DNA of 64,000 nt from the NCBI RefSeq assembly GCF_008119785.1, contig NZ_VSFA01000018.1, forward strand, positions 1 through 64,000, in the 5' to 3' direction. Shown in pieces: positions 1-64,000 of this stretch; the stretch's first letter is position 1; the number at the start of each line of letters is the position of its first letter. Made by a program: the position numbers and the translations under genes. Origin of the DNA: Micromonospora sp. MP36 (lineage in GTDB: Bacteria; Actinomycetota; Actinomycetes; Mycobacteriales; Micromonosporaceae). The notes under the pieces are model-generated. The model was not told where the DNA came from, searched no databases, and saw only the letters and a list, made by a program, of their open reading frames with translations.

Positions 1-289
1 GCTGCTCGCCCCGGTCGAACTGTCCATCTTCTGCTTCCGCTACCTGCCGCCGGCGGCCCGTGGCGGCTCGCGGTCGGAGGCCGTCGAGGAGGAACTCGAC
101 CGCCTCAACGAACGGATCATGCTGGCCCTGCAGCGGGCCGGCAGTTCGTACCTGTCCAACGCCACCATCAACGGTCGCTTCGCGTTGCGGGGCTGCGTGC
201 TCAACTACCGCACCACCCGTCGTGACATGCAGATCCTGCTCGACGACGTGCGCCGCGCCGCCGAGCAGGCCATGGCGGCGACGCGCTGA
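1..289 (+). CDS. PLP-dependent (group II) decarboxylase, C-terminal fragment at window edge
   Basis: Reading in frame from base 2 to the TGA at 287-289 gives the last 95 residues of a pyridoxal-phosphate-dependent amino acid decarboxylase (aromatic-L-amino-acid/glutamate decarboxylase fold type I). The end includes the conserved stretch SNATINGRFALRGCVLNYRT. The catalytic part lies upstream of the window. The fragment is nearly identical in protein and DNA to the C-terminus of the frameshifted copy on the minus strand at 31489-33046, so the two genes form an inverted pair about 31 kb apart. The substrate cannot be told from this piece. Nothing recognisable follows it before the MFS gene, which is convergent. 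Confidence 0.85.
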   Translation, partial: LLAPVELSIFCFRYLPPAARGGSRSEAVEEELDRLNERIMLALQRAGSSYLSNATINGRFALRGCVLNYRTTRRDMQILLDDVRRAAEQAMAATR

Positions 290-461
290 CCGGTGGATCA
301 GGAGTCGATGGGGTCGGGCCGAGGACCGCTGGGCCGGCAGGCGTCCGCCGGGTGGCTGGGGTGCCTTCCGGTCCAGCGTCGCCGTCGTACCGTTCACGCT
401 GGCCGACGAGGCGGGGGAGAGGGACCGGTGCCGCGGTGCGGCCGGGCCGTGCGTCCAGTCG

Positions 462-1754
462 TCAGCCCGGCTCGATCCGGTTCGCCCGGGAACGGCTCGT
501 CCCGGCGCTCAACAGGAGGATCCCGCAGGCTGCGGCACCGCCGAGCGGCGCGAGCAGGAAGCCGACCGTGAGCTCTCCCACCGCGTCCAGTAGCGCCCCA
601 CCTGCCGCCGCGCCGGCCGCGCTGCCGACGGAGAAGGCGGTCGCCGCCCACGCGAACGCCTCGGCCGCCGTGCCGGCGGGCGCGACCTCGTCGATCGCGA
701 CGAACGCCAGGGTGAGCAGCGGCGGCAGCGCGAGCCCGCTCAGCGCCATCAGCGCCATCATGACCGGCGGAACCGGGGTGAACAGCAGGGGCAGGTAGCC
801 CGCGGCGAAGACCCCGACCGCGCGGGGCAGGGTGGCGTGCTGGCGCAGCGCCGTGAAGCGGACATAGAGCAGGCCGCCGACCAGGGCCCCCGTCGCCTGG
901 GCGGCGAGCAGCCAACCCGTCCAGGATCGGCTGCCGACAGACTCGGCATACCCGGTCGCGGCGACCGTCACGCTGCCCACCGCCGTGCCGACCAGCAGCA
1001 GTGCGCCGAGGATCGGTCGGAACCGGCCGGCCCGTAGCGGACCGGCCCAGTGCCGTACCGCTGGCTCGCCCAGCCAGCGACGGACCGCGCCGGTGGTGGC
1101 GAACCACAGCGTGCCCACGGCCTGGAACAGCGCGGCCGCCGCCAGACCGCCGCGCGGGCCAGTGAGCGCGACGGCTGCGAGCGTGACCATCGGACCCAGG
1201 ATGAAGATCGCTTCTTGTACGGCGACGTCCAGCGTGTACGCGGCCTGTACCTGGTGCGGGGGCAGCAGATCGCGCCACAGCACCCGCAGGCACGACTCGA
1301 ACGGCGGCGCGCCGAGCCCGGCGAGCCCGGCGGCGAACACGGTCACCGGCAGGTTGACCTGCGCCGCGGTGAGCAGGAATCCGATCGTGGAAATGGCTGC
1401 CGCCAGCCACAACACCGGGGGCTGTCGCCATCGGTCCGCCATCCGGGCGAACATCGGCTGACCGACTGCGGTGCCGGCGGTGAATGCGCCGACCAGCACG
1501 CCCGCAACGGTGAGGGTCATCGTCTCGCGCGCGAAGATCAACAAAGCCAGCGGGGCGGCGCCGAGCGGGAGTCGGCCGAGCAGGCTGGCGGCGAGCACGC
1601 GGGCGGCCTGCTGCGCCCGCAGTACGGCCATCGCCGAGGGTTCGCTGGCGGTGGAGGTGGCCCCGGCATCGCTCGGCGCGGTGCCGCTCGACGGGTGCGC
1701 GACGGACAGGTCTCCGGCGGCCGGGGCGTCGTGGGTCTGATCGGGTATGGGCAT
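462..1754 (-). CDS. MFS transporter (probable exporter)
   Basis: The product is a 430-residue integral membrane protein of the major facilitator superfamily. About 45 polar N-terminal residues precede roughly a dozen hydrophobic segments. A short basic loop after the second helix (ARMADRWRQ) resembles the MFS loop 2-3 motif. The ATG at 1754 is preferred because GGAG lies nine bases upstream; a TTG 24 bases earlier would add eight residues. It lies 59 bp downstream of a 33-codon ORF in the same direction and may export that peptide or a small molecule. The substrate is unknown. The last helices end close to the stop, so the gene looks complete. Confidence 0.85.
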   Translation of the reverse strand: MPIPDQTHDAPAAGDLSVAHPSSGTAPSDAGATSTASEPSAMAVLRAQQAARVLAASLLGRLPLGAAPLALLIFARETMTLTVAGVLVGAFTAGTAVGQPMFARMADRWRQPPVLWLAAAISTIGFLLTAAQVNLPVTVFAAGLAGLGAPPFESCLRVLWRDLLPPHQVQAAYTLDVAVQEAIFILGPMVTLAAVALTGPRGGLAAAALFQAVGTLWFATTGAVRRWLGEPAVRHWAGPLRAGRFRPILGALLLVGTAVGSVTVAATGYAESVGSRSWTGWLLAAQATGALVGGLLYVRFTALRQHATLPRAVGVFAAGYLPLLFTPVPPVMMALMALSGLALPPLLTLAFVAIDEVAPAGTAAEAFAWAATAFSVGSAAGAAAGGALLDAVGELTVGFLLAPLGGAAACGILLLSAGTSRSRANRIEPG

Positions 1755-1813
1755 GACGGGGCGCTCCAAGAGTGGCAAAAAGCGGACCGGGCGAAGAGGG
1801 AAGGCCGCGCCGA

Positions 1814-1915
1814 TCAGGGAGCGAAGTCGGAGCGCTCGTAGTCGTTGCCGTAGAGCGGCAGATCGGGCGTGATCCAGCAGCCGTACGCTGCGGCGACGAC
1901 TTCGAGCAGGATCAC
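1814..1915 (-). CDS. Small peptide gene, 33 codons, apparently leaderless
   Basis: A GTG at 1915 opens a 33-codon frame ending in TGA at 1814-1816. The hydrophobic start (ILLEVVAAA) is followed by an aromatic and acidic region containing YGCWITPDLPLYGND and the end SDFAP. In-frame TAG at 1925-1927 limits the start. That same TAGACT (1922-1927) reads as a -10 box six bases before the GTG, which fits a leaderless mRNA, common in actinobacteria. No Shine-Dalgarno is seen. The MFS exporter gene follows in the same direction. I do not recognise a family. A RiPP precursor or a leader peptide are guesses; no modifying enzyme is adjacent. Confidence 0.45.
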   Translation of the reverse strand: MILLEVVAAAYGCWITPDLPLYGNDYERSDFAP

Positions 1916-1995
1916 GCCGACAGTCTACGCCCGGTCAGACCACCGAACGGCCCCGCCGGATGCCGCTGCGGCCCGCCGCGGCGGCGTCGTGGGGG

Positions 1996-3501
1996 TCAGC
2001 TCGCCGCGAGCAGCGCCAGGATGTTCTTCTCGGTGACGCTCGGGCCGGTCAACTGCCCGGCGACGGTGCCGTCGCGCAGCACCAGGACGCGGTCGCAGGA
2101 ACCGGCGAGTTCCTCCAGATCGGAGGAGATCAGCATGACCGCCAGCCCGTCCACCGCGAGATCGTCGATGAGTGCCTGCACCTCGGACTTGGTGCCGATG
2201 TCGATGCCGCGGGTCGGCTCGTCGAGCATCAGCACCCGGGGGTGAGTGGCGAGCCAGCGGGCCAGCAACACCTTCTGCTGGTTGCCGCCGGAGAGTTCCC
2301 CGACCGGCTGGTGCGGGCTGGTCGCCTTGATCCTCAGCCGGCGCGTGAAGGTCTCGACGATCCGGTCGAGGCGGGCCTCGGAGACGATGCCGGCACGGGA
2401 GAGTCGGGGGAGCGCGGCGAGCGCGATGTTGTCGCGGACCGACAGCGAGGCGATGATGCCCTCGGCCGCACGGTTCTGCGGCAGCAGACCCACGCCGGCG
2501 CGGACGGCGCCGGCGATCGAGCGCCGGCGCAGGCGGGTGCCGGAGACGGTCACCTGCCCGGCGTCCAGCGGGATGGCGCCGGCGATGGCCATGGCCGTCT
2601 CACTGCGGCCGGCGCCCAGCAACCCGCTGAGACCGACGACCTCGCCGGGCCGAAGGTTGATCGACACGCCACCGAGGACGTGGCGCCGGGTGAGGCCGGT
2701 GGCCTGCAGGATCGGCGGGTCGGCGGGCTCGGGGGCCACGCCTTCGGGGGCCGGCGCCGCGAGCGTCACCCGACGGCCGAGCATCAGCGACACGAGCCGC
2801 ATCCGGTCGAGGCCGGCGAGCGGGCCGGTGTGCACCAGCCGGCCGTCGCGCAGCACGGTGGCGCGGTCGCAGATCCGCTCGATCTCGGCGAGGCGGTGGC
2901 TGACGTAGACGATGGAGCGGCCCTGGGCGCGCAGCGCGTCGAGCCTGGTGAGCAGTTGGTCGACCTGATCGTCGTGCAGGCCGGCGGTGGGCTCGTCGAG
3001 GACGATCACCGAGGTGCCGATGGTGACCGCGCGGGCCACGGCGACCAGCTGCTGGATCCCGGCGTCGAACGATTCGAGGGGCCGCCGTACGTCGATCCGC
3101 AGGCCGCAGTCAGCCATGATGTCGCTGGCTCGGGTGTGCATCTCGGCGATGTTGATGAGGCCGAGCCGGCGGCGCGGTTCGCGGCCCAGGAACAGGTTCC
3201 GGGCGACGCTCATCTGTGGGACGAGGTTGGCCTCCTGGTGGACACCGCCGATCCCCGCGCGCTCGGCGTCGCGTGGCGAGGAGAACCGCACCGGCACGCC
3301 GTGCAGCCGCAGCACGCCGGCGTCCGGCCGGTCGATGCCGCAGAGCACCTTGATCAGGGTCGACTTGCCGGCGCCGTTCTCCCCGACGACGGCGTGCACC
3401 TCGCCCTGTCGCAGAGTGAACGAGACGTGGTCGAGGGCGCGCGTGCCGGGGAAGTCCCGGACCACGCCCGCGGCTTCGATCACGGTGCTGCTGCCTGCCA
3501 C
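1996..3501 (-). CDS. Sugar ABC transporter ATP-binding protein (double ATPase, YtfR/RbsA type), orphan
   Basis: The 501-residue protein has two fused ABC ATPase domains, as in RbsA/MglA/YtfR. The first has Walker A GENGAGKST (about residue 40) and Walker B VIVLDEPTAG. The second has the signature LSGGNQQK near residue 402 and LMLDEPTRGID. As usual for the family, Walker A of domain 2 is degenerate (GLLGAGRSE). It closely resembles the ATPase at 9925-11451. No binding protein or permease gene adjoins it: the upstream neighbour is a transposon gene only 12 bp away and downstream lies a peptide/MFS pair. It is probably the remnant of a second ytf-like operon. The GTG start has AGGAAG upstream, overlapping the tnpB stop. 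Confidence 0.9.
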   Translation of the reverse strand: MAGSSTVIEAAGVVRDFPGTRALDHVSFTLRQGEVHAVVGENGAGKSTLIKVLCGIDRPDAGVLRLHGVPVRFSSPRDAERAGIGGVHQEANLVPQMSVARNLFLGREPRRRLGLINIAEMHTRASDIMADCGLRIDVRRPLESFDAGIQQLVAVARAVTIGTSVIVLDEPTAGLHDDQVDQLLTRLDALRAQGRSIVYVSHRLAEIERICDRATVLRDGRLVHTGPLAGLDRMRLVSLMLGRRVTLAAPAPEGVAPEPADPPILQATGLTRRHVLGGVSINLRPGEVVGLSGLLGAGRSETAMAIAGAIPLDAGQVTVSGTRLRRRSIAGAVRAGVGLLPQNRAAEGIIASLSVRDNIALAALPRLSRAGIVSEARLDRIVETFTRRLRIKATSPHQPVGELSGGNQQKVLLARWLATHPRVLMLDEPTRGIDIGTKSEVQALIDDLAVDGLAVMLISSDLEELAGSCDRVLVLRDGTVAGQLTGPSVTEKNILALLAAS

Positions 3502-3513
3502 GGTGCCTGCTTC

Positions 3514-4932
3514 CTACTTCTTGCTCATTGCTGAGTGGTTCGGATGGTTCGCTCTCCGCTCAGCGGTGGCTGGGCTGGAGTCCTGGACCGGCAGTCTGGT
3601 CCGGTGGCGATCGGTCCGGTCCTGCAGGATCTGCTTCACCACATGGTGTGGGGTGTGCAGGGCGATGTCGGGGTCGCCGGCTCGGTGCAGGATGTTGATC
3701 GCGGCGTTCACGTCGGCTTGCCACACCACCCCGCACTGGGTGCAGTGAAACCGGTCGCCGCTGCGTCGGCCGAAGTCGCCGCAGTGGTGGCAGGTTTGTG
3801 AGGTGTAGGCGGCGTTGACGGGAACGAGCGCAGAACCTCTGCGCTCCGACACGCTTTTCAGCGCCTCGGCGGTGACTCCTTTGGTCCACGCGGCGAGACG
3901 CCGGTTGATGTTCTTGGGAAGCTTCTTACGTCCGGTGAAGCGTTTTGTGAGGTCCTCGGCGATCACCGTGTTCGCTTTGTCGACGACCTCGTGCACGGCG
4001 GTGAAGATCTCCGTACGCACCCGCGCCCGGTGCCGGGCGGCCTGCCGGTCCCGCTTCACCGTGCCGAGGTTGTTGGCCTTGATCCGGTGCGCTTTCGCGT
4101 GGTCACCGCGGAGCGCGGCGGTGTTGGCGATCGAGCGCAGCTTCGCCCGCCGCCGGTTGCGTTCCTTCAACCGATCCGACTCATTGGACAGCAGCACGCC
4201 AAGCTGTTCACCGTGGGGCTGGCCGTCGGAGTCGGTGAGGGCTTCGGTGTAGCCCTTGTCCACGCCGATCGTCGCCTCGCCGCACGGCCGCTGCGACGAC
4301 CGCATCCCCGACGCGTCGATCTGGTAGGGCACCTCGACCCGCCCGCCGCGCAGGATCAGCCGCAGCGTCCCGGTCGGGGCGACCGTCGTGGACAGCGGGA
4401 TTCGGACCATCCGCCGGGGTTCGAGACCGGGAACCGCCAGCCACAACCGGCCGCGCCCGTCGACGATCGTGTTGTAGTTGTCGGCGCGTACCACGATCTG
4501 ATGGTGGGTATGGTTGTGGCCTCGCTTCCAGTGCTTGCGCATCTGCCGAGCGAGGAACGGATCGTCGGCCCATTGGTTGGCCTTTAGCGCGGTGAGCATT
4601 CGCTTGCGTTCGGCCGGATCGCTCGTGCGTCGGCTGATCGCCCGCCGGACGTCGACCTTGGCCGCCTCCAGGTTCGCGGCGATGTCGGCCATGGCGTCGC
4701 GGACGGTTTCCTTCCACGCATTCGCCAACACACCAAACCGGGCGTGTGTGCCGTCGGCCAGCCACCGGTCGCGCACCTGCCGGTCCCTCAACCCGGACCC
4801 GACGCCCTTGATCGAGCCGTAGCGCTGCCACACCTCGCTGCGCACCCGGCCCAAACAGCGGGCCTGCTCCGCCAGGGCGGCGTACTTACCTGGGTTGAGT
4901 CGGGCCGAGCAGGCGATGCGTGTGACCTTCAC
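3514..4932 (-). CDS. tnpB: TnpB, RNA-guided nuclease of an IS607-type element
   Basis: The 472-residue protein is an OrfB/TnpB with a complete RuvC active site: Asp225 (GVDKGYTE), Glu326 (VIAEDLT) and Asp407 (ADVNAAIN). The zinc ribbon lies between the last two, with Cys381, Cys384, Cys397 and Cys400. TnpB proteins are omega-RNA-guided DNA nucleases that help the element persist. The GTG start overlaps the TGA of the tnpA remnant (GTGA), the usual translational coupling. About 65 residues follow Asp407, and the stop is only 12 bp before the ATPase gene, so little room remains for a 3' element end. The omega-RNA, if present, would have to overlap the end of this gene. Confidence 0.92.
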   Translation of the reverse strand: MKVTRIACSARLNPGKYAALAEQARCLGRVRSEVWQRYGSIKGVGSGLRDRQVRDRWLADGTHARFGVLANAWKETVRDAMADIAANLEAAKVDVRRAISRRTSDPAERKRMLTALKANQWADDPFLARQMRKHWKRGHNHTHHQIVVRADNYNTIVDGRGRLWLAVPGLEPRRMVRIPLSTTVAPTGTLRLILRGGRVEVPYQIDASGMRSSQRPCGEATIGVDKGYTEALTDSDGQPHGEQLGVLLSNESDRLKERNRRRAKLRSIANTAALRGDHAKAHRIKANNLGTVKRDRQAARHRARVRTEIFTAVHEVVDKANTVIAEDLTKRFTGRKKLPKNINRRLAAWTKGVTAEALKSVSERRGSALVPVNAAYTSQTCHHCGDFGRRSGDRFHCTQCGVVWQADVNAAINILHRAGDPDIALHTPHHVVKQILQDRTDRHRTRLPVQDSSPATAERRANHPNHSAMSKK

Positions 4933-5060
4933 CGGTCACTCTCCATGGTCAGGTCCGCCCCTTGGAGTTCCTTTTCGTAGCGTCGGAGACCGCTCAGCTG
5001 GCCAGCGAAGGTGCTCAGCGAGCGGCCCACCCACTTGGCAAACTCGCCGATCTGGTACAC
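4929..5060 (-). pseudogene. tnpA: IS607-type serine recombinase tnpA, internally deleted remnant
   Basis: A 43-codon frame begins VYQIGEFAKWVGRS, which matches the MerR-like helix-turn-helix start typical of IS607 TnpA. It runs without a stop into a tail (FAGQLSGLRRYEKELQGADL) that looks like the C-terminal helix of such recombinases, and ends in a TGA overlapping the tnpB start. The serine-recombinase catalytic domain (roughly 150 codons in the family) is missing, so the gene appears to carry an in-frame internal deletion. An upstream GTG at 5069 would add three codons. Assignment of the head is firm; assignment of the tail to TnpA is inference. The element could move only with TnpA supplied in trans. 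Confidence 0.7.
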
Positions 5061-5177
5061 GCTACCCACGACAGTCAATCGTCGACAGCTTTAGAACGGA
5101 AAGCAACCACCAGTCGCGGTGGCCGGCGAGCCGGCTGAGGCGAATGATTGCGCACGGCGGGTGGAAAGGTAAAGACG

Positions 5178-6014
5178 TCAGGGCCTGGCGACGTGCAGCC
5201 GGACGGCCCGGTTGGCCAGTTCGTCGAGCACGTCGCGGGGGGCGGCGTCGTCGGTCACGAGGTGGTCGATCTCGTCCGTGGGGACGGTCTGCACCATGGT
5301 GTCGACTCCGATCTTGGTGTGGTCGGCGAGCACGACGATCTCCTCGGCCGCCGCGGCGAGGGCCCGGTCGACGCTGGCGACCTGCATGTTCGGCGTGGAG
5401 ACGCCGCGTTCGGCGGTGAGGCCGTTGCCGGAGATGAAGGCCCGGCGGACCCGCAGACCGGCGAGTGAGCGCTCGGCGGCGCTGCCGACCAGCGCGAGGA
5501 TGGCACCGCGGAGCGTGCCGCCGGTGAGGACGACCTCGACCCGTGGCGCGTTGGCGAGCGCCTGAGCCACCAGCAGTGAGTTGGTCACGACGGCCAGCTC
5601 GGCGTGCCGGGTGAGCTGCTGTGCGAAGAGTTGGGTGGTGGTGCCGGCGCCGACGACGATGGCGTCGCCGTCCTCGACGAGCGAGGCGGCGAGTTCGGCG
5701 ATGGCGGCCTTCTCGGCGGCGGCGACCTGGGCCTTCTGGGCGTAGGTGGGTTCGCGGGACAGTGCGCCGGGCAGGGTGGCCAGCGCGCCGGGCAGGGTGG
5801 CGCCGCCGTGGTGGCGGTTGAGCAGTCCGTCGGCCTCCAGGATCCGCAGGTCACGTCGGACGGTGACCTCGGAGGACTGCACGGCCTGGGCGATGTCCCG
5901 CAGCGAGACCGCGCCGTTGGCGTGCATCAGTTCGAGGATGCGTTGCCGGCGTTCGGCGGCGAACATGGTCCGCCGGCCCTCGGTCGCCGTCCGGGAGTCG
6001 TCGCCAGGTGCCAC
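5178..6014 (-). CDS. DeoR-family transcriptional regulator
   Basis: The protein has an N-terminal DeoR helix-turn-helix (ERRQRILELM, SEVTVRRDLRILE) and a sugar-phosphate-sensing DeoRC domain with VVGAGTTT and LTGGTLRG. DeoR proteins usually repress sugar catabolic operons and respond to phosphorylated sugars. The GTG at 6014 is preceded by AGAGGA and gives 278 residues; the ATG at 5966 would give the more family-typical 262. It is divergent from the GH2/ABC operon and is probably its regulator, binding the TGATCG repeats between the genes. A tandem duplication of seven residues (ATLPGAL twice) lies just after the DNA-binding domain. Confidence 0.88.
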   Translation of the reverse strand: MAPGDDSRTATEGRRTMFAAERRQRILELMHANGAVSLRDIAQAVQSSEVTVRRDLRILEADGLLNRHHGGATLPGALATLPGALSREPTYAQKAQVAAAEKAAIAELAASLVEDGDAIVVGAGTTTQLFAQQLTRHAELAVVTNSLLVAQALANAPRVEVVLTGGTLRGAILALVGSAAERSLAGLRVRRAFISGNGLTAERGVSTPNMQVASVDRALAAAAEEIVVLADHTKIGVDTMVQTVPTDEIDHLVTDDAAPRDVLDELANRAVRLHVARP

Positions 6015-6029
6015 GTTGTCCTCTCTTCG

Positions 6030-6119
6030 TGATCGGGCCAGCCTGGTTCTGATCGTACTCTGCACCCCTCTCGCACCTGGTGAGAGCGCTCCCGGATCGT
6101 TTCTGATCGGATCTGATCG
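6030..6119. promoter_or_regulatory. Operator array: four TGATCG repeats between divergent genes
   Basis: TGATCG occurs at 6030, 6050, 6104 and 6114, three times as part of TCTGATCG. Spacings of 20 and 10 bp put the copies on the same helix face. DeoR-family repressors commonly bind phased direct repeats, and the array lies between a deoR gene and the operon it probably controls. TAGTAT at 6122-6127 and TTGACT at 6127-6132 are possible core-promoter elements for the plus strand, but no well-spaced partner box is convincing. Confidence 0.5.
6082..6093. promoter_or_regulatory. LacI-type operator-like palindrome
   Basis: GAGAGCGCTCCC is a near-perfect palindrome around GAGCGCTC (6084-6091). It resembles the LacI/CebR-type operator TGGGAGCGCTCCCA found in actinomycetes. 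It sits inside the DeoR-type repeat array upstream of the GH2/ABC operon. A second sugar-responsive repressor encoded elsewhere might use it. Confidence 0.4.
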
Positions 6120-6274
6120 AATAGTATTGACTTGAGATCGTGACGATGATTGATTGTTTCCCAACGATTTCAGGCAGGTCGCCACCCGGTCCGGCCGGCT
6201 CACCTCCGGCCCGGTGCCCGGGCGCTCCGGCTTGCCCTCTCACGCCCGAGTTCGTGAGAAAGGGGCCCTGAACG

Positions 6275-8755
6275 ATGAGAAGAGCAGCCATCGCGCTGGT
6301 CGCCGCGGCCTTCGTGCTCGGCGGCGTGCCCGGGGTCGCGCACGCCGAGGCGACCTGGCATCCGGGCACACCACCGATCGCCACGCCGTGGACCGGCCAG
6401 GTGTCGCCGGACAACGCGCTTCCCGACTACCCCCGTCCTCAGTTGGTCCGCAAGAGGTGGGAGACCCTCAACGGGGTCTGGCAGTTCGCGGGGGCGCAGG
6501 AAGGCGAAGCGCCACCGATCGGCGAACAGCTCAGCGAGCGGGTGCTCGTGCCGTACCCGATCGAATCGGCATTGTCCGGCATCCAGCGGCACGAGGACCG
6601 GATGTGGTACCGGCGCTCGTTCGACGTGCCGGCGAACTGGCGGATCGGCGGCGACCAGCGGCTGCGGCTCAACTTCGGTGCCGTCGACTACGACGCCACG
6701 GTCTGGGTCAACGGCATCAAGGTCGCCACCCACCGCGGCGGCTACGACGGCTTCAGCGTCGATGTCACCGACGCCCTGCGCGGCCGGGGAGCCCAGGAGT
6801 TGGTGGTCGGCGTCGAGGACCGCACCGACCAGACCTGGCAGCCGGTCGGCAAGCAGCGCAACGTGCCCGACCGCGGCATCTTCTACACCTCGTCGTCCGG
6901 GATCTGGCAGAGCGTCTGGATGGAGCCGGTGTCGGCGAGCCACGTCGAGCGGTTGCGGATGACGCCGGACATCGACGACGCCAGCCTCCGGCTCACCGTG
7001 CAGGTCGCCGGTGGCAGCGGTCGTACGGTCGAGGCCGTCGCGTACGCCGGCAACAAGCCCGTCGGCCGGGTATCCGGGCCGGCCGGCGCCGAACTGCGCG
7101 TCCCGGTGCCGAACCCGCAGCTGTGGTCGCCCGACTCGCCGTACCTCTATGACCTGAAGGTGCGGGTGCTGGACGGCCCGAAGGAGACCGACCGGGTCGA
7201 GTCCTACTTCGGCATGCGCGAGGTGAGCAAGGTCAAGGGCGCCGACGGCAAGCTTCACCTGGCCCTCAACGGCAAGATCCTGTTCAACCTGTCCACCCTG
7301 GACCAGGGCTTCTGGCCGGACGGCATCCACACGGCGCCGACCGACGAGGCGCTGCGCTTCGACATCGCCGAGACCAAGCGGCTCGGCTTCAACACGATCC
7401 GCAAGCACATCAAGGTGGAGCCGGACCGCTGGTACTACTGGGCCGACCGGCTGGGCCTCATGGTGTGGCAGGACATGCCGGCCATGCGTACCGGCGGTAT
7501 CCCGCCGGTCGACGCGCAGCGGGAGTTTGAGCGGCAGCTCAAGGAGATCGTCGACGAGCACCAGAGCTGGACCTCGATCACGGTCTGGGTGCCGTTCAAC
7601 GAGGGCTGGGGCGAGTGGGACCGCACGGCGACCGGCCGGATCGCCGACGAACTGCGCGCCCAGGACCCGAGCCGGCTGGTCAACGCGCACAGCGGCGTGA
7701 ACTGCTGCGCCTCCAAGGGTGATTCGGGCCGCGGCGACATCATCGACTTCCACCAGTACGTCGGCCCCGCCTCGCCGGTGCCCGGCGGGGACCGCGTCGC
7801 GGTGGACGGCGAGCACGGCGGCTTCGGGCTGGAGGTCGACGGCCACATGTGGTTCGGCGACGGCCACGCCTACGAGATGACGCCGGACAGCGCCACGCTG
7901 ACCCGGCGCTACGTGGAGAACCAACGTGACCTGCTGACCGTGGCCAACCGGTGCGGGCTCTCCGGCGCCGTCTACACCCAGACCACCGACGTGGAGCACG
8001 AGGTCAACGGGTTCTACACCTACGACCGGCAGGTCCAGAAGATGGACTTCGACCAGGTCCGGGACGTCAACCGGGCCATCGTCCGCTCCGTTGACGGCAC
8101 CGGGGCGAACGCCCCGCAGCTGCCGCCGGGCACGCCCGGGCTGACCGGGGTCGGCTGGTGGCCGCTGGACGAGGGCGCCGGCACGGTGACCGACGACAAG
8201 GCCGGCAACCACGACGGGACGCTGGTGAACGGCGCGACGTGGACCACCGGCCACTCCGGCGCCGCGGTGCAGCTCAACGGCGTGAACCAGTACGTCGACA
8301 CCGGCACCGCGATCCTCGACACCACCGGCAACTACACCGCGTCGGCCTGGGTCAAGCTGGACAGCCTCGGCGGGTTCGCCACCGCGGTGAGCCAGGACGG
8401 CGGCAGCCACAGCGCCTTCTTCCTGCAGTACTCGGGTGCCGACAACCGGTTCGCGTTCAGCTTCGCCGGGGTCCGGGCGCTCGCGCCGACCGCACCCGAG
8501 ACCGGCCGCTGGTACCACCTGGTCGGCGTGCGCGATGCCGCCGCCGGCACGCTGACGCTCTACGTCGACGGGCAGCAGGCCGGCACGGCCAGCTCCTGCC
8601 TGGGCGAGGCGTCCAGCGGACCGACCGTCATCGGGCGGGCCAGGTTCAACGGCGGCCCGGTCGACTACTGGCGCGGCGCGATCGACCAGGTGCACGTCTA
8701 CGACCGCGCCCTGTCGGCCGCCGAGGTCGGCCAGCTGTACACCTCCGGAGGCTGA
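6275..8755 (+). CDS. Secreted GH2 glycosidase with C-terminal LamG domain
   Basis: The 826-residue protein starts with a Sec signal peptide (cleavage near AHA, residues 22-24). It then has a GH2 sugar-binding domain (about 40-215), an Ig-like domain and a TIM barrel. Glu443 in FNEGWGEWD is the expected acid/base and Glu513 in DGEHGG the expected nucleophile. From about residue 628 there is a LamG/concanavalin-like domain. GH2 includes beta-galactosidases, mannosidases, glucuronidases and some actinomycete exo-beta-galactofuranosidases; the sequence alone does not settle which. The four downstream genes encode a YtfQ-type transporter, which makes a galactofuranose-containing substrate plausible. 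AAAGGGG upstream serves as ribosome binding site. Confidence 0.9.
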   Translation: MRRAAIALVAAAFVLGGVPGVAHAEATWHPGTPPIATPWTGQVSPDNALPDYPRPQLVRKRWETLNGVWQFAGAQEGEAPPIGEQLSERVLVPYPIESALSGIQRHEDRMWYRRSFDVPANWRIGGDQRLRLNFGAVDYDATVWVNGIKVATHRGGYDGFSVDVTDALRGRGAQELVVGVEDRTDQTWQPVGKQRNVPDRGIFYTSSSGIWQSVWMEPVSASHVERLRMTPDIDDASLRLTVQVAGGSGRTVEAVAYAGNKPVGRVSGPAGAELRVPVPNPQLWSPDSPYLYDLKVRVLDGPKETDRVESYFGMREVSKVKGADGKLHLALNGKILFNLSTLDQGFWPDGIHTAPTDEALRFDIAETKRLGFNTIRKHIKVEPDRWYYWADRLGLMVWQDMPAMRTGGIPPVDAQREFERQLKEIVDEHQSWTSITVWVPFNEGWGEWDRTATGRIADELRAQDPSRLVNAHSGVNCCASKGDSGRGDIIDFHQYVGPASPVPGGDRVAVDGEHGGFGLEVDGHMWFGDGHAYEMTPDSATLTRRYVENQRDLLTVANRCGLSGAVYTQTTDVEHEVNGFYTYDRQVQKMDFDQVRDVNRAIVRSVDGTGANAPQLPPGTPGLTGVGWWPLDEGAGTVTDDKAGNHDGTLVNGATWTTGHSGAAVQLNGVNQYVDTGTAILDTTGNYTASAWVKLDSLGGFATAVSQDGGSHSAFFLQYSGADNRFAFSFAGVRALAPTAPETGRWYHLVGVRDAAAGTLTLYVDGQQAGTASSCLGEASSGPTVIGRARFNGGPVDYWRGAIDQVHVYDRALSAAEVGQLYTSGG

Positions 8756-8857
8756 GGCGACGACGCCTCCTCGCCGTCGCCGCCGCGGTGCCCACCGCGG
8801 CGGCGACCGCCCCCGCTCCACCCCCTGAGTGAGAACCGCCTCGGGAAAGGAAACCCC

Positions 8858-9925
8858 ATGCCCAGGACATCCGGATTGGCGGCAGCGGTCACGCTGGCCG
8901 CCCTGCTCGCCACCGCGGCGTGCGCCAAGAGTGAGGACAGCGGCGACACGCCCGCACCGGCCGGCAGCGCGGGCCAGCAGGTCGTGCAGAGCACGGGCGC
9001 CACCGGCCCGACCTGCACCCTGCAGAGCTTCGGCGGACAGAAGTTCGACGTCAAGAAGGACGTGGTCGGCTTCTCCCAGTCGGAGAAGGAAGCCAACCCG
9101 TTCCGGATCGCCGAGACCAAGTCCATCAAGGACGAAGCCGGCAAGCTCGGCATCGCCAACCTGCGGGTCACCAACGCGCAGTCCCAGTTCTCCAAGCAGA
9201 TCTCCGACGTGCAGCAGCTCATCGCGCAGGGCGCCAAGCTGCTGGTCATCGCGCCGTTGAACTCCGACGGCTGGGAGCCGGTGCTGCGGCAGGCGGCGGA
9301 GAAGAAGGTCCCGATCATCACCATCGACCGCAAGATCAACGCTCAGCCGTGCACCGACTACCTCACCTTCATCGGGTCGGACTTCTACGAGCAGGGCAAG
9401 CGGGCGGCCGACCAGATGATCCAGTCCCTCGGCGGCCAGGGTGAGGTCGCCATCCTGCTCGGCGCGCCCGGCAACAACGTCACCACCGACCGGACCAAGG
9501 GTTTCAAGGACCGGATCCAGGAGAAGGCGCCGGGCATCACCATCTCCTTCGAGCAGACCGGCGAGTTCACCCGGGAGAAGGGCCAGCAGGTCACCGAGCA
9601 GCTGATCCAGTCCCGCCCCGGCACCAAGGGCATCTACGCGGAGAACGACGAGATGGCGCTCGGGGCGGTGACGGCGCTCAAGGGGGCGGGGAAGTCGCCC
9701 GGCCAGGTCAAGATCGTGTCGGTGGACGGCACCCGCGCCGCCGTGCAGGGCATCGTCGACGGCTGGCTGTCCGCGGTCGTCGAGTCGAACCCGCGCTTCG
9801 GACCGCTCGCCTTCTCCACCGCACAGAAGTTCCTGGACGGGGAACCGATCCCCGCCACGGTGATCATCAGTGACCAGGAGTACACGACGGCGAACGCCAA
9901 GGAGAGCCTGGGAAACGCGTACTGA
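8858..9925 (+). CDS. ytfQ: Sugar ABC transporter substrate-binding lipoprotein, YtfQ-like
   Basis: The 355-residue periplasmic-binding-type protein has a lipoprotein signal ending LLATAAC (Cys22) and a type I sugar-binding fold of the RbsB/YtfQ group. Features shared with YtfQ are VGFSQSEKEANPFRIAE, LVIAPLNSDGWEPVL, the GEFTREKGQQVTEQLI stretch and YAENDEMALGA. YtfQ of E. coli binds galactofuranose and galactopyranose. The lipid anchor would hold the protein on the outer face of the membrane, where it could capture sugar released by the upstream GH2 enzyme. The TGA stop overlaps the ATG of the ATPase gene by one base. The ligand is inferred from similarity recalled by eye. Confidence 0.88.
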   Translation: MPRTSGLAAAVTLAALLATAACAKSEDSGDTPAPAGSAGQQVVQSTGATGPTCTLQSFGGQKFDVKKDVVGFSQSEKEANPFRIAETKSIKDEAGKLGIANLRVTNAQSQFSKQISDVQQLIAQGAKLLVIAPLNSDGWEPVLRQAAEKKVPIITIDRKINAQPCTDYLTFIGSDFYEQGKRAADQMIQSLGGQGEVAILLGAPGNNVTTDRTKGFKDRIQEKAPGITISFEQTGEFTREKGQQVTEQLIQSRPGTKGIYAENDEMALGAVTALKGAGKSPGQVKIVSVDGTRAAVQGIVDGWLSAVVESNPRFGPLAFSTAQKFLDGEPIPATVIISDQEYTTANAKESLGNAY

Positions 9926-11451
9926 TGGCGACCGCGGTTCTGGAGGCCCGGGGAATCTCGAAGGGATTCCCCGGGGTCCTCGCCCTCGACGACGTGTCCT
10001 TCCGGCTGGACGCGGGGCAGGTGCACGCCCTGGTCGGCGAGAACGGCGCCGGCAAGTCGACCCTCATCAAGGTCCTCACCGGCGTGTACCGGCCGGACCG
10101 GGGGACGCTGCTGCAGGGCGGCGAACCGGTCACCTTCGACAACCCCCTCGCCGCCCAACGGGCCGGGATCTCGACCATCTACCAGGAGGTCAACCTCGTC
10201 CCACAGATGAGCCTCGCGCACAACCTGCTGCTCGGGCGGGAACCGCGCACCCGGCTCGGGGTCATCGACATGACGCAGCTGTACGCCGAGGCCGAGCGCG
10301 TGATGACCCGGTACGGCATCCGGACCGACGTGCGCCGGCCGCTGCGCTCGCTCGGCATGGGCACCCAGCAGATGGTGGCACTCGCCCGCGCGGTCTCCAT
10401 CGAGGCCCGCGTGGTCATCATGGACGAGCCGACCTCAGCCCTGGAACCGCGGGAGGTGGACACCCTCTTCGGCGTCATCGCCGACCTGCGAACCCAGGGC
10501 ATCTCGCTGATCTACGTGAGCCACCGCCTCGACGAGCTGTACCGGATCTGCGACCGGGTCACCGTGCTGCGCGACGGCAGGGTGGCGCACACCGGGCCGC
10601 TCGACAAGCTCCCGCGCGTGGATCTCGTCGCGCTGATGCTCGGCCGCGATCCCGCCGAGATCAGGCGGGAAGGCGCGACGAAGTTCTCCGGCGAGCACAC
10701 CACCGCCGCCAACGGGCCGCTGGTGGAGGCCCGCTCGTTGTCCCGCCGGCCCGACCTGCGTGATGTGTCGGTGCAGGTCCGCCCCGGCGAGGTGGTGGGC
10801 CTGGGCGGGCTGCTGGGCGCCGGGCGCAGCGAGACGGCCAAAGCGATCGCCGGTGCCCTCCCAGTCGACGGCGGCACGGTGCTGGTGGCCGGGCAGGAGG
10901 TGCGCCGCGGCTCGCCGGCGGCGGCGATCCGGGCCGGCGTCAGCCTCGTCCCCGAGGACCGCAAGGTCGAGGGCATCGTGCCGACCCTGTCGGTACGGGA
11001 CAACATCGCGCTGGCCGCCCTGCCCCAGCTGTCCCGGTCCGGAGTGGTGTCCGACGCCCGGGTCGACCGGATCGTCGACACCTTCATGCGGCGGCTGCGC
11101 ATCAAGGCCGCCTCCCCCCACCAGAAAGTCGCCGAGCTGTCCGGCGGCAACCAGCAGAAGGTCCTGCTGGCCCGGTCGCTGGCCACCGGCGCGAAGGTGC
11201 TGCTGCTCGACGAACCAACCCGGGGCATCGACGTCGGGGCCAAGGCCGAGGTGCAGGCACTCATCGACGAACTGGCAGCCGAAGGGCTCGGGGTGCTGCT
11301 GATCTCCTCCGACCTGGAGGAACTCGTCGAAGGGGCGGACCGCGTCGTGGTCCTGCGCGACGGCGCGGTCGCGGGCGAGCTGAGCGGCGACCAGGTCACG
11401 GAACAAGCGATCATGGCAACGATTGCCGCGACAGGAGAGACCGATGGCTGA
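9925..11451 (+). CDS. ytfR: Sugar ABC transporter ATPase, YtfR-like
   Basis: The 508-residue protein has tandem ABC domains. Domain 1 has Walker A at residues 38-46 (GENGAGKST) and VVIMDEPTSALEP. Domain 2 has a degenerate Walker A (GLLGAGRSE), the LSGGNQQK signature at residue 405 and LLLDEPTRGID. This is the layout of YtfR/RbsA/MglA, which power import of sugars through two membrane subunits. The start codon overlaps the preceding stop (TGATG), and the last codons overlap the permease start. A close paralogue without partner genes lies at 1996-3501. The energy-coupling assignment is secure; sugar specificity follows from the neighbouring binding protein. Confidence 0.93.
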   Translation: MATAVLEARGISKGFPGVLALDDVSFRLDAGQVHALVGENGAGKSTLIKVLTGVYRPDRGTLLQGGEPVTFDNPLAAQRAGISTIYQEVNLVPQMSLAHNLLLGREPRTRLGVIDMTQLYAEAERVMTRYGIRTDVRRPLRSLGMGTQQMVALARAVSIEARVVIMDEPTSALEPREVDTLFGVIADLRTQGISLIYVSHRLDELYRICDRVTVLRDGRVAHTGPLDKLPRVDLVALMLGRDPAEIRREGATKFSGEHTTAANGPLVEARSLSRRPDLRDVSVQVRPGEVVGLGGLLGAGRSETAKAIAGALPVDGGTVLVAGQEVRRGSPAAAIRAGVSLVPEDRKVEGIVPTLSVRDNIALAALPQLSRSGVVSDARVDRIVDTFMRRLRIKAASPHQKVAELSGGNQQKVLLARSLATGAKVLLLDEPTRGIDVGAKAEVQALIDELAAEGLGVLLISSDLEELVEGADRVVVLRDGAVAGELSGDQVTEQAIMATIAATGETDG

Positions 11452-12402
11452 GATCGCGGTCGCGCCGCGCGCCTGGGGCGGGCGGGCAGGACTGCTCGCG
11501 TGGCTGCAGGAGTACGGCGTCTACGCGTCGGTGCTCGCGCTCCTGCTCTTCAACGTGGTGTTCACGCCGCACTTCCTGGAAGTGGCGAACTTCCGGACCC
11601 AGCTGATCCAGGTAGCCCCCGTCGTGATCACCTCGCTCGGCATGGCGCTGGTGATCGGCACCGAGGGCATCGACCTGTCCGTCGGTTCGGTGATGGCGCT
11701 CGCCTCGGCGATGGTGGTGCTCTACCTCGGGTACGGCGCTCCGGTCGCGATCGTCGCGGCCCTGATCGCCGGCGCCGCCATCGGCGCCGGCGGCGGCGCG
11801 CTGGTGGCGTACGTGGGGGTGCAGCCCATCGTGGCGACGCTGGCCCTGCTGGTAGGCGTACGGGGCCTGGCGAACGTGCTGGTGCCCCAGCTCACCGAGT
11901 TCCGCAACCCCACGCTGATCACCCTCGGCAGCCGGTCCGTGCTCGGCCTGCCACTCGTGGTCATCATCGCGGCGGCGCTCACCGTACTGATCGGGTTCCT
12001 GGTCAAGCGCACCACCCTGGGCCGCCAACTGGTGGCCGTCGGTGGCAACCGGGCCGCGAGCCGGCTGTCCGGCCTGCCGGTACGCCGCGTCCTGGTCACC
12101 GTCTACCTCATCTCCGGCCTGCTCGCCGCGGTGGCCGGCGTGCTGGCCACGTCCCGCCTGCAAGCCAGCGACCCCACCTCACTGGGCCTGCTCATGGAAC
12201 TGTCCGCGATCACCGCCGTGGTCGTCGGCGGCACCCCGCTCACCGGCGGCCGGGTCCGCGTGCTCGGCACCGTGATGGGCGCCCTGCTCATCCAGCTCCT
12301 CCAGGCCACACTCATCAAGCACAACCTGCCGCAGTCCTGGACCCAGATGGTCCAGGCGGTCATCATCCTGGCCGCCGTCTACGCCGCCCGAGGGAGGCGC
12401 GC

Positions 12403-12406
<4 letters not shown>
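11444..12406 (+). CDS. ytfT: Sugar ABC transporter permease, YtfT-like
   Basis: The 320-residue membrane protein of the RbsC/YtfT group has 8-10 hydrophobic segments and the family motif ALVIGTEGIDLSVGS near residue 70, plus AVGGNRAASRLSGLP. The ATG at 11444 is chosen because AGGAGA stands six bases upstream; it lies inside the end of the ATPase gene. Its stop overlaps the next permease start (ATGA). With the next gene it supplies the two different membrane subunits typical of the YtfQRT-YjfF transporter. Confidence 0.9.
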
Positions 12407-13416
<1,010 letters not shown>

Positions 13417-13425
13417 GGGCTGCTT

Positions 13426-13452
13426 CCCGGTCGCCCACCGGCCGCGACCGGG
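13426..13452 (+). terminator. Hairpin after the GH2/ABC operon
   Basis: CCCGGTCGC and GCGACCGGG form a 9-bp stem around a nine-base loop, starting ten bases after the last permease stop. There is no U-tract, which is usual for GC-rich actinomycete terminators. Confidence 0.5.
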
Positions 13453-13527
13453 CGGGCCGATGGCAGCCGCCCACGGTGGATCTACCGGGAGGTCCCGTCA
13501 GCCAGGTGGCCGCTGCGGGGTGCCGCG

Positions 13528-13617
13528 TCAGCCGCCGTGTTGGTGTGGGGCGCCGACGGTGTAGAGCAGAGTGGCGAGTGCGGCCAACGCGAGGACGATC
13601 CGTAGCTTCATGGCCAT
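13528..13617 (-). CDS. Possible 29-residue membrane peptide
   Basis: A short frame begins MAMKLRIVLALAALATLLYT and ends HGG. It has a basic start, one hydrophobic helix of about 15 residues and a short histidine-containing tail. An internal ATG at 13611 would give 27 residues. No clear ribosome binding site is seen. It lies in the 296-base gap between the ABC operon and the WYL regulator, which holds nothing else convincing apart from the terminator. Small single-helix proteins of this shape exist in actinobacteria, but expression is unproven and I do not recognise a family. Confidence 0.3.
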   Translation of the reverse strand: MAMKLRIVLALAALATLLYTVGAPHQHGG

Positions 13618-13712
13618 CGATGCTAGGGATTGGCGAACATCAACTGACTCGGCGGTGTCGGTGGGTATCTGAAGCTGTTCGTACAGAAACGCCACGCGAT
13701 CGGGCCGTTAAT

Positions 13713-14720
13713 TCATCGATCGGCGTGCCCTGCCTCGCCGGGATTCGCCGGCGCCGCCGAGGGCCGGTTCGCCAGGGCGGCAGCGAAACGCGTCGCGAGC
13801 GTCGCGACCGCGGCACGGAGTTCTTCTCCGCCGACGACGCGGAAGGCGAACGGCACACTCGCCAGCCACTCCTGCGCGTACATGGCCGGATTGCTCGTGC
13901 TGCCCACGAGCACGCACCCATCTCCTGATGGTTCGAGCCGTCCCATGGGCGGCCGGATCCACGGGGCCACCTCAGCCAGCGGGGCATCGAACACCACGTG
14001 GGTGGGGAACTCCCACCCGATGCCCAGGTGCTCCTCCAGCGCGGCGACCGGGTCGAGGCCGTCGGGCGGCTCGAACTCGTGCGCGGTCTGCCGGACCGCG
14101 CGGACCCGGTCGACCCGGTAGGTGCGGATCGCGTCCGCCCGATGGGATTGACACAGGAGGTACCAGCGCCCGCGGCGGACGACGACCGCCCAGGGGTCCA
14201 CCTCCGCGTCCCACTCGTTGCCGGTCTCGCTCCGGTACGTGACCAGCACGCGACGTCGGGCCGCGACGGCCGCGACGAGTGAGCTGGTCAGGGTGGGATC
14301 TGGACGGGCCGAGTGCCGGTCGGGCGCAGCTGACGCATGCTCTCGCAGTGCGGCCGCCTGCCGGCCGACGCCCTCGGGCAGGGCCTGGATGACCTTGCCC
14401 AGGGCAGCACCCACAGGATCGTCGACGTCGGCGGCCGCCGGCTGGCCGTCGAGCACCGCCATGACCAGGCCAAGCGCCTCGGCCTGCGTGAAGACCACCG
14501 GAGGCAGCCTCGTCCCGCGCCGAAGCCGGTACCCGCCGTGAGGACCCCGGGTTGACTCGACGGGGATGCCGGCCTCCCGGAGGATCCCGACATACCGGCG
14601 CGCGGCCCGCTCCGTGACACCGAGTCTCTCGGCGAGTTGGTCGGCCGTCGTGCCGGGGCGGGCCTGGAGGATCTCGAGGGCACGCAGCGCCCGTGCGGTG
14701 GGGCTGAGATCGGTCGGCAC
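13713..14720 (-). CDS. HTH-WYL transcriptional regulator
   Basis: The 335-residue protein has a winged helix at the N-terminus (ADQLAERLGVTERAARRYVGILREAG). A WYL ligand-binding domain follows, with RRGRWYLLCQSHRAD near residues 180-195, and a C-terminal WCX-like extension. WYL proteins sense small ligands or nucleic acids and usually control neighbouring genes. This one is divergent from an alpha/beta hydrolase gene with about 100 bp between them and probably regulates it and itself. A second regulator of the same architecture lies at 33523-34512. The effector is unknown. Confidence 0.9.
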   Translation of the reverse strand: MPTDLSPTARALRALEILQARPGTTADQLAERLGVTERAARRYVGILREAGIPVESTRGPHGGYRLRRGTRLPPVVFTQAEALGLVMAVLDGQPAAADVDDPVGAALGKVIQALPEGVGRQAAALREHASAAPDRHSARPDPTLTSSLVAAVAARRRVLVTYRSETGNEWDAEVDPWAVVVRRGRWYLLCQSHRADAIRTYRVDRVRAVRQTAHEFEPPDGLDPVAALEEHLGIGWEFPTHVVFDAPLAEVAPWIRPPMGRLEPSGDGCVLVGSTSNPAMYAQEWLASVPFAFRVVGGEELRAAVATLATRFAAALANRPSAAPANPGEAGHADR

Positions 14721-14790
14721 CCCAGCAGACTAGGTCGCCACGAAACGAACCGGAAGTAGATCGTCCGGAACTGGCCCTAGCGTGATGCCC

Positions 14791-14817
14791 ATGACCACCG
14801 CGGGGAAAGGAAACTGA
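14791..14817 (+). CDS. Possible micro-uORF upstream of the hydrolase
   Basis: An 8-codon frame (ATG at 14791; an in-frame ATG at 14785 would make it 10) ends in TGA two bases before the hydrolase ATG. The hydrolase ribosome binding site (GGGAAAGGAAAC) lies inside it. TAGCGT at 14778-14783 would place a transcript start at about 14791, so the uORF could be leaderless. A similar arrangement precedes the VOC gene at 34623. It may be only a chance frame. Confidence 0.25.
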   Translation: MTTAGKGN

Positions 14818-14819
14818 TC

Positions 14820-15506
14820 ATGGAGATCGTGCTCATCGCTGGCCTGTGGCTCGATGGCTCCGTGTGGGACGAGGTGGTGTCCGCACTCGAGCCGCTCGGC
14901 CATCGCCCCGTACCGCTCACCCTCCCGGGTCAGGGTGACGGGTCCGTGTCCGCCTCGCTCGACGACCAGGTGGCAGCGGTCCTCGCCGCCGTGGACTCGG
15001 CATCCGGAAAGCCCATGGTGGTGGGGCATTCCGCCGCCTGCACCCTGGCCTGGCTGGCCGCTGACGCGCGACCGGAGCAGATTGCCAAAGTCGCTCTTAT
15101 CGGTGGCTTCCCGTCCGGCGACGGGGAGCGCTACGCCGACTTCTTCGAGCTGAAGGATGGCGTCATGCCCTTCCCCGGCTGGGGCCCATTCGAGGGACCG
15201 GACTCTGCGGACCTCGACGAGGCGGCCCGGCGGCGCATCGCGTCCGCCGCGATTCCCGTACCGGAGGGGGTGGCCAGGGGGGTGGTGCGCCTGGCCGACG
15301 AGCGACGCTTCGACGTCCCGGTCGTGCTCGTGTGCCCGGAGTTCACACCTGCCCAGGCCAAGGAGTGGATCGACGCCGGCGACGTGCCCGAGCTGGCAAA
15401 GGCCAGGCACCTCGACTTCGTCGACATCGACTCCGGCCACTGGCCCATGGTCAGCAAGCCGAAGGAACTCGCCCGGCTCCTTGCCACGGCGGCCGCCGAG
15501 GTCTGA
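14820..15506 (+). CDS. Alpha/beta hydrolase
   Basis: The 228-residue protein has an alpha/beta-hydrolase fold with the nucleophile elbow GHSAA (Ser71) and a C-terminal catalytic histidine (His207 in DSGHWPM). An acidic partner around CPEFTPAQA is likely. The N-terminus has the oxyanion-hole region LIAGLWLDGSVWDEV. It is a cytosolic esterase-like enzyme of unknown substrate; there is no signal peptide. The ribosome binding site is GGGAAAGGAA. It is divergent from a WYL regulator. An acetyltransferase gene follows 54 bp later and may be cotranscribed. Confidence 0.85.
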   Translation: MEIVLIAGLWLDGSVWDEVVSALEPLGHRPVPLTLPGQGDGSVSASLDDQVAAVLAAVDSASGKPMVVGHSAACTLAWLAADARPEQIAKVALIGGFPSGDGERYADFFELKDGVMPFPGWGPFEGPDSADLDEAARRRIASAAIPVPEGVARGVVRLADERRFDVPVVLVCPEFTPAQAKEWIDAGDVPELAKARHLDFVDIDSGHWPMVSKPKELARLLATAAAEV

Positions 15507-15560
15507 CCTGCCGCCGCGGCCGTGAGCCGGGAGGATGAGACGCGCGGAAGGATGCGAGGG

Positions 15561-16127
15561 ATGGCATACACGATCCGACCCCTGGACGCCTCGACCTGGG
15601 ATGCATTCGCGGAGCTGGTCGAGCGCAACAACGGGATCTTCGGTGGGTGCTGGTGCATCGGTTACCACCCGGAGTGCGGCCAGCGGGGGATCAGCTACCG
15701 GGCGGTCAAGGAGGACCGGGTCCGGACCGGCCGTGCTCACGCCGCGCTCGTCCTCGACGAGGACGGCACCGCACAGGGGTGGTGCCAGTACGGCAGCCCC
15801 GAGGAACTGCCCGGCATCAAGCACCGGCGGGCGTACGACAGGGACGCGCCACCGCGTCCGGACTGGCGGATCACCTGCTTCTACGTCGACCGGAAACATC
15901 GCGGTCAGGGCATCGCACGGGCAGCCCTGGAAGGCGCTCTCGACCAGATCGCCCAGGCCGGCGGCGGCCTCGTCGAGGCCATCTCCGAGGTCACCACCGG
16001 CCGCGAGGCGCCGGGCCGTTTCCTGTTCAGCGCGACCGTCGAACTCTTCGAGCAGTTCGGATTCACCCGCGGCCGCCAGGTTGGCAAGCACGCATGGATC
16101 GTGAGCAGGGTGGTCGGTCCCGTGTGA
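15561..16127 (+). CDS. GNAT-family N-acetyltransferase
   Basis: The 188-residue protein has the GNAT fold. The acetyl-CoA pyrophosphate loop appears as RKHRGQGIARAAL, preceded by the beta-4 strand WRITCFYVD. The N-terminal part contains FGGCWCIGYHPECGQRG, which is rich in Cys and Trp; that form is seen in a subgroup of actinobacterial GNATs. The ATG at 15561 is followed by MAYTIRPLD; an ATG nine bases earlier is possible. The acceptor is unknown. It may be expressed with the upstream hydrolase. Transcription is closed by the strong hairpin at 16159-16200. Confidence 0.85.
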   Translation: MAYTIRPLDASTWDAFAELVERNNGIFGGCWCIGYHPECGQRGISYRAVKEDRVRTGRAHAALVLDEDGTAQGWCQYGSPEELPGIKHRRAYDRDAPPRPDWRITCFYVDRKHRGQGIARAALEGALDQIAQAGGGLVEAISEVTTGREAPGRFLFSATVELFEQFGFTRGRQVGKHAWIVSRVVGPV

Positions 16128-16158
16128 CGTCGGCCGTCTGCTCCCAGCGAGCGCGACC

Positions 16159-16200
16159 GTTGCCTCGTCAGTGCGGGCGAAACCGCACTGACGAGGCAAC
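16159..16200. terminator. Bidirectional terminator hairpin between convergent genes
   Basis: GTTGCCTCGTCAGTGCGG pairs perfectly with its complement across the six-base loop GCGAAA, giving an 18-bp stem. It lies between the convergent acetyltransferase and M14 peptidase genes, 32 and 20 bases from their stops, and can serve both strands. Confidence 0.85.
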
Positions 16201-16219
16201 TGACCACGATGGGCGGGGG

Positions 16220-18700
16220 TTACTGCTTGGCGACCGTGATCGTCGCCGTGCGGTAGTTGTTGCGCGTGTCGTTGTTGCTCGGGTCGTAGTTCTGCTCGAT
16301 GTTGCCGGCGCTGTCGACCGAGAACCAGCGGAACGTCGTGGTCTCGGTCACGTGGAACACCTGTCCCGGCTCACGGAACTCGGTCGCCGCGTAGCGGGGC
16401 GACTCGAGGGTGGGCCGGCTGCCGTCCGTCGTGTAGTAGATGGTGGCCGGCTCGCTCGTCTCGAAGCGCACGTCGACGGGCCCGGAGTACTTGCCGCCGC
16501 CGGGGACGAGCGTGGACGTCGGCTTCTTGTTGTCCTTGCCCCACTCCGCCGCGATCCGGAACATCTCCATGAGCCCGTTGGCGTACTCCATCGTCTCGGC
16601 GTGGCCGCTGACGAGCTCCGGGTTGCCCACCCACGCCGGCTGGAACGAGCCGCCCTGCCAGTTGCCGGTGGCCGGGTTGTAGACCGAGCCGCCGACCTCC
16701 CAGCCGAAGGCGTAGATCCCGTAGTTGTGGTACAGGTCCTCGCGTACGTTGCCGGCGGAGGAGTAGAGGACGTCCGACGAACCGCCGACGTTCTCCGGCG
16801 TGACGACGGTCTGCCGGTGCGCCTTGACCTGCGACAGGATCCGGGCGGCCGACTGCCAGTAGAACGCCTCGTCACCCAGCGGCGGGCGCGGCGTGGTGAT
16901 CCGCCCGTCCGCGATGTAGGCGCCGGGCTGCCAGAACAGCTGGCCGCCGTTGGAGTGCACCGACATCATGAACTTGATGTTCCGGTACTTCTCGACCAGC
17001 CAGATGATGTTCTTCGACTCGGGTTCGGACAGCTTCTCCGGTCCCTGGTAGGTGTCGCTGACGCAGCTGGTCGACCCGCCCGCGTAGCCGTCGTGGCCCG
17101 ACCCGACCCGGTAGTTCCGGTTCAGGTCGACGCCCCACGAGTTACGCCGGGCCGGATCGGCGTTGTCGTCCGCGCAGTGGTTCGTCATGTTCCGGCGCTG
17201 CGAGGCGAAGTTGTAGAAGCTGTAGTTCGCCCCGTCGGGGTTGTTCGACAGGATGAAGAAGACGTCGGTGTTGTCGACGATCTTCTTCGTCTCCCAGTCC
17301 GACTTGTAGTTGTGCACCAGGCGCTCGGCCGCCTCCAGCGACGTCGTCGCCGGCACCCACTCACGGGCGTGGTCCTGCGCCTGGATCAGGACGCCCGGGT
17401 TCCTGCCGTCGCGGTGCTTGCCGATCCGCAGCACGGGGATCGTGGCCGGACCGCGCGGCACCTCGCCCTCCGGCGCGCCGGCGCGCTTCTGGTCGAGGAA
17501 GTCGGTCAGCGCGACCGGGCCGGACGTCGCGGCGACGATGCCGGTGCCCGTGTTGGTCCGGTACGGGTGTGCCCGGTCGATCAGGCCCTGGGACTGGGTC
17601 CGCAGCGCCGTCGCCACCTGGGCGGCCGTGCTCGCCGGCGCACCGGAGGCGTCCGTGGCGAGAAGGACCCGCACCGCCTTGCCCGCCACCTCGACCGTGA
17701 GCGGGAGGTTCGCCCCCGGCCGGTTCACGAACTCGACGGTGATGTCGTTGCCGCCCTCGTGGCCCCACGCCGCCGAGCTGACCACGACCGCCGATTGCCC
17801 GGTGCCGCCGATCGTGGCCTGGGCCTTACGCTGGTAGCCGTTCGTCTTGTTCGGCAGGTAGACGATCTCGGCGATGTCCGGGTACTGGCGGGCGATCTCC
17901 TCGGCGCGGCTGTAGAGCTGCTGCGGGTGCTTGTAGCCGTCAATGAAGTCCGACTGGTAGCCCGGGTTCGCCGTCAGCGGCGGCGGGCCGTCCTCGAGCC
18001 AGTTGGAGACGTAGCCGGTGGCGGCGCCGCCGGTCGAGCTCGTGACCCGGATCTGGTTCGGGCGGGTGTCAAGCTTGAACAGGTTCCGGTGGAACATGTA
18101 CTGCCCGGAGTCGACGAACCGGCTCATCGTCCGGGCGAAGCCGAACGTCGTGCCTGCGCCCGAGTCGTTCTCGAGCTGCATCGTGACGATCGGGTTCGTC
18201 TGCTGCCCGTCCGTGGTTCGCGCCTCGACGTACAGGAAGCCCTGGCCCTTCGTGGTGAACCAGTCGGCGCGGACGATCCGCACCGTCGCCTCGTGGCCGG
18301 CCGGCTGGACGGCCTGCGCGCGCAGGGCTCGGATGCCGCCGTCAGCCTCGTCGCTCCATGCGAAGCCCTCATCGTCGCCGAGGATTTCGACGCCCATCGC
18401 CTTGAGCTCGGCGATCTGCTCGGTGCTGACCACCGCCTCGCCCTCGATGCCGGACGGCACGCGCCTGAGGCCGTGCTCGAGGTCGAAGCCGGCGGCGACC
18501 ACCTTGTCCAGCATGTCGGCGCCGGTCAGCTGGATGCGGACGAGACGTACCGACTCTGAATCCTCAAGGTGGGATCGCCCCGAGCCCGCCGTGGCGGTCG
18601 ACCCCGCGGGATCCGCGCCTGCGGGCGCGGTCGCCATGAGGACGCTCCCCACCAGGGCGGGCAGTGCGAAGAGCGCTATGCGCAACTGTCTGCGTCGCAT
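16220..18700 (-). CDS. Secreted M14 zinc carboxypeptidase
   Basis: The 826-residue preproprotein has a twin-Arg-like basic start (MRRRQLR), a signal peptide to about residue 30 and a propeptide-like region. The M14 peptidase domain contains zinc ligands His444, Glu447 (DHAREW) and His582 (MSVHSNG), the substrate-binding NR pair in VDLNRNYR and catalytic Glu668 (FGWEVGG). The C-terminus has a chitobiase/FN3-like domain (TIYYTTDGSRPTLES). It is expected to remove C-terminal residues from peptides outside the cell. GGAGG precedes the ATG. No partner genes adjoin it. Confidence 0.92.
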   Translation of the reverse strand: MRRRQLRIALFALPALVGSVLMATAPAGADPAGSTATAGSGRSHLEDSESVRLVRIQLTGADMLDKVVAAGFDLEHGLRRVPSGIEGEAVVSTEQIAELKAMGVEILGDDEGFAWSDEADGGIRALRAQAVQPAGHEATVRIVRADWFTTKGQGFLYVEARTTDGQQTNPIVTMQLENDSGAGTTFGFARTMSRFVDSGQYMFHRNLFKLDTRPNQIRVTSSTGGAATGYVSNWLEDGPPPLTANPGYQSDFIDGYKHPQQLYSRAEEIARQYPDIAEIVYLPNKTNGYQRKAQATIGGTGQSAVVVSSAAWGHEGGNDITVEFVNRPGANLPLTVEVAGKAVRVLLATDASGAPASTAAQVATALRTQSQGLIDRAHPYRTNTGTGIVAATSGPVALTDFLDQKRAGAPEGEVPRGPATIPVLRIGKHRDGRNPGVLIQAQDHAREWVPATTSLEAAERLVHNYKSDWETKKIVDNTDVFFILSNNPDGANYSFYNFASQRRNMTNHCADDNADPARRNSWGVDLNRNYRVGSGHDGYAGGSTSCVSDTYQGPEKLSEPESKNIIWLVEKYRNIKFMMSVHSNGGQLFWQPGAYIADGRITTPRPPLGDEAFYWQSAARILSQVKAHRQTVVTPENVGGSSDVLYSSAGNVREDLYHNYGIYAFGWEVGGSVYNPATGNWQGGSFQPAWVGNPELVSGHAETMEYANGLMEMFRIAAEWGKDNKKPTSTLVPGGGKYSGPVDVRFETSEPATIYYTTDGSRPTLESPRYAATEFREPGQVFHVTETTTFRWFSVDSAGNIEQNYDPSNNDTRNNYRTATITVAKQ

Positions 18701-19022
18701 TCTCCCCTCCTTCTGCTTGTGGCGTCTGGTTGATGTGCGAACCGGCCGCGGTGCTGGGCGGTCCGTTCAGGACGGTCGTGCTGAGCTCGCGCACGGTGAT
18801 CCTGGGTACGACGGAGGCCACCGTCGTGGGAGGTGCACAAGGGCCGCGAGCGAGCTGGGTGCGGTGAGCGTATGTGCATCTTTCGCATCGACGGCGCACG
18901 TGAACCGGATTTGAGCATTACTTGAGGCATCGCCACGCGGTAGCTCGCGTTGGCTGGCCAGACCTGGTGTCGCCGCACGCAGTGCGCCCGAACATGGCGA
19001 AGTCGGCAGGCCGACCGCCCCG
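18701..19022. other. 322-base intergenic region
   Basis: This gap between the M14 gene start and the end of the DUF3592 gene must hold the M14 promoter. It is slightly less GC-rich near 18890-18930, where CTCAA-type repeats occur on the minus strand. I see no convincing gene, promoter pair or hairpin. Confidence 0.4.
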
Positions 19023-19583
19023 TCAGCGCCGGCTGCTCCGCTTGTGCTTGGAACGGCTCGTGAACCGGCCGCTGCCGCCGACCGACGCGGCGGGCCGACG
19101 CGGCCGCGTACGCCGAGGGAACCAGCGCTGGAACGGGATGCGGGACAACAACATCGGCACCGCCAGGACCAGGATCGCGAACCCGGCGACGCCCAGCCCG
19201 CCCTGTACGCGGCCCCGGTGCCCGCTGAGCTGATCGAAGTCGGTGACAAAGTCGCTCGGGTCGGCGGGATTCACCCAGATCGCCACCCGGTCACCACTCG
19301 ACCGGCACACCTCGAAGCAGGCGACCTCCTGCTCGTACGTCCGGCCGCTCAGCTCGTACCGGAAATACATGGTGCTCGACGGGGCCGATCGGTTGCCGCG
19401 GGACTTGGTCACCTGGTCGTAGACGACGGCACGCGCCGGCACCCCGGTGGCCCGTAGTTCCCTCGCCCAGTCGTCGAGCGCGTACTGGGTGTGGAACGGT
19501 AGCCAGAGCAGCACGCCGCCGGCGGCGACCAGCAGGGCGCAGCCGAGGGTCACCCACGCCGACGAGAGTTGCCGCTTGATCAC
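19023..19583 (-). CDS. DUF3592-like membrane protein
   Basis: The 186-residue protein has two transmembrane helices (about residues 10-28 and 128-146) flanking an extracellular beta-rich domain of about 95 residues with two cysteines (ACFEVCRSSGD). A strongly basic C-terminal tail (RRTRPRRP, SKHKRSSRR) follows the second helix. This is the layout of DUF3592 proteins, which have no established function. The cysteine spacing could allow a disulfide outside the membrane. No operon partner is seen. A GH15 gene lies downstream in the same direction after 86 bp of unrelated upstream sequence. Confidence 0.7.
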   Translation of the reverse strand: MIKRQLSSAWVTLGCALLVAAGGVLLWLPFHTQYALDDWARELRATGVPARAVVYDQVTKSRGNRSAPSSTMYFRYELSGRTYEQEVACFEVCRSSGDRVAIWVNPADPSDFVTDFDQLSGHRGRVQGGLGVAGFAILVLAVPMLLSRIPFQRWFPRRTRPRRPAASVGGSGRFTSRSKHKRSSRR

Positions 19584-19669
19584 TCGATCATCGTGGCGTA
19601 AAGACGCAACCCGGCCGCGGAGGGCACCGGCCCGACGCGCCCAGGGCGTTTCCCGGCGGCCACGCGGAC

Positions 19670-21472
19670 TCAGGATCGCAGCTCGGGGGCGTCTCGAATG
19701 GCGAGCGCGGCCTGGACGAGCGCGGCGTGGGTCAACGTCTGAGGGTAGTTGCCGAGGTGGGCGCCGGTCCCGGGGTCCAGCTCCTCGGCATAGAGGCCGA
19801 GGGGGCTGGCGTGGTCGAGCAAGGTCTGGAACAGCTCAACGGCCTCGGCGCGGCGCCCGGTGCGGGCGAGGGCCTGCACGAGCCAGAACGAGCAGGGCAG
19901 GAACGCGCCTTCGGCGCCGGGGAAGCCGTCACGCCCCGGCGGGTAGCGGTAGAGGAGCGGGCCGCCGGCGGAGAGCCTGTCCCGGATGGCGTTGATGGTG
20001 CCCTGCACCCGGGGCGAATCGATACTGTCCAGGTCCAGCAGCGGAAGGACGAGCAGGGCCGCGTCGAGGTCGGGGGAGCCGTAGCTGCGGACGTAGCTGG
20101 CCGCCGTCGGGTCGAAGCCGTGCGCCCGGACCTCGGCGGCGATGGCGTCCCGGGTTTCCTGCCAGCGCCGGCGTTGGCGCTCCGGCAGTGGGTGAATGTC
20201 GGTGATGCGCAGGGCCCGGTCCAGGGCGAGCCAACCCATGAGCTTGGAATGTACGTGCTGATCGGGCTCGCGGACCTCCCAAATGCCGGCGTCGGGCTCC
20301 TGCCAGCAACGGGCGACCAGGTCGGCGAAGCCGCGCACCGCCCGCCACGTCTCGCCGTAGAGGCGCTGCCCGGCCTGCGCGAACGCCCAGGCGGCGTCGA
20401 TCACCCAGCCGTAGCCGTCGAGCTGGTGCTGGCCGGCGGCGCCGTTGCCGATCCGTACCGGCACGCTGCCGAGATAGCCCGGCCAGCCGGGCAGTTCCCG
20501 TTCCGCCGGAACGTGCCGGCCGTGCAGGGTGAGTAGCGCCGGCAGGCGTGGCCGCTGCAGCCGGCTGGCGTGCAACAACCAGGCGAGGAAGCCGTGGGCC
20601 TCATCGGGTTTGCCGACGCTGAGGAAGGCACTGACGCCGATGCTGGCGTCACGGGGCCAGACATAGCGGTAGTCCCAGTTCCGTATCCCGCCAGGGTCCT
20701 CCGGCAGTGACGTGGTGGGTGCGGCCACCGGAGCCTGCGAGGGCGAGTAGGTCAACAGTCGCAGGGTCAGCAGGCTCCGCACGACCTGCTCACGGAACGG
20801 CAGCGACCCGTCGATCTCGGCGGTCCAGGCTCGCCACCGGTTCTCGTCCTCGATGAGCAGGTCCCAGGCCATTGCCGGCTCGACGTGGATCAGCGGTTCG
20901 CGGTGGGCCACGGCCAGCACGAGGGTGACCGGATGACCCGGCCTGACCATGATCGAGCTAGGCCGACCCGGCTCGATGGTAAGCCCGGGAGTGCTGCCCA
21001 CGGAGACCGCGTTCGCGCCCCACTCACACACCAGGTCCCGGCCCCGGTGCTGAACTCGGGGCCGGCGGTGCCGTACGCCGAGGCGGGGGTCGAACTCGAC
21101 GACGGCGTCGACCGCCGCCTCCTCGGCCGACAGACGCCGGACGAGCAGAGTCGTCGGCAGCAGGCGACCGCTGATCTCGGCCACCATGGCCTCGGCGAGG
21201 GTGAGTCGTCCCCTGCCCACCGCCCAGGTCGTCTCCAGGGTGGCCGTGTGCTGCCGGTAACGCCGGTCGACGACCGTGGCCGGCCGGGCCGGGCCGACCC
21301 GGAACGTTCCCGCCTCCGGGCCCCCGACGAGCCGGCCGAACAGGGGCTCGCCGTCGAAGCGGGGCACGCAAAGCCAGTCGATCCCGCCATCACCGGCGAC
21401 CAGGGCAGCGGTGCGGGTGTCACCCAGCAGCCCGTAGTCGCTGAGCGGCGCTGGGGGCCGAGGCCACGTCAC
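19670..21472 (-). CDS. GH15 family glucoamylase/trehalase-like enzyme
   Basis: The 600-residue cytosolic protein has the N-terminal beta-sandwich of prokaryotic GH15 enzymes (SDYGLLGDTRTAALVAGDGGIDWLCVPRFD) and an (alpha/alpha)6 barrel with IRNWDYRYVWPRDA. Catalytic candidates are Glu399 (GIWEVRE) and the Glu563-Glu564 pair (YAEELDPGTGAHLGNYPQ). GH15 members of this form include glucoamylases and acid trehalases. The GTG at 21472 is the only sensible start that keeps the conserved N-terminus and avoids the membrane-protein gene upstream. There is no signal peptide. It probably follows that gene in one transcript. Confidence 0.88.
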   Translation of the reverse strand: MTWPRPPAPLSDYGLLGDTRTAALVAGDGGIDWLCVPRFDGEPLFGRLVGGPEAGTFRVGPARPATVVDRRYRQHTATLETTWAVGRGRLTLAEAMVAEISGRLLPTTLLVRRLSAEEAAVDAVVEFDPRLGVRHRRPRVQHRGRDLVCEWGANAVSVGSTPGLTIEPGRPSSIMVRPGHPVTLVLAVAHREPLIHVEPAMAWDLLIEDENRWRAWTAEIDGSLPFREQVVRSLLTLRLLTYSPSQAPVAAPTTSLPEDPGGIRNWDYRYVWPRDASIGVSAFLSVGKPDEAHGFLAWLLHASRLQRPRLPALLTLHGRHVPAERELPGWPGYLGSVPVRIGNGAAGQHQLDGYGWVIDAAWAFAQAGQRLYGETWRAVRGFADLVARCWQEPDAGIWEVREPDQHVHSKLMGWLALDRALRITDIHPLPERQRRRWQETRDAIAAEVRAHGFDPTAASYVRSYGSPDLDAALLVLPLLDLDSIDSPRVQGTINAIRDRLSAGGPLLYRYPPGRDGFPGAEGAFLPCSFWLVQALARTGRRAEAVELFQTLLDHASPLGLYAEELDPGTGAHLGNYPQTLTHAALVQAALAIRDAPELRS

Positions 21473-21521
21473 GTCGGGCCACCAGTCATCAAGATCGCTC
21501 CCTGCCGAGGCGCGACGCGGG

Positions 21522-21998
21522 TCAACCGGCCTGGAGGAGCAAGCCGAGGACGATCCCGTACAGGACGTGGACGACAGCCGCGACCGCGGGAGTCTGGACG
21601 CCGTAGTTGAGGGCGAACACGCCAGGTGGCTCCAACACGGCCGTGCTGGCCAGGCCCGCCCGCTGCGAGGCCATGCGCGGGTGGACACCCGGAAGCAGCG
21701 GCAGGAGCACCGTCAGCGCTATCCCGACGTGCAGGGTCCCGAGCAGCGCCCCGATCCACCAGGTGGCGCGGTGCAGCAGGGCGAACGTGGCCGCGTAGCC
21801 GAGGGCGAAGCCCTGACCGGCGCAGAGGTGGATGAAGAACCCGAAGACCCGGGCCCGGTCGGGATCCTCGGTGACGATGGTCCCGAGCACCAGGGGAAGG
21901 TCGAGGCGGGTGAGGCCGGCCAGTTGAGCAGTGATCAACGCTGCGGTGAGCGCCACCGTGGCGACCAACCCGAACAACGCCCATCCGGCCCAGTCCAT
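21522..21998 (-). CDS. Membrane protein of unknown function
   Basis: The 158-residue protein has about five hydrophobic segments, with a short charged loop (TEDPDRARV) after the second and few other polar residues. I do not recognise a family. It lies 49 bp upstream of the GH15 gene in the same direction. A possible 62-codon ORF ends one base before its ATG, suggesting translational coupling. The mostly hydrophobic sequence with GC-rich third positions supports it as a real gene. Confidence 0.6.
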   Translation of the reverse strand: MDWAGWALFGLVATVALTAALITAQLAGLTRLDLPLVLGTIVTEDPDRARVFGFFIHLCAGQGFALGYAATFALLHRATWWIGALLGTLHVGIALTVLLPLLPGVHPRMASQRAGLASTAVLEPPGVFALNYGVQTPAVAAVVHVLYGIVLGLLLQAG

Positions 21999-21999
21999 C

Positions 22000-22188
22000 T
22001 CAACAGTGGTCGACGCCGCGGGCGTTCACGGTCGGGACGGCGAGAGCTCCGGCGCTGGCGCCGCCCGGCCCCCCGGCGTCGTCCAGGTCGACACCGGCGC
22101 CAGCCAGCGGCGCAACTGACCGGCTCTGGCCCGCCGAACAGCGGTTCCGGGTCGTCGCCACGCGGCTCGGCGACGGTCGCTCGGTCAT
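22000..22188 (-). CDS. Possible small ORF, 62 codons
   Basis: An ATG at 22188 has GGAGG eight bases upstream, and the frame ends in TGA one base before the ATG of the membrane-protein gene (TGAGATG). The product would be Ser/Gly/Ala-rich with no recognisable domain. A neighbouring frame (DDRATVAEPRGDDPEPL) looks at least as protein-like but lacks a start codon. The 350-base gap from 21999 to 22348 holds nothing else convincing. Confidence 0.3.
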   Translation of the reverse strand: MTERPSPSRVATTRNRCSAGQSRSVAPLAGAGVDLDDAGGPGGASAGALAVPTVNARGVDHC

Positions 22189-22348
22189 CGGTCCATCCTC
22201 CGGCCGGACAACGTGAAGGCCCTACGGCTCTGATCGGGGCGCCCGCCGCGCACCAGCATGGACCACAGTGGCGGCCCCGGATCTCACCATAAGCCACCGG
22301 ACCCGGGACGCTGGCCCGCTTGCTGAGGTGCACCGGGCCCGCCGGGTC

Positions 22349-23110
22349 TCATGATCGCGCTGCCTGGGCGAGCCGGCGCACCGGCTCCGACCAGGCCTGC
22401 GGGTCAAGCCAGGGGAACGTGTGGGCGCCGGGTACTTCCGCGTACCGGCCATCGGGCACCATCTCGGTCAGGTGCCGCGCCCAACGGCTGGTGCTGAGCC
22501 GGTCCTGTTCGCCTCGCAGGACCAGCAGCGGGACCGTCAGCCGCGCCACTGGCTGCTCCACGTCGTGACGAAGATGAGCCCGTACCAGATGCACCAGCCG
22601 GCGCAGCCCGGCCCGCTTCCACTCCGGCCAGTGCGAGTCGGTCAGGCCGGGAGGTTCGTGCCGGCCGTCGAGCTGCCACCGGACGAGCAGGCGTACGGGA
22701 CCGCGGGCGACCGGGTCGACAGTGGGGCTGGCCAGTACCAGCCCGGCCACCCGGGGATGGCCCACGGCGGCTTCGGCGGCGACCTGGGTGCCACTGGAGT
22801 GCCCCGCCAGGATCACGCGGTCCGGTTGTCGGGCAGTCAGCCAGTCCGCCACGGCGTAAGCGAACTCCGGCACCGACAGTTCGTGCGGCGGCTCGCCGCT
22901 GCCGCCGAACCCGGGCAGCTCCACCAGATGCGCGCGCGTCCACCTGCCGAACGCCGCCAGTCCCGGCAACAGGTAGTCGGCCACCGCCATGCCTTGCACG
23001 AGGACGACCTGCGGCACGCCGGTTCGCGGGACGCCGACTGCCCGAGTTCGCATCCGGCCCAGCACCCCGTCGTGGTATGACGTGGTGACGTCGCGCGGGA
23101 ACTCGGGCAT
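22349..23110 (-). CDS. Alpha/beta hydrolase
   Basis: The 253-residue alpha/beta-hydrolase has the oxyanion region VLVQGMAVADYLLPGL, a nucleophile elbow GHSSG with Ser105, and a late catalytic histidine in VPGAHTFPWLD. The acid is probably Asp in LRGEQDRLS. There is no signal peptide. The family includes esterases, haloperoxidase-like enzymes and haloalkane dehalogenases; the substrate is not predictable. It is divergent from the unknown gene at 23158, with 47 bp between the starts, so the two may share control. Confidence 0.88.
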   Translation of the reverse strand: MPEFPRDVTTSYHDGVLGRMRTRAVGVPRTGVPQVVLVQGMAVADYLLPGLAAFGRWTRAHLVELPGFGGSGEPPHELSVPEFAYAVADWLTARQPDRVILAGHSSGTQVAAEAAVGHPRVAGLVLASPTVDPVARGPVRLLVRWQLDGRHEPPGLTDSHWPEWKRAGLRRLVHLVRAHLRHDVEQPVARLTVPLLVLRGEQDRLSTSRWARHLTEMVPDGRYAEVPGAHTFPWLDPQAWSEPVRRLAQAARS

Positions 23111-23157
23111 GACGCTGGGTACCCGCGCTAGCAGGCATGATTCGGCCGGAGGTGGCC

Positions 23158-24546
23158 ATGAGGCTGCCGCGGGAGGTCGCCGGCTTCGACTCCGCGTCCG
23201 CGATGGTGGTGGCGTTGGCCCGGTTCCTGCACGGTCGCGGCACGCCGCCGCTGGGCAATTCCGCCTTCCGGGCGTTGCGACCTGCCGCTGCGGTGGCCGC
23301 CCGATTGCCGGTGACCACCCGTCAGTGGATCTACAGCGTGTTCAGCGGTGCCGAGGGACGCCGCGAGGCGGACATCGCGCGGATCGACGCCGAGACCGTC
23401 GCCGCCTCAGTTGCTGCTCTCTATCCGCGCCGCCGCTACCCGGCGGTGGTGATCGGTTCCTCCAACGGCGCGCTGACGCACCTCTGCGCCGCGCTGGGGG
23501 TGCCCTGGCTGCCGCAGACGCTGCTGCTCCCCGTACGCCAGCAGCAGGTCCCACCGGATGACCCGATGCGTGCGGCGCACGCGTTCGACCGGACCGCCCG
23601 CGCCCTGCTCGATCGCAATCCCGCTCTGGTGCTGCACCATATGCACGACCCGAACCAAGATCGCCTCACCCTGCGCCGGATGGCGTACTTCCGGGTCAAA
23701 CACACCCGACTGGGCCGGGCATACGAGAAGTTCATCACCGACCTCCTCGAACCGGGCGGCACCATCCTGATCGCCGAATGCGGCCAACAGTGGCCTACCA
23801 CCCGCATCGGCCGGCGTCACCTTTTTCAGCTCGGTGCCGTCGGCGGCATGCCGCCCGAGGAATATCGCACCGGCGGCCCGCGGGTAGCGGACTATCTACG
23901 CCGATATGGGGCTGCGGTTTCAGGATGGCAGGCGCCGCCGGCCGACGCGGACAGCCCGGAAGCGGAGTGGGGCTTCGAGCCGGTGCTCCGCGACGACATC
24001 ACCGCCTTCGCCGACCGTCACGGGTTCCGGACGACCCGGTTGATGTTCGACCAGCCCGAGGACCTTAGCCCGCCGATCGCAGACCTCTACCGGTGGTGGT
24101 ACCGGCAACGAGGGCTGCCAGCCAACCGGCTGCTGATCGACTCATTCATCCTGCTCGACCCCTGGTGGACGCTGCGCACCGGCAGCGTGCCGTACTGGAC
24201 GGCCTTTCCGGTCCAGTCGTCACTGGCTGGCCTGCACCGCTACCTTGACGGCGGCGACGGCTACGACTACCTGCACCTGGCACTGTTCTGTCACGGCGTC
24301 GACTCGGTCGGAGTGGCGACCGCCGGGCAGTGGCGTCAACTTCTGCGGCGGGCCCGGATCGAAGGAGCCTTCGCCGGTGTCTCACCAAGCCGGTACCCCA
24401 ACGACCCGTACACCTTCTTCGGTCACCAGCGGGCACTGCGCGCCATCCCGGACCGGTACCCCAATCCCCAGCCACTGCCGCTCAACACGTTCAAGGCATT
24501 CCTGCGCGACGCCCCGCACCGGTACCCCCGAGTGGAGATCGCCTGA
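23158..24546 (+). CDS. Conserved-looking protein of unknown function
   Basis: The 462-residue soluble protein begins MRLPREVAGFDSASAMV; GGAGG five bases upstream favours this ATG over one 21 bases earlier. It has no signal peptide or membrane segment. One region, AVVIGSSNGALTHLCAALG near residue 100, resembles a nucleophile elbow or a nucleotide-binding turn. Another, LLEPGGTILIAECGQQWPTTRIG, looks like a strand-turn segment of a Rossmann-like fold. Many Trp, Tyr, Arg and Pro residues occur in the C-terminal half. I do not recognise the family. It faces the DUF2071 gene with only 25 bp between stops. Confidence 0.7.
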   Translation: MRLPREVAGFDSASAMVVALARFLHGRGTPPLGNSAFRALRPAAAVAARLPVTTRQWIYSVFSGAEGRREADIARIDAETVAASVAALYPRRRYPAVVIGSSNGALTHLCAALGVPWLPQTLLLPVRQQQVPPDDPMRAAHAFDRTARALLDRNPALVLHHMHDPNQDRLTLRRMAYFRVKHTRLGRAYEKFITDLLEPGGTILIAECGQQWPTTRIGRRHLFQLGAVGGMPPEEYRTGGPRVADYLRRYGAAVSGWQAPPADADSPEAEWGFEPVLRDDITAFADRHGFRTTRLMFDQPEDLSPPIADLYRWWYRQRGLPANRLLIDSFILLDPWWTLRTGSVPYWTAFPVQSSLAGLHRYLDGGDGYDYLHLALFCHGVDSVGVATAGQWRQLLRRARIEGAFAGVSPSRYPNDPYTFFGHQRALRAIPDRYPNPQPLPLNTFKAFLRDAPHRYPRVEIA

Positions 24547-24571
24547 CCGGTGGAACGACCTGGTCCGCTGC

Positions 24572-25300
24572 TCACGGTCGCTCCAGCGGATGCCACGCTC
24601 CCACCCGTACCGGAACGCCGACAGACGCGTGGAGCAGCGGATCGCCGGCCGGCATGGACAGTCCGGCGCCGGTCAGCAGCTCCTGGTCCAGCCGAAGCAG
24701 CTCGACCCGGCGCAGCGGCCACTCGGGGTGTTCCACCTCGGCGGTGGCCAGCCTGCCGGCGACGACCGTGAACAGGCGATACCGGGCGGTGAGGAAATGG
24801 GCCAGCTCGTCGCACTCCGCCTCGCGCAGCGGCGGACCCAGCCTCACGTCGGCACCGCAGCGCACCCGGCGCGGGCCGGGCCAGCGGCGCTCACAGCGGT
24901 AGACGACCTGCTTGCCGCTGACCCGTACTGCCATCTTCGACCAGTAGTAGGGCAACCCGTAGCCGGCGCGGGCCGCGAGGACCGCGGGCAGTCGGGCCGC
25001 GTCCAGGGACAGGAACCAGATGCCCCGCCGGCCCCGCCGGTCCCGGACGTAGGTTCGTACGTTGGTCTCAGGAAAGCTCGACAGCCACGGTACGGGCGGC
25101 AGCCCCGGGGCCCGTACCCCCTGCATGAGGAACGGCGTCAACCCGACCCACGCTGATCCGTCGAAGGCCTCCACCGCCAGGCCGGACGGCACCATCGCCT
25201 GCAGCACCGAGGGCGGGCAACGCCAGTGGAAGAACGTTATCCAACTCCACCGGTGGTACATCACCGGTCGTGCCACCTGCGGCGACGGCGGAGCCCGCAT
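24572..25300 (-). CDS. DUF2071 (YqjF-like) protein
   Basis: The 242-residue protein matches DUF2071. It has the N-terminal MYHRWSWITFFHWRCPPSVLQAMVP, the VGLTPFLMQGVRAPGLP and FPETNVRTYVRDRRGRRGIWFLSLDAA stretches, and LPYYWSKM. The family has an acetoacetate-decarboxylase-like fold and no settled function. The ATG at 25300 has an AGGAGG site; an upstream start would add 31 residues lacking family similarity. It lies downstream of the three-gene DUF3618/holin-like operon in the same direction, 89 bp from its last stop, and might be read through from it. Confidence 0.85.
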   Translation of the reverse strand: MRAPPSPQVARPVMYHRWSWITFFHWRCPPSVLQAMVPSGLAVEAFDGSAWVGLTPFLMQGVRAPGLPPVPWLSSFPETNVRTYVRDRRGRRGIWFLSLDAARLPAVLAARAGYGLPYYWSKMAVRVSGKQVVYRCERRWPGPRRVRCGADVRLGPPLREAECDELAHFLTARYRLFTVVAGRLATAEVEHPEWPLRRVELLRLDQELLTGAGLSMPAGDPLLHASVGVPVRVGAWHPLERP

Positions 25301-25389
25301 CAGCCCTCCCTCCTCCCGCCGGCCACGGTCGACGCACGGCAGTGCGGGGCGGACCCGCGTCAGCGAGCCCGCCCCGTCACCGCCCCGGC

Positions 25390-25974
25390 TCAACCCTGCC
25401 GGAGCTCACCCGCAGCTCCCTTGGCCTGCCCCTGCACCTGCTGGGCGGCCGACTGGGTCTGGCCACGCACGGCCGACGCGCCGTGTACGGCTGTGGACCC
25501 GAGCGACTGGGCCGCCTGCTTCGCGGGCTCGCGCAGGTTGTCCCGCATCTGGTGGCCGACCTGGCTGGCCTGCTGTCGCAGTTCGCCAGCATGTTGGCTG
25601 GCCATTCCCTTGGCCTGGCCGGCCCACTGCCGCTCGGGGCGGCTGGGCGGGATCAGCGCGGAGACCAGCATCCCGGCGCCGAAGGCGATCAGGCCGGCGG
25701 CCAGCGGGTTGCCCTGAGCCTGCTGCCCGACTTCGCGGGCCTGGTTGCGCATCGATCCGGCGGCGGAGGACATCTGCTGGCCGGGGCCGTGCCCGTCCGT
25801 GGGTGTGCCCATCATCTTCTCCTTGACCCGGTTGAGCGCGTCGCGCGCCTGGCCCACGCGGTCACCGGCGATCCGCCGTGGGTCGACCCTGTCGGTCAGC
25901 GCGTCGACGTCGCTGACCAACTCGCTGCGCGTCTGTTCGATCTGCTGTCGGATCTGGTCCGGATCAGTCGACAT
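25390..25974 (-). CDS. DUF3618 domain membrane-associated protein
   Basis: The 194-residue protein starts with the DUF3618 segment (PDQIRQQIEQTRSELVSDVDALTDRVDPRR). It has one membrane segment at about residues 90-110 (AAGLIAFGAGMLVSALI) and a long Gln/Ala-rich amphipathic helix region (QQASQVGHQMRDNLREPAKQ). GGGAGGAG lies before the ATG. DUF3618 proteins occur in actinobacterial stress or envelope operons with holin-like proteins. The sequence resembles LEA/apolipoprotein-type surface helices, suggesting a role at the membrane; this is inference. It is the third gene of the operon beginning at 27055. Confidence 0.85.
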   Translation of the reverse strand: MSTDPDQIRQQIEQTRSELVSDVDALTDRVDPRRIAGDRVGQARDALNRVKEKMMGTPTDGHGPGQQMSSAAGSMRNQAREVGQQAQGNPLAAGLIAFGAGMLVSALIPPSRPERQWAGQAKGMASQHAGELRQQASQVGHQMRDNLREPAKQAAQSLGSTAVHGASAVRGQTQSAAQQVQGQAKGAAGELRQG

Positions 25975-25994
25975 CGTGTGCTCCTCCCGCTCGT

Positions 25995-26387
25995 TTACCG
26001 GCCGCGTAGGGCGTCCGGCATCTGCCGTGCGGTCTGTTGCGTCCGGGGCAGCACCGCGCGGAGCTGCCGCAGCTTCGTCCGCCCGACCACGGCGAGGATG
26101 GCAGTGACGATCGCCCACACCCCCGCCACGATGAGTGCGGCCCAGCTCTGGTCCATCACGTTGGACAGACCCCACCAGCCGGCGTACGAGACGAACAGCA
26201 CGGTCAGGAAACCGGCCAGCGCGGCACCGGCGAACATGCCGCCGGCCTTGCCGGCCTGGCTCGCCTCCTCGCGCAGTTCCGCCTTGGCCAGCGCGATCTC
26301 CTGGCGGACCAGCGTCGACATGTCACGGGTCACGTCACCCAGCAGCTCACCGACCGACTGGGTGCGCTCCTTCGCCGGGGCGCTCAC
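25995..26387 (-). CDS. Phage-holin-family (DUF1469/YqjE-like) membrane protein
   Basis: The 130-residue protein has an amphipathic start (VGELLGDVTRDMSTLVRQEIALAKAELREEA) typical of the Actinobacterial holin-X/YqjE group. Two transmembrane helices follow (about residues 50-72 and 82-105), then a basic tail. Despite the family name there is no evidence for lysis; chromosomal members accompany DUF3618 proteins and are linked with cell-envelope stress. The GTG start overlaps the upstream stop (GTGA). Confidence 0.85.
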   Translation of the reverse strand: MSAPAKERTQSVGELLGDVTRDMSTLVRQEIALAKAELREEASQAGKAGGMFAGAALAGFLTVLFVSYAGWWGLSNVMDQSWAALIVAGVWAIVTAILAVVGRTKLRQLRAVLPRTQQTARQMPDALRGR

Positions 26388-27055
26388 GGTGCCACCCCGC
26401 CCGGGATGTCCGTCTCCCGCCGGCCCGCTGGCGACGCGTGTTCCGCCCGCGCCGTCCCCGCGTAGGGCCCTTCGCCGGAGTACGGAGCCTCGACCGCCTG
26501 CTGACCGGCCGGCCCCGGTTGGCCAGGCTGCGCGGTCTGACCCATTTGTTCGCTCGGGCGCTTCCCGTTCCCGGACGTCAGGTTTCGGGTCAGCCGGCCG
26601 GCCAGGACTCCGGCCACCGCCGCGCCAGCGAGAAACATCCCCGGGTGCTGGCGGGCGTAGCCGCGCATGTCGTCCAGCACCTCGCCGGGTTCACGCTCGT
26701 CGAGCCACCCGGCGGCCCGGTCCGCGACCGTCGCCGCCTGCCGGACAGCCTGGCCGGCCAGCCCGCTGTCTGCGCCACGGTCGGCCATCGAGCCGAGATC
26801 CCGGCCGAGACCGCGCAATCCCTCCGCAGCCCGATGCTGCTGGGACCGCGCCTGGTCGCGCACCTGCGAGGTGGCCTCCCCGGTCAGGTGCCGCGCCTCC
26901 TGCCGCGCCTGCGCAGCCACCTGCCGGCCTTGCTCGGCGGCGGCGTGGCCGACCTGTCCGCCCGCCTGCGCGGCCTGCTGGCCCACCCGGGACGCCGCCT
27001 GTTGAGCCTGCTCGGCGGTGCCGCTCGGCGGTCTGCTCTGGTTGATCGCCGTCAT
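26384..27055 (-). CDS. Gln/Ala-rich amphipathic-helix protein with one membrane segment
   Basis: The 223-residue protein has a long heptad-like N-terminal region rich in Gln, Ala and Arg (QAQQAASRVGQQAAQAGGQ). A conserved-looking centre (EVLDDMRGYARQHPGMFLAGAAVAGVLAGRLTRNL) contains one membrane helix, followed by a flexible Pro/Gly-rich tail. The central part resembles DUF883/ElaB-like membrane-anchored helical proteins. Two GGAG-type sites precede the ATG. It is the first gene of the envelope operon and is translationally coupled to the holin-like protein. Function unknown; a structural or stress role at the membrane is likely. Confidence 0.75.
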   Translation of the reverse strand: MTAINQSRPPSGTAEQAQQAASRVGQQAAQAGGQVGHAAAEQGRQVAAQARQEARHLTGEATSQVRDQARSQQHRAAEGLRGLGRDLGSMADRGADSGLAGQAVRQAATVADRAAGWLDEREPGEVLDDMRGYARQHPGMFLAGAAVAGVLAGRLTRNLTSGNGKRPSEQMGQTAQPGQPGPAGQQAVEAPYSGEGPYAGTARAEHASPAGRRETDIPGGVAP

Positions 27056-27358
27056 CGCATGCTCCTCTCCTCGGCTCCGCGCCAGGTACAGCCCGGAACT
27101 CAAGCCGCGTACCCCCACCGCCCGACCACATTCGCCCGCCTCGGGCAACAAGAGAGGTGGCCGTTGGTCAGGCGGTCACGGCGAGGACAAGCCCGCGCCA
27201 GGCGTGCCGACCGTCGCTGCGGGGCACCGGCAGGTCGAGGCGGGCGGACCCGGTAGCCAGCGGGCGAAAGGTGGACGGGTACGCCCGTCCAGTCTGAATC
27301 CGTACCCGTATCGGAAACGCCCTTACCGGGCCGACCGGGGGGAGGAGCCTCGGCTGTG
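27056..27358. other. Intergenic region upstream of the envelope operon
   Basis: About 300 bases with no credible gene. It must contain the promoter for the minus-strand operon that starts at 27055. GGGTAC occurs more than once on the minus strand, which would suit a stress-sigma -10 box, but no correctly spaced -35 partner was found. Confidence 0.35.
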
Positions 27359-27394
27359 GCGGGGGTGCATGAGCGCCCGGTCATGCACCCCCGC
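27359..27394 (-). terminator. Hairpin after the symporter gene
   Basis: GCGGGGGTGCATGA and its exact complement form a 14-bp stem around an eight-base loop. It starts eight bases beyond the symporter stop codon. Confidence 0.75.
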
Positions 27395-27402
27395 ACCGTT
27401 GA

Positions 27403-28920
27403 CTAGCTGCGGATGGTCGCGGGCTGCGCCGGACCGTGGGCGGCGACGTCCTCGGCGCGCAGGGCGTGCCCGACCGCGACGGCCTCGTCGGCCGGGCGTG
27501 GTGTGATCAGGCTGACCAGCACGGTCACCACGAGGTTGATCGCCATGGCGATCAGGCCGGGCTCCCAGTCGGGCAGATGGCTAGCCCAGAAGGTCTTCGC
27601 GAACGGGGCGAGCAGCGCGACGAACCCGACCGTGATCCCGGCCAGCACGCCGATCGCGGTGACCCGCCGCCACAGGAAGGCGAGGAAGACCGCCGGGGCG
27701 AGCATCCCGATCGCCGAGTACGCGTAGAGCAGGATGTCGACCAGCGAGTCGCTGCGGCCGAGAGTCAGCCACACGGCGATCGCGGCGAAGGCGATCATGG
27801 AGACCCTGGACAGCAGCAGAGCCTGCCGCTCGTCGAGGTTTCTGCGCAGCGGCGCCACGACGTTGCGGGTGAACACGGAGCCGGAGGTCAGCAGCAGGAC
27901 CGAGCCGGGGGCCAGGGCGAGCAGGAAGCCGGTGCCGGCGACGAGGCCGATCACCCACGCCGGGTACCGGTCGGTGACGAACTGCAGCAGGGCCGCGTTG
28001 AGGTTGCCATCCGCCGGCTGGGTGCCGGCCACCAGCGCGGCGAAACCCAGCAGGATGATGAAGAAGTAGGCGAGCGAGTACAGCGGTTGCCAGATGGCGT
28101 TGCGGCGGATCGCCCGGCCGCTCTTCGCGGCGTACGACACCTGGAACAGGTGTGGGAACACCCAGTTGCCGAGGGCCACGTTCAACGCTGACGTCATCAG
28201 CCAGACGGGACCCGTGGGCGAGGCAGGGTCGATGCCGGGCAGCTTGCCGATACCGGGATGGGCCTGCTCGGCGAGCCGGAAGACGTCGAACATCGACGCC
28301 GCGCCGACCTTGGCTGCCACGGTCGCCGACAACAGCACGACGACGAGGACCATCAGGATGTCCTTGACCGCCGCGGCGAAGGCGGCGGAGCGGAGGCCGG
28401 CCAGGTAGACGAAGGCGAGCATGACCACCGCTGCGATGATCACCGCAGCCGTCGTCGACAGGGTGCGGCCCAGCGCCAGCTGCACGATCAGGCTGAGGCT
28501 GACGAGCTGGATCTGCACGTACACGACCAGGGCGGCGATGCCGACGAGACCGGCGACCACACCGAGCCACGGGGCGCCGAACCGGGCGGCGAAGAAGTCG
28601 CCCTGCGTGATCAGTCCGTGCTTCCGCCCGGCCCGCCAGATCTTGGGCATCAGCCAGTAGCCGATGGCGTAGCTGAGGGAGACCGAGCAGAAGGCCAGGT
28701 ACGCCGGCGCGCCGAGGGCCCACGCGTAGCCGGAGATGCCGAGCACCGCGAAGGTCGTGTACACCTCGCCGGCGTTGATGAACCAGAACAGCAGGGTGCC
28801 GAGCCGGCGACCGCCGACCGCCCATTCGGCGACGTTGGTCCTGCGCGAGGCGCGCCGGCCGTAGCCGATCGCCCCGGCCGCCGTGCCCAACAGGATCACC
28901 AGCACGATCGCGAGCGTCAT
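27403..28920 (-). CDS. Sodium:solute symporter (SSS family)
   Basis: The 505-residue protein has 12-13 membrane helices and SSS-family features. These are the early WAVGGRRLGTLLFWFINAGEVYTTFAVLG stretch, KIWRAGRKHGLITQGDFFAARFG, and the later LLALAPGSVLLLTSGSVFTRN. The family imports organic acids, sugars, amino acids or urea with Na+; the substrate cannot be named. It is paired through an ATGA overlap with a DUF3311-like small protein, a common arrangement for monocarboxylate or cation symporters in actinobacteria. It is probably controlled by the divergent XRE-cupin regulator. Confidence 0.9.
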   Translation of the reverse strand: MTLAIVLVILLGTAAGAIGYGRRASRRTNVAEWAVGGRRLGTLLFWFINAGEVYTTFAVLGISGYAWALGAPAYLAFCSVSLSYAIGYWLMPKIWRAGRKHGLITQGDFFAARFGAPWLGVVAGLVGIAALVVYVQIQLVSLSLIVQLALGRTLSTTAAVIIAAVVMLAFVYLAGLRSAAFAAAVKDILMVLVVVLLSATVAAKVGAASMFDVFRLAEQAHPGIGKLPGIDPASPTGPVWLMTSALNVALGNWVFPHLFQVSYAAKSGRAIRRNAIWQPLYSLAYFFIILLGFAALVAGTQPADGNLNAALLQFVTDRYPAWVIGLVAGTGFLLALAPGSVLLLTSGSVFTRNVVAPLRRNLDERQALLLSRVSMIAFAAIAVWLTLGRSDSLVDILLYAYSAIGMLAPAVFLAFLWRRVTAIGVLAGITVGFVALLAPFAKTFWASHLPDWEPGLIAMAINLVVTVLVSLITPRPADEAVAVGHALRAEDVAAHGPAQPATIRS

Positions 28921-29204
28921 GCCTGCTCACCCACTCTCGGCTCGGTTGCCGCCGCGAACTGCCGCTCCTCCTCGTCGACACCGGCGGCCCGGTCGAGCCG
29001 GAACACCACACCGACGATGATCGTCGTGGCGACGATCCCGAGCATCTGCCAGAGCATGGGGAACGGGATGTGCAGCGGCGCCAGCTTGACGTCGTTGACG
29101 ACGGGCACCAGGGCGACCTGCCAGATGAACGGGATCACGAGCAGCCACCGGTGGACCGTGGATCGACGCGCCGGGGCCTGCTCGGGGGGATCGAGCGATG
29201 CCAT
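28917..29204 (-). CDS. DUF3311-like small membrane subunit
   Basis: The 95-residue protein has two transmembrane helices (residues about 18-38 and 50-68) and polar ends. Small DUF3311 proteins are usually encoded immediately before SSS symporters, as here, and may act as an accessory subunit. Its stop overlaps the symporter ATG. Confidence 0.75.
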   Translation of the reverse strand: MASLDPPEQAPARRSTVHRWLLVIPFIWQVALVPVVNDVKLAPLHIPFPMLWQMLGIVATTIIVGVVFRLDRAAGVDEEERQFAAATEPRVGEQA

Positions 29205-29250
29205 GACTCTCCTGAAATCCGAGCGGCGGTACGGCCGCCGTCAGCCGCCT

Positions 29251-29267
29251 GTGCAGCGCTACTGCAC
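29251..29267. promoter_or_regulatory. Palindromic operator candidate upstream of the symporter operon
   Basis: GTGCAG-CGCTA-CTGCAC is a perfect 6-bp inverted repeat, 47 bases upstream of the symporter operon. It shares the TGCA core with the palindrome at 29374-29392 on the regulator side, so one regulator may bind both. Confidence 0.5.
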
Positions 29268-29333
29268 GATGAGGCGCGACGCTAGGCCCACCGGGGGACC
29301 TCGTCAAGACCCGCGCACCTGGCCTCCGCTGGG

Positions 29334-29362
29334 TTGACGGCACGTTCCGGCGCCCCTACCGT
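29334..29362 (+). promoter_or_regulatory. Promoter of the XRE-cupin operon
   Basis: TTGACG (29334-29339) and TACCGT (29357-29362) are separated by exactly 17 bases, a good housekeeping-type match. Transcription would start at about 29369, some 55 bases before the GTG start codon. Confidence 0.65.
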
Positions 29363-29373
29363 GCAGTGCCAAG

Positions 29374-29392
29374 CATGCAGTGAGCCTGCATG
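29374..29392. promoter_or_regulatory. Palindromic operator candidate just downstream of the start site
   Basis: CATGCA and TGCATG form a perfect inverted repeat around a seven-base spacer. It lies a few bases after the predicted transcription start, a position suited to autorepression by the XRE-cupin protein. Confidence 0.5.
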
Positions 29393-29423
29393 TTTCGGGG
29401 TGTGAGACGGGGAGGATGCCAGG

Positions 29424-29960
29424 GTGATCGGCGACCGGCTGCATGAGCTTCGCGCCGCGCGCGGCCTGAGCCTTCGCACGCTGGCCGCCGAGGCTGGCGT
29501 GTCGGCGACCCTGCTCAGCCAGATCGAGCGCGGCGTCACCGAGCCGAGTCTGGCGACCCTGCGCCGGCTCGCCACGGTCTTCGGCGAATCGGTCGCCTCG
29601 CTCTTCGCCGACCCCGCCGCGCCGTCGGTCTGGATCAGCCAGCCGGGGCAGCGGACAACCCTCGGGGCCCCGAACGGGCAGATCCGCTACGAGCGGCTCA
29701 CCCCCGGCAACGGGCAGCTTGAGGTGCTGCACGCGACCCTCGCACCCGGTGAGGTCTCCAGCAAGGAACCCTGGAGCCATCCATCGCTGGAGTGCGCATA
29801 CGTGGTGGCGGGCACGCTGACCGTCGAGGTCGGCCGGGCGACGTACACCGTCACCGCGGGCGAGAGCATCACCCTCGACTCCCACCAGCCACACCGATAC
29901 CGCAACACCTCGAACACGACCACGGAAATCGTGCTGGCCATCAACCCGCCGACTCCGTGA
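29424..29960 (+). CDS. XRE-family regulator with cupin sensor domain
   Basis: The 178-residue protein has an N-terminal XRE helix-turn-helix (LRTLAAEAGVSATLLSQIERG) and a C-terminal cupin barrel (about residues 95-170) with HPSLECAYVVAGTLTVEVG and GESITLDSHQPHRYRN. Cupin-type XRE proteins such as PuuR or SutR bind small ligands. GGGGAGG precedes the GTG start. It heads a plus-strand operon with a TIGR04076 protein and an LLM oxidoreductase, and is divergent from the symporter pair. It probably regulates both sides through the TGCA palindromes. Confidence 0.9.
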   Translation: MIGDRLHELRAARGLSLRTLAAEAGVSATLLSQIERGVTEPSLATLRRLATVFGESVASLFADPAAPSVWISQPGQRTTLGAPNGQIRYERLTPGNGQLEVLHATLAPGEVSSKEPWSHPSLECAYVVAGTLTVEVGRATYTVTAGESITLDSHQPHRYRNTSNTTTEIVLAINPPTP

Positions 29961-29983
29961 CTGTCGGCGGGAAAGGAAGGGAC

Positions 29984-30328
29984 ATGGCCAAGCACGAGTC
30001 AGACACCGGGTCCGACGGCGACATGGAGCTCTACGACCTGCGGGTCCAGGTGGAGCGCATCGAGGGCCGCTCGGTATGCGGCATGGAGGTCGGCGACTGG
30101 TTCGAGGTCACCAACAGCGCCCACCTTCGCCTGCCCGAGGGCCGGCACTTCTGCGTGTACGCGCTGGCGTCGGTCCTGCCGTTCCTCGCGGCCAAGCAGC
30201 GCGACCTGGCCGCCGGGGACTGGCTGGCCCAGGACTCGTTGTTCGCCTGCCCGGATCCGGAGGAACGGCTGATCATGCGGGTGGACCGCACCTGCCGGCG
30301 CCGGATGAACTCCGCCGACCTGACCTGA
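29984..30328 (+). CDS. TIGR04076 family protein
   Basis: The 114-residue protein has the features of TIGR04076: YDLRVQVERIEGRSVCGMEVGDWFEV near the start, HFCVYALASVLPFLAAKQRDL, FACPDPEERLIMRVDR. Three cysteines are conserved-looking. The family has no established function and often neighbours oxidoreductases. The ATG at 29984 has AAAGGAAGG upstream; earlier starts overlap the regulator gene. It lies 23 bp after the XRE-cupin gene and 16 bp before the LLM oxidoreductase, so the three probably act together. Confidence 0.8.
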   Translation: MAKHESDTGSDGDMELYDLRVQVERIEGRSVCGMEVGDWFEVTNSAHLRLPEGRHFCVYALASVLPFLAAKQRDLAAGDWLAQDSLFACPDPEERLIMRVDRTCRRRMNSADLT

Positions 30329-30344
30329 CAGCCTGAGGAGAGAC

Positions 30345-31346
30345 GTGACCGCAGCAGAGTTCGGCCTGGGTCTGCAGAGCGACAAGCGGGCCGGCGACTA
30401 CGGTCGCTTGGCACGCAGCGCGGAGCGGGCCGGCTTCGACGTGCTGACCGTGTTCAGTGATCTGATGTACCAGCCGCCGATCTTCCCGCTGCTGGAGATG
30501 GCCGCCGCGACCGAACGCGTCCGGCTCGGCGCGGCCTGCCTGAACCCGTACTCGATGGCCCCGTACGAGATCGCCGGACAGGTGGCCGCCCTCGATCTGG
30601 CGTCCCACGGCCGCGCGTACCTCGGGCTGGCCCGTGGCACCTGGCTGGGAGCCGTCGGCATCGACCAGCCCCGGCCGCTCACCGCGCTCGACGAGGCCGC
30701 GCAGGTCGTCTACCGGCTGCTGCGCGGCGATACCGGCGGCTTCGCCGGGCGGATGTTCCGCCTCGCACCGGACACCGTCCTGCGCTACCCGGTTCACCGC
30801 CCCGATCCGCCGTTGCTGATCGGCGCCTGGGGCCCGAAGGGCGCCGCGCTCGCCGGCCGGATCGCCGACGAGATCAAGGTCGGGGGGAGCGCCAACCCCG
30901 CCATGGTCCCCGTGATCCGCGACCGGCTGCGGGTCGGCGCCGAGCGGGCAGGCCGCGGTGTGGACGACATCGGGATCGTGTTCGGCGCGGTCACCGTCGT
31001 CGACCGCGACGGCCCGGCCGCCCGGGCACGCGCGCGCACCGAGGTCGCCATGTACCTCGCGGTCGTCGCCGACCTGGACCCCACGGTGGACCTTCCGAGC
31101 GACCTGTTGGACCGGGTGAAAGTCCTCGTCGACGCCGGTCAGCACGAGGCGGCCGGCCGCCTCGTCCCCGACGACGTGCTCGACCTGTTTGCCTTCTCCG
31201 GCACCCCCGAGCAGGTGGCCGCCCAGGCGCAGGCCCTCATCGACGCCGGCGTGCGCAGGGTCGAGTTCGGCACCCCGCACGGGCTCGACGACCAAGGTGG
31301 GGTGGAGTTGCTCGGTGGCGAGGTGCTGCCCATGCTCCGCCGGTAG
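30345..31346 (+). CDS. LLM-class flavin/F420-dependent oxidoreductase
   Basis: The 333-residue TIM-barrel protein belongs to the luciferase-like monooxygenase group. Its landmarks are the start GLGLQSDKRAGDYGRLARSAERAGFD, LGAACLNPYSMAPYEIAGQVAALD and GAWGPKGAALAGRIADEIKVGGSANP, the last characteristic of F420-using members. It probably transfers hydride to or from F420 or FMN on an unknown substrate. A GTG start has GAGGAGA upstream. It is the last gene of the XRE-cupin operon and is followed by a terminator hairpin. Cofactor choice is inferred from subgroup resemblance. Confidence 0.88.
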   Translation: MTAAEFGLGLQSDKRAGDYGRLARSAERAGFDVLTVFSDLMYQPPIFPLLEMAAATERVRLGAACLNPYSMAPYEIAGQVAALDLASHGRAYLGLARGTWLGAVGIDQPRPLTALDEAAQVVYRLLRGDTGGFAGRMFRLAPDTVLRYPVHRPDPPLLIGAWGPKGAALAGRIADEIKVGGSANPAMVPVIRDRLRVGAERAGRGVDDIGIVFGAVTVVDRDGPAARARARTEVAMYLAVVADLDPTVDLPSDLLDRVKVLVDAGQHEAAGRLVPDDVLDLFAFSGTPEQVAAQAQALIDAGVRRVEFGTPHGLDDQGGVELLGGEVLPMLRR

Positions 31347-31430
31347 CGACCGCCACCGCCCTGGCAGTCGCCGCCCAGGAGACGCGCCGGGCATGGATTC
31401 GGATGCCACCGAACCACTCGCGCCTGACCG

Positions 31431-31461
31431 TGGCCCCGGCTGAGCCGACCCGCCGGGGCCA
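31431..31461. terminator. Hairpin between convergent genes
   Basis: TGGCCCCGGC and GCCGGGGCCA form a 10-bp stem around an 11-base loop. The hairpin lies between the LLM oxidoreductase stop and the decarboxylase copy on the other strand. Confidence 0.6.
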
Positions 31462-31488
31462 ACCAGCGATCAGCCCCAGGTCCAGTCG

Positions 31489-31777
31489 TCAGGCTGCCTC
31501 CTCGATCGCCTCCTCGGCGGCGCGGCGTACGTCGTCGAGCAGGATCTGCATGTCGCGGCGGGTGGTGCGGTAGTTGAGCACGCACCCGCGCAGCGCGAAG
31601 CGACCGTTGATGGTGGCGTTGGACAGGTACGAGTTGCCGGCCTGCTGCAGGGCCAGCATGATCCGTTCGTTGAGGCGGTCGAGTTCCTCCTCGACGGCCT
31701 CCGACCGCGAGCCGCCACGGGCGGCCGGCGGCAGGTAGCGGAAGCAGAAGATGGACAGTTCGACCGGGGCGAGCAGC
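31489..31777 (-). repeat. Inverted repeat partner of 1-289
   Basis: Bases 1 to about 255 match this segment in inverse orientation with roughly ten mismatches by eye, then diverge near the stop codons. The repeat very likely continues beyond the left edge of the window. Confidence 0.8.
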
Positions 31778-33046
31778 TCGAATTCGGGGCTGGCGTCGAC
31801 CAGCTCGGCCACGTGACGGGCGCAGTCGAGGTTGCCCTCGATCGCGTCGGCGACAGCTCGCGAACCGGCGTGCGCCAACGCCATCCACACCTTGAGCGCC
31901 CGGAACCGCCGGGACAGGTCCGGGCCGTAGTCCCAGAAGGCGAAGGCCTCGGCCGGCTCGGTCTGCATGACCCGCGTGTAGTCCGCGTCCAGGCTGAACG
32001 CGGGCCGCGCCGCCTCAGGATCGCGGTAGATGAGGCAGCCGCAGTCCGCGGGCAGGTAGAGCCACTTGTGCGGGTCCAGGGCGATCGAGTCGGCCGCCGC
32101 CATCCCGTCGAAGAGGGGACGGGCAGACGGCGCGAGCCGCGCGAAGCCGCCATAGCACGCGTCGACGTGCATCCACAGCCCGTACCGCCGGGCGACCGCT
32201 GCGATCTCGGCCAGCGGGTCGACCGCGCCGGTGACGACCGTGCCAGCGTTCGCCACCACGCACAACGGTTCCGCCCCGGCGGCCCGGTCCTCCTCGATGG
32301 CGCGCACGAGGGCGTCGACGTCCATCCGGAAACCGGCGTCCACCGGGATCTCCCGGACGTTCGCCCGCCCGATCCCGAGCAGCGCGGCGGCCTTGTGGAT
32401 CGAGTGGTGGGTCTCGGTGGAGGCGTAGACCCGCAGCGGTGCCGGGTGGGCGGCCGCACCGTGGGCGGCGACCGCGTCGCCGCAGTGGCGGTGCCGCGCG
32501 GCGGCGAGCGCGGTGAAGTTGGCCATCGATCCGCCGCTGGTGAACAGGCCCCCGGCGCCCGGGTCGCAGCCCAGGGCGCTTGATCCAGTCGATGGCCACG
32601 TGCTCCAGCTCGACCGGAGCCGGCGCCGACCGCCACGCAGGGAGGTTCGCGTTCAACGCCGACGCGAGGAAGTCCGCCACCGCAGCGACCGGGATGCCCG
32701 GCGCCGACACATACCCGAAGAAACGGGGATGCCCGTTGTGCCGGCTGCCCGGCACGATCACGTCACGGAAGATCGTGAGCAGGTCGGCGAAGTCACGACC
32801 CTCCACGGGCAGCGGCTCGGCGAGCAGCTCCCGCAACGCGGCAGCGGAGGTGCGCGGAGCGATGGGCAGATCCCGGATCGAGTCGTGGTAGCCGGCGACC
32901 CACTCGACGGCGCGCGCACCCATGTCCCGGATCTGCTCCGTCGACGGGTCCAGGGCGGGGTCGACGCCGCGCCCCTCAGGTGAGATCGAAGTCGTGGCCC
33001 GGAGAATAGTTCGGATCCTGCCCTGGCGTGCACCCGCCGACGCCAC
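31489..33046 (-). pseudogene. PLP-dependent (group II) decarboxylase, frameshifted copy
   Basis: Two adjoining frames together encode a full decarboxylase of about 500 residues. The N-terminal frame runs from a GTG at 33046 through HPRFFGYVSAPG and ELEHVAIDWIK. The C-terminal frame runs from just after the break to the stop, including THHSIHKAAALLG, HVDACYGG and the PLP lysine in LDPHKWLYLP. The frame changes at the G run 32574-32576 (minus-strand CGCCCTGG). Removing one C restores KRLGCDPGAGG, the expected continuation into SGGSMANF. It is either a one-base-insertion pseudogene or a sequencing error. The end matches the fragment at 1-289. Family activity would be amino acid decarboxylation. 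Confidence 0.8.
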
Positions 33047-33159
33047 CGTCCGGCGCCCGGCCGCAGCGGGTCGCCGCGCAGCGGGCGGCGTTGGTGGCCG
33101 TGAGCGCGAGACCGGCCTGCGGAAGCTCGCCGCAGATCGGCGCCGGTCCAGCCGAGCCG

Positions 33160-33447
33160 TCAGCCCGAGGTCGCCGCGCGGACCCCGTACCGTTCGGCCG
33201 CGCGTGCCCTGGCCTTCGTGGCCTCCACCTCGCGGTCGCGCGGGGGCGCCTTCGTCACGAGGCTATCCAGCAGCGTCCGGGTGGCCGCCGTGACGGCGCG
33301 GACCGCCTCGCCGAACGCCTCCTTGTTGGCCGCCGACGGCCGGGTCGTGCCGCTGACCTTGCGCACGTACTGGATGGCGGCTGCCTCGATCTCATCATCG
33401 GCCGCAGGCGGCTCGAAGTTGTGTAGCACCCGAATGTTCCTGCACAT
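33160..33447 (-). CDS. DUF2277 protein, copy 1
   Basis: The 95-residue protein is a DUF2277 member: MCRNIRVLHNFEPPA at the start, EIEAAAIQYVRKVSG, then FGEAVRAVTAATRTLLDSL and a basic end. The family is common in actinobacteria, is often annotated next to VOC/glyoxalase or DinB proteins, and has no known function. It differs from copy 2 (35265-35546) at only a handful of positions. Both copies have the same strand and flank the WYL/VOC pair. Confidence 0.88.
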   Translation of the reverse strand: MCRNIRVLHNFEPPAADDEIEAAAIQYVRKVSGTTRPSAANKEAFGEAVRAVTAATRTLLDSLVTKAPPRDREVEATKARARAAERYGVRAATSG

Positions 33448-33486
33448 GCCCCTACGATGCCAGACCGAACCGACAGCGGCAGACAG
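33172..33486. repeat. Direct repeat, left copy (DUF2277 gene and upstream 39 bases)
   Basis: This segment aligns base for base with 35271-35585 with few mismatches. It covers most of the DUF2277 gene and continues through its upstream region (CTACGATGCCAGACCGA shared). Recombination between the copies would delete the regulator and VOC genes between them. Confidence 0.8.
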
Positions 33487-33522
33487 GCCGACGGGTCCAC
33501 GTCGCCGAGCAGGTTTCCGACG

Positions 33523-34512
33523 TCAGCGACGGGCGTCAGGTCCAGTGCCGTGACCGGAGGTCCCGGCCATCGCCGCGAGACGGCGGGCGAGCAGGGCGAT
33601 GGCCGCCCGCAGCTCCGGAGGCTCCAGCACCTCCGCCTCGAAGCCCAGCCGGGCCACCTGCGCGGCGAGCCAGTCCAGGGTCTCGCCGCCGACGACGAGC
33701 ACGCACCAGCCGTCGTCATCGTCCTCGACGCGCCCCACCTGGGGCGGCACCAGCTCCGGCACCTGGTCGGATCGGGCGTGCACCCGCACCCGGGCGAGAT
33801 ACCGGTAGGGCGCCTCGGTCACCGACCGCTGCACGTAGGCGACCGGGTCGGGATGCTCCCTCGGCCGGAAGCGCCAGGTCGTCGCCACCACCTCGCGCAT
33901 CCGGTCCAGCCGAAACGTGCGCCAGTCGTCGCGGTCGACGTCCCAGGCCATCAGGTACCAGCGGCGGCCGGTGGTGACCATCCGCACCGGCTCGACCATG
34001 CGTTCGCGTTGCCCGCCGTCGCGTCCGGCGTATCGGAACCGCACCCGCACGGCGTCGCGGCAGGCCCGCGCGAGCGTCACCAGCAGCTCCGCGTCGATCT
34101 GGACCCCGGGGCCGGTCAGCGTCTCGGTGGCGCCGTGCACCGCCCGCACCTCGGCGCGCAGCCGGGGCGGCATCACCTGGTCGAGCTTCGCGAGCGCCTG
34201 CAGTGCCGCCTCGCCCGCCCCGGCGACCGTGCCGCCCGACGCCAGCCGCAGGGACACCGCCGTCGCGATCGCCTCCTCGTCGTCGAGGAGCAGCGGGGGC
34301 AGCCGGCTGCCCGCACCGAGCTGGTAGCCGCCGCCGACACCCGCCGTCGCGTGCACGGGGTAGCCGATCGCGCGCAGCCGCTCCACGTCGCGGCGTACCG
34401 AGCGGTCGGTGACCCCCAGCTCGGCGGCGAGCTCGGCGGCCGTCCAGGACGCCCGCCGCTGCAGCAGCGCCAGCAACCGCAGCACCCGCTCGGTCGTCGC
34501 CTCGACAGTCAC
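33523..34512 (-). CDS. HTH-WYL transcriptional regulator
   Basis: The 329-residue protein has a winged helix (AELAAELGVTDRSVRRDVERLRAIGYPV), a wing region GGGYQLGAGSRLPPLLLDDEEA and a WYL domain (GRRWYLMAWDVDRDDWRTFRLDRM). The C-terminal WCX-type domain ends in RRLAAMAG. It is divergent from the VOC gene 34623, with about 60 bp to the possible leader ORF, which is the usual arrangement for such regulators and their glyoxalase-like targets. The start is a GTG. The ligand is unknown. Confidence 0.9.
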   Translation of the reverse strand: MTVEATTERVLRLLALLQRRASWTAAELAAELGVTDRSVRRDVERLRAIGYPVHATAGVGGGYQLGAGSRLPPLLLDDEEAIATAVSLRLASGGTVAGAGEAALQALAKLDQVMPPRLRAEVRAVHGATETLTGPGVQIDAELLVTLARACRDAVRVRFRYAGRDGGQRERMVEPVRMVTTGRRWYLMAWDVDRDDWRTFRLDRMREVVATTWRFRPREHPDPVAYVQRSVTEAPYRYLARVRVHARSDQVPELVPPQVGRVEDDDDGWCVLVVGGETLDWLAAQVARLGFEAEVLEPPELRAAIALLARRLAAMAGTSGHGTGPDARR

Positions 34513-34573
34513 GCACTCATCGTCGCACGGATCGCGGAACGATCCTGTCCGCTATCCGTGGGAGGCTGGCACC

Positions 34574-34621
34574 ATGACCGACCAGACCTGGAGCCTCCTG
34601 CTCCGCGAGGAGGCAAGCTGA
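34574..34621 (+). CDS. Possible 15-codon leader ORF of the VOC gene
   Basis: MTDQTWSLLLREEAS is encoded with GGGAGG upstream of its ATG, and its TGA is separated by one base from the VOC ATG. The VOC ribosome binding site (GAGGAGG) lies in its last codons. Translation of one would feed the other. It may be a chance frame. Confidence 0.35.
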   Translation: MTDQTWSLLLREEAS

Positions 34622-34622
34622 G

Positions 34623-35060
34623 ATGGCCCGCGACGTCCAGATCACCTTCGACTGCGCCGACCCGGCCGGGTTGGCCGCGTTCTGGGCCGAGGCCCTCGGC
34701 TACCAGCTGCAGGACCCGCCCGCGGGCTTCGAGTCATGGGAGCAGGCCCTGGAGGCGATGGGCGTGCCGCCCGAGCGCCGCAACGACGCCTCGGCGGTGG
34801 TCGACCCCGAGGGGTCCGGGCCGCGGCTGTTCTTCCAGCGGGTGCCGGAGGGCAAACAGGCCAAGAACCGCGTGCACCTCGACGTGCGAGCCGCCTCCGG
34901 GCTCACGGGCGAGGCGCGGATGGCGGCCCTGGAGGCGGAGGCCGAGCGGCTCGTCTCCCAGGGCGCCACCCGGCTCCAACGCTACGAGCCGGCACCCCCG
35001 CTCGGCGCCGGTCACATCGTGATGGCCGACCCGGAGGGCAACGAGTTCTGCCTCGACTGA
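34623..35060 (+). CDS. VOC (glyoxalase/bleomycin-resistance) family protein
   Basis: The 145-residue protein has the paired beta-alpha-beta-beta-beta modules of the VOC superfamily: VQITFDCADPAGLAAFWAEALGYQLQ at the start, VDPEGSGPRLFFQRVPEGKQAKNRVHLDV in the middle, and HIVMADPEGNEFCLD at the end. The final Glu and the central His are typical metal-ligand positions. This subgroup is common in actinobacteria, mostly without known substrates; resistance or dioxygenase roles are possible. It is divergent from a WYL regulator and followed by a hairpin. Confidence 0.9.
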   Translation: MARDVQITFDCADPAGLAAFWAEALGYQLQDPPAGFESWEQALEAMGVPPERRNDASAVVDPEGSGPRLFFQRVPEGKQAKNRVHLDVRAASGLTGEARMAALEAEAERLVSQGATRLQRYEPAPPLGAGHIVMADPEGNEFCLD

Positions 35061-35094
35061 TCAGCCACGCGGCAGGGCCGGCGACCTCAGTGCG

Positions 35095-35122
35095 GTCCGG
35101 ACCGGGACTCCCCGGTCCGGAC
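35095..35122 (+). terminator. Hairpin after the VOC gene
   Basis: GTCCGGACCGGG and CCCGGTCCGGAC form a perfect 12-bp stem with a four-base loop, 34 bases after the VOC stop. Confidence 0.75.
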
Positions 35123-35264
35123 ACGTAAAGCGGTGATGCGCCGGCCCGGCTGGACCGTGTCGTCGACGCGTCCGTCCCGCTCGACGAGTGCGAGACAGAC
35201 GCTGGCGGTCGGGCTCGCGATCGTGATGGCCGTGGTCGCGGGCGGCACCCGCCCGCCCGGGCCG

Positions 35265-35546
35265 TCAGCCCGCCGCGCGGATCCCGTACCGTTCGGCCGC
35301 GCGTGCCTTGGCCTTCGCGGCCTCCACCTCGCGGTCACGGGGAGGCGCCTTCGTCACGAGGCTGTCGAGCAGGGTACGGGTGGCGGCCGTGACCGCGCGG
35401 ACCGCCTCGCCGAACGCCTCCTCGTTGGCCGCCGACGGTCGGGTCGCGCCGCTGACCTTGCGCACGTACTGGATGGCGGCTGCCTCGATCTCGTCGTCGG
35501 TCGCAGGCGGTTCGAAGTTGTGGAGCACGCGAATGTTCCGGCACAT
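35265..35546 (-). CDS. DUF2277 protein, copy 2
   Basis: The 93-residue DUF2277 protein is nearly identical to the copy at 33160-33447. The differences are conservative (for example AADDE/ATDDE, NKEAF/NEEAF) and the C-terminus is two residues shorter. No function is established for the family. The second copy lies downstream of the VOC terminator on the opposite strand. Confidence 0.88.
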   Translation of the reverse strand: MCRNIRVLHNFEPPATDDEIEAAAIQYVRKVSGATRPSAANEEAFGEAVRAVTAATRTLLDSLVTKAPPRDREVEAAKAKARAAERYGIRAAG

Positions 35547-35585
35547 GCCTCTACGATGCCAGACCGAGCCGACACCGGCAGACAG
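35271..35585. repeat. Direct repeat, right copy
   Basis: Partner of 33172-33486, same orientation, 2.1 kb away. The two 315-base segments align without gaps by eye. Confidence 0.8.
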
Positions 35586-35693
35586 CTCGACCGACGACGC
35601 ACACCATGAGTAACCTCATCATCGCGAATCGTCACCGACGGTGAGCGCAAAGTGACGCCACGGTGGCGGGCGGGCGGCTGCCCACACCCCCGG

Positions 35694-36317
35694 TCAGCCG
35701 GAGAACCGTGTCGCGGGCTCGCCGTCGAGGTGCCCCGGCGGTAGGCGGCGACCGCAGATCACGAGCAGCAGGTCCTGGGCGAGCCCGCGCAGCGGCGTTC
35801 CCGATCCGTACTCCCAGTCGAGGTCGGTCGCCTGCAGGCTGACCCCGGTCAGGTCGACGCCGAAATACGCGACGTTCCGTGGCCGCATCCCGGCCAGCAC
35901 CAGCCCCACCCGCTCCGGCGGGACCCTGCGGTCCAGCCCGAGACCCACGGTGATGTCCAGGCCGTGGATGACGTCGTGCGACAGCGCTCCGGCAACGCCG
36001 CCGCCCGGCGGCGTCCAGGGATGGTCGGTGTTCTCCCGCAGCGCCGCGAGCAGCCGCTCAGCCGGCATGGTCGCCGCGTCACGCCGGGCGGCGCGGTCGG
36101 CCATCCGGTCGAAGCTGCCGCGCGCCTTCACCAGGTCGATCAGGATCCGCCCGACGGAGGTCCGGAACGGCATCGTCATGTGCGCGACGACCTCCCGCAC
36201 CCGCCAGCCATCACACAGGCTGGACGAATCCCATTGCGCGGCCGGCAGGGTGGCGAGCAGGTCCGCCAACTCCCGCCGTTCCGCGACCACCGCGGCTCGA
36301 AGCCGATCCTCCATCAT
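35694..36317 (-). CDS. Maleylpyruvate-isomerase-like DinB protein (TIGR03083 type)
   Basis: The 207-residue four-helix-bundle protein shows the TIGR03083/MDMPI features: AERRELADLLATLPAAQWDSSSLCDGWRVREVVAHM near the start and LSHDVIHGLDITVGLG in the middle. The two histidines (VAHM, DVIHG) are the usual metal positions of DinB/mycothiol-dependent enzymes. It may be a mycothiol-dependent transferase of unknown substrate. The start is ATGATG at 36317 with GGGAG upstream. It is divergent from the sigma-factor gene, 119 bp apart. Confidence 0.87.
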   Translation of the reverse strand: MMEDRLRAAVVAERRELADLLATLPAAQWDSSSLCDGWRVREVVAHMTMPFRTSVGRILIDLVKARGSFDRMADRAARRDAATMPAERLLAALRENTDHPWTPPGGGVAGALSHDVIHGLDITVGLGLDRRVPPERVGLVLAGMRPRNVAYFGVDLTGVSLQATDLDWEYGSGTPLRGLAQDLLLVICGRRLPPGHLDGEPATRFSG

Positions 36318-36436
36318 CCGACTCCCATTCCGTTGCGCGGACCCGTCCGGAGCCCGCGCCAAGGGATACGACGCCGGCGCCCGGAACTCATCGGTGCTAG
36401 CTGCCACACGTCAGTCGGTATCCGTATGGTCGGAGC

Positions 36437-37495
36437 GTGGTGGACGCGACAACGGTGGACCGGCTGGAGCCGTTCCGGGTGGAACTGACCGGCTACTGCT
36501 ATCGAATGCTCGGGTCCGGGTTCGAGGCCGAGGACGCGGTGCAGGAGACCCTGCTGCGGGCCTGGCGGTCGCTTGACCGGTACGACGAGCGACGCGGCTC
36601 GCTGCGGACCTGGCTCTACCGCATCGCGACCAACGTCTGCGTCGACATGCTGCGCGGCGCGCAGCGCCGCGCACTTGCGATGGATCTCAGCGGCCCGTCG
36701 CGGGCCGGGGCGGAGATCGGCGCCCCGATCACGGAACGGGCCTGGGTGCAGCCGGTCCCGGACGCTCTCGTGCTGCCGGCTGACGGCGGCCCGGAGGAGC
36801 AGGCCGTACGCCGTGAGACCATCCGGCTGGCCTTCGTCGCCGTGCTCCAGCATCTGCCGCCCCGCCAGCGGGCGGTGCTGATCCTGCGCGATGTGCTGTG
36901 CTGGCGGGCCGAGGAGGTCGCGGACCTGCTGAACAGCAGCGTGGCCGCGGTGACCAGCGCCCTGCAACGGGCCAGAACGACGCTGAAGGCCGCCGGGGTG
37001 ACGCCGGGTGAGCCGCTGCGGCCGGACGACCGGGCCCAACGCGACCTGCTCGCCCGATACTGCGACGCGTTCGAGCGGCACGACGTGACCGCGCTGGTGG
37101 CGATGCTGCACGAGGAGGCCACGATATCGATGCCGCCGTTCCGGTGGTGGCTGCGCGGCCGGGAGGACATCCGGCAGGCCCTGCTGGTGCCGGGCTCGTG
37201 CGAAGGAGCCCGGCTGGTGCCGGTGGCGGCGAACGGCTCGCCGGCGTACTGGCAGACCCGGCCGGATCGGGACGGCGTGCACGTGCCGTTCGGGCTGGTC
37301 GTGCTCGACGTGTGGCAGGGGCTGGTCACCGGCAGCATCACGTACCTCGACCCCGGCCGGCTGGTCCAGCTGTTCGGCCCGCCGGCCGACCCCCGACGGC
37401 CGGTCGGAGCCACGCCGGTCGGCCCGCCGTCCGTCGGAAAGCCGGCGCCGGGCGCACCGATGAGTCCGGCGGCTCCGGCACGTATTCCCTGCTAG
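36437..37495 (+). CDS. SigG-like ECF sigma factor with SnoaL-type C-terminal domain
   Basis: The 352-residue protein has sigma-2 (YCYRMLGSGFEAEDAVQETLLRAWR, residues about 18-85) and sigma-4 (LPPRQRAVLILRDVLCWRAEEVADLL, about 135-190). A SnoaL/NTF2-like domain of about 120 residues follows (DLLARYCDAFERHDVTALVAML). This matches the SigG/SigX5 (TIGR02960) group, in which the C-terminal domain replaces an anti-sigma factor as regulator. The end is a Pro-rich tail. The start is one of two adjacent GTG codons with GGAGC upstream. A VOC gene follows 31 bases later, probably in the same transcript. Confidence 0.9.
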   Translation: MVDATTVDRLEPFRVELTGYCYRMLGSGFEAEDAVQETLLRAWRSLDRYDERRGSLRTWLYRIATNVCVDMLRGAQRRALAMDLSGPSRAGAEIGAPITERAWVQPVPDALVLPADGGPEEQAVRRETIRLAFVAVLQHLPPRQRAVLILRDVLCWRAEEVADLLNSSVAAVTSALQRARTTLKAAGVTPGEPLRPDDRAQRDLLARYCDAFERHDVTALVAMLHEEATISMPPFRWWLRGREDIRQALLVPGSCEGARLVPVAANGSPAYWQTRPDRDGVHVPFGLVVLDVWQGLVTGSITYLDPGRLVQLFGPPADPRRPVGATPVGPPSVGKPAPGAPMSPAAPARIPC

Positions 37496-37526
37496 GTGAA
37501 ATACCACGCCAACCGGAGGAGCAGCC

Positions 37527-37886
37527 GTGACAACGGTGCAGCCCATCATCAGCACGCCCGACCTGGCCCGCCTGCAGGCGTTCTACCAACGCGTGTTCCA
37601 CGCCGTGCAGGTCCGACGGGTCCCCGCTGACGGTCCGCCGTTCTTCGTCGGCCTCAGGTTGGGCGACTCGGAGTTCGGCCTGGTCAGCCAGGCGGACACC
37701 GACCTGTCCACGCCGCCGCGGATCCTACTCAGCATCGACGTCGACGATGTGGACGCGCTGCTCGACAAGGTGGTGGCCGCCGGTGGGCGGGTGCTCGGCC
37801 CACCGAACGACATGCCGTGGGGGCAGCGCGTGGCGCACGTGCACGATCCTGACGGCAACCTGGTCAACCTGACTCGTGAGCTGTGA
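37527..37886 (+). CDS. VOC family protein downstream of the sigma factor
   Basis: The 119-residue protein is a compact single-chain VOC member: ISTPDLARLQAFYQRVFHA, FGLVSQADTDLSTPPRILLSIDVDDVDALLDKVVAAGG, and the end HVHDPDGNLVNLTRE with a typical metal-ligand Glu region. GGAGGAG precedes the GTG start. Sigma factors of this group often neighbour small enzymes they control. Substrate unknown. Confidence 0.88.
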   Translation: MTTVQPIISTPDLARLQAFYQRVFHAVQVRRVPADGPPFFVGLRLGDSEFGLVSQADTDLSTPPRILLSIDVDDVDALLDKVVAAGGRVLGPPNDMPWGQRVAHVHDPDGNLVNLTREL

Positions 37887-37894
37887 AAGACCAA

Positions 37895-37925
37895 GTGCCG
37901 GAGCACGCGGGGCGTGCTCCGGCAC
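37895..37925. terminator. Bidirectional hairpin between convergent transcripts
   Basis: GTGCCGGAGCACGC and its complement form a perfect 14-bp stem with a three-base loop. It lies nine bases after the VOC stop and about 40 bases beyond the stop of the 2003-residue gene on the other strand. Confidence 0.8.
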
Positions 37926-37965
37926 CGGTCGGGGAGCCGGCCGGCACCGGCTCGCCGTCATCTCC

Positions 37966-40900
37966 TCACAGGCGGGCCTTCAGGTAGGCGCCGGCCGCGA
38001 GCAGTTGCGTGCGGGCCGACTCGTCGGTGGCGGTCCTGGCCGCCGCCGCGTACCGGTCCAGGGCAGCCTTTGCCTGGTCGGGCCGGCCCGCCGCCGCCGT
38101 GCTCTTGGCCGCCTGGAGCTGGCCGAACAGGTGGTCGGCGAGATCCTCGCTGATCAGACCGTCCGCCTGGTACCGCCGCACCAGCGCCTGGGCGTTGTCG
38201 TAGGTGGCGACGATCTCGAACGAGACGCTCTCCTCCGTGGCGTTGCCGGCCAGGTCGGTCGCCACGACGGTCAGCTTGTGCTCACCGGCCGTGGGCTCGG
38301 CACCCGTACCGCTCTCGATCGCCACCCCGTCCAGGCGGAGGGCCACCGAGTCGACGCCCGACGCGGCGTCCCGTGCCGTGGCGGCGATCGGCAGTGACCT
38401 GCCGAGCTCGTACTTGCCGCCGTTCGCCACGCCGTCGACGGTCACGACCGGCCCCGTGGTGTCGACGGCCAGGGACACCGCTTTCAGCGGGGAGATGTTG
38501 CCGGCCTCGTCGATCGCCCGGAGCCGCAGCTCCCACCGGCCGTCCTCGGTCACCTGGATCGGCTCGCGGTATTCGATCCAGGCACCGTCGCCCTCGACGA
38601 ACTCGATGCGGACCGGGCCGCCGCGGTCATCGCTCGCCGAAGCGGTGACCGTCACCGGCGAGGTGTACCAGCCGCGCTTGCCGTTCGGCTGCGCCGGGTC
38701 GACCGACACCGTCAGGTTCGGCGCCGTCGTGTCGAGGACCCGGAAGTAGTCGAACGCGACGGTGACCGGCTGCGCCTGCTCCGGCCCCAACGCCATCAGG
38801 CCGAACGAGGTCATCACGGCGTCGTTGGTGACCGGCTGGCCGAGCGAGGTCCAGTTGCCCCCGCCGTCGCTGATCTGGGCCGAGTAGGTGTTCCCGCTTC
38901 GGCTCAGCCGCAGGTGGTACCAGCCGCTCTCGGTCGAGTCGGCGATGTCGATCGACCGGTTGCCGCCGTTGCCGAACTGCGCGTTGCGTTCCGAGACCAG
39001 CTCGGCGCGCAGGTTGGTCGGCGTCCCGGCGTTGTTGTTGGCCACGACGTCGAACTTCACGTAGTTGTCGTCGTTGTTGTAGACCAGGAAGCCGGCCAGC
39101 TGCCACTTGTGCAGCATCGCCGGCGTCAGCCGGGTCTCGATCGTCCAGTCACCGGCGGCGACGTCCGCGGGGATCTTCTGCAGGATGAAGTTCCGCGGGG
39201 AGTCGTTGTTGGTGCCGTTGATGTCGCCCGGCTGGGTCTCGATGCGCAGCGCACCGCCGCTCACCGCGGCCTTGGCCGAGTCGTACCGCACCGTCGCGTT
39301 CCACCGGCAGCCGTCGACGGCGTTGCCGTCGAACTCGTCGCTGGGCGCGCGGACGCCGTCGTCCGTGCCGTCCGGTGTGATGGTGAAGTGGTCGAACACG
39401 GCGTTGACCCGCGCCGTCCCGGTGTCCCCGGCGGCCATGGGGCCGACGGTCGCGTTCGGGATGATGTTCGCGGATCCGGCGAGCGCCGTCCAGGTCTGGC
39501 CGTCGGCGGAGTACGCCGCGGTCAGCTTCTGACCGTCGCTGACCAGCCGCAGGTGGGCGGTGGACGGGAAGTCCGCCGGCAGATTCACGTTGGCGTGCCA
39601 GGTCCGCGTACCGCCGGCCTCGGTCTGGAACTCCATGATCCGACCACCCGACGAGGCGCGGGTGAACGCCAGCTTCACGTAGTCGTTGTCGGTGCCGTGC
39701 ATGAGCAGTCCGGCGTGCTGCCACTCGCGGTCGTGCGGGATGGTCACCTTCGTGGTGATCGTCCACGGGCCGACCTTGGCGCGCTGACCGGCGTAGCTGA
39801 TCGGCCCGGTGGTGCCCTCGTTGATGTCCCCGTTGGTGACGGGCAGCACCAGGCCGCCGCCGGTGACCCGCACCGGCAGGTTCGGCGCGTTGCGCACCGT
39901 CGTCCACCGGTTGGTGTTCAGCGTGTCACCGTCGAAGGTGTCCGAGCCGCGGATCGCGCAGCCCGGCGCGGTCTCCGGCGGTGCCGGGTGGATGGCCTTG
40001 TCGACCAGCGTGAAGCCGGTGAACTTCACCTCGCTGGTGGCCGAGGCGTTGTGCGCGGTGACCGCGAGGCCGATGTCCTGCGGGCCGGCCGCCCCGGGCA
40101 GCGTCACCGGGTCGCCGACCAGGGTGAACGACTTGCCGTCCTTGCTCCAGTAGCCGTAGTACTTCCCGCCGTCGCGCACGATCCGCACCCACGACGGGTA
40201 GCTCGTGTTGCTGGCGCCGGTGCTGGCGTCGAGCTGGCCGTTGCCGTCGGTGTCGCGCAGCCACTCGAACCCGAGGCCCGCCCGCATCGTCATCGCCGCG
40301 TACCCGGGCGACCTGCCGGGCTGGGTGATGTCGTTGCGGACGATCAGACCGGCCTTGGCGGAGTTGTTGGTGTTCGTCTGGCTGTCGATCTTGACGGTGG
40401 CGGTCCAGGTGTCGCCGGCCGCCGCCGGAAGGTACACCGAGCCGTACTGGTCGGTGCCCTGCCACATGTTCTCGCCGCCGGCGTTGATGATCCAGGTGTC
40501 CCGGTCCGGCCGGTCGAACGCGGCGGTGGCGTTGCTGTAGGTCTGCCAGGCGCCGTAGAGGTCACCGACCTCGACCTGCACGACGCGGGACTTCGCGTGG
40601 TAGCCCTTGTCGTTGGTCGCCACCGCGGTCAGCTGGTAGCGCTTCTCGGTGGACGCGTTCCACTTCATGGCGTACGGCGCCGTGGTGTCGACGCCGATCG
40701 ACGTGCCGTCGACGAAGAACTCGACCTTGGTGATCGTGTTCTCCGCGTCGCTCGCGGCGGCGGTCACCTGGATCTCGCCCGGTTCCAGCTTGTCGGCCGG
40801 TGTCGGGGAGGTCACCGCGACCTTCGGCTTGCTGGTCGGCGAGACGCCCTTGCCGTCGGCCTCGATGAAGTTCAGGCGCCGCTCACCCGCACCCGGGAAC

Positions 40901-43900
40901 ACCGCGTACAGGGTGAACGTCTCGCCGGGATCGGACACCTCGATCGGGATGTCCACGTAGCCGCCGCCGCTGGTCGCCGGCACCTGCGCGGTGCCGAGCA
41001 GTTCACCGTCCGGCTTGCCGCGCCGCAGCTCGATCTTGCCCGCGGTGGCGGCCGACGCGCGCAGGATCAACCGGTCGACGTTGTGCAGGTTGACCGGGTC
41101 GTACGACGCCCAGGCGCCGTTCTGGCCGGCGATGGAGTTCCCGTGGCCCTCGACGTCCCGCGACGAGCCGACCGTCACGTTCGACGAGTTGTCGAAGAAC
41201 TCCGCCTCCCGCTGCTTCGGGAACATCAGGGTGGTGTCCGAGCCGGTCAGGCTCGGGATGCCGTCCGCGCCGCCGGAGTCGGCGTAGCGGCCGTCGATCG
41301 CGTAGAAGACGTTCATGTCCTCGCCGTGCCCGCCGCCGAGGGCGGTGACCACCTTGCCGGTGCGCCCGTGCAACGGGTCGGCCGGGTGCGCGTGCTCGTC
41401 GTGGCCCATCGCCGGCTGGATCACCACGTCGGCGTCGTCGATCTGGGTGTCCTCGGGGTCGCTGACCGACAGGTCCCAGCTCACCTCGTCGCCGAAGTCG
41501 AAGAACGCCCCGTTGGGCGGCTGGTTGAACTTCACCTTCGGCCGGGTGTTGCCGACCGTGATCGGCACCGTCGCCGTCCCGGTCTTGCCGGCCGGGTCGG
41601 TCACCGTGAGCCGGGCGTTGTAGACGCCGTTCGTGGTGTAGGTGAAGGTCGGCTTCGACTCGGTGGAGTCGGCGGAGCCGTCACCGGTGAAGTCCCACTC
41701 GTAGCGCAGTTGCTCGTTCTCCGGGTCGGTGCTGCCCGACCCGTCGAAGCGGACCTGCAGCGGTGCCTGGCCGGAGTCCGGCGACGCGCTGATCTTCGCG
41801 GTCGGCGAACGGGAGCCGGAGATGTAGTCGACCCGGTACAGCCCCGAGTTCGGGTTGTCGCGGCCGAAGCCGCCACCCCAGTCCAGCACGTACATCGAGC
41901 CGTCGGGACCGAACTTGGAGTCGATCGGCGCGAGGAACTGCTGCTGCGGCAGGAACGGATTGACCTTCTCGACCCCGCCCTGCCCGTTCGGGATGATCGA
42001 GTACATCTTGTTCCGCGACCACTCGTAGAAGAACGGCTTGCCGTCGTAGGACGCGGGGAACTTGGTGTCCGACTGCAGGTTCGGGTCGTACTGGTAGAAG
42101 GGTCCGCCCATCGGCGCCAGACCGCCACCCTGCGGGATGACCGACGGCACCGAGGAACGCTTGTAGCCGTACCACATCTTGGCCGGCTTGGCGGCCGGCA
42201 GCTCGGTCAGGCCGGTGTTGCGCACCGAGTCGTTGATCGGGTGGGCGCAGTCGAAGGGCGCGCCGACCGTCACCGGATTCGTCCGGTAGTCCACGTCCCG
42301 GAACGGCTCGTTGTTGCCCATGCACAGCGGCCAGCCGTAGAAGCCGGGCTCGGTGATGAGGTTCCACTCGGCGATGCCGGCGGGTCCGCGGTCCGGGTTG
42401 TCGTTGCTGTTGTCCGGCGAGTAGTCCGCCAGCCCGATGGCCCCGGTCTTCGGGTCGATCGAGAACCGGAACGGGTTGCGGAAGCCCATCGCGTAGATTT
42501 CCGGCCGGGTCTTCGCCGTGCCCGGCGGGAACATGTTGCCCGCGGGGATGGAGTAGGTGCCGTCGGCCTCGGGGCGGATCCGCAGCAGCTTGCCGCGCAG
42601 GTCGTTGGTGTTGGCCGAGGTGGCCCGCGCGTCGTGGAACGTGCCGTCCCGTTCGGACAGTGGCGCGTATCCGCCGGACGGCTCGGAGTGCGGGTTCACG
42701 TCGTCCCCGACGCTCAGGTAGAGGTTTCCGTCCGGACCGAACGCGAGGCCGCCGCCGGTGTGGCCCGGCTCGTCGGGCAGCCGCCGCGCCGGCACGTCGA
42801 GCAGGACCTTCTCGGTGGCGCGGTCGATCTGGGAGCCCGGGCCGACGGTGAGTCGGGACAGTCGGTTGACGAAGTTCGCCGGGTCGCTGTCGTTCGTGCT
42901 CGCCGGTGAGTAGTAGACGTAGAGGTGGCCGTTCTCGGCGAACTTCGGGTCGAGCGCGATGCCGAGCAGGCCGTCCTCACCGCCGGAGTAGACCGGGATC
43001 GTGATCGCGGTGGAGGTGGTCCTGGTCCTAGGGTCGTAGACCCGGATCTGGCCGCGTACCAGCTCGGTGAAGAAGACCCGGCCGTCCGGTGCGACGTCCA
43101 TGGCGAACGGGGCGCTGGTGTTCTGGTCGAGTGGGACCCGTTCGAACTGGTCCCACACCGTGCCGCCGCAGTCGCCCTCGACCATGCCGGCCGCCCACTT
43201 CACCCCGCCGACGATGTGCTGGACCAGCCCCGGCTCGCCGGTGTAGTGCGCCCCGAAGTGGCCCATACCGGTCATCCAGGCCCGGCCGCCGTCGTACGGC
43301 TTGCACCACGAGATCGGGTGGTCGTAGCCCATCGCGTTGTTGCCCGGGTTGTACGTCGTCTCGTCCATCGTGGCGAGCACGTGCGCGTCGCCGCGGACGT
43401 TGAGCGCGTAGTTGTACCACTCGTCGGCACGCTCCCACCGCTGCGGCAGGTGACTCGTCGACGGGTGGGAGTGGTCCTCGACGCGCACGGTGCCCGGCAG
43501 GCCGGGGCTGGTGCCGGTGGCGGCGTGGCCGGGCATCAGCGTGCCGATCATGTTGTCCCACCACGCGTAGTTCCCGCGCATGTCGGTCGCGTTGTGGATG
43601 GCGACGATGCCGTGGCCGGCCTTCATGTAGCGCTCCATCGCCGCCTTCTGGTCGGCGGTCCACGGGTCGCCGGAGGCCTGGAACATCACCAGGGCGTCGA
43701 AGTGCGCGAGGTCCTCGTCGTTGAAGATCGACGAGTCCTCGGTGTGCTGCGAGGTGATCCCGGCGTCGGCGAAGGCGGCCTGCAGCACGGGAACGCCCTG
43801 CTCGATCGCCTCGGTGTGCCGGAACTGCGTGGTCTTGGTGAAGATCAGCACGTGGGCTTGGCCGTGCTCACCCGGGTGTGCGGCCGCCGGCGACGGGCTG

Positions 43901-43977
43901 ATCATGGACAGCGCGAGCGCGCCGACGATGGGTATCGCGAACAACCGTCCCCACCGGGGACGCCAGGTCACGTTCAT
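37966..43977 (-). CDS. Giant secreted protein: ThuA + PQQ-type sugar dehydrogenase + PKD + beta-sandwich modules
   Basis: The 2003-residue protein has a signal peptide (cleavage after Ala33). A ThuA domain (about 40-265) is followed by a glucose/sorbosone dehydrogenase beta-propeller (about 285-725) with PGHTGGGLAFGPDGNLYLSVGDD (His406 fits the catalytic His of soluble PQQ dehydrogenases) and FRNPFRFSIDP. Then come a PKD domain (about 735-815), a carbohydrate-binding-like region (about 840-1055) and an Ig-like domain (about 1060-1135). Three concanavalin/DUF1349-like modules (about 1140-1747) and two further Ig-like repeats precede a helical FIMAH-like C-terminus (about 1925-2003). It probably oxidises carbohydrate outside the cell. 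It is the last gene of the operon with the sugar transporter. Confidence 0.9.
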   Translation of the reverse strand: MNVTWRPRWGRLFAIPIVGALALSMISPSPAAAHPGEHGQAHVLIFTKTTQFRHTEAIEQGVPVLQAAFADAGITSQHTEDSSIFNDEDLAHFDALVMFQASGDPWTADQKAAMERYMKAGHGIVAIHNATDMRGNYAWWDNMIGTLMPGHAATGTSPGLPGTVRVEDHSHPSTSHLPQRWERADEWYNYALNVRGDAHVLATMDETTYNPGNNAMGYDHPISWCKPYDGGRAWMTGMGHFGAHYTGEPGLVQHIVGGVKWAAGMVEGDCGGTVWDQFERVPLDQNTSAPFAMDVAPDGRVFFTELVRGQIRVYDPRTRTTSTAITIPVYSGGEDGLLGIALDPKFAENGHLYVYYSPASTNDSDPANFVNRLSRLTVGPGSQIDRATEKVLLDVPARRLPDEPGHTGGGLAFGPDGNLYLSVGDDVNPHSEPSGGYAPLSERDGTFHDARATSANTNDLRGKLLRIRPEADGTYSIPAGNMFPPGTAKTRPEIYAMGFRNPFRFSIDPKTGAIGLADYSPDNSNDNPDRGPAGIAEWNLITEPGFYGWPLCMGNNEPFRDVDYRTNPVTVGAPFDCAHPINDSVRNTGLTELPAAKPAKMWYGYKRSSVPSVIPQGGGLAPMGGPFYQYDPNLQSDTKFPASYDGKPFFYEWSRNKMYSIIPNGQGGVEKVNPFLPQQQFLAPIDSKFGPDGSMYVLDWGGGFGRDNPNSGLYRVDYISGSRSPTAKISASPDSGQAPLQVRFDGSGSTDPENEQLRYEWDFTGDGSADSTESKPTFTYTTNGVYNARLTVTDPAGKTGTATVPITVGNTRPKVKFNQPPNGAFFDFGDEVSWDLSVSDPEDTQIDDADVVIQPAMGHDEHAHPADPLHGRTGKVVTALGGGHGEDMNVFYAIDGRYADSGGADGIPSLTGSDTTLMFPKQREAEFFDNSSNVTVGSSRDVEGHGNSIAGQNGAWASYDPVNLHNVDRLILRASAATAGKIELRRGKPDGELLGTAQVPATSGGGYVDIPIEVSDPGETFTLYAVFPGAGERRLNFIEADGKGVSPTSKPKVAVTSPTPADKLEPGEIQVTAAASDAENTITKVEFFVDGTSIGVDTTAPYAMKWNASTEKRYQLTAVATNDKGYHAKSRVVQVEVGDLYGAWQTYSNATAAFDRPDRDTWIINAGGENMWQGTDQYGSVYLPAAAGDTWTATVKIDSQTNTNNSAKAGLIVRNDITQPGRSPGYAAMTMRAGLGFEWLRDTDGNGQLDASTGASNTSYPSWVRIVRDGGKYYGYWSKDGKSFTLVGDPVTLPGAAGPQDIGLAVTAHNASATSEVKFTGFTLVDKAIHPAPPETAPGCAIRGSDTFDGDTLNTNRWTTVRNAPNLPVRVTGGGLVLPVTNGDINEGTTGPISYAGQRAKVGPWTITTKVTIPHDREWQHAGLLMHGTDNDYVKLAFTRASSGGRIMEFQTEAGGTRTWHANVNLPADFPSTAHLRLVSDGQKLTAAYSADGQTWTALAGSANIIPNATVGPMAAGDTGTARVNAVFDHFTITPDGTDDGVRAPSDEFDGNAVDGCRWNATVRYDSAKAAVSGGALRIETQPGDINGTNNDSPRNFILQKIPADVAAGDWTIETRLTPAMLHKWQLAGFLVYNNDDNYVKFDVVANNNAGTPTNLRAELVSERNAQFGNGGNRSIDIADSTESGWYHLRLSRSGNTYSAQISDGGGNWTSLGQPVTNDAVMTSFGLMALGPEQAQPVTVAFDYFRVLDTTAPNLTVSVDPAQPNGKRGWYTSPVTVTASASDDRGGPVRIEFVEGDGAWIEYREPIQVTEDGRWELRLRAIDEAGNISPLKAVSLAVDTTGPVVTVDGVANGGKYELGRSLPIAATARDAASGVDSVALRLDGVAIESGTGAEPTAGEHKLTVVATDLAGNATEESVSFEIVATYDNAQALVRRYQADGLISEDLADHLFGQLQAAKSTAAAGRPDQAKAALDRYAAAARTATDESARTQLLAAGAYLKARL

Positions 43978-44076
43978 GAGATGCGGAACCTCTCTGGGAC
44001 GCGAGGAACTACTGGGGTGGTCATGACCGTGCGGCGTGCCGGCGCCGTCGGACTGGCGTGGAGTTGGCGGTCCGTT

Positions 44077-44928
44077 CTAGGGCATCACCGCCCGCAGGAA
44101 CTTCAGGCCGTCCACGGCGATGGCGTCCTGAGTCGCGGCGAGCGGGCGCCAGATGGAGGCGGCGGTCGCGATCGTCGCGTTCTCCGCGGTGAACGACTCG
44201 ATGCACAGCGGGCCGGCGTAGCCCGCCTCGTCGATCGCGGCGAGGATCGCGGGCCAGTCCAGGTGGTCGGCGCCGGGCGTGCCGCGGTCGTTGCCGCAGA
44301 CCTGGACGTGCGCGATCCGGCCGGCGGCCGAGCGGATCGCCGCGGGGATGTCCGTCTCCTCGATGTTCTGGTGGTAGAGGTCGAGCGCGACCCCGCAGTG
44401 GGGCAGGTCACCGATCGCGTCGAGGGTCTGGCCGATGGTGTTGAGCAGGCTCGTCTCGTAGCGGTTGAGCGGTTCGACGGCCACCGTGACGCCGGCCGCA
44501 CCCGCATACTCCACGACGGGGGCGAGGTTGTCCCGCAGCTGCGTGTAGGCCACGGCCCGCTCGGCCGGTGACAGCCGCCAGGTCCGGCCGACCGAGGCGT
44601 ACGCGGGCCCGGCGATCACCGGCGACCCGACCGTCGCGGCGGCGTCCACCACACCGCACAGGTATTCCTGTGTGGACCGGATGGTGGCGGAGTCCGCCGC
44701 GACCAGCTCACGTCCGGGTGGCATCACGAGGCAGACGGTGGCGCCGAGGCCGTGGTCGGCGAGAACTTGGGCGGCCCGTTTCGGCTCCCAGTCGCCCGGG
44801 TTCTCCACCGGGAGCTCCAGCACGTCGAAGCCCCACCCCGCGACCTTGGCCGCGAGGGCGGCCAAGGTCGCGTCGGTCAGCGGCGAGGTCCACACCCAGG
44901 TGTTGACCCCGAGCGGCGCTCTGCTCAC
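44077..44928 (-). CDS. Xylose-isomerase-like TIM barrel (sugar epimerase/isomerase family)
   Basis: The 283-residue TIM barrel belongs to the sugar phosphate isomerase/epimerase (AP endonuclease 2) superfamily. Metal ligands are visible in VAVEPLNRYE, GVALDLYHQN, HVQVCGNDRG and CIESF, the layout of D-tagatose 3-epimerase-like enzymes. Other members are 3-keto-glycoside lyases or hydroxypyruvate isomerases. The GTG at 44928 overlaps the upstream stop (GTGA). Located between the binding protein and the ThuA/dehydrogenase gene, it probably acts on the imported oxidised sugar. Confidence 0.87.
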   Translation of the reverse strand: MSRAPLGVNTWVWTSPLTDATLAALAAKVAGWGFDVLELPVENPGDWEPKRAAQVLADHGLGATVCLVMPPGRELVAADSATIRSTQEYLCGVVDAAATVGSPVIAGPAYASVGRTWRLSPAERAVAYTQLRDNLAPVVEYAGAAGVTVAVEPLNRYETSLLNTIGQTLDAIGDLPHCGVALDLYHQNIEETDIPAAIRSAAGRIAHVQVCGNDRGTPGADHLDWPAILAAIDEAGYAGPLCIESFTAENATIATAASIWRPLAATQDAIAVDGLKFLRAVMP

Positions 44929-46100
44929 TTCCACGGCACCGGGTAGCCCGGCATGCCCTCACAGCCGCACATTGCGTAGTGCAGGGGCGGCATGTCCTGC
45001 TTGACGTAGTCCTTGACCTTGTCGTCGGTGATCCGCGGCTGCGGCAGCACCCACTCCTTCGGCACCTGCTCGCCCTTGAGGATCTTCAGCGCGGCGATGA
45101 TCGGCGTACGCCACTGGTAGGTGGGGTAGGTCGGCGCGACCGCGGTCAGGTTCTCGTCGACCCACAGCCGCAGGAAGTCCTGCTGGTCCTCGCCGACGAT
45201 GGCGGGCACGTCGACCCCGGCGTCCTGGAACGCCTCGGCCGCGGCGACGGCGGTCGCGCCGGCGTCCATCCACACACCGTCGATGCGGCCCTCGCGCTGG
45301 ATGTAGTCGGCCACGATGCTCTTGGTCTTCGCCGCGTCGCCGTCGGTGAACTCCACACCGACCACCTTGAGCTCGCTGCCGGTGAAGATCTCGTTGGCGG
45401 CCGCCCAGCGCTGCTCGAGCACGTCCACGCCGGGCAGGATGCGCAGGGCGAGAACCTTGCCGCCCGGCTTGACCTTCTCCTTCAGGAACTCCGCGCCGTC
45501 CGCGCCGAAGGCGAAGCCGCCGATGGGGTGGATGAAGGTGACCGGGCAGCTGGTGTTGACGCCCCGGTCGAACACGATCACGGGCACGCCGGTCTGGCAC
45601 GCCTGCTCGACCGCCGGCGTCAACGTGGCCGTGGTGTTCGGCGAGATGATGATCGCGGAACAGTTCTTGCCGGACAGCGACTGGATGTCGCTGATCTGCT
45701 TGTCGTCCTTGGCCTCCGCGTCCAGCACGGTGAACGTGGTGATCTCCGGGTGCAGCTTCACCTCCTGCTGCATGGTCTTGAAGCCCACCTGCCGCCACGG
45801 GTTGTTCACCGCGGCGTTGGAGAAGCAGAGGGTGTACTTCCCGCCGGGCTTGGCGAACTTCGCGGTGTCGACCATTTCCGGCTCGAGCATCTGCTCCCAC
45901 GGCTTGCCGTCCGGCCCTTGCGGCGTGGCGCTGCGGAACTTCAGCTGGCGGTCATACTCCGTCTGGTCGAAGAACTTGGACTTGGTCGCGTCCGAACTGG
46001 GTGATCCACCGGCGCTGGCCTGGTCGTCGGGCAGGTCGCTCGAGCACCCGGCGAGCGCCAGCACGCCCGCCGCGACCACCAGGGCCCATCTCTTGGTCAT
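44925..46100 (-). CDS. Sugar ABC transporter substrate-binding lipoprotein
   Basis: The 391-residue type I periplasmic-binding-like lipoprotein has a lipobox LALAGC. The fold is seen in YTLCFSNAAVNNPWRQVGFKTMQQEV, SAIIISPNTTATLTPAVEQAC and IDGVWMDAGATAVAAAEAFQDAG. A C-terminal pair of cysteines (MCGCEG) may form a disulfide. Compared with the YtfQ-like protein at 8858 it is longer, with an N-terminal extension of about 60 residues, so the ligand probably differs. AAGGAG precedes the ATG. Confidence 0.9.
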   Translation of the reverse strand: MTKRWALVVAAGVLALAGCSSDLPDDQASAGGSPSSDATKSKFFDQTEYDRQLKFRSATPQGPDGKPWEQMLEPEMVDTAKFAKPGGKYTLCFSNAAVNNPWRQVGFKTMQQEVKLHPEITTFTVLDAEAKDDKQISDIQSLSGKNCSAIIISPNTTATLTPAVEQACQTGVPVIVFDRGVNTSCPVTFIHPIGGFAFGADGAEFLKEKVKPGGKVLALRILPGVDVLEQRWAAANEIFTGSELKVVGVEFTDGDAAKTKSIVADYIQREGRIDGVWMDAGATAVAAAEAFQDAGVDVPAIVGEDQQDFLRLWVDENLTAVAPTYPTYQWRTPIIAALKILKGEQVPKEWVLPQPRITDDKVKDYVKQDMPPLHYAMCGCEGMPGYPVPWK

Positions 46101-46132
46101 TATCGTTGATCTCCTTACTAACCTTGGGGACT

Positions 46133-47146
46133 TCAGGAGGCGGCGGGTTGCGCAGGTCGCGCGCTGTCCCGCTGCTGCGGCCACCACCGCAACCGCTGCC
46201 GTACGCCGTTGCCGAGGGAGGCGTAGGCGACGGCGGCGATGATGATCACGCCCTGCACGGCCGATTCGAGGGCGCCGCTCACGCCGAGCAGGTTCAGCAG
46301 CGTGAACAGGGCCTCCAGCGACAGCGCGCCGGCGGCGGCCGCGACGACCGAGCCGCGACCACCGCCGAGGAGCACGCCGCCCAGCACGACGGCGGTGATC
46401 GCCCGGAACTCCAGGCCGTCGCCGACCTGTGCGGAGACGCCGGCGAACCCGCCGAGCAGGATCGCGGCGACCGCGGCGAGCAGTCCGGACAGGACGAACG
46501 CGAGCAACCGGAGCCGGTCGACCTGGCCGCCGGACAACCGCACGGCGGCCTCGTTGTCGCCGACGGCGACCAGCGCCCGGCCGGTGCCGCCGCGCATGAA
46601 CAGCGCCGCGGCCAGCAGGATCCCCAGCAGGATGAGCACCGACCACGGGACCTCGCCGAGCGCCGGGACATCCACGGCCCCGCGCCCGAACGTCCGGAAC
46701 CCGGCGGACAGCGCGCCGCGTGGGGCGCCACCGGTCCACAGGAAGATCGCGCCGTCGAGCACGAGCAGCATGCCGAGCGTGACGATGAACGACGGCACCA
46801 GAAGCTTCGTGGTGATCAGCCCGTTGACCAGGCCGACCAGCAGGCCGAAGGCGAGCACGAGCAGGATCACCCGTGCCGTCGCGGACTCACTGCCGTTGAT
46901 CAGCCGGGCCGCGATGACCACCCCGGCGGTCACCAGCGCGCCAACCGACAGGTCGAAGCCGCCGGAGACGATGACGAAGTACTGCCCGATCGCGAGGATC
47001 ATCAGCGGCGCGGCCCGCTTGAGCAGCGCCAGGTAGCCGGACGGCTCGTCGTAGGCCGGGCCGGCGACCGCGAGGCCGATGAGCAGCAGGAGCAGGACGA
47101 CGAGCACCGGCGCGGTGCCCTCGGCCAGGCGGGGACGCCAGGTCAT
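46133..47146 (-). CDS. Sugar ABC transporter permease
   Basis: The 337-residue RbsC-type permease has about ten hydrophobic segments. Family motifs include YFVIVSGGFDLSVGALV near residue 60, AVGDNEAAVRLSGGQ and AVVLGGVLLGGGRGS. Its ATG overlaps the stop of the upstream permease (ATGA), and GGGAGG is present. It forms a heterodimeric channel with that permease, as expected when two different permease genes are adjacent. Confidence 0.9.
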   Translation of the reverse strand: MTWRPRLAEGTAPVLVVLLLLLIGLAVAGPAYDEPSGYLALLKRAAPLMILAIGQYFVIVSGGFDLSVGALVTAGVVIAARLINGSESATARVILLVLAFGLLVGLVNGLITTKLLVPSFIVTLGMLLVLDGAIFLWTGGAPRGALSAGFRTFGRGAVDVPALGEVPWSVLILLGILLAAALFMRGGTGRALVAVGDNEAAVRLSGGQVDRLRLLAFVLSGLLAAVAAILLGGFAGVSAQVGDGLEFRAITAVVLGGVLLGGGRGSVVAAAAGALSLEALFTLLNLLGVSGALESAVQGVIIIAAVAYASLGNGVRQRLRWWPQQRDSARPAQPAAS

Positions 47147-48168
47147 GCCAACCTCCCAGGGGCGCGGTTCGCGATCATGCGCCGGGCATAGAGCGCGACC
47201 GCGGTCACGAGTACGACACCGCGCACCACGTCCTTGAAGAACGGGTCGACCTCGAGGTCATCGAAGATCGTGTCCAGCGTGGCGAGGATGAGGACGCCGC
47301 CGATGGTGCCCACGACGCCGCCCCGGCCACCGGCGAGCAGCGTCCCGCCGAGCACGACGGCGGCGATCGATTCCAGGTCGTACCCCGCGTCGGTGCCGAC
47401 GTACGGGGCGCCCGACCCGAGCCGGCTGGCGAGGTAGATCCCGGTCAGGCCGGCGGCGACCGAGCACAGCACGTGCGCGGTAACGATGACCCGGCGGGTG
47501 GGCACCCCGGACAGCCGGGCCACCTCGATGTCACCGCCGACGGCGTACATGTGGTAGCCGGGGCGGGTCCGCGACAGGTACCACCAGGCCAGTGCGGCGG
47601 CGGCCAGCATGAGCAGCGCGGCGACCGGCACCGGCCCGATCCGGTCGTAGCCGAGGTGCTGGAAGCCGCGCGGCACGTCGCCGGCCGGGCCGGTGTAGTT
47701 GTCCTCGAGGTAGCCGCGCAGGATCAGCGCCACGCCGAGCGTCGCGATGAACGCGTTGGCCTTGAGGACGGTGATGACCAGCCCGTTGACCAGGCCGACC
47801 CCGGCGGCCACGGCAAGCGCGAGCAGCACGCCGGGCACGACCATGCCGTCCCGCCCGGCCATCGTCTCCGCCGCGATCAGCGACGTGAGGCCGACCAGGT
47901 AGGCGACGGACAGGTCGAGGGACCCGGTGAGGATCACCATCGTCTGTCCGATCGCTACCAGGCCGAGCGCGGTGGCCCGGGTGAGAATGTTGAGAATGCC
48001 GCCCTGGTCGAGCAGGACCTCGCCGCGCAGCCCGACGAGCACGCTGCCGACGACGAGCAGGGCGACGAGCGCGAGGTAGACGATGACGGTGGGCGTGAGC
48101 CGCCGGCGGACGACCAACCGGGTGGCCTTCTGCCCGACCGGGATCGCTTTCTCCTGCAGAGTGCTCAC
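47143..48168 (-). CDS. Sugar ABC transporter permease
   Basis: The 341-residue RbsC-type permease has IGQTMVILTGSLDLSVAYLVGL near residue 75, MYAVGGDIEVARLSGVPTRRV and AVVLGGTLLAGGRGGVVG. The polar N-terminus (about 20 residues) is cytoplasmic. The GTG start overlaps the ATPase stop (GTGA). It pairs with the next permease and the two-domain ATPase. Confidence 0.9.
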   Translation of the reverse strand: MSTLQEKAIPVGQKATRLVVRRRLTPTVIVYLALVALLVVGSVLVGLRGEVLLDQGGILNILTRATALGLVAIGQTMVILTGSLDLSVAYLVGLTSLIAAETMAGRDGMVVPGVLLALAVAAGVGLVNGLVITVLKANAFIATLGVALILRGYLEDNYTGPAGDVPRGFQHLGYDRIGPVPVAALLMLAAAALAWWYLSRTRPGYHMYAVGGDIEVARLSGVPTRRVIVTAHVLCSVAAGLTGIYLASRLGSGAPYVGTDAGYDLESIAAVVLGGTLLAGGRGGVVGTIGGVLILATLDTIFDDLEVDPFFKDVVRGVVLVTAVALYARRMIANRAPGRLA

Positions 48169-49667
48169 GCCGCCTCACCGATCCCGTGCCCGGTGGCCAG
48201 CGCCATCACAGCCCCCTCACTCGCGCTGGCGGGCAGCTCACCGGCCAGCGCACCGTCGTGCATGACGAGGATCCGGTCGCTCATCCCGATCAGCTCGGGG
48301 AGCTCCGAGGAGATCATCAGGACCGCCACACCGCGCCTCGCGAGGTCGCGCAGCAGCTCGTGCACGGCCCGCTTCGCGCCGACGTCGATGCCGCGCGTCG
48401 GCTCGTCGACCACCAGCACCCTGGGCTCGACCGCCAGCCACTTGGCGAGCACGACCTTCTGCTGGTTGCCGCCGGACAGGAAGCGCACCTCCTGGTGCTC
48501 GCCGCGGGCCACCACGGTGACCAGGTCGAGCAGCGCCGGCACGTCCGACCGCGCGCGGGAACGCCCGCCGCGTAGCGCGGCGCGGCGCACCAGCAACGTG
48601 TTGTCGCGCACGGACTGGCGGAGCGCCAACCCGTCCCCCTTGCGGTCCTCGGTGACCAGCGCGATCCCGAGACGCACGGCGGTGCGGGGCCGGGTCACCC
48701 GCCGCGCCACGCCGTCCACCTCCAACACGCCGCGGGTGAACGGCTCGACGCCGAACACCGCGCGCGCGACGGCCGAGCGCCCGGACCCTTGCAGCCCGGC
48801 CAGCCCGACGATCTCCCCGGCGCGCACCTCGAGGTTCAGCTCGCGGAGGCGCTGGTTGCCGGCGCCCCTCAAGGAGAGCCGGACCGGCCCGAGGTCGTCG
48901 GGGGCGGCCCGGTCCGGGTAGTACTCGCCCAGGTCGCGGCCCACCATGTGCCGGACCAGGTCCTCCGAGGTCAGCTCGCCGGTCGGGGCGCAGGTGACGA
49001 ACTGGCCGTCCTTGAGCACGGTGATCCGGTCGGACAGGTCGAACACCTCGCGCATCCGGTGCGAGACGTAGAGGATCGCGATGCCTCGTTCCCGCAGCCG
49101 GCGCACCAGGTCGTAGAGCAGCTCGACCTCGTGATCGGCGAGCGCGGCGGTCGGCTCGTCCATGCCCAGCACCCGAGCGTCGGTCGACAGCGCCTTGACG
49201 ATCTCTACGACCTGCCGCTGCGCGACCGACAGGGACGACACGGTGTCGGTCGGATCGATCCCGTCCTCGCCGAGCCAGTCCAGCAGCTCGCGGGTGTCGG
49301 CCACCATGCGCCGCCGGTCGACCTGCATCCGCCGCACGGGTTCCCGGCCGAGGTAGACGTTCTCGGCGACGGTGCGATGCGGCAGCAGGGTGAACTCCTG
49401 GTGGATGATCGCGATGCCGGCCCGCTGCGCGTCGGTGGGGCTGGCGAAGGACATCTCGGCGCCGTCGACCTCGATGGTTCCGCCGTCTGGCCGGTGCACC
49501 CCGGCCAGCACCTTGAGCAGCGTGGACTTGCCCGCGCCGTTCTCGCCCATCACGGCGTGCACCTCGCCGCCCCGCAGTTCCAGGTCCACCCCGCGCAGCA
49601 CCGGCACACCGAGGAACGATTTGCTGATCCCGGTCAGCCGCACGCTCGTCGTGGTGCGAGGCGTCAT
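48165..49667 (-). CDS. Sugar ABC transporter ATP-binding protein (double ATPase)
   Basis: The 500-residue protein has tandem ABC domains: Walker A GENGAGKST (about residue 40) and LGMDEPTAAL in domain 1; degenerate GLQGSGRSA, FLSGGNQQKVVLAKWL and VLVVDEPTRGID in domain 2. It is less similar to the two YtfR-like ATPases than they are to each other, so this is a separate transporter. The ATG at 49667 overlaps the oxidoreductase stop (ATGA). Confidence 0.93.
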   Translation of the reverse strand: MTPRTTTSVRLTGISKSFLGVPVLRGVDLELRGGEVHAVMGENGAGKSTLLKVLAGVHRPDGGTIEVDGAEMSFASPTDAQRAGIAIIHQEFTLLPHRTVAENVYLGREPVRRMQVDRRRMVADTRELLDWLGEDGIDPTDTVSSLSVAQRQVVEIVKALSTDARVLGMDEPTAALADHEVELLYDLVRRLRERGIAILYVSHRMREVFDLSDRITVLKDGQFVTCAPTGELTSEDLVRHMVGRDLGEYYPDRAAPDDLGPVRLSLRGAGNQRLRELNLEVRAGEIVGLAGLQGSGRSAVARAVFGVEPFTRGVLEVDGVARRVTRPRTAVRLGIALVTEDRKGDGLALRQSVRDNTLLVRRAALRGGRSRARSDVPALLDLVTVVARGEHQEVRFLSGGNQQKVVLAKWLAVEPRVLVVDEPTRGIDVGAKRAVHELLRDLARRGVAVLMISSELPELIGMSDRILVMHDGALAGELPASASEGAVMALATGHGIGEAA

Positions 49668-50791
49668 GCCGGCACCTCGGTCCACGCGCCGTCCGCGGCT
49701 GCGGAGGCCAGCACCGCGTCGGTGATCCGTACGGCGCGTAGGCCGTCCGCGAACGTGGGCAGGCCGTCCGGGATGCCCTCGCCGCGCACCGCCCGGTAGG
49801 TGTCGGCGACGAACGCATCGAAGCAGTCCTGGTAGCCCTGCGCGTGCCCGGCGGGCAGCCGTACGTAGCGCGCGGCGGAAGGGTGCAGCCGGCCCGGGTC
49901 ACGCAACAGGGTCTGGCCGCCCTCACGCCGGCCGACCCACAGCCGCTCCGGGTCCTCCTGGTCGAAGCCGAAGCTCGCCTCGGTGCCGGAAAGCTCCAGG
50001 TGCAGCCGGTTCTTACGGCCGGCAGCGACCTGCGACACCACCAGCGTGCCGACCATGCCGGCGGCGGTGGTGAAGTGCACGGCGGCGAGGTCCTCGGTGG
50101 GCTGCCCGGTCCTGCCGGCCCGCTCGTGCACCACAGCGGTGCGCGCGGACAGCCGGGCGATCCGGTCGCGGGTGACGAACTCGAAAAGGTCGCACCAGTG
50201 CGAGCCGATGTCGGCGAACGCTCGCGACGGCCCGCCGAGCGCGGCGTCGACCCGCCAGTCGTCGTCGGACGGGCGGGACAGCCAGTCCTGGAGGTAGCCG
50301 CCGGTCACGCTGCCGATGACGCCCGCCTCGCCCGCGGCCAGCCGGGCCCGCATCTCGCGCACCATGGGGTGGAAGCGGTAGACGAACGGCACCGTGGCCA
50401 CCCGATCGCCGGCCGCCGCCATCAGCGCCACCGCCTCATCGCTGCCCGTGGCGAGCGGCTTTTCGCAGATGACGTGCACGCCGGCGGCGAGCGCGGCGGC
50501 GGCAACGGCGGCGTGCGACGCGTTAGGTGTGCACACGTGAAGCACGTCGATATTGGCGGCGTCGAGCAGGGCCGCCAGGTCCGGGTAGCCCTCGTCCGCG
50601 CCGACGGCGCGAGCCGCGGCGGCGGCGCGCTCGGGGCGCGACGCCACGGCGGCCACGACGCTGCCCCCCGCGCGCCGGGCGGCCTCCGCGTGCACCTGCC
50701 CCATGAACCCCGCGCCGACGACCGCCACGCGCGGCGCCTGGCGCTCGGATTCGAGGCCACCAGACGCCCTTATGACATCGGTCACAGACAT
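49664..50791 (-). CDS. Gfo/Idh/MocA family oxidoreductase
   Basis: The 375-residue protein has an N-terminal NAD(P) Rossmann fold (VAVVGAGFMGQVHAEAARRAGG), the family motif ICEKPLAT, and a C-terminal alpha/beta domain with DIGSHWCDLFEF carrying the catalytic His. Members oxidise or reduce sugars, often at C3 (ThuB, inositol dehydrogenase, glucose-3-dehydrogenases). The ATG at 50791 is preferred; it has no strong ribosome binding site but lies only about 18 bases after the predicted transcript start. An operator-like repeat lies inside its first codons. It is the first gene of the operon. Confidence 0.88.
   Translation of the reverse strand: MSVTDVIRASGGLESERQAPRVAVVGAGFMGQVHAEAARRAGGSVVAAVASRPERAAAAARAVGADEGYPDLAALLDAANIDVLHVCTPNASHAAVAAAALAAGVHVICEKPLATGSDEAVALMAAAGDRVATVPFVYRFHPMVREMRARLAAGEAGVIGSVTGGYLQDWLSRPSDDDWRVDAALGGPSRAFADIGSHWCDLFEFVTRDRIARLSARTAVVHERAGRTGQPTEDLAAVHFTTAAGMVGTLVVSQVAAGRKNRLHLELSGTEASFGFDQEDPERLWVGRREGGQTLLRDPGRLHPSAARYVRLPAGHAQGYQDCFDAFVADTYRAVRGEGIPDGLPTFADGLRAVRITDAVLASAAADGAWTEVPA
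50769..50784. promoter_or_regulatory. Operator-like repeat O1
   Basis: CTTATGACATCGGTCA, with inverted TGAC/GTCA half-sites. It lies within the first codons of the oxidoreductase gene, exactly 42 bp from O2, about four helical turns. Confidence 0.55.
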
Positions 50792-50810
50792 GTGACGACG
50801 GTAGCGTCCA

Positions 50811-50826
50811 CTTATGACGATAGTCA
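50811..50826. promoter_or_regulatory. Operator-like repeat O2 over the promoter
   Basis: CTTATGACGATAGTCA matches O1 at 13 of 16 positions, including both TGAC/GTCA half-sites. It covers the predicted -10 box and start site of the operon, the position expected for repression by the divergent ROK protein. Confidence 0.6.
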
Positions 50827-50845
50827 ATCAAAAGATGCGCCTCAA
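50817..50845 (-). promoter_or_regulatory. Promoter of the oxidoreductase/ABC operon
   Basis: On the minus strand TTGAGG (50845-50840) and TATCGT (50822-50817) are 17 bases apart. Transcription would start near 50809, giving a leader of about 18 bases. Confidence 0.6.
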
Positions 50846-50924
50846 TCATCCATAGTGGCATGATCAACATCTCAAGGCTTCCTGTCGCGCGCCGTAACCC
50901 GTCCCGCTTCGCTTTAATTGAGGG

Positions 50925-52097
50925 ATGAACAATGGGCACAGCGCCGCCCCGACGTCGCCCGGCGAGCTGCTCCGGCTGCTGCGCGACGGGCAGGCACGCA
51001 CCCGTGCTGAGCTGGCGACCGAAACCGGACTGGCCCGGTCCACCGTGCGCCTGCGCCTCGACGCGCTCATGGACGCCGGGCTCGTGACCGACGGGGGCGA
51101 CGACGCCGCCACCGGCGGACGGCCCGCCAGCAGGTTCGTGTTCAACGCCCGCGCCCGCGCGGTGCTGGCAGCCGACGTCGGAGCCACCCACGCCACCGTC
51201 GCCATCGCCGACCTGACCGGTGAGCCGCTGGCCGTCGAGGAGCTCACCCTGGACATCGCCGACGGACCCGACGCGGTGCTCAGCCTGCTCGTCGACACCT
51301 GGCGACGGATGCGGGCCAACCACGACCCCGCCGCACCCATCGCCGGCGTCGGCATCGGACTGCCCGGCCCGGTCGAGCACTCGACCGGCAAGCCGACCCA
51401 CCCGCCGATCATGCCCGGCTGGAACGGATACGACGTGCCCGCACGGATCGCCGCCGACTTCGCCGTGCCCGTCCTGGTCGACAACGAGGTCAACCTGATG
51501 TCCCTCGGGGAGCACGTCCGCTGCTTCCCGAACGAGGCGCACATGATCTTCGTCAAGGTCGCGACCGGCATCGGCTCCGGCCTGATCAGCAACGGTCAAC
51601 TACACCGAGGCGACGTCGGCGCGGCCGGCGACCTCGGGCACATCCTGGCCCCGCACGCGGATGACGTCCTCTGCCGCTGCGGCAACAGCGGCTGCCTGGA
51701 GGCGGTGGCCGGCGGTCCCGCCATCGCCGCGAAACTCCGCGCCGCCGGCCTCGACGCGACGAGCAACGCCGACGTCGTGGCCCTCGTGCAGGCCGGCAGC
51801 CCGATCGCCGGGCAAGCCGTCCGCCAGGCCGGCCGGGACATCGGCGAGGTGCTGGCCGCCGGCGTCAGCCTGTTCAACCCGTCGCTGATCGTGATCGGCG
51901 GGGCGCTCGCGCAGGCCGGCGAGATGCTGCTGGCGGGCGTGCGGGAGTCGATCTACCGGCGCTCCCTGCCGCTGGCCACCGAACGCCTGCGCATCGTCAC
52001 CTCCCAGGCCGGCGCGAACGCCGGTGTCGTCGGCGCTGCGGCGATGGTCGTCCAGCACACCCTCTCCCCCACCGTGCTGGACCGCGAGCTCGCCTGA
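50925..52097 (+). CDS. ROK-family transcriptional regulator
   Basis: The 390-residue protein has a winged helix (RAELATETGLARSTVRLRLDALMDAGLV) followed by a ROK sugar-kinase-like domain. The ROK domain has VLAADVGATHATVAIADL, GVGIGLPGPVE, the zinc motif CRCGNSGCLEAVAGG and VIGGALAQAGEM. ROK repressors (NagC, Mlc, XylR) release DNA when they bind a sugar. It is divergent from the sugar operon; the two 16-bp repeats between them are candidate operators. The start ATG is closely preceded by TTGAGGG. Whether the domain still phosphorylates sugar is not clear. Confidence 0.92.
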   Translation: MNNGHSAAPTSPGELLRLLRDGQARTRAELATETGLARSTVRLRLDALMDAGLVTDGGDDAATGGRPASRFVFNARARAVLAADVGATHATVAIADLTGEPLAVEELTLDIADGPDAVLSLLVDTWRRMRANHDPAAPIAGVGIGLPGPVEHSTGKPTHPPIMPGWNGYDVPARIAADFAVPVLVDNEVNLMSLGEHVRCFPNEAHMIFVKVATGIGSGLISNGQLHRGDVGAAGDLGHILAPHADDVLCRCGNSGCLEAVAGGPAIAAKLRAAGLDATSNADVVALVQAGSPIAGQAVRQAGRDIGEVLAAGVSLFNPSLIVIGGALAQAGEMLLAGVRESIYRRSLPLATERLRIVTSQAGANAGVVGAAAMVVQHTLSPTVLDRELA

Positions 52098-52098
52098 A

Positions 52099-52128
52099 TT
52101 GACTCACCTCGCTGACGCAGGCGATGAT
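52099..52128 (+). promoter_or_regulatory. Possible promoter of the beta-lactamase-like gene
   Basis: TTGACT (52099-52104) and GATGAT (52123-52128) with an 18-base spacer, two bases after the ROK stop. The -10 match is moderate. Confidence 0.35.
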
Positions 52129-52211
52129 CAAGTCCGGTCTGCCCGGGCTTCTCGATCCACGCCCTGCGTGTTATCCCGTAGGGCAGTACTGCCTCGCCGA
52201 CGGAGTGGCCC

Positions 52212-53198
52212 ATGAGGACAGAGTTGCGCAAGCGCCTGGACGACGCGCTCCAGGCCGGGCAGGTCGAGGGCCTGCACGCGGTCGTGGCGGTCCACGGTGG
52301 CCGGGCCCTGCTGGAGTACTACGGCGCAGGCGAGGACTTCACCTGGGGCACCTCACTGGGTGTCGTCGAGTTCCGGCCCGAGACGCTGCACGACGTCCGG
52401 TCGGTTACCAAGAGCGTGACCGCGCTGCTGTACGGCATCGCGCTCGACGAGGGTAGGGTCCCCCACCCCGCAGAGCCGCTCCTGCGCCAGTTCCCGGAGT
52501 ACGCCGATCTGGCGGCCGACCCTGAGCGGGCCCGGCTCACCGTCGAGCACGCGTTGACCATGTCCCTCGGCCTGGAGTGGCGCGAAGACATCCCGTACGA
52601 CAACCCAACGAACGCCGAGATTGCGATGGAACTGGCACCGGACCGGTACCGGTACGTGCTGGAGCGACCGATCCTGGAGCCACCTGGCGCCCGGTGGGCG
52701 TACTGCGGTGGCGCCACCGCGCTGCTCGGCCGGCTGATCGCCGACGGCACCGGACAGCCGCTGCCACAGTACGGTCGAACGGCGCTGCTCGCGCCGCTGG
52801 GCATCCACAACGTCGAGTGGATGACCGGCACGGACGGGGTGGCCTCCGCCGCGTCCGGGCTGCGGCTCGCGCCGCGCGACCTGGCCAGGATCGGTGAACT
52901 GGTGCTCGCCGACGGAGCGTGGAAGGGCCGCCGGATCGTCTCCGCCGGCTGGATCCACGCGATGCTCCAGCCGCGCCTGCGGACCGAGTGGGGCAGCCAG
53001 TACGGCTACCACTGGTACCGCGAGACCATCGCGGGCCACCGCCTGGTGGCTGCGATGGGCAACGGTGGCCAACGCCTGATCGTCCTGCCTGACCTGGATC
53101 TCGCCGTCGCGATCACCGCTGGCAACTATGACGACCCCGACCAGTGGCGGACTCCGGTGACGCTGCTGGAGCGGGTCATCCTGCCCGCGATGGGGTGA
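52212..53198 (+). CDS. Class-C beta-lactamase-like serine hydrolase
   Basis: The 328-residue protein has the beta-lactamase class C/penicillin-binding-protein fold. Its SxxK motif is SVTK (Ser64-Lys67). The second motif, YxN, appears as Tyr in YCGG. The third motif (KTG/HGG) appears as MGNGGQRL near the end. There is no signal peptide, so a cytosolic esterase or D-aminopeptidase-like function is more likely than beta-lactam resistance. Substitution in the second motif is common in esterase-type members. A P1 aminopeptidase gene follows 43 bp later in the same direction. Confidence 0.88.
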   Translation: MRTELRKRLDDALQAGQVEGLHAVVAVHGGRALLEYYGAGEDFTWGTSLGVVEFRPETLHDVRSVTKSVTALLYGIALDEGRVPHPAEPLLRQFPEYADLAADPERARLTVEHALTMSLGLEWREDIPYDNPTNAEIAMELAPDRYRYVLERPILEPPGARWAYCGGATALLGRLIADGTGQPLPQYGRTALLAPLGIHNVEWMTGTDGVASAASGLRLAPRDLARIGELVLADGAWKGRRIVSAGWIHAMLQPRLRTEWGSQYGYHWYRETIAGHRLVAAMGNGGQRLIVLPDLDLAVAITAGNYDDPDQWRTPVTLLERVILPAMG

Positions 53199-53241
53199 CG
53201 ACATCGATCCATCGCCCGGACGTGACACCGACAGGAGCATC

Positions 53242-54285
53242 GTGCAGCAGCAAGTCCACCGCGCCCGCGATCTGGGCATCGTCGTGGGACCACTGCCCAC
53301 CGGACGGCACAACGCAATCACCGACGTCGCCGGGGTGGTGGTGGGGCATACCACCATCGACAACGGTCGCGACCTGCACACCGGGGTCACGGCGGTCGTA
53401 CCGGGTCAACTCGGCCCGGGACGGTGGTCCCTACCCGCCGCCGTGTACGTGGGGAACGGCTACGGGAAGCTGGTCGGCTCGACCCAGGTGGACGAACTCG
53501 GCGTGCTGGAATCACCGATCGTCCTCACCGCCACGCTGTCGGTGTTCCGGGCCGCGGACGCGCTGCTCACCTACCTGATGCACCGCCGTCCGGACGGTCT
53601 GTCGTTCAACCCACTCGTGGGCGAGACGAACGACGGCCACCTCTCGGACATCCGCCGACGCCCGATAACCGAGGAACACGTGCTCGACGCCATCACCCAC
53701 GCGTCCGGTGAACCCCCGGCGGAAGGCTGCGTCGGCGCGGGAACCGGCACCACGGCCTTGGGCTACAAGGCGGGAATCGGCACCTCGTCCCGGACGGTAC
53801 AGGTAGGCGACCGCTCGGTGACGGTAGGTGCCCTCACCCAGTCCAACTTCGGCGGCGTGCTGACCGCGCTGGGTGTCCCACTGCCGGTCGAGGAGCTGAT
53901 CCCGGCGGCCGACCGAACCGAACCACCCGGCAACTCCTGCATGATCGTGGTGGCCACCGACGCGCCCCTGGACGCCCGGCAGCTCGGCCGCCTCGCCCGC
54001 AGGGCCATCTTCGCCATGGGCCGGGTCGGCGCGGCGTACAGCAACGGCAGCGGCGACTACGCGATCGCGTTCAGCACCGCACAACCGGACCGGCCACCCG
54101 TCCCCGACTCGCAGCTCAACCCGGTCTTCGCGGCCGTCCTGGACTCGGTCGAGGAAGCCCTGCTCAACTCGCTCATCGCCGCCACGACCACCAGCGGCGT
54201 GGGAGGGCGCACGAGTCACGCCCTGCCACACGATGCCGTCGTCCGGCGGTTGGCGGCGGCCGGTCGGCTGACTCCGCCAGCCTGA
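53242..54285 (+). CDS. P1-family (DmpA/BapA-type) aminopeptidase
   Basis: The 347-residue N-terminal-nucleophile hydrolase is of the DmpA group: AITDVAGVVVGHTTI near the start, GCVGAGTGTTALGYKAGIGTSS, and Ser232 in PGNSCMIVVATDAPLDARQL. In this family the precursor cleaves itself just before the catalytic serine to give alpha and beta chains; here the residue before Ser232 is Asn231, whereas DmpA has Gly. Members release N-terminal D- or L-residues or beta-amino acids. GGAG precedes the GTG start. It converges on the hydroxyproline operon. Confidence 0.88.
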   Translation: MQQQVHRARDLGIVVGPLPTGRHNAITDVAGVVVGHTTIDNGRDLHTGVTAVVPGQLGPGRWSLPAAVYVGNGYGKLVGSTQVDELGVLESPIVLTATLSVFRAADALLTYLMHRRPDGLSFNPLVGETNDGHLSDIRRRPITEEHVLDAITHASGEPPAEGCVGAGTGTTALGYKAGIGTSSRTVQVGDRSVTVGALTQSNFGGVLTALGVPLPVEELIPAADRTEPPGNSCMIVVATDAPLDARQLGRLARRAIFAMGRVGAAYSNGSGDYAIAFSTAQPDRPPVPDSQLNPVFAAVLDSVEEALLNSLIAATTTSGVGGRTSHALPHDAVVRRLAAAGRLTPPA

Positions 54286-54301
54286 ATCCCCGGATGAGCC
54301 G

Positions 54302-55831
54302 CTATGCGGTCATGCGGACACCGTCGACCGTGCGGGGAAGGCCGAGCGGGTTGGCCTCGCGCAGCTCCGGTGGGAGCAACGGTTCGGGGGTGTTCTGGTA
54401 GCAGACCGGGCGCAGCCACCGCTGGATCGCGCTGCTGCCCACCGAGGTCGAGCCGCTGGTGGAGGCGGGGTAGGGGCCGCCGTGATGCATGGCCGGGGCG
54501 ACCGTCACCCCGGTGGGCCAGCCGTCCACGACGACCCGCCCCGCGATCTCGCTCAGGCCGGCGACCAGTTCCGCCGCCGCGCCGTCCCGCTCGTCTGCGG
54601 CTAGGTGCACGGTCGCGGTGAGATTGCCCGGCAGGGCGCCGAGCACCGCGTCCCGCTCGGCCGCCGAGCCGTAGCGGACCAGCACGGTGACCGGCCCGAA
54701 GCATTCCTCCAGCAACTCCTGGTACGGCCCGCCCTCGACCAGCCGCGACGCGGCGACGGTCAGCAGGCCCGGCCGGACGGCCAGCGGCGCGGCGTCATCG
54801 CCGGCCTCCCCCGCCCGGAGCGGTTCGGCCACGGCGGGGAGCGCGGCACGGGAGCGGACGCCGGCGAGGAACGCGGCGCGCATGCGCGGGTCCAGCAGCG
54901 GTCCGGACGGTACGGCCGCCGCGGCGACCGCCTGGACGACGGCGTCACCGGCCGGCCCCTCGGGGAGGAGGACGAGACCGGGCTTGACGCAGAACTGGCC
55001 GAGGCCCTGGGTGTATGAGGCGGCCAGCCCCGCCCCGATCTCGTCCGCTCTGGTCTCGGCGGCCCGCGCGGTCACCACGACCGGGTTGAGGCTGCCCAGC
55101 TCGCCGTGGAACGGGATCGGCCGCGGCCGGGAGGACGCGATGTCGAACAACGCACGGCCGCCGCGCACCGACCCGGTGAACCCGACGGCCGCGGTCAGTG
55201 GGTGGCGGACGAGTTCCGGCCCCGCGTCGAAGCCGTGGACCAGGCGGACGACGTCCTCGGGCAGCCCGACCTCGGCCGCCGCCGAGCGGAGGATCCGGGC
55301 GCACAGGACCGAGGTGGCCGGATGGTCCGGGTGTGCCTTGACCACGACCGGGCATCCCGCGGCCAGCGCGCTCGCGGTGTCGCCGCCCGGCACGCTGAAG
55401 GCCAGCGGGAAGTTGCTCGCGGCGAAGACCGCGACCACGCCCAGCGGCACCTGGTAGCGCCGCAGGTCCGGGCGGGGCGCGGGCTCCGCCTGCGGGTCGG
55501 CATGGTCGATGGTCACGTCCAGGTAGGCGCCGGCTTCGACCACGTCCCCGAAGGCGCGAAGCTGGTAGCACGTGCGGGCGAGCTCGCCGGTGAGGCGTAC
55601 CCGGCCGAGCGCCGACTCCGCATCGGCGGCCGAGACGATCTCCTCACCGTTCTTCTCCAGGAGCGCGGCGGCCGTGCGGAGCAGGTCGGCCCGCGCGGCG
55701 CGGTCCCTCAGTGCCGGGGCGGCTGCGGCGGCGGCCCGCACCGCCTCGTCCACGTCGCTCGCCGTCGACTCGGTCGCGACGCGTCCCAGCGGCTGGCCGG
55801 TACGCGGGTTGGTGCTCAGCACGTCAGTCAC
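54302..55831 (-). CDS. Aldehyde dehydrogenase, probable 2-oxoglutarate semialdehyde dehydrogenase
   Basis: The 509-residue ALDH has catalytic Cys281 (GQGL-type turn appearing as GLGQFCVKPG) and Glu244 (HGELGSLNP). The compact KGSADH-like features AASNFPLAFSVPGGDTASALAAGCPVVVKAHP and the late FGPVTVLVRYGS are also present. Oxidising 2,5-dioxopentanoate to 2-oxoglutarate with NAD(P)+ is the last step of hydroxyproline catabolism, which fits the operon. The start is a GTG overlapping the end of the FAD-protein gene by eight bases. It is the last gene of the operon. Confidence 0.9.
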   Translation of the reverse strand: MTDVLSTNPRTGQPLGRVATESTASDVDEAVRAAAAAAPALRDRAARADLLRTAAALLEKNGEEIVSAADAESALGRVRLTGELARTCYQLRAFGDVVEAGAYLDVTIDHADPQAEPAPRPDLRRYQVPLGVVAVFAASNFPLAFSVPGGDTASALAAGCPVVVKAHPDHPATSVLCARILRSAAAEVGLPEDVVRLVHGFDAGPELVRHPLTAAVGFTGSVRGGRALFDIASSRPRPIPFHGELGSLNPVVVTARAAETRADEIGAGLAASYTQGLGQFCVKPGLVLLPEGPAGDAVVQAVAAAAVPSGPLLDPRMRAAFLAGVRSRAALPAVAEPLRAGEAGDDAAPLAVRPGLLTVAASRLVEGGPYQELLEECFGPVTVLVRYGSAAERDAVLGALPGNLTATVHLAADERDGAAAELVAGLSEIAGRVVVDGWPTGVTVAPAMHHGGPYPASTSGSTSVGSSAIQRWLRPVCYQNTPEPLLPPELREANPLGLPRTVDGVRMTA

Positions 55832-57311
55832 CGTCTCGTCCTCTCCATTCCGTCCCGGTCGCCTCGGCGGGCGTCGTGCCTTCGGCCAGGGCGGCGAGTT
55901 CCCCCAGGGGCACCGGCACGGCCAAGCTGCGGGTGGCCAGGCTACGCAGGTCCTCCGGCGTGGTCTCGCGACCGTGCAGACAGGCCGCGATCCCGGCGGT
56001 GGCGAAGCCGCACACCCGGCCCTGACACCAGCCCATCCCCGGCCGGGCGAACATCTTCAGCGTGCGCGCGTCCTCCGCACCGAGGTCGTCGTGCGCCCGG
56101 CGCAGGTCACCGTACGAGACCTCCTCGCAGCGGCAGACCGGCGTCGTCTCCGACAGCCACTGCGGCCACGCGCGCGGCACGGGATAGGTCCGGTGCATGG
56201 CGGCGGCGAACCGCCGCCCCCGCCGGACGGCGCGGCGCAGCCGCCTCATCGCGGCCGGATCGGCCGGACGACCGAGTTCGGCGGCGAGGGCCAACGCGCT
56301 CAGTCGTCCCTCGTGGACGGCCAGGGCCGCGCCGCCCACGCCGGTCGCCTCGCCGGCGACGTACAGCCCCTCGACGCTGCTGCGCTGGCGGTCGTCGACG
56401 GTCACCACGAGAGATCCGTCGACGTCCTGCGCGGTCTCCGCGCCGAGCATGAGCGGCAGTTCGAGCGATGGGGTGAAGCCCCAGCCGAGCGCCACGACGT
56501 CGGCGGCCATCTCCTCGTCCGGCCCGGCCGGGCGGCCGTCGCGGTCCACCCGCGCGATCCGCACCGCCTCGACCCGGTCCGTACCGAGGATCTCCCGGAT
56601 CACGGTCCTCGTCCGGTACGGGATGCGGTGGCGGGCCATGAGCGCCGCGTACTGCAGTGCCTCGACGCCCTTGCCGGGCGCGGAGATCGCGCCGACCGGG
56701 TGGCGCAGCCAACCGAGCGTTCCGTTGGCCTCGACGACGGCCGCGACGGTCACCCCGGCCCGGGCGAGGCCGGTGGCCACGGGCAGCAGGAACGGGCCGG
56801 TGCCGGCGACAACCACTCGCCGTCCCGCCGGGGTGCGGTGCCCCTTGAGCAGGGCCTGCACTCCCCCGGCGGTCATCACGCCGGGCAGGTCCCAGCCGGG
56901 GAGGGGCAGCTGCCGGTCGTATCCCCCGGGACACAGGATCAGCGCCCGCGCGCTGAGCGTACGGTCCGTCCCGCCGGCCGCGGCCGTGGTGGCCGTCATC
57001 TGGAGGGTGAACGCGCCGCTTTCCTCCCGGGTGATGAGCCAGGCCTGGTGGCCGGGGAGGTAGCGGATCCGGCCGGCCGCGCGGAGGGCGTACATCCGGT
57101 CCCGCAGCCGGGTGAAGGCCGGCCAGCCATGATGACCGGCGGGGTCGTTGGGGCGGGCGTGGTTCTCGTCGTAGTGCCGCCAGTACTGCCCGCCGGGCTG
57201 TCCGGCGGTGTCGATCAGGGCGACGCCGAGCCCGGCCTCGGCGGCCTGGACGGCGGCGGCGAGCCCGGCCGGGCCCGCGCCGACCACGGCGACGTCAGGC
57301 ACGTGCGGCAC
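55824..57311 (-). CDS. FAD/[2Fe-2S] oxidoreductase, large subunit of D-hydroxyproline dehydrogenase
   Basis: The 495-residue flavoprotein has an FAD-binding Rossmann motif (VAVVGAGPAGLAAAVQAAEAG) and a second nucleotide fold (VVVAGTGPFLLPVATGLARAG). A C-terminal BFD-like [2Fe-2S] domain has cysteines in TPVCRCEEVSYGDL and GWCQGRVCG. This is the alpha-subunit type of heteromeric octopine/hydrogen-cyanide synthase/D-hydroxyproline dehydrogenases (HcnB, OoxA, LhpF-like). It works with the ferredoxin-like and DAAO-like subunits encoded just upstream. The start is within the end of the ferredoxin gene. Confidence 0.9.
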   Translation of the reverse strand: MPHVPDVAVVGAGPAGLAAAVQAAEAGLGVALIDTAGQPGGQYWRHYDENHARPNDPAGHHGWPAFTRLRDRMYALRAAGRIRYLPGHQAWLITREESGAFTLQMTATTAAAGGTDRTLSARALILCPGGYDRQLPLPGWDLPGVMTAGGVQALLKGHRTPAGRRVVVAGTGPFLLPVATGLARAGVTVAAVVEANGTLGWLRHPVGAISAPGKGVEALQYAALMARHRIPYRTRTVIREILGTDRVEAVRIARVDRDGRPAGPDEEMAADVVALGWGFTPSLELPLMLGAETAQDVDGSLVVTVDDRQRSSVEGLYVAGEATGVGGAALAVHEGRLSALALAAELGRPADPAAMRRLRRAVRRGRRFAAAMHRTYPVPRAWPQWLSETTPVCRCEEVSYGDLRRAHDDLGAEDARTLKMFARPGMGWCQGRVCGFATAGIAACLHGRETTPEDLRSLATRSLAVPVPLGELAALAEGTTPAEATGTEWRGRDGD

Positions 57312-57600
57312 CGCCGTTCCTCCCGTCGCCGAGGTCCTCGGGGGCCGCGCCCGTCTCGGCGTCGTCGCCGAGGCGCATGCCGTCGGCGGCGGTGACCAGG
57401 CAGGCGCGCTGGTCGGGGACGCCGTCGACGGTGATCAGGCAGTCGAAGCAGACCCCGATGCCGCAGAACAGTCCCCGTGGCCGGCCGCCCTTGCGAGTGG
57501 TGCGCCAGTCGAGGATGCCGGCGGCGACCAGTGCGGCGGCGACGCTCTGGCCGGGCTCGGCCGCCACGGTGCCGCCGCGGAAGGTCATCTGGTGGGTCAT
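57295..57600 (-). CDS. [2Fe-2S] ferredoxin-like small subunit
   Basis: The 101-residue protein has an ubiquitin-like ferredoxin fold with three clustered cysteines and one distal (GLFCGIGVCFDCLITVDG and QRACL), the HcnA/LhpE pattern. It links electron flow between flavin subunits of a heteromeric D-amino acid dehydrogenase. The ATG overlaps the upstream stop (ATGA), and the last codons overlap the alpha-subunit start by 17 bases. The C-terminal tail is acidic and poorly conserved in type. Confidence 0.9.
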   Translation of the reverse strand: MTHQMTFRGGTVAAEPGQSVAAALVAAGILDWRTTRKGGRPRGLFCGIGVCFDCLITVDGVPDQRACLVTAADGMRLGDDAETGAAPEDLGDGRNGGAARA

Positions 57601-58754
57601 CGGAGCACCTCCTCGGCGTCGCCGAATCGGTCCGGGGCGAACGGCGTGAGGTCCAGGTCGGGCCGCTCCCCCACGAACGCCTGGGCGATCAGCCTGCCGG
57701 TCCCGGCGGACAGGCCGACACCGGCGCCCTCGTGGCCGCAGGCATGCCAGAGGTCGGGCGCGCGGGGGTCGGGGCCGATGACCGGCAGGTGGTCGGGACA
57801 GTACGGGCGGAAGCCGAGGTACGTGCGCATCGCGCGGACCTCCCGAAGGATCGGAAACAGTGCGATGGCCTTGGCCGCGAGGGTGCCGATCGCGGTGCCG
57901 GACACGGTCCGGTCGAAACCGACCCGCTCCCGGGACGCGCCGATGAGGATGGTGCCGCCGGCGGTCCCCTCGACGACGGGCGAGGTTTGCAGGGCCGCGT
58001 CGGAGCTGGCCACGTCGCCGACGTACTCGGCGGCGTACACCTTGTGGCGGATCGTCCGGGGCGGCATCGGCTGGGTGACCAGGACGAAGCCGCGCCGGGG
58101 CAGCACGGGGACGCGTACCCCGGCGAGGTCCGCGAGGTCGCCGGCCCACGTGCCAGAGGCGTTGAGCACCGCCCCGGCGGGGATGTCGCCGTCGGTGGTT
58201 CGCACGCCCGTCACCCGGGTGCCGTCGCGCAGGAACCCCGTCACCTCGGTGCGCGTACGCACCTGCGCGCCGCGCTCGCGGGCCAGCCGCAGCAGGTGCG
58301 CCGCGACCAGCATCGGCTGAACCTGGGCGTCCTGCGGGTAGAAGGCGCCCCCGACGAGTTCCGGGGAAAGATGCGGCTCGTAGTCGCGCAGTTCGGTCCG
58401 CGTGACGTCACGGACCTCGACACCGCCCTGGCGCTGCTGGACGGCGAGCGCGCGCAGCGATGCGACACTCTGCTCCGACGCCGCGACGACCAGGCCCCCC
58501 TTGGCCTCGAACTCCCACAGGTGGGCGTGTTCCGCGAGCTCCTCGCGCCAGACCCGCTGCGAGTACAACGCCAGGTCGAGCTCGGGGCCGGCCTCCTTGT
58601 CGGACACCAGCAGGTTGCCTTCGCCGGCGCTGGAGGTGCCCCCGGCGATCGCGCCGCGATCGACGACGACCACCCGGACCCCCGCCAGCGACGCGAAGTA
58701 TGCGCTCGCGGCGCCCACGACGCCGGCCCCGACGACCACCAGGTCCGCGGTCAT
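57597..58754 (-). CDS. DAAO-type FAD oxidoreductase, probable D-hydroxyproline dehydrogenase catalytic subunit
   Basis: The 385-residue protein begins with an FAD-binding motif (LVVVGAGVVGAASAYFASLAG) and has the D-amino-acid-oxidase-family features GGTSSAGEGNLLVSDKEAG, NASGTWAGDLADLAG and HACGHEGAGVGLSAGTG. It matches the beta subunit of heteromeric dehydrogenases (HcnC, OoxB, LhpB). With the two subunits encoded next it should oxidise cis-4-hydroxy-D-proline to the pyrroline. The ATG at 58754 keeps the Rossmann motif at residue 5; longer starts add an unrelated tail. Confidence 0.9.
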   Translation of the reverse strand: MTADLVVVGAGVVGAASAYFASLAGVRVVVVDRGAIAGGTSSAGEGNLLVSDKEAGPELDLALYSQRVWREELAEHAHLWEFEAKGGLVVAASEQSVASLRALAVQQRQGGVEVRDVTRTELRDYEPHLSPELVGGAFYPQDAQVQPMLVAAHLLRLARERGAQVRTRTEVTGFLRDGTRVTGVRTTDGDIPAGAVLNASGTWAGDLADLAGVRVPVLPRRGFVLVTQPMPPRTIRHKVYAAEYVGDVASSDAALQTSPVVEGTAGGTILIGASRERVGFDRTVSGTAIGTLAAKAIALFPILREVRAMRTYLGFRPYCPDHLPVIGPDPRAPDLWHACGHEGAGVGLSAGTGRLIAQAFVGERPDLDLTPFAPDRFGDAEEVLR

Positions 58755-58788
58755 GCCGCCGCCCGGAGACGCGGCGGCGCTGCGCTGA

Positions 58789-59484
58789 TCATTCGCTCTG
58801 TCCCGGCGCGTCCTTGGCGCCACCTGCCCACAGGCCTCGCACGTGCCTGATGTGCCGGTGCATCAGCAGCTCGGCCCCGGACGGGTCGCGGGCCTCGATG
58901 AAGTCCAGGAGCTCGTGGTGCTCGGCAGCCGAGCGGCCCAGCCTGCCGCTCTTCAGCAGCGGGGTCAGGCCGAGCAGCCGGGTCTGCGAACGCAGGTCGG
59001 CGACGACGTCCACCAGGAACCGGTTGCGGCTGTAGCCGAGCAGGGTCAGGTGGAAGACGTGGTCGGCCTCGATGTAGCCGACCAGGTCGCCCTGCTCCGC
59101 CGCGTCGACGATGGACTGCGCGAGCGTCCGCAGTTCGGGGATGTCCTCCTTCGGGATCACCGCCACGACGTCCCGCACGGTCGGCGGCTCGATGAGCAGC
59201 CGCACGGCGGCCAGGTTGTCGAGGTCCTCCTCGGACATCTCGGTGATCCGGAAGCCCTTGTTCGGGTGGGGGACGACCAGGCCCCCCTTCACCAGATCGA
59301 GCATGGCCTCCCGCACCGGGGTGGGCGAGACGCCGAGCTGCGCACCCAGCGCGGGCGCCGAGTAGACCACGCCGGGCTCCAGCTTGCCGGAGATGATCGC
59401 GGCGCGCAGGGCCTCCCGGGTCCGGTCGCGGAGGTTTTCCCTGCGGCCGACGCCGGGCAGTTCCGGGACGGGCGCCGGGCTCAC
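58789..59484 (-). CDS. GntR-family (FadR/FCD) regulator
   Basis: The 231-residue protein has an N-terminal GntR winged helix (LRAAIISGKLEPGVVYSAPALGAQLGVSPTPVREAMLDLVKGGLV) and an all-helical FCD domain. Likely metal-binding residues occur in DHVFHLTLLGYS and HRHIRHVRG. FCD regulators usually sense a carboxylic acid; here the ligand may be a hydroxyproline intermediate. It is encoded inside the operon, with its GTG overlapping the epimerase stop. Confidence 0.9.
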   Translation of the reverse strand: MSPAPVPELPGVGRRENLRDRTREALRAAIISGKLEPGVVYSAPALGAQLGVSPTPVREAMLDLVKGGLVVPHPNKGFRITEMSEEDLDNLAAVRLLIEPPTVRDVVAVIPKEDIPELRTLAQSIVDAAEQGDLVGYIEADHVFHLTLLGYSRNRFLVDVVADLRSQTRLLGLTPLLKSGRLGRSAAEHHELLDFIEARDPSGAELLMHRHIRHVRGLWAGGAKDAPGQSE

Positions 59485-60482
59485 AGCAGGAATCCCGCGG
59501 GGAACGGGTCGGTGGGGTCGAGGTGGAACTGCGAGGTTGCGGTGATCCACGCCCGCCCGGTGATCGACGGCAGCACGGCGGGCAGCGACCCGACCGTGGT
59601 CTCCTCGAGCAGCCGGCCGGTGAAGCGGGTGCCGATGAACGACTCGTTGACGAAGTCCTCACCGATGCCCAGTTCGCCGCGCGCGTGCAGCTGGGCCATC
59701 CGGGCGCTCGTGCCGGTGCCGCAGGGGGAACGGTCGAACCAGCCGGGGTGGATGGCCATGGCGTGCCGGGACAAGGCGGCGGTCGAGCCTGGGGCCTTCA
59801 GATACACATGGTGGCAGCCGTTGATGTCGTGGCGCTCGGGGTGGACCGGACGGTCCTGCTCGTTCACCGCTTCCATGATCGCCATACCGGCGGCGAGCAG
59901 GTCGCCGGCGCGGGACCGGTCGAAGGGCAGCCCCAGGTCCGCCAGATCGACGATCGCGTAGAAGTTGCCGCCGAAGGCCATGTCGTACGCGACGTCGCCG
60001 AAGCCCGGCACCGCCACCTTCCGGTCCAGCGCGTAGGAGAACGACGGGACGTTCTGGATGGTGACCGACTCCGCCGCGCCGTTGCGCACCGCCACGGAGG
60101 CGACGACCAGCCCGGCGGGGGTGTCGAGCCTGATCGTGGTCACCGGCTCGACCACGGGCACCATCCCGGTCTCCACGAGCACGGTCGCGACCCCGATGGT
60201 GCCGTGGCCGCACATCGGCAGCAGGCCGGTGACCTCGATGAAGAGCACGCCGTAGTCGGCGTCGGGACGGGTCGGCGGTTGCAGGATGGCGCCGCTCATC
60301 GCGGCGTGGCCCCGCGGCTCGTACATCAGCAAGGTGCGGATGTCGTCGCTGTGCTCCATGAACCACAGCCTGCGCTCGGCCATGGTCGCCCCGGGGATGG
60401 TGCCCATGCCGCCGACGACGACCCGGGTGGGCATGCCCTCGGTGTGTGAGTCGACGGCGTGGAACGTGCGGCGGGATCTCAT
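59481..60482 (-). CDS. Proline racemase family protein, probable 4-hydroxyproline 2-epimerase
   Basis: The 333-residue protein has both catalytic cysteines of the family: Cys91 in PMCGHGTIG and Cys254 in SPCGTGTSAR. Two Cys, rather than Cys/Thr, indicate a reversible racemase or epimerase, not a dehydratase. Within this operon the reaction is most likely trans-4-hydroxy-L-proline to cis-4-hydroxy-D-proline. The ATG overlaps the upstream stop (ATGA-type). Proline racemase activity is possible too; specificity depends on active-site residues not assignable by eye. Confidence 0.92.
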   Translation of the reverse strand: MRSRRTFHAVDSHTEGMPTRVVVGGMGTIPGATMAERRLWFMEHSDDIRTLLMYEPRGHAAMSGAILQPPTRPDADYGVLFIEVTGLLPMCGHGTIGVATVLVETGMVPVVEPVTTIRLDTPAGLVVASVAVRNGAAESVTIQNVPSFSYALDRKVAVPGFGDVAYDMAFGGNFYAIVDLADLGLPFDRSRAGDLLAAGMAIMEAVNEQDRPVHPERHDINGCHHVYLKAPGSTAALSRHAMAIHPGWFDRSPCGTGTSARMAQLHARGELGIGEDFVNESFIGTRFTGRLLEETTVGSLPAVLPSITGRAWITATSQFHLDPTDPFPAGFLL

Positions 60483-61384
60483 CGGTAGCCCTTGCCGAGG
60501 ACGGCCTCGGTGTCGGCGATGATCCTCGCGGCGATCTCGGGCGCCAGTGGCAGTCGCGGCGGGCGGCAGGCACCGCCCTTGCGGCCGGAGACGTCCATCG
60601 ACAGCTTGATCGACTGGACGAACTCGGTCTTGGAGTCCCAGCGCAGCAACCGGTGCAGGTCGCGGTAGACCGGCAGCGCCTTGGCGAGGTCGGCGGGGTC
60701 GCCCGAGGTGGCCAACCGGTAGAGCTCCACGGTGGTCTTCGGGATCATGTTCGGGTAGCCGGCGATCCAGCCGACGGCTCCGGCGAGGCCCAGCTCGAGC
60801 AGCACGTCGTCCGCGCCGACCAGGACGTCCAGGCCGGGTGCCAGCTCGGCGATCTCGTACGCCCGGCGGACGTCGCCGGTGAACTCCTTCACGCCGACGA
60901 TCAGGCCCTCGTGGAACAGTTCGGCGAGCAGCGCGGGGGTCAGGTCGATCTTGGTGTCGATCGGGTTGTTGTAGGCGACGACCGGCAGCCCGGCCCGGGC
61001 GACCTCGCGGTAGTGCGCGACGACGGCCCCGCGATCGGCGCGGTAGGCGTTCGGCGGCAGCAGCAGGACGGAGGTGGCCCCGGCTGCGGCCGCCTGCTCG
61101 GCCCAGCGGCGGGCCTCGAGCGCGCCGTAGGCGGCGACGCCGGGCATGATGCCGAACCCGGTGGGGGCGGCCTGGACCGCCACCTCGACGACCTTCGCCC
61201 GTTCCTCCGGGGTCAGCGTCTGGTATTCGCCGAGCGAGCCGTTGGGCGTCACCCCGTCGCAGCCGGCGGCTGCGAGGAACCGGACGTGCTCGGCGAACGC
61301 GTCGTAGTCGACGGAGAGGTCGTCATGGAAGGGCAGTGCGGTCGCGACGTGAACGCCACGCCACGGCCTGGCGGGGGTGGTCAT
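60479..61384 (-). CDS. DapA-family protein, probable pyrroline-4-hydroxy-2-carboxylate deaminase
   Basis: The 301-residue TIM barrel belongs to the dihydrodipicolinate synthase/N-acetylneuraminate lyase family, with Schiff-base Lys166 (VGVKEFTGD), Tyr138 (VVAYNNP) and GVTPNGSLGEYQTLTPEER. In hydroxyproline operons this family converts the pyrroline to 2-oxoglutarate semialdehyde and ammonia. Its position between epimerase and peptidase genes supports that role. The ATG overlaps the peptidase stop (ATGA). Confidence 0.9.
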   Translation of the reverse strand: MTTPARPWRGVHVATALPFHDDLSVDYDAFAEHVRFLAAAGCDGVTPNGSLGEYQTLTPEERAKVVEVAVQAAPTGFGIMPGVAAYGALEARRWAEQAAAAGATSVLLLPPNAYRADRGAVVAHYREVARAGLPVVAYNNPIDTKIDLTPALLAELFHEGLIVGVKEFTGDVRRAYEIAELAPGLDVLVGADDVLLELGLAGAVGWIAGYPNMIPKTTVELYRLATSGDPADLAKALPVYRDLHRLLRWDSKTEFVQSIKLSMDVSGRKGGACRPPRLPLAPEIAARIIADTEAVLGKGYR

Positions 61385-62742
61385 GCTGGGTCCTCCTCGG
61401 GTCGTATCGCAGTGCCGGACATGGTTTGCGCTGCCATCCACTTCTCCAGCCCGCCGGCGTCCAGCGGCAACGCGCGGGACAGCACCTCCCCGCCGTCCGG
61501 CGTGACCAGGAGGTCGTCCTCGATGCGCACGCCGATCCCGCGCAGCTCCGGCGGCACGGTCAGGTCGTGCGCGTGGAAGTACAGCCCGGGCTCGACGGTG
61601 AGCACCATGCCCGGTGCCATGACCGCGCCCTGATAGGCCTCCGGTGCGGCCCGGCCGCAGTCGTGCACGTCCAGCCCCAGGTGATGGCCGATGCCGCACA
61701 CCAGATAGCGCCGGTGGTGCTGGCCGCTGTCGGAGAGTGCCTCGTCCACGGAGACCGGCAACAGTCCCCAGTCCGCCAGTCCCCGCGCGATCACCTCCAT
61801 CGCCGCGTGATGGAAATCGGTGAACCGGCGGCCGGGGCCCACCGCCGCCAGCCCGGCCCGATGAGCCCGTTCCACCAGGTCGTGCACCTGCCGCTGGACG
61901 GGAGAGAAGCGGCCGGCGGCGGGGAGCGTGCGGGTGACGTCGGCGGTGTAACAGCTCCTGACCTCGACGCCCATGTCGAGCAGGAGCAGCTCGTCCGGCA
62001 GCACCGGGCCGTCGCAGCGCACCCAGTGCAGGGTGGGCGCGTGCGAGGCACTGCCGACGATCGTGGCGTAGCCGGGGCCGTTGCCGTACGCCCGGGCGTA
62101 CCGGTCGAAGGTGCCCTGCAGCCACCGTTCCCCCGGCCCGGCGATCGCGGTGGGGACCTCGCGGACGACCGCGGCGAAGCCCTCGACCGTGCGGTCCACG
62201 GCCTCGCGGAGCTGCCCGATCTCCCACTCGTCCTTGTACATGCGCAGTTCGGCGAGGGTCCGGCTCACCTCCTCGTCCCGGGTCACGTCCTCGGTGAGCT
62301 CAGCGAGCGGCCGGACCTCGACGCCCAGCGCCCGCGCCCAGTCGGCCAGTCCGGGAGCGGCCCCGACCCACAGCTCGCCGTACCTGGCGTCGGTGAAGAA
62401 GCCGGGTTCGCCGGGTCGGGCGGGCGGCGGCAGGTAGAGCGTGGCGTCGCCGTCGCGCAGCACCACGACGGCGTTCTCGATTCCGCAGCCGGTCACCCAG
62501 ACGAAGTCGCTGTCCGGACGGAAGTCGTACGTCGTGTCGTTGCTGCGCACGGGCGCCTCTCCCGCGGCGAGCACGATCGTGCGGCCGGGAAGCGCCTCGG
62601 CCAGCCGGGCCCGATGGTCGGCGGCCGCCTCGGCGGCGCCGGGCACGACCGGCGGGGTGCGATCCGGCACGCCCCAACCCGTGTTCATGTACTGGGTGAA
62701 CGTCGCGATCTCGGCCAGCTTCGGCGGCCTGCCGTCACGCAT
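61381..62742 (-). CDS. M24 Xaa-Pro aminopeptidase
   Basis: The 453-residue protein has an aminopeptidase-P N-terminal domain (about 20-165) and a pita-bread domain. The five metal ligands lie in LLLDMGVE, TADVTR, GIGHHLG, TVEPGLYF and VRIEDD. Such enzymes remove the residue before proline or hydroxyproline, or split Xaa-Pro dipeptides. Being in the hydroxyproline operon, it probably releases hydroxyproline from imported peptides. It has no signal peptide, so acts inside the cell. Confidence 0.92.
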   Translation of the reverse strand: MRDGRPPKLAEIATFTQYMNTGWGVPDRTPPVVPGAAEAAADHRARLAEALPGRTIVLAAGEAPVRSNDTTYDFRPDSDFVWVTGCGIENAVVVLRDGDATLYLPPPARPGEPGFFTDARYGELWVGAAPGLADWARALGVEVRPLAELTEDVTRDEEVSRTLAELRMYKDEWEIGQLREAVDRTVEGFAAVVREVPTAIAGPGERWLQGTFDRYARAYGNGPGYATIVGSASHAPTLHWVRCDGPVLPDELLLLDMGVEVRSCYTADVTRTLPAAGRFSPVQRQVHDLVERAHRAGLAAVGPGRRFTDFHHAAMEVIARGLADWGLLPVSVDEALSDSGQHHRRYLVCGIGHHLGLDVHDCGRAAPEAYQGAVMAPGMVLTVEPGLYFHAHDLTVPPELRGIGVRIEDDLLVTPDGGEVLSRALPLDAGGLEKWMAAQTMSGTAIRPEEDPA

Positions 62743-64000
62743 CGGTGACTCCTCCCCCTTGTTCGCGGACCAGCTCGGTCAGCCGGGCGAAGACCCTGCC
62801 GTCCGCACGGACGCCGTCGTGTTCGTACTCGTTGGTGACCCAGGTCTGGACGTTGCCGACCCGGGCGGCGGTGTCCAGTTGCAGCCCGGCGTCGACGTAC
62901 ATGTCGTCGTGGTAGACGGCGGCCGCCACCGGGATCTCGTTGCCGGCCAGCCGGTCGAGGTCGTAGAGCTGCGGCCACTCCTCCCGGGCGGCCAGCAGCT
63001 CGACGGCGCCGCGGAACGGCCGCAGCTCGGCGATCTCCTCGAACATCCAGGGATAGATCATCTCGCCGGTGAACAGCAACGGCCTGGCATCCTCGGCAAA
63101 CTGCGGATGCCGCGCGCGTTCGGCCTGCGCCGCCCAGCCGGTGGCGGCGGGGCCGTGTCCGTAGATGCTCTCCTGCAGGGCCGCGAACAGCGGGTTGTCG
63201 CGGTAGGCAGTCCGCTCCAGCACCTGCTGTAGAAACGTCGCCGACAGCTCGTCGCCCGAGAATGTCTCGTCGAGCAGCCAGTGCATGCGCTCGTATCCGG
63301 GCTTCATGCCGAGGTCGATGCCGAGGGACTGCAACCGCCGTACGGTGAGCACGTCGCCGTCGGGCAGCAGCACCTCACCCTCGGCCAGCCGGTCGGCGAT
63401 CCGGCCGACCTGCGCCACCTGGTGCGGGTAACGCCGGTAGAACTGCCGGTTCTTCGCCTCGACACGAGGATAGGTGCGCCGGTAGACCTCGGCGGCCGAC
63501 GGGTCGAGGCCGGGCAGGCCGCCGGTGACATAGCAGGCGCTCAAGCCTTCCGGGGCCTTCGACAGGTACGTCAACGTGATGAAGCCGCCGTACGACTGCC
63601 CGAGGGTGGACCAGCGGCGGCCACCGAAGACGGTCTTCCGCAGGTGCTCGTGGTCGGCGACGATCGCGTCGGCCCGGAAGCAGGCGAGAAAGTCGGCAGC
63701 GTCCGCAGCGGTCGCGAACCCGCTCATCCGGCGGCCGTCGACGCGGGTGCTGCGGCCGGTGCCACGCTGGTCCACCAGGACGACGCGCTGGTCGCACAGT
63801 GCCTGGCCGAGCCAGCCGGAGCGGTCGAGCGGACGCGGACCCTTCCCGCCGGGTCCGCCCTGCAGGTAGACCAGGCACGGCAGGTCCTCGCCGGCCCGTA
63901 CCGGATCGACGATCTCACGAGCGAAGAGCTGGATGGTGCCGCGCGCCGGGTCGGACCAGTCCAGCGGCACCTCGGACACGTGGTCGCGGACGCGCATGCC
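62735..64000 (-). CDS. Alpha/beta hydrolase, proline-iminopeptidase-like (S33), 5' end near window edge
   Basis: The hydrolase has the S33 oxyanion motif (LVYLQGGPGG), the DQRGTGRS stretch typical of proline iminopeptidases, and the nucleophile elbow LGQSYGGF. A late catalytic His in VYHDDMYVDA is likely. Prolyl aminopeptidases remove N-terminal proline. An ATG at 63997 gives 420 residues, but the frame stays open to the edge and the conserved start may lie outside. It overlaps the Xaa-Pro peptidase gene by eight bases and is the first visible gene of the operon. Confidence 0.85.
   Translation of the reverse strand, partial: GMRVRDHVSEVPLDWSDPARGTIQLFAREIVDPVRAGEDLPCLVYLQGGPGGKGPRPLDRSGWLGQALCDQRVVLVDQRGTGRSTRVDGRRMSGFATAADAADFLACFRADAIVADHEHLRKTVFGGRRWSTLGQSYGGFITLTYLSKAPEGLSACYVTGGLPGLDPSAAEVYRRTYPRVEAKNRQFYRRYPHQVAQVGRIADRLAEGEVLLPDGDVLTVRRLQSLGIDLGMKPGYERMHWLLDETFSGDELSATFLQQVLERTAYRDNPLFAALQESIYGHGPAATGWAAQAERARHPQFAEDARPLLFTGEMIYPWMFEEIAELRPFRGAVELLAAREEWPQLYDLDRLAGNEIPVAAAVYHDDMYVDAGLQLDTAARVGNVQTWVTNEYEHDGVRADGRVFARLTELVREQGGGVTDA

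Follow-up and report, generated by a model that had tools for sequence, protein, structure and literature searches.

Plant cell walls and the animal matrix are rich in hydroxyproline (Hyp), and to our knowledge little has been described of the way in which soil bacteria link the freeing of Hyp from protein with its breakdown. A locus of Micromonospora sp. MP36, in which genes for Hyp catabolism stand beside two proline-specific peptidases, raises the question of whether such an operon serves Hyp-containing peptides and from which polymer these would come. We analysed this locus in a window of 64,000 nucleotides (contig NZ_VSFA01000018.1, positions 1 to 64,000), together with the remainder of the contig and related genomes.

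A nine-gene operon joins hydroxyproline catabolism to two peptidases

Firstly, we established the layout of the operon. Nine genes without internal stops run along the minus strand from 54302 to 64030 (Table 1); the start codon of the first gene, S33, lies 30 bases beyond the window, the true ATG being at contig 64030. Seven of the eight gene junctions overlap, by 4-17 nt, the sole exception being the GntR/beta junction with its gap of 34 nt. Thus, the "nine overlapping genes" of the initial annotation are real as genes and overlap at all junctions except this one, and the peptidases, described there as fused to the pathway, are separate ORFs coupled to it. The domain calls made there agree with Pfam. 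The ninth gene, the GntR/FCD regulator, had gone unnamed. When the operon proteins were searched against NCBIfam, all listed models scored below their curated cut-offs.

Table 1. Genes of the operon, in order of transcription
Gene product	Coordinates	Strand	Basis
S33 alpha/beta hydrolase, prolyl-aminopeptidase-like, 431 aa	64030-62735 (in window 62735..64000)	-	Pfam Abhydrolase_1
Xaa-Pro aminopeptidase (XPAP), M24 + AMP_N, 453 aa	62742-61381	-	Pfam; aminopeptidase P structure alignment
DapA-type deaminase; Lys166, Tyr138	61384-60479	-	Pfam DHDPS; motifs
4-hydroxyproline 2-epimerase, proline racemase superfamily, 333 aa	60482-59481	-	Pfam PF05544 E 7e-132
HypR-type GntR/FCD regulator (FadR subfamily), 231 aa	59484-58789	-	Pfam GntR + FCD
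D-hydroxyproline dehydrogenase beta subunit, DAO family, 385 aa	58754-57597	-	Pfam DAO; orthologue order
D-hydroxyproline dehydrogenase gamma subunit, 2Fe-2S, 101 aa	57600-57295	-	Pfam Fer2_4; Cys46, 51, 54, 67
D-hydroxyproline dehydrogenase alpha subunit, pyridine nucleotide-disulphide oxidoreductase fold + BFD 2Fe-2S, 495 aa	57311-55824	-	Pfam
Alpha-ketoglutarate semialdehyde (KGSA) dehydrogenase, 509 aa; Cys281, Glu244	55831-54302	-	Pfam Aldedh; motifs

The core of a Hyp catabolic operon (epimerase, DapA-like deaminase and three-subunit dehydrogenase) is present together, and a DapA-like gene is found in 76 of the 80 named epimerase loci. The nearest solved structures to the aldehyde dehydrogenase are 1eyy (E 2e-118) and 3v4c (E 7e-106). 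The proposal of a full pathway for 4-hydroxyproline is supported. SCO6289-SCO6293 of S. coelicolor form an operon, induced by L-Hyp, whose epimerase, deaminase and alpha-beta-gamma dehydrogenase belong to the families found here; as described, it contains neither peptidases nor a KGSA dehydrogenase, both of which are present here, and its regulator has its own promoter, whereas here the regulator is one of the nine operon genes and the box stands before S33 (PMC6608401). In a survey of the proline racemase superfamily, 4-hydroxyproline epimerases are recognised by neighbouring genes for DAAO, DHDPS and aldehyde dehydrogenase, as here; the neighbourhoods described in it do not feature peptidases as pathway neighbours, in contrast to the two of this operon (PMC4113996). 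The full nine-gene order recurs in five of the six closest relatives, the sixth lacking the Xaa-Pro aminopeptidase only, so the arrangement is not due to chance.

The peptidases and their link to the pathway

Secondly, we examined the two peptidases. S33 has a candidate triad of Ser146, His404 and Asp375 or Asp376, with the motifs GQSYGG, YHDDMYVD and NEYEHDG. Its best solved-structure match is 8jgn, Arabidopsis AT3g61540 (E 4e-106, residues 7-413), versus E 2e-5 for proline iminopeptidase structures, and its scores with the NCBIfam proline iminopeptidase models are far under cut-off. By motifs and homology we assign it to the prolyl aminopeptidases (MEROPS S33), with a putative role in releasing N-terminal Pro or Hyp. 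An AlphaFold model of S33, built from a 7-sequence alignment, was discarded (mean pLDDT 33). The XPAP consists of AMP_N and M24 domains in which all the putative metal ligands are present (Asp256, Asp268, His353, Glu384, Glu408), their roles presumably following those in E. coli PepP; it belongs to a deep, fully supported clade of its own, apart from the genome's second copy on contig C301. S33 (at least 70% identity) adjoins XPAP in all six genomes that have it, this one included. The pair lies away from the epimerase in three of these (G427, G245, G209) and can thus function outside a Hyp operon.

Thirdly, we searched for the site of regulation. A putative HypR-type operator, AGTGCAATGGCACA, lies outside the window at contig 64102-64115, about 70 bp before the S33 start. 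The box TAGG(A/G)TCAGTGCAATGGCACACC-N-TACTG precedes S33 in all seven genomes compared, while most of the flank has diverged; together with the conserved gene order, this bears out the assignment of the peptidases to the Hyp pathway. The box of this genome, TGCAATGGCAC, resembles the S. coelicolor HypR operator TGCAATGTCAC with one mismatch in 11 and is a candidate binding site (PMC6608401). The S. coelicolor operon likewise pairs a FadR-type GntR repressor with this near-identical operator; that repressor, HypR (SCO6294), has a regulon that includes a putative collagenase gene (PMC6608401). The recognition region of the FadR-type regulator here is near identical to those of the regulators of Streptomyces hyp loci.

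The exact 14-mer AGTGCAATGGCACA has a single match in this genome. The 12-mer GTGCAATGNCAC also has one, as does its reversed control, so that the weight rests on the place and conservation of the box and not on its number; across the seven genomes, exact 12-mer matches number 12, versus 4 for the reversed control. Over 99 hyp loci, the box gave 118 matches at one mismatch or fewer and 32 exact ones, against 2 and 0 for the reversed motif. The gene nearest to these boxes was GntR (38), DapA (23), DAO (15), the other Xaa-Pro aminopeptidase type, XPAP2 (12), S33 (7, in six genomes of one genus), the peptide-binding protein OppA (4) or one of three others (1 each), so that peptide genes other than this pair add to the case for peptidases in the pathway. 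A relaxed motif gave 10 matches in this genome versus 11 for the reversed control, and we claim no second HypR site there.

A proposed route from oligopeptides to alpha-ketoglutarate

That this is a Pro/Hyp-peptide operon is well supported, and probably it is a HypR-controlled one that turns imported Pro/Hyp oligopeptides into alpha-ketoglutarate. Gene content, gene order, their conservation, the catalytic motifs and the operator footprint were read directly from the DNA. Oligopeptides would come in via a general peptide permease, which we propose because no dedicated transporter is linked here: the initial annotation suggested looking upstream for a peptide transporter, but the entire 98.4-kb contig carries neither an OppA nor an OppB homologue, unlike homologous operons, which do include such a transporter. 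Inside the cell, the XPAP would strip the residue preceding Pro or Hyp and S33 would then take off the newly exposed N-terminal Pro or Hyp; alternating, the two could walk down Ser-Hyp-Hyp... or Gly-Pro-Hyp repeats. The epimerase would convert trans-4-hydroxy-L-proline into cis-4-hydroxy-D-proline, to be oxidised by the alpha-beta-gamma dehydrogenase; the DapA-like enzyme would turn the oxidation product into alpha-ketoglutarate semialdehyde and the aldehyde dehydrogenase would yield alpha-ketoglutarate. The GntR repressor, sitting on the box before S33, would be released by a Hyp-derived metabolite. The route from epimerase to aldehyde dehydrogenase has been published in relatives, as has HypR repression in S. 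coelicolor (PMC6608401).

Peptidases have also been found beside Hyp genes: the Colwellia collagen cluster holds YpdF and PepQ together with a Hyp epimerase, dehydrogenase and KGSA dehydrogenase, which weakens the novelty once seen in two peptidases beside the pathway (PMC7883544). Unlike the locus here, it has a secreted M9 collagenase, a PPIase and MFS and TonB transport; its peptidase names differ, and the paper makes no mention of "S33" (PMC7883544). With the pathway, the regulator and a peptidase-containing collagen cluster already published, the operon here is a variant on these.

Source of the peptides

We surveyed 80 of 106 epimerase-bearing actinobacterial genomes (the 26 left out are all 2.4 Mb or smaller; G126, a partial match, and G493, at 43% identity, are weak anchors). 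Within 15 kb of the epimerase we found M9 collagenase in 15/80 genomes (0.13 expected), AMP_N in 16/80 (0.40), S33 in 5/80 (0.23) and, among the matches listed, GH127/146 arabinofuranosidase in at least 12/80 (0.59), the expectations assuming uniform placement and rounded genome sizes, and related genomes not being independent. Collapsed by genus in a hand tally, these become 2, 5, 3 and at least 2. For GH127/146, "not near" means not among the matches listed (E to about 1e-12); among these, M9 and GH127/146 were never seen beside the same epimerase.

On balance, we favour peptides of plant hydroxyproline-rich glycoproteins as the natural source, likelier than collagen. GH127 and Opp genes precede the S33-XPAP pair in four of the five other genomes with a close S33, and M9 is near in none, a pattern that fits the alternative offered in the initial annotation, plant extensin, better than its first choice. 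The order GH127, OppA, OppB, two OppD/F, S33, XPAP is found in L195, L197, L198 and L199, and the Nonomuraea rhodomycinica locus L085 has GH127, a peptide-binding protein, a permease, S33 and XPAP. In the operons of L085 and G326/G401, as here, S33, XPAP and all the Hyp genes share a strand; those operons are headed by genes for a GH127 beta-L-arabinofuranosidase and an Opp-type transporter, neither of which is on this contig; the window operon is a relative of this GH127-Opp-S33-XPAP-Hyp operon and not a full member. The plant source is favoured although we found no M9 collagenase in this genome and, among the matches listed, no GH127/146; for close relatives, the M9 and GH127 searches covered 17 of 20 epimerase genomes. 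We narrowed the idea that all PF07944 genes are extensin-type GH127: GH127 structures match best those of L085 and L094:17598, and L094:6030 and L047 fit GH146-type structures, as which we take 5opj. In AGP and arabinan, beta-1,3 linkages are the target of a characterised GH146 enzyme (PMC10850190).

Tentatively, actinobacteria may carry an undescribed HypR-controlled operon for the full utilisation of (glyco)peptides from plant hydroxyproline-rich glycoproteins, comprising GH127, Opp import, S33 and XPAP alternating on Ser-Hyp repeats, and Hyp catabolism; a parallel collagen version would have the other XPAP type and M9, and the window would be a plant form that lost, or never had, import and sugar removal. 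If one regulator box links peptidases, peptide importers and collagenases to the breakdown of Hyp, the source polymer could be predicted from the neighbouring genes, and the prediction tested directly with defined peptides; an S33 subfamily and an aminopeptidase P clade, both now annotated only generically, would also gain a predicted function.

Collagen, for which the operon had originally been named, would be cut outside the cell by secreted proteases, leaving the operon to digest Gly-Pro-Hyp peptides and use their Hyp; we regard this as unlikely. Immediately upstream, and reading the same way, there are indeed genes for M64, S15 Xaa-Pro dipeptidyl-peptidase and S8 proteases that look secreted, M9 does accompany the epimerase in the 15 genomes above, and the repression of a putative collagenase gene by S. 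coelicolor HypR (PMC6608401) and the Colwellia cluster (PMC7883544) point the same way, as does G496, where S33 (60% identity) and M9 flank the epimerase on either side, 16.9 kb apart. However, no S33 lay within 15 kb of an M9 in the 80 genomes, versus eleven AMP_N genes, and the M9-linked XPAPs that were typed are all of the other type than that of the operon. The linked secreted M9 that marks a collagen-utilisation cluster is missing here, and the other linked secreted-looking proteases are not conserved; a search in front of the upstream M64, S15, S8 and LuxR-type genes gave nothing close to the HypR box. With no M9 in this genome and no S33 within 15 kb of one in the survey, collagen was rejected as the favoured source. 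As fixed parts of the locus we rejected M64 and S15, present among six close relatives in G056 only, S8 and the LuxR-type regulator, found only in this genome besides an S8 remnant in G056, and a convergent S58 peptidase gene (53242-54285), no counterpart of which adjoins the operon in these six relatives.

It is decidedly improbable that the operon uses free Hyp released elsewhere, its peptidases serving general proline-peptide salvage and sharing the promoter by chance. Most hyp clusters do lack S33 and this XPAP: among named loci, S33 (56-79% identical) and the operon XPAP type each occur in at least 6/80, lower bounds as loci end at contig ends (in these loci, M9 matches often have no more than 24-28% identity), and S33 is near the epimerase in just 5 of the 56 genomes having it. 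Yet the operator stands before S33 and heads the entire operon, the XPAP clade is distinct from the C301 copy, co-location exceeds uniform placement, and the second XPAP type also has HypR boxes nearby, several in divergent promoters.

The epimerase substrate

The catalytic pair named in the initial annotation, Cys91 (in MCGHG) and Cys254 (in DRSPCGTG), is present, and both are invariant in 17/17 aligned orthologues (of 20 known). The NCBIfam epimerase model PRK13971 gave 358.6 bits, just under its cut-off of 376, which is a score threshold and no functional feature. The substrate sites, mapped by hand via an alignment with 6j7c, presumably TlProR, are Ser63 (site 1), His225 (site 4) and Ile244 (site 5, neither Phe nor Tyr). 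Their spacing agrees with published numbering, in which Phe occupies site 1 of proline racemases and His site 4 of 4-hydroxyproline epimerases (PMC4364671). A D-proline pathway, in which a racemase would take proline and the dehydrogenase would oxidise D-proline, is hardly credible and was rejected: the top solved-structure matches carry proline racemase labels and the NCBIfam proline racemase model scores highest (367.6, though far under its cut-off of 556), but Ser63 replaces the racemase Phe, His225 is epimerase-like, site 5 is Ile244, the DapA-type deaminase and KGSA dehydrogenase suit 4-hydroxyproline and not proline, and S. coelicolor without the epimerase gene SCO6293, unable to grow on L-Hyp, still grows on L-proline (PMC6608401).

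Operon layout and enzyme residues

The window comprises the first 64,000 of the 98,409 bases of contig C90, in a draft genome of 9.17 Mb. When the reading frames were checked, each of the nine minus-strand genes had a start and a stop and was free of inner stops. The operon opens with a prolyl-aminopeptidase-like hydrolase of family S33, whose start lies 30 bases beyond the window end, followed by a Xaa-Pro aminopeptidase (XPAP), a DapA-like enzyme, the epimerase, a GntR/FCD regulator (the ninth gene, unnamed in the initial annotation), dehydrogenase subunits beta (DAO), gamma and alpha, and an aldehyde dehydrogenase. In this order the junctions measure -8, -4, -4, -4, +34, -4, -17 and -8 nt; the genes, described initially as nine overlapping ones, thus overlap at seven of eight junctions, with one gap of 34 nt. 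The enzyme assignments made at that stage agree with Pfam; NCBIfam returned the same superfamilies, yet none of the listed models reached its cut-off.

Motif checks found Lys166 and Tyr138 retained in the DapA-like enzyme, Cys281 and Glu244 in the aldehyde dehydrogenase, five putative metal ligands in XPAP, and the GQSYGG, YHDDMYVD and NEYEHDG motifs in S33, residues whose roles we take to be those familiar from their families. The proposed epimerase cysteines, Cys91 and Cys254, are both present and invariant across 17 aligned orthologues. A structure alignment places Ser63 at site 1, His225 at site 4 and Ile244 at site 5; in an excerpted site analysis (PMC4364671), proline racemases are characterised by Phe at site 1, and hydroxyproline (Hyp) epimerases by His at site 4. 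Among solved structures S33 best matched Arabidopsis AT3g61540 (8jgn, E 4e-106), small proline iminopeptidases reaching E 2e-5 only, and an S33 prolyl aminopeptidase highly active on acetylated hydroxyproline is cited in a passage of a review (PMC9147577). Convergent with the operon lies an S58 (DmpA-like) peptidase gene, preceded by beta-lactamase-family and ROK genes; it has no counterpart beside the operon in six close relatives.

Coordinates of the operon and of features at related loci
Feature	Position	Strand or setting
Nine-gene operon (S33 start at 64030)	contig C90 54302-64030	minus
M64 peptidase, S15 Xaa-Pro dipeptidyl-peptidase, S8 protease, LuxR-type regulator	L002:2278-13066 (contig 64277-75065)	operon strand
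S58 peptidase gene	window 53242-54285	convergent with operon
S8 remnant, relative G056	L033:18170-18517	
Exact HypR box	L037:11132	between XPAP and DapA
Exact HypR box	L085:9048	between XPAP and DapA
Epimerase frame in two pieces, genome G103	L051:9728-10731	
OppA-type binding protein gene (L202)	G020:C32:167966-169396	strand of S33

Conservation in close relatives

Among 121 genomes (our own and 120 relatives), 25 have an epimerase match (E <= 0.001) and 20, own counted, an orthologue above 60% identity. We compared the epimerase surroundings in the 19 other orthologue genomes, with extra upstream DNA for the six closest. All nine genes keep their order in five of these six (L033-L037), while the sixth (L038) is missing XPAP; gene order differs in the remaining 13. 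In three of those 13 (L043, L046 and L048) the cluster includes a Xaa-Pro aminopeptidase of another kind, about 45% identical, and only these three of 17 searched orthologue genomes have a collagenase (M9): in G064 and G070 it lies no more than 8.5 kb away from the epimerase, in G062 on a separate contig. Named loci that have a close epimerase come from actinobacteria. In a tree of 43 Xaa-Pro aminopeptidases, the window XPAP belongs to a clade of 16 rows, supported at 100/100, that excludes both the M9-linked type and this genome's other copy; because the rows were mostly drawn from hyp loci, the tree speaks to separateness only and not to association. In the same tree, proteins from three congeneric genomes cluster with Dactylosporangium, which, together with the actinobacterial loci, suggests that the window comes from a Micromonosporaceae-like actinomycete.

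Several of these loci have further features. At L034, L035 and L036 a 601-aa gene lies directly upstream of S33 on the same strand; the L035 gene codes for a gamma-glutamyltranspeptidase, and farther from S33 comes a CHAT-domain gene. Another racemase-superfamily gene (about 38%) lies close by in L040 and L041, and the Hyp cluster of L040 includes aconitase X and ornithine cyclodeaminase genes, which suggests 3-hydroxyproline use. The split epimerase frame of G103 (genome 74% complete) reflects either a frameshift or an assembly error.

A putative HypR operator

Upstream of S33, TAGG(A/G)TCAGTGCAATGGCACACC-N-TACTG is retained in all seven genomes, within a flank that is otherwise mostly divergent save between nearest relatives. 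The conserved stretch includes TGCAATGGCAC; the binding sequence of HypR, the FadR-type GntR repressor of the S. coelicolor Hyp operon, is given as TGCAATGTCAC in an excerpt of PMC6608401. The recognition region of the GntR regulator is almost identical to that of the compared Streptomyces hyp loci. GTGCAATGNCAC occurs once in our genome (reversed control, 1) and one to three times in each of the six others, giving 12 in all seven versus 4 for the control; with two mismatches permitted, our genome yields 10 versus 11. Because the own-genome counts equal the control, we claim a single putative HypR site, on its place and conservation.

A scan of 99 hyp loci matched the published box, at most one mismatch allowed, 118 times, against 2 for the reversed motif. 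The nearest gene was GntR for 38, DapA for 23, DAO for 15, the other Xaa-Pro aminopeptidase type (XPAP2) for 12, with several boxes located in divergent promoters, S33 for 7 (six genomes, one genus), OppA of the oligopeptide transporter (Opp) for 4 and three others for 1 each; the remaining matches are intragenic or away from any labelled gene. At L037 and L085 an exact box separates XPAP from DapA; the window, whose XPAP and DapA genes overlap, has no such box. These boxes suggest that S33-XPAP was inserted ahead of a dapA already controlled by HypR, and are a possible trace of the peptidase pair joining the Hyp operon.

Possible source of the peptides

Across 394 genomes from the class, the epimerase was present in 106 (E <= 1e-70). 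We surveyed 80 of those (at least 3 Mb, own counted) for genes within 15 kb of it, expected counts assuming uniform gene placement. M9 was near in 15 genomes (expected 0.13), the Xaa-Pro aminopeptidase domain AMP_N in 16 (0.40), S33 in 5 (0.23) and the arabinofuranosidase family GH127/146 (PF07944) in 12 among the matches listed (0.59), counts inflated by relatedness: a single genus accounts for 14 of the 15 M9 cases, and another for 10 of the 12 GH127/146 cases. No genome of the 80 has both near the same epimerase among the matches listed. Two of the 15 M9-near genomes carry GH127/146 elsewhere, again among the matches listed, and no M9 was found anywhere in the 12 GH127/146-near genomes. S33 of at least 70% identity is present in six genomes, with XPAP adjoining in every one; GH127 lies within 8 kb of it in four of the five besides our own, among the matches listed, and M9 within 15 kb in none of the six. 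The separation of S33 from M9 is not absolute, because in G496 a more distant S33 (60%) lies 3.5 kb from the epimerase, with M9 16.9 kb from that S33. In 80 named loci, where counts are lower bounds, the window-type XPAP appears at least 6 times, the other type at least 17, S33 at least 6, M9 at least 15 and OppB at least 22.

M9 and the second Xaa-Pro aminopeptidase type adjoin the Hyp cluster at L043, L048, L130, L148 and L201; such M9-XPAP2-Hyp loci would be a collagen counterpart of the peptidase-Hyp operon. At L200 (G238) and in nine genomes of the same genus, a GH127/146-family gene lies 3-4 kb from the epimerase, and the G238 gene shares 72% identity with the GH146-type one of L047.

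Our own genome gave no match to M9 and none to GH127/146. An upstream peptide transporter, which the initial annotation proposed to look for, did not emerge: contig C90 has no OppA/OppB homologue, its transporter search returned generic ABC ATPase matches alone (28-34%), and the genome's closest OppA homologues (34-36% identical) are on a different contig. The secreted-looking M64, S15 and S8 proteases directly upstream might feed the operon; M64 and S15 recur in just one of the six close relatives, G056, which retains a remnant of S8. Judged from the relatives' loci, the source polymer may be of plant origin, a reading that leans on those relatives because our genome is without M9, GH127/146 or a linked OppA/OppB and the proteases are poorly shared.

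Loci combining GH127, Opp, S33 and XPAP

Four loci (L195, L197, L198 and L199) carry on one strand GH127, OppA, a gap or unlabelled permease-size frame, OppB, two OppD/F, S33 and XPAP, the Opp labels coming from tblastn at 22-56% identity. XPAP is followed by a regulator and then the complete Hyp set in L198 and L199, by DapA in L195 and by the regulator alone in L197. A HypR-type box stands immediately before GH127 in L195, its extended form, CAGTGCAATG-N-CACAC-N-TTACTGGG, resembling that of the window genome, and another before S33 in L196; none was found in L197-L199 at up to one mismatch. In Nonomuraea rhodomycinica (L085) a GH127 end, peptide-binding protein, permease, S33, XPAP and Hyp set run in a single direction, and in two Microbacterium loci dapA comes after S33, XPAP and a gene of PF07944, which in L094 is GH146-type. 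GH127 enzymes are described in part of PMC4454575 as removing arabinose from extensin hydroxyprolines.

PMC6608401 already describes the route of Hyp catabolism together with its regulator, whose regulon takes in a putative collagenase, and PMC7883544 a Colwellia collagen cluster including peptidases. Searches of open-access literature, a scope with few subscription papers, returned no title or abstract opening that describes the S33-XPAP-Hyp operon or its GH127-Opp form. In one close relative, an OppA-type binding protein gene (L202), 40% identical to that of L195, lies about 10 kb upstream of S33 on the same contig and is a possible transporter candidate for this operon type.
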